Source: Gemmatimonadota bacterium
Lineage (GTDB): Bacteria; Latescibacterota; UBA2968; UBA8231
Reading direction: 5' to 3'
Length of the DNA stretch: 8,207 nt
Assembly: GCA_018673255.1 (NCBI GenBank)
Contig: JABHDC010000094.1
Span: forward strand, 1-8,207
A program made the position numbers and the translations under genes. Of the stretch, positions 1 through 8,207 are shown one piece after another (the stretch's first letter is position 1; each line of letters starts with the position of its first letter). The notes under the pieces were generated by a model that saw nothing but the letters and a program-made list of their open reading frames with translations, was not told the DNA's origin and searched no databases.

Positions 1-1
1 C

Positions 2-817
2 ACGGGTCGTCCTTTTGATCTGTGGGTCTACGGCGGTGAGACCGATCCGCGTTTTACGGGGAGTCGTTGGATGACGGGCCATCTGCATCGCATCCTGCGA
101 TCTGCGCGTCGTGTCTTCACCAACAGCCCTTTCACGACCCAGGAAATGATCGACTTCGGCGTGGACACTGAAACCGTGGTCGAAGTACCACTGGGTGTCG
201 ACCGCGACATATTCCGACCCCAGTCACCGCCTGATGAACTCGTTGAGCGCTATGAGCTTCGTGACCGGCTCGTTCTGCTCACGGTGGGCCGGCTCGTGCA
301 GCGCAAAGGTGTCGATGCAGCCCTACGAACTCTCCATCAACTCGACGGCCGCTTGCCTCCCTGGCGTTACGTCATCGTCTCGGATGGCCCCTATCGAGAC
401 CAGTTGGAGGCCCTCAGTGCTGAACTCGGACTCACAGACCGGGTCGTGTTCACGGGGTATGTGAACGAAGAGGATCTACCGGGACTCTACAATGCATGTG
501 ATATCTTCCTCATGCCGAATCGCCAGGTCGCCGAATCGACGGATAGCAGTCTGTCGGTGGAGGGATTCGGCATCGTATTCCTGGAGGCCGCCGCCTGTGG
601 TAAGCCGGTGATCGCCGGCCGCTCGGGTGGTGCTGTGCATGCCGTCGACGACGGTATCAGCGGCCTGCTTGTGGATGCCGATTCCGGTGAACTGGGAGCA
701 GCCCTGCTCGAACTGGCCGACGGTGATCGACGTAGCCAGATGGGTGAGGCCGGGCTCAGATTTGCCGCGCGGTTCACCTGGGAACGTTCGGGTCAGGTGT
801 TGAGCCAGTATCTGTAG
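2..817 (+). CDS. GT4-family glycosyltransferase (5'-truncated by window edge)
   Basis: This is the C-terminal part of a GT-B fold glycosyltransferase of the GT4 / glycos_transf_1 type, which moves a sugar from an activated nucleotide donor, typically during polysaccharide or glycolipid assembly at the cytoplasmic face of the membrane. The frame is open from base 2, so the ATG at 71 is an internal Met. About 271 residues are visible; the family is usually 350-400, so roughly 100 N-terminal residues are missing. Visible hallmarks are the inter-domain segment VFTNSPFTTQEM followed by VPLGVDRDIFRP, the start of the C-terminal Rossmann domain LLTVGRLVQRKGVD, and the donor-binding E-x7-E motif (Glu codons at 560 and 584) in EGFGIVFLEAAACGKPVI, followed by GISGLLVD. 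The stop is TAG at 815-817. It faces the next gene tail to tail with a 25-base gap. Donor and acceptor cannot be predicted. Confidence 0.92.
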   Translation, partial: TGRPFDLWVYGGETDPRFTGSRWMTGHLHRILRSARRVFTNSPFTTQEMIDFGVDTETVVEVPLGVDRDIFRPQSPPDELVERYELRDRLVLLTVGRLVQRKGVDAALRTLHQLDGRLPPWRYVIVSDGPYRDQLEALSAELGLTDRVVFTGYVNEEDLPGLYNACDIFLMPNRQVAESTDSSLSVEGFGIVFLEAAACGKPVIAGRSGGAVHAVDDGISGLLVDADSGELGAALLELADGDRRSQMGEAGLRFAARFTWERSGQVLSQYL

Positions 818-842
818 GCGCCTGCCCTGTCAGGTATACAAC

Positions 843-3212
843 TCAGAATGGCTTGGGATCGGTGAGCAATCCCAGTTCATCGGCCCGAGCCAGGGCCGGC
901 AGCCAGTAGCGGTAGAAATGCGGCGGCAAATCGTGGACCGCCCCTTGCAGCATTCCCCGATGCACGAAGATGCGCTGTAACTCGGCGTATCCCACATCTG
1001 CATAACGTGGTTCGCCCGTCCTGGCCGTCAGAAACATGAGGGCCTCGAACCAGAAATCCGGCTCCGGCTCATAGTAGTTGCGGAAGGGGCTCGTGTTCTT
1101 GACCGAGAACCCCTCGGGCCGGAACAGTCCGGTTTCGTCGAAGTCGCGATCGACCATCTGTTTCAGTGCCGTCCAGGATCGCTCTGACCCGGTCACCAGA
1201 TGATGTCGCATGAGGGCGCACGAGAGAATCCCATCGGACAGCGACGTGGCCGCCTTCACCACACCGGGTGGAGAATAGGCGTCGTATGTGTAGTGCCCAT
1301 CTTCTCCACACCAATCCTGCAACCAGTCGAGGATGGTTTCGCACGTGGCCAGATACCTCTCATCGCGGTAACACTCATACATCCGCGACATCGCCATCAG
1401 CGGATAGCCGGCGACTCGTGTCAGGGTCTTGACCCGGTGATCCCCTCGGTCGATGGCAGCCATGAAGTGTTCGGCCCGTGCGACGGCCACCTCTTCGGCC
1501 CGGCGGTATCCCGACATGAGTCCGAAGAAGAGCGGACCATCGATCCACTCGTGACAGATTGAGGGACCGCGCATGGCTCCGTGTTTGGCAAAGTGGTATC
1601 GCTGCGCCCCGATCCGCCACGCACTCTCATCGTCGTGAATCGTGTCCACATCGATCTGATGGTGGATGATCGGCTCGACGATTTCCCAGATGCTGGCCTC
1701 GCCAGTACGAAGCATCTGCATCATGAGGGCCCAACCCTTGTCCATCTCATTGTTCTTCCACTGGCCACCTCGACCCGGCGTCCAGTAGTCGCCGTAGTTC
1801 AAGAACTGGTAACCGAGACTCGGATCGACTTCGACGTTGAATGTGTGGCTCTGCATGGCCGACCGCAGCACATATTCCCACCAGCGGTAGCGATCGGGCT
1901 GATAGCGGAACACGGGACCGAAGGCACCCGTATCGATCATCCAGTTGCGGGTGGCAACCATGGGCATCGGTTGCTTCTCAAAACCGGCGGTGAAAGCCAG
2001 GGCACGATCTCGATCTGCATCCGCCTCGTGGAGGCCGATGATGAGTTCGTGCGTCTTGGCCACGCCACGATGCCACTGGAGTGGCTCGGCCCAATCGGCA
2101 TACAGTGACAGATGGGCCGCGTCTGTGCTGACAGCCATCTCTTTGGGTGCTTGATGCCAGAAGCGTCGACACTGGAGACTGATCCGCCGCTGGCCATCAC
2201 TCAAGACTGCCGCAGCAGGGACCAGATTGCACCAGTTGGCCCCACCCCGCCGCTGCACCTGTCCCCCATCATCAGCTGGCCGGATTTCATACTGCGGATC
2301 TGCCCGTCGCGGCTGCTCCGGTGTCTCTTGCTCACCCTCAGCCGGTTCCCATGCAGGAAACTCCATATCCACCAGCCCGACGCGCAGACTGCGATACCTG
2401 CCGACGAGTTCATCCACGTGAGAAACGTGATTGCCCACATCGACGGAAGAGACCAGGAAAGCCTCTGCATCAACCCCAAGATCGGGACGGAGACTGATTT
2501 TGAACTCCTGCAGATGTACGACGCGCCGACGCATGCGGTGCGTGAGGGTCACGAAGACGCGCAGCCAGGGCACGCCGGCATAGGCATAGATCCGAATCGT
2601 GGCATCGAAGCCGGGCGTGCCATCACCCCCGAGAGCCAGACCGTCGACGCGTAACACAACCCGCACGGGGCCCGGCTCTTCGATCTCGATTCTTCCACCG
2701 GTGCGCAGCTCGTATTCCACGTCATCTACGCGCACAGTTGCCTGTATCCCGCCATCGGGAATAACCGCGTGATCACCGACAAAGGCGCGCGCAAATGGGA
2801 GGGGGCCGGAGGGAGTGATCGCCACCGATCGCTCGCCCATCTCGATGAAATAGGCTCCATCTGCCGTCTCGCGAACACAGACGGGTTGTTCAGGTGACGG
2901 ACGCTGTGAACTCTGGGACCAGCTCAGCTGCAAGCGGTGATCCGAATCCGCCGCCAGATCCGCGAGGCTGTCCACCAGGATCCATTTGGCCGATCCGTCG
3001 GGCCAGGTGAGCATCGTCCGCGTCTGCAGCGGCTGGGGATGGCCATCGCTCGTCAGACTCAGCAGATGATCGCCGGACACGGCCCCTTCTGGGAACGGGA
3101 TGCCGAGGGTCCAGGGCCAGCCCGGACGGTTGATCCCAAGAGGCTCTACAATCGATAGCTCGACCGATGTCGGCACGTTCACTTCAGCCGGTTCCTGCCC
3201 AGACTCAATCAT
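843..3212 (-). CDS. PcRGLX/YetA-like (RIFT-barrel, PL26-type) protein, putative rhamnogalacturonan lyase homologue
   Basis: A 789-aa protein whose layout resembles the exo-rhamnogalacturonan lyase PcRGLX/YetA family. Seen: an N-terminal beta-rich region opening with EPLGINRPGWPWTLGIPFPEG and the family-like WPDGSAKW segment (residues 70-77), then a helical C-terminal half typical of an (alpha/alpha)6 toroid. That half has NNEMD (487-491), HHQIDVDT, and HEWIDG (554-559) followed by a helix repeat. Family knowledge: such proteins act on pectic rhamnogalacturonan-I oligosaccharides or related uronic-acid glycans. Inference: no signal peptide is present (N-terminus MIESGQEPAEV), so it probably acts in the cytoplasm on imported oligosaccharides, as proposed for YetA. 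The start is supported by AGGGGA (complement of 3217-3222) four bases before the ATG. It is divergent from the peptide/kinase region. Substrate and activity are unproven; it could be another uronate-processing enzyme with the same fold. Confidence 0.72.
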   Translation of the reverse strand: MIESGQEPAEVNVPTSVELSIVEPLGINRPGWPWTLGIPFPEGAVSGDHLLSLTSDGHPQPLQTRTMLTWPDGSAKWILVDSLADLAADSDHRLQLSWSQSSQRPSPEQPVCVRETADGAYFIEMGERSVAITPSGPLPFARAFVGDHAVIPDGGIQATVRVDDVEYELRTGGRIEIEEPGPVRVVLRVDGLALGGDGTPGFDATIRIYAYAGVPWLRVFVTLTHRMRRRVVHLQEFKISLRPDLGVDAEAFLVSSVDVGNHVSHVDELVGRYRSLRVGLVDMEFPAWEPAEGEQETPEQPRRADPQYEIRPADDGGQVQRRGGANWCNLVPAAAVLSDGQRRISLQCRRFWHQAPKEMAVSTDAAHLSLYADWAEPLQWHRGVAKTHELIIGLHEADADRDRALAFTAGFEKQPMPMVATRNWMIDTGAFGPVFRYQPDRYRWWEYVLRSAMQSHTFNVEVDPSLGYQFLNYGDYWTPGRGGQWKNNEMDKGWALMMQMLRTGEASIWEIVEPIIHHQIDVDTIHDDESAWRIGAQRYHFAKHGAMRGPSICHEWIDGPLFFGLMSGYRRAEEVAVARAEHFMAAIDRGDHRVKTLTRVAGYPLMAMSRMYECYRDERYLATCETILDWLQDWCGEDGHYTYDAYSPPGVVKAATSLSDGILSCALMRHHLVTGSERSWTALKQMVDRDFDETGLFRPEGFSVKNTSPFRNYYEPEPDFWFEALMFLTARTGEPRYADVGYAELQRIFVHRGMLQGAVHDLPPHFYRYWLPALARADELGLLTDPKPF

Positions 3213-3353
3213 GTCGTCCCCTGCGGATTCTCATTCTTTCTGGCGGCGTAGGGCGATAAGCAATGGGCATGGCCCCATCCCGTCCAGATGAGCCTGCCCC
3301 AGGTTCCCACCATCGCCCCTCGAAAGGATCCCGTCCTATCGACTGATGCCTGT

Positions 3354-3368
3354 TGGCGAATTTCGCCA
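3354..3368. repeat. 15-bp perfect palindrome, operator-like
   Basis: TGGCGAA-T-TTCGCCA is a perfect 7-bp inverted repeat around one central base. It lies 142 bases upstream of the start of the lyase-like gene and 34 bases from the four-box array. The size and symmetry suit a dimeric repressor or activator site; no regulator is identifiable from the window. Confidence 0.4.
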
Positions 3369-3401
3369 CTTGCCGATGGCAGATCCGCCGATCTCTCAAA
3401 G

Positions 3402-3442
3402 TGTACAGAATCTGATCACCTATGCTGATCACTGAGTGTACA
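3402..3442. promoter_or_regulatory. Four-box A-B-B-A palindromic array, candidate enhancer (UAS)
   Basis: Four hexamers, each itself palindromic, lie in mirror order: TGTACA (3402-3407), TGATCA (3413-3418), TGATCA (3426-3431), TGTACA (3437-3442). Gaps are 5, 7 and 5 bases, so the block is symmetric about base 3422. Each outer/inner pair forms a 17-bp unit TG-N2-CA-N5-TG-N2-CA, the same 6-5-6 geometry as NtrC-type sites, with half-site centres 11 bp (one turn) apart. The array centre is about 232 bases upstream of the predicted sigma-54 start. Inference: tandem binding sites for an enhancer-binding protein, or an operator shared with the divergent gene. Confidence 0.55.
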
Positions 3443-3461
3443 GGGGTCTATCTATTTGTTT

Positions 3462-3474
3462 TATCAACGTGTTA
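3462..3474 (+). promoter_or_regulatory. IHF-consensus site 1
   Basis: TATCAACGTGTTA matches WATCAANNNNTTR at every specified position and is preceded by an AT-rich run (3450-3462), as is common for IHF sites. It lies between the four-box array and the 18-bp dyad, about 180-192 bases upstream of the predicted sigma-54 start, where a bend could shape the enhancer region. Binding is inferred from the match only. Confidence 0.45.
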
Positions 3475-3479
3475 TGACC

Positions 3480-3497
3480 GACTGGACCACTCCAGTC
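3480..3497. repeat. 18-bp inverted repeat, candidate activator site
   Basis: GACTGGA-CCAC-TCCAGTC is a perfect 7-bp inverted repeat with a four-base centre. Its midpoint is about 165 bases upstream of the predicted sigma-54 start, inside the usual -80 to -200 range for enhancer-binding protein sites. It differs in sequence from the four-box array, so it may bind a different regulator. As RNA it could fold as a small hairpin, but it lies upstream of the predicted start. Confidence 0.4.
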
Positions 3498-3572
3498 CAT
3501 ACCAGATCGTCCGTTGCATAGGCATATGGCTACTGGAAGAACAGTTTGACTAAAGTCTTCAGAAAACTTACA

Positions 3573-3585
3573 CAACCAATTGATT
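3573..3585 (-). promoter_or_regulatory. IHF-consensus site 2
   Basis: On the minus strand AATCAATTGGTTG matches WATCAANNNNTTR at every specified position, with an A-rich flank on its 5' side (complement of 3586-3590). It lies about 69-81 bases upstream of the predicted sigma-54 start, between the candidate enhancers and the promoter. That is where IHF bends DNA at many sigma-54 promoters. Confidence 0.55.
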
Positions 3586-3627
3586 TTATTTCGCTTACAC
3601 TGCAGAAGTGGACACATTCTGGAGATG

Positions 3628-3643
3628 TGGCACGAGATGTGCA
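3628..3643 (+). promoter_or_regulatory. Sigma-54 (-24/-12) promoter
   Basis: TGGCACG-AGAT-GTGCA matches the RpoN consensus TGGCACG-N4-TTGCW at 11 of 12 specified positions. The near-invariant GG (3629-3630) and GC (3641-3642) are present with exactly 10 bases between them; the one deviation is G for the first T of TTGC. The predicted transcription start is close to 3654, giving a leader of about 35 bases before the ATG at 3689. This rules out translation from the upstream in-frame ATGs at 3608 and 3650 if this is the only promoter. Confidence 0.78.
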
Positions 3644-3676
3644 AAGGAGATGACAACAGACAGCAATACACTCAAC

Positions 3677-3682
3677 GGAGAG
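3677..3682 (+). promoter_or_regulatory. Ribosome binding site deciding the peptide start
   Basis: GGAGAG lies six bases before the ATG at 3689, a standard spacing. The in-frame ATG at 3683 directly abuts this motif and the one at 3650 directly abuts another GGAG, both too close for efficient initiation. The start at 3689 is therefore preferred. Confidence 0.6.
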
Positions 3683-3688
3683 ATGATC

Positions 3689-3844
3689 ATGGCCACCGCA
3701 CTCAGCATTCAGTCAACCATCCTGACACCGTCCCGCCAGCGTGAGATCCAAGTTCGCCGAATGCATACGCAGCACAGCCTTCGTACCCAGATCGTGTCCG
3801 GACTTCAGACAACGATCAAGGTCATCAAGGGCTGGTATCTGTAG
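3689..3844 (+). CDS. 51-aa cationic mini-protein under sigma-54 control, unknown function
   Basis: I do not recognise this protein. It begins MATALSIQST and ends IKVIKGWYL, followed by TAG at 3842-3844. Seen: net charge about +6 (seven Arg/Lys, one Glu, two His), six Gln, many Ser/Thr, no Cys and no Asp. There is no predicted membrane span, no cleavable signal peptide and no obvious double-glycine leader. Arg residues cluster at 16-32, and the last nine residues are hydrophobic/basic with a terminal Gly-Trp-Tyr-Leu. Support for a real gene comes from outside the reading frame: a near-perfect sigma-54 promoter 45 bases upstream, a well-spaced GGAGAG, and a strong hairpin 55 bases after the stop. 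The AUG could be two codons earlier (3683). Possibilities include a secreted or modified peptide precursor, a signalling or regulatory mini-protein, or a small nucleic-acid-binding protein; nothing seen here chooses between them. It could also be a decoy reading frame in a sigma-54-driven small RNA. Confidence 0.55.
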   Translation: MATALSIQSTILTPSRQREIQVRRMHTQHSLRTQIVSGLQTTIKVIKGWYL

Positions 3845-3899
3845 CCTGGATCTCCGGCTCCTTGTGCAGCGCCACCTGGGAACAGGCCCCTGGGTTCGT

Positions 3900-3935
3900 T
3901 CCGGCGACGCGGTATCCCTGTGCCGCGTCGCCGGA
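3900..3935 (+). terminator. Strong GC-rich hairpin after the peptide gene (terminator-like, no U tract)
   Basis: CCGGCGACGCGG (3901-3912) is perfectly complementary to CCGCGTCGCCGG (3923-3934) across a ten-base loop. An extra T-A pair lies outside (3900/3935) and a possible G-U pair inside, giving a 13-14 bp stem. It begins 55 bases after the peptide stop codon. No T-run follows (ACGGCGTCTG), so it is not a canonical intrinsic terminator. It may define or protect the 3' end of the peptide mRNA, or partly insulate the downstream kinase gene. The rest of 3845-4047 holds no gene I can support and no clear promoter for the kinase. Confidence 0.5.
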
Positions 3936-4047
3936 CGGCGTCTGCCCCTCGATCATGTCGTGAACGGTTCGCAGCGGCTACGTATCTTGAAGCAAGCGAT
4001 CCGATGTTCGTCCCGCTCTGCTTCCTCACCCCCGGGTTGATGGTACG

Positions 4048-7000
4048 ATGCGCCGACTGATCCGTTCCCTCATCAGCACCAGTGCTAGGGCCGCCTTACT
4101 GGACCTGCGACTCGCACTTGCCCTGTTCGCCCTGACAGCCGGCGCCCTGCCGCACAACGCCTTCGCCGAGACCATTGGTCGAGTCGCCTTCTGGGTGCCC
4201 AGCGAGCGACACGACGAATTCTCTCAGGTCTACGACGCCGAAATCGAGCCATTCCTCCTCGGTATCGGCTTCCGGCCGGCTCATGCTGAAGAACGTACTA
4301 CCCTGGACAGCATATTCTCCCGCCTCTACAGCTTCGACTCGCCTGGTGACATACTGGCCGCCAGAGACTCGATGCGCTCGCGCTCGGATCTCATCGAACA
4401 GTTTCAGCGATACGGCCGGATGTTCGGCTCCACGGAGATCTCTGGCGTCCTCAAGTCCTCATTCCGCATCTACAGCACCGATGTTGGGGAGTTGCCCCGG
4501 ACACCCCTCGGCCCGGGAAGTCGTCGCCCTCTGGGGCCGGGACATGGCCAGTGGAAGACCTTCGATGTCACCGACGGCCTGGCTGGTCCCATGGTCCAGG
4601 CCATGCTGCAGGATCGTCTGGGTCAGATGTGGTTTGCCACGAAAAACAATGGGATCAGTCGATTCGATGGGCAGACCTGGCTGACACTCGGTGTGGATGA
4701 CGGGCTTCCCTCCAACGACGTGGAAGCACTCTTCGAGGACAGTGATGGCCGACTCTGGGTGGGAACGACCCATGGCCTGGCCCAGGTCGCCGATGATGCG
4801 GTGGTCGCCGTCCACGGCCCGCACAATGGGCTGCCTCAAGACCGCGTCCGACAGATCATCGAGGGTCCCGACCGAACGTTGTGGGTGGGAACAGTCGGCG
4901 GTGGCGTAAGCCGCTACGACGGCACATCCTGGATACAGGTCAGCCTCACTGATGCAGGTCCAAAGAACCTGATCATCGATCTGGCCTTCGATACAGTGGG
5001 TGATCTGTGGGCAACGACGGCTGTCGGTATCAGCAGATACGATGGGACCTCCTGGTCGGAAGTCACCGTCGATGGTGTCGATAGCTCGATGCAATTCGCC
5101 ATGCATGGCAAGACTGTCAACGCACTTCTCATCGACCAGCGAGGCGATCGTTGGTTTTCCTTCGGTAACCACCGCACTGGGCTGGCTCGCCTGGGGATGG
5201 ATGGGGCCTGGACGATCTTCAATGATGAGGACATGGGCGGGCTCAACCACGTGGTCAGTCTCTCGCTGGATGCACACGGGCGGGTGTGGGCAGGCACACT
5301 CGACCGCGGCGCCCTGGTCTATGATGACGGCAACTGGCGGGCCCTGGACTCGGGCCACGGCCTGGCGCACAACTCAGTGTATCAGGTACTGGAGGATGAC
5401 GAGGGGTATCTGTGGTTTGCCACCATGGGAGGCGCTTCCAGGCTCGACGAACAGGGTCTAAGCGTCTTTGGCCAAAGTGATGGACTGCCGGCGGCCAACA
5501 TTCACCAGCTGCGACTCGACACGACGGGCGCCCTCTGGATCGCCCATGGCGCCAGTGGTGCCGGCGTCACGATCCTGGCCGACGATACACTGACCACCCT
5601 CACGATGGACGACGGCCTGCCCGGCAATGTCATTGGCCGGACCTATGCCGATCGTGAGGGTCACACCTGGCTCCTGGGTGACGGTGGTGCCGTATCGATT
5701 CAGGGCGATTCCATTACCGCCATCGGAACCGATCAGGGCCTGCCATACAGTGGCGCCTACTCGATCATCCAGGACCATCGCGGTGACTTCTGGTTCGGAA
5801 CCGGTTACGGCCTGGCCCATTTCGATGGTCGGCGGATGCAGTCCTATGGCCCGGCCGATGGGCTGGCAAGCGACGATGTCCTCGATTTGCACGAGGACGC
5901 CGACGGCAATCTGTGGATTGCCAGCATGGCAGGTGTGACTCGATACGATGGTGAACATTTCCAGGCGATCCGTGAGGCGGATGGACTGCCCAACGAATAT
6001 GTCGCCGACATCACAAGTGGTCCCGATGGTCGGGTCTGGTTTGCGACGCACGGTGGCGTCGTCGTCTATGACGGCGAACAGTTCGCAGCGCTGACAGCCG
6101 ATGATGGTCTGACCTCAAATGATGTGCACGCCGTTGTCATCGATGGCGAAGACCTCTGGGTTGGCACCGATGGTGGGGGCGTCAGTCGGTATGATGGTCG
6201 TGTCTTCCAGAGTCTGACAGCCAAGGATGGACTCCCCGACAACGTCAGCCTGACAGTAGCTGCCGATGAGGGTGGCGTGTGGATCGGTGGCAGTTCGGGC
6301 CTCTCGTACCACCGACCCAGATTCTCACCCGACGTCCCGGTCCTGATCGACGCCGTCGTCGCTGGCAAGCGTTACGGCGGCGACGAACAGATCGAGGTTG
6401 CCTCGAGCGTTGAGTTGATGGCTTTTGAATTCCGCGGGATCAGCCTGAAGACCCTGCCCGGCCAGACCGTCTTCTGCTACCGCCTCGTGGGATATGACGA
6501 CCAGTGGTATCACACGCGAGAGCATCGCGTGGAATACACCGATCTGCCCCGAGGAGACTACCGTTTCGAAGTCCAGGCCGTCGATCGCGATCTGAATTAC
6601 TCGGCATGGCCCGCCTCCATCGGCGTCGTCGTGAGATTGCCCTACGAGCGTATCGCCTGGGTCGCGTGCCTGGTGATCGCCCTGGGTCTGATCATCTGGC
6701 AGGGCTGGCGCGTCATGCGACGCGATCACCGCCTGCAGGAATCCAACCGAGAACTGGAAGAACAGGCTGCAGCGCTGGAGAAGGCGCACGGCGAGGTCGT
6801 ACTGGCCAGCCAGGCCAAATCAGCCTTTCTCGCCAACGTCTCGCATGAACTGCGCACGCCGATGAATGCGATCATCAACTTCTCCTCTCTCATCCTCGAC
6901 CGGGCCTATGGTGACATCTCCGAGGACATGCGTGATGCAGTAGAAGAGATCGATCGCAACAGTGACAGCCTGCTGTCACTGATCAACGACGTGCTGGACC

Positions 7001-7551
7001 TGTCGAAGATCGAGGCCGGTGCGATGCAACTGCAGATGTCGGCCGTGGCCCCTGCTTCCTGCATCGACACCGCCGTCGCCACGATGGAACACCGTGCCTC
7101 GAGCAAGGGGCTGGCCCTGCGACAGGAGGTATCCGACTCACTGCCTGACCTGTGGGCCGATGAGCGCCGTCTGACCCAGCAGGTGCTGATCAATCTGGTC
7201 GAGAATGCGATCAAGTTCACCAGTGATGGCGAGATCAGCGTGGGTGCAGCCACCGCCGGAGAAAGCGGTGAAGGAAATGGCAATGGCCGCAGAGGCACCG
7301 GAGCCGTCCATTTCTGGGTGCAGGACACGGGCAAGGGTATCCCTACCGGTGAGATCGGCCGCGTCTTCCAGCCTTTCTACCAGGTGGATGGATCCAGCAC
7401 ACGCGATGTGGGTGGCACCGGGCTGGGCCTGGCGATCGTGCGACGATTCGTGGAAATGCACGGTGGCCGAATCTGGCTCGAGAGTGCCCCGGGGACCGGT
7501 TCCACATTCCACTTCACCATCCCCCAGGCGCCACAGGCGGTGCTCGCATGA
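4048..7551 (+). CDS. Two-component beta-propeller sensor histidine kinase
   Basis: An 1167-aa membrane sensor kinase. Domains in order: signal peptide 1-40 (likely cut after NAFA); an alpha/beta region about 41-130 resembling a NIPSNAP/dimeric alpha-beta barrel domain; a Pro/Gly-rich linker containing PLGPG twice; 14 two-component-regulator-propeller repeats (about 176-760, typical unit DGLPSNDV...LWVGT...GVSRYDG), enough for two seven-bladed propellers; a Y_Y_Y domain (about 785-858); one TM segment (about 869-889); a short coiled coil; HisKA with phospho-acceptor His933 in HELRTP; HATPase_c with N-box Asn1053, G1 DTGKG (1093-1097) and G2 GTGLGL. All catalytic motifs look intact. By analogy with Bacteroides hybrid two-component sensors, the propellers plus Y_Y_Y sense an extracytoplasmic ligand, often a carbohydrate, and signal across the membrane. 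Unlike those hybrids it has no fused receiver or AraC output; the receiver is the overlapping next gene. The start is chosen for the signal peptide; its ribosome binding site is weak. Confidence 0.93.
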   Translation: MRRLIRSLISTSARAALLDLRLALALFALTAGALPHNAFAETIGRVAFWVPSERHDEFSQVYDAEIEPFLLGIGFRPAHAEERTTLDSIFSRLYSFDSPGDILAARDSMRSRSDLIEQFQRYGRMFGSTEISGVLKSSFRIYSTDVGELPRTPLGPGSRRPLGPGHGQWKTFDVTDGLAGPMVQAMLQDRLGQMWFATKNNGISRFDGQTWLTLGVDDGLPSNDVEALFEDSDGRLWVGTTHGLAQVADDAVVAVHGPHNGLPQDRVRQIIEGPDRTLWVGTVGGGVSRYDGTSWIQVSLTDAGPKNLIIDLAFDTVGDLWATTAVGISRYDGTSWSEVTVDGVDSSMQFAMHGKTVNALLIDQRGDRWFSFGNHRTGLARLGMDGAWTIFNDEDMGGLNHVVSLSLDAHGRVWAGTLDRGALVYDDGNWRALDSGHGLAHNSVYQVLEDDEGYLWFATMGGASRLDEQGLSVFGQSDGLPAANIHQLRLDTTGALWIAHGASGAGVTILADDTLTTLTMDDGLPGNVIGRTYADREGHTWLLGDGGAVSIQGDSITAIGTDQGLPYSGAYSIIQDHRGDFWFGTGYGLAHFDGRRMQSYGPADGLASDDVLDLHEDADGNLWIASMAGVTRYDGEHFQAIREADGLPNEYVADITSGPDGRVWFATHGGVVVYDGEQFAALTADDGLTSNDVHAVVIDGEDLWVGTDGGGVSRYDGRVFQSLTAKDGLPDNVSLTVAADEGGVWIGGSSGLSYHRPRFSPDVPVLIDAVVAGKRYGGDEQIEVASSVELMAFEFRGISLKTLPGQTVFCYRLVGYDDQWYHTREHRVEYTDLPRGDYRFEVQAVDRDLNYSAWPASIGVVVRLPYERIAWVACLVIALGLIIWQGWRVMRRDHRLQESNRELEEQAAALEKAHGEVVLASQAKSAFLANVSHELRTPMNAIINFSSLILDRAYGDISEDMRDAVEEIDRNSDSLLSLINDVLDLSKIEAGAMQLQMSAVAPASCIDTAVATMEHRASSKGLALRQEVSDSLPDLWADERRLTQQVLINLVENAIKFTSDGEISVGAATAGESGEGNGNGRRGTGAVHFWVQDTGKGIPTGEIGRVFQPFYQVDGSSTRDVGGTGLGLAIVRRFVEMHGGRIWLESAPGTGSTFHFTIPQAPQAVLA

Positions 7552-7955
7552 TCAGCCTGCCTGCTGAATTGGGTGCCGTCGTCCTCCACATCGAGGACAA
7601 TCCATCGAATCGCAAGGTCGTCCAGCACATCCTGCGACGGACATCCTATCGCCTGATCGAAGCCGAGGACGGCGAGACGGGACTGGACCTGGCGCGCGCG
7701 CAGAAGCCCGACGTCATATTACTCGACATGCAGTTGCCAGGAATGAGTGGCTACGACGTCGCCAAGGCACTGAAAGCGGACACCCGGACACAGGGGATTC
7801 CAGTCGTGGCCGTGACCGCCTCTGCCCTGGCCGGCGATGACGACAGGGTCTTCGACGCCGGCTGTGATGATTATCTGGCCAAACCCTTTCGACCACACGA
7901 CCTGCGCGAGCGCCTCGCAGCCCATTTGCCGGATGGAACCTGCAGCAGTGCCTGA
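7548..7955 (+). CDS. Single-domain response regulator (CheY-like receiver)
   Basis: A 135-aa stand-alone receiver domain. Acidic pocket Glu16-Asp17 (HIEDNPSN), phospho-acceptor Asp60 (ILLDMQLPGMSG), switch Thr90 (AVTASAL) and Lys112 (YLAKPF) are all present, so it should be phosphorylatable, most likely by the preceding kinase. Its ATG overlaps the kinase stop as ATGA, implying translational coupling and matched expression; AGGCGG lies seven bases before the ATG. The polypeptide ends about 15 residues after the receiver fold with no DNA-binding or enzymatic output domain. It must therefore act by protein contact or as an intermediate in a phosphorelay. Confidence 0.93.
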   Translation: MISLPAELGAVVLHIEDNPSNRKVVQHILRRTSYRLIEAEDGETGLDLARAQKPDVILLDMQLPGMSGYDVAKALKADTRTQGIPVVAVTASALAGDDDRVFDAGCDDYLAKPFRPHDLRERLAAHLPDGTCSSA

Positions 7956-8052
7956 CCGACTGCCCGCCGAACCATCTGTCGAGTCACCAAAGCGGTCTGA
8001 CGAGTCGTTTGACGAGTTCGGTGCAGTCGAACACCTTCGGGGTTCATCCACC

Positions 8053-8056
8053 GGAG
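8053..8056 (+). promoter_or_regulatory. Ribosome binding site for the downstream receiver gene
   Basis: GGAG lies five bases before the ATG at 8062. This favours 8062 over the earlier in-frame ATG at 7933, which has no comparable motif. Confidence 0.6.
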
Positions 8057-8061
8057 AAACC

Positions 8062-8207
8062 ATGCCTGATCCCGCCCGAATCCTCGTTGTCGACGACAAT
8101 CCCTCGAATGTGAAGGCTCTGCGCCAGCGCCTGCTGACCGATGGCCATGATGTTCTTGAAGCGACGTCCGGCCAGGAAGCCCTTGATCTGGTCGCCGGAC
8201 AATCGCC
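8062..8207 (+). CDS. Response regulator receiver protein (3'-truncated by window edge)
   Basis: The first 48 codons of a second receiver-domain protein, beginning MPDPARILVVDDNPSN. The Asp11-Asp12 acidic pair and the following helix (VKALRQRLLTDGHDVLEATSGQEALDL) are typical of receiver domains. The phospho-acceptor Asp, expected near residue 54, lies beyond the window, as does any output domain. It follows the kinase/receiver pair on the same strand 106 bases downstream, so it is likely part of the same signalling cluster. The frame stays open upstream to an ATG at 7933, inside the end of the previous gene. That would add a 43-residue Ser/Glu-rich N-terminal extension, but the ribosome binding site argues for 8062. 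The output type is unknown. Confidence 0.85.
   Translation, partial: MPDPARILVVDDNPSNVKALRQRLLTDGHDVLEATSGQEALDLVAGQS

Follow-up and report, generated by a model that had tools for sequence, protein, structure and literature searches.

Comparison of related genomes suggests that a sigma-54-dependent transcription unit encoding a small protein of 51 amino acids serves as dedicated output for the two-component system whose genes directly follow it. We assign this reading a probability of roughly 0.7, a figure that covers the circuit and excludes any guess about how the protein acts. The unit was found in an 8,207-nucleotide stretch of DNA, referred to here as the window. The original prediction had described a stand-alone gene; the gene is instead tied to an operon of sensor, receiver and activator genes, and the unit extends beyond 3628..3844, upstream to an enhancer-like element and downstream to a conserved block with a hairpin (Table 1).

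Table 1. Features of the small-protein unit and of the adjoining signalling genes in the window
Feature	Position	Strand	Details and basis
Candidate enhancer TGTACA-N5-TGATCA-N7-TGATCA-N5-TGTACA	3402..3442	.	Shared by four loci; motif chosen after inspection
Sigma-54 (-24/-12) promoter-like site TGGCACGAGATGTGCA	3628..3643	+	Predicted +1 = 3654; consensus match and relatives
Ribosome binding site GGAGAG	3677..3682	+	6 nt 5' of ATG; sequence
51-aa small protein gene, C-terminus VIKGWYL	3689..3844	+	Relatives L001, L055, L144, P0048, P0049; coding-type substitutions
3' conserved structured block	3862..3945	+	Stem 3901-3912 / 3923-3934, loop UCCCUG 3915-3920; conservation and fold
1167-aa sensor histidine kinase (Reg_prop propeller, Y_Y_Y, HisKA, HATPase_c)	4048..7551	+	Domain matches
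135-aa single-domain response regulator	7548..7955	+	Domain match
Start of presumed sigma-54 activator gene (receiver domain)	8062..8207	+	Remainder beyond window; L001 gene in same place

A first protein search with the ORF product returned the window's own cluster alone. The neighbouring PcRGLX-like gene gave a route to locus L001, a contig of the MAG Gemmatimonadetes bacterium SI074_bin69 (G001), where a 50-aa ORF that is 44% identical and ends in KILKGWYL lies between the same two neighbours, behind the site TGGCACGACTTATGCA. A profile built from these two rows detected two further clusters, P0048 and P0049, both with the KILKGWYL end and both available as protein sequences only. In locus L055 (G049), the site TGGCACGACATGTGCA, a 50-aa ORF ending in KFAAMWYL and a hairpin are found in this order upstream of a close sensor gene (E 1e-48), and a profile including the L055 row led to a fourth locus, L144 in G002. 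Because the two-row profile did not detect the L055 and L144 proteins, and the search detecting G002 used a profile that already included the L055 row, the relationship of the window type to the L055/L144 type rests on synteny and position, length, start, the WYL end and shared DNA elements.

In L001 and L055, as in the window, promoter, ORF, hairpin and sensor gene follow one another in this order, the L055 contig reaching as far as residue 210 of the sensor, and G002 has a promoter remnant, the ORF and the hairpin on a contig that ends before any sensor gene. At E <1e-10 the gene was present in three of the 64 genomes of the phylum, two of which were themselves profile rows; this list of genomes includes G003 and G004, whose loci carry the names Candidatus Latescibacterota and Latescibacteria. 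No further homologue was confirmed when genome and viral collections were scanned with the single sequence, and a plasmid search with 3213-4047 gave no match. The two-row profile also gave 34 rows besides the G001 gene, at E 0.0076 and weaker; 12 of the 14 loci fetched for these rows were inspected, no WYL end was seen in the stretches read, the best upstream sites matched at 7-9 of 12 positions, and these 12 were dropped as chance matches. A match in G046 (E 0.066) was also dropped as chance, and L087, which combines a 10/12 site with a short frame containing KGLWY, was judged to be a coincidence.

The promoter-like site of the window, TGGCACGAGATGTGCA, matches the consensus TGGCACRNNNNTTGCW at 11 of the 12 specified positions, with exact spacing between GG (3629-3630) and GC (3641-3642), and the predicted start of transcription leaves a 35-nt leader up to the ATG at 3689. 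The match, the spacing, the leader of about 35 bases and a well-placed GGAGAG had all been proposed for this DNA and were confirmed in the sequence. Taken alone the site is suggestive, because sites with at least 11 of 12 matches and the GG/GC pair occurred in 11% of shuffles of the whole window and, when the intergenic region 3213-4047 was shuffled by itself, in 1.0% of cases; sites with two mismatches or fewer numbered 2 in the window, against 1.98 expected by chance. The site is convincing because it is conserved in L001 and L055, whose counterparts each match at 11 of 12 positions. In G002 the counterpart is altered to TGGCACGACATGTTCA, in which the -12 GC reads TC and the -12 G is lost, and the promoter is kept in three of the four DNA loci (the window, G001 and G049). 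The predicted control of the small-protein gene by sigma-54 is supported by these sites, by the presence of rpoN (Sigma54_DBD) in all three relatives tested and by the activator gene found within the G001 locus.

The G002 copy (L144, approximately 4923-5218) combines a changed -12 element and two mismatches in the hairpin stem with an intact ORF. This copy may be decaying, because the -12 element reads TC and the stem carries the two mismatches; early decay or a shifted promoter are both possible.

The ORF is preceded by GGAG 6-7 nt 5' of the ATG in L001 and L055 as well as in the window. Its public cluster, P0001, is a 64-aa gene-caller version that starts at 3650, 5' of the predicted +1, and the L001 relative is listed as 50 aa. 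The ATG at 3689 is the better start, because the L001 relative starts at the equivalent position and the P0001 start precedes the +1, which agrees with the earlier claim that the ORF is real and that gene callers might place its start too far upstream. All six aligned members end in WYL and the preceding G occurs in four of them, and the GWYL end that had been proposed as conserved is thus upheld for WYL and not for an invariant glycine. The joint conservation of promoter, ORF and C-terminus was found in the window, L001 and L055, and fails in G002 at the promoter.

The pattern of nucleotide differences indicates that the ORF is under coding constraint. Between the window and G001, the last 22 codons and the stop differ at 9, 3 and 14 sites at codon positions 1, 2 and 3, respectively. 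These 22 codons show 8 residue changes against the 14.5 expected from an equal number (26) of uniform random changes with transition bias ignored, and none of 5000 trials was as low; over the whole ORF there were 28 residue changes against 36.1 expected (P 0.0016). On the same type of expectation, G049 and G002, which differ at 3, 6 and 12 sites at the three codon positions, show 9 residue changes against 13.5 (P 0.016). Codon changes thus lean synonymous in both locus pairs. Stops or frameshifts beside a conserved promoter, which the original prediction had named as evidence against a protein, were not seen: the frame is intact, with its WYL end, in all four DNA loci (the window, G001, G049 and G002), and G002 presents the reverse, with the ORF kept and the -12 element changed.

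The window protein has a net charge of +6 (K/R minus D/E), and values range from +4 to +6 in five members. Its best 19-residue Kyte-Doolittle mean is 0.46 (0.41-1.15 across the five members), and by this measure none of the five presents a clear transmembrane candidate. For the last 22 residues, the helical moment did not exceed that of shuffles, 8-19% of which were as high. The model of the protein's structure is poor (mean pLDDT 60) and suggests, with low confidence, a long C-terminal helix. No member scored above a Pfam or NCBIfam cut-off, the only trace being a match of one of the six members, that of G002 (L144), to DUF3742 (PF12553) at 17.1 bits against a cut-off of 27.2. By these searches the family is undescribed, as had been claimed, and it stands in a known kind of regulatory arrangement.

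The genes downstream of the unit encode two-component signalling proteins. The window kinase is 71% identical to its L001 counterpart, and the L001 operon encodes a kinase of 1180 aa, a receiver protein of 135 aa and a 508-aa NtrC-family activator with the domain order REC-Sigma54_activat-HTH_8 and the motif GAFTGA. The histidine-kinase domains and the activator are unseen in G049 and G002 because the contigs end. Comparison thus documents the linkage to the sensor gene, and in G001 the activator gene as well. Passages of PMC6615313 state that most predicted sigma-54 targets co-localise with activator genes and that 170 of the 263 activators have a single operon under their control.

For the N-terminal domain of the kinase (window 4162-4605, RVAFWVPSERHDEF...), Pfam gave no match at E 0.01. 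When 47 genomes of the class were searched with this domain, 30 matches were obtained in 9 genomes at E 1e-10 or better, and the domain is expanded in G041, with 15 matches. At L109 (G001:C53, 1722-5201), the N-terminal domain and the propeller of a 1159-aa paralogue run straight into a sigma-54 activator domain (GAFTGA), which makes this protein a one-component counterpart of the sensor system, and in several G041 loci ETGTGK and/or GAFTGA occur about 2.6 kb after the N-terminal domain. At L085 (G043, 6980-13160), a sigma-54-like site (10/12), a PD40-propeller protein, a terminator-looking hairpin, a propeller kinase and an activator follow one another, which is the layout of the small-protein unit with a different output gene; the G043 activator is 49% identical to that of G001. 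On the other side of the unit, the divergent PcRGLX-like gene (window 843-3212, minus strand) has Pfam PcRGLX matches and 46 relatives, and the cluster P0002 shares 81% identity with its product. It lies beside the unit in the window and L001 and is absent from that place in G049 and G002; through this neighbour, a link of the sensor to sugar polymers is possible.

The candidate enhancer lies at similar distances from the promoter in all four loci. In the window, G001, G049 and G002, respectively, the first TGTACA is at -226, -223, -211 and -211 and the first TGATCA at -215, -212, -190 and -190. The upstream neighbour is the PcRGLX-like gene in the window and G001, whereas G049 and G002 have another gene there, whose product we read as an RNA methyltransferase; because the element is kept in the four loci despite these different neighbours, it goes with the small gene. 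The pattern TGTACAN{5,15}TGATCA had 5, 3, 3 and 6 matches in G001, G049, G002 and G043, against 0, 1, 0 and 0 for a reversed control, and the six matches in G043 occur although the small gene was not found in that genome. The TGTACA/TGATCA element is accordingly presented as a candidate binding site for the activator.

Sigma-54 usage was also surveyed in the related genomes. The pattern TGGCACGNNNNNTGCA occurred 18 times in G001 and 16 times in G049, whereas its reversed control gave 3 matches in each, and by this excess both genomes seem to use such promoters. Loci were available for inspection at 30 of these 34 consensus sites; at 8 of the 30 no ORF was found by the filter used, and at 4 the genes that follow are, as we presume from their translations, PspA-, AmtB-, Hsp20- and thioredoxin-like. 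Consensus sites before very short ORFs, as at L119 (G049:C132, 40 aa) and others, could mark further small sigma-54 genes. Among the 29 sensor-type loci (the 30 N-terminal-domain matches without that of the G001 gene itself), 6 had a forward site of at least 10/12 within 1.6 kb upstream, one of them being G049. Because 5 of the 28 loci left without G001 and G049 had such a site, against about 3 expected from the measured rate of 0.074 per kb and strand, no general rule for sensor promoters is claimed; L110 and L111, both among the sensor loci with a site, are near copies of each other.

A block that is better conserved than the ORF lies after its stop codon. The 3' block is identical between the window and L001 at 76 of 85 columns (89%), compared with 89/160 (56%) for the ORF, 23/47 for the leader and 23/102 for the stretch after the block; the kinase gene is identical at 2372 of 3446 columns (69%), and its best 84-column stretch reaches 86.9% (mean 68%). 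Sense-strand folds had z-scores of -3.94 (window), -3.45 (L001) and -4.03 (L055). The stem is present in all four loci, with two mismatches in G002, and the loop UCCCUG is found in all four. Over these four sequences, 92% of the pairs in the 13-pair stem are standard, and four stem pairs carry changes on both sides, compared with none in slid controls. The number of pairs changed on both sides was reached by 93 of 500 shuffles; for the percentage paired, for the cells with changes on both sides and for the covariation score, the figure was 5 of 500. Since the four rows come from two lineages, the covariation is support for the hairpin and not proof of it. A coding explanation of the block was judged unlikely because two single-base indels fall within it, and a repeat element was rejected: the one full match to the block in G001 is the locus itself, and the other 12 had E values of 0.02 or worse.

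The conservation of this block raises the question of whether the transcript acts mainly, or also, as a regulatory RNA whose 3' block with the UCCCUG loop works in trans, the ORF being a passenger or a second function. An identity above that of the best kinase stretch and above that of the ORF, the invariant loop and the pairs changed on both sides all point in this direction, and there are precedents in CrcZ/CrcY and GlmY, which depend on sigma-54 activators, and in an RNA derived from the 3' UTR of a glutamine synthetase message. The coding constraint on the ORF argues against it, as do the loss of block sequence between the two lineages beyond the stem pattern and loop, the failure of any Rfam family to come near its gathering score in window 3200-4100 or L001 7400-8000, and opposite-strand folds that are themselves better than most shuffles (z -2.05 and -2.19 in the window and L001). 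The leading competitor, and a serious one, is a regulatory RNA role of the block, either by itself or in addition to the protein, and we nevertheless consider it unlikely that the transcript works mainly or also in this manner. A dual-function transcript, in which a lineage-specific protein with a WYL end and a 3' RNA exposing its UCCCUG loop to other messages would both be local outputs of the propeller kinase system, is improbable to a similar degree.

Alternatively, the block may be a mere terminator or attenuator, and the small protein may have a non-regulatory job of its own, for example as a membrane-active or stress peptide. In each of the three loci that have the sensor gene, the hairpin is found between that gene and the ORF, immediately behind the latter; in L055 it is followed by TTTCGTATT with a short T-run, and the cationic character of the five members would suit such a peptide. 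No T-run was found to follow the hairpin in the window, where 3213-4100 was scanned for terminators without a hit, or, by eye, in L001, a plain terminator would need no 89% identity that includes unpaired parts, and the unexceptional helical moment speaks against a membrane-active peptide. We regard this combination as rather doubtful, and the block itself may still serve as a terminator. That a chance ORF lies behind a chance or unrelated sigma-54-like site is very improbable: sites this good do arise in 11% of shuffled windows and short ORFs are common, but the site, the ORF, the WYL end and their position are kept jointly in other genomes, and the codon pattern and the comparative data contradict it.

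The preferred reading, a dedicated output of the adjacent two-component system, would operate as follows. The propeller histidine kinase would respond to a signal, probably sensed on the outer side of the inner membrane, and hand phosphate on to the receiver protein, to the NtrC-family activator or to both. Bound to the TGTACA/TGATCA element some 200 bp upstream, the activator would open sigma-54 polymerase at 3628-3643, giving an mRNA of about 290 nt from approximately 3654 to the hairpin near 3934-3945. We infer this order of signalling, the activator binding, the transcript ends and the sensor topology from the gene arrangement and the conserved elements. Translation from 3689 would yield the cationic 51-aa protein, which lacks an obvious membrane segment and has the WYL end. 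The leading guess, made by analogy with MgrB and held at odds well short of even, is that the protein acts back on its own pathway, on the kinase or the activator, as a feedback or tuning partner. The role of a signal- or stress-released effector, put forward in the original prediction, is a fair guess.

Known systems resemble this arrangement in part. CbrA/CbrB-CrcZ of the Pseudomonadaceae and GlrK/GlrR-GlmY of enterobacteria likewise connect a kinase and a sigma-54 activator to a short sigma-54-driven transcript, and glmY lies beside its kinase and activator genes. Unlike the CrcZ and GlmY transcripts, which act as RNAs, the window unit contains an ORF under coding constraint, and in contrast to those systems it is located upstream of the kinase gene; its predicted transcript is a coding one that may have a second function, and it came near the score of no described RNA family in Rfam. 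Another parallel is provided by glnA, which is under sigma-54 control. PMC9731577 reports an RNA that is released from the 3' UTR of the glutamine synthetase (glnA) mRNA, a case in which the 3' end of a message serves as a regulatory RNA; for the window block, such an activity is a conjecture. Control of CrcZ/CrcY by CbrB, together with an Azotobacter cbrB-crcZ intergenic region and co-transcript, is described in portions of PMC6292655, and control of glmY by GlrR in part of PMC4591121.

Among small proteins, MgrB (47 aa), a feedback inhibitor of PhoQ, restrains the two-component system to whose regulon it belongs, according to an extract of PMC8404706; MgrB needs its transmembrane region, whereas the window protein has no clear candidate for one, and feedback here is a guess. 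Excerpts of PMC1569441 describe the PrsK/PrsR kinase and NtrC-like activator, with a sigma-54 motif before single-gene operons and large intergenic regions. The PEP-CTERM products in those excerpts have a short C-terminal motif; the window protein has the WYL end and, by eye, no PEP motif.

In conclusion, a narrow literature search on Latescibacterota with sigma-54 returned nothing, and the phylum concerned includes records named Candidatus Latescibacteria and Latescibacterota. If the preferred reading is right, a small protein family with no match above the Pfam or NCBIfam cut-offs would act as local output for a sensor system of this phylum. The unit would then offer a concrete, testable circuit from signal to small protein, together with a 3' RNA element whose conservation exceeds that of the preceding ORF.
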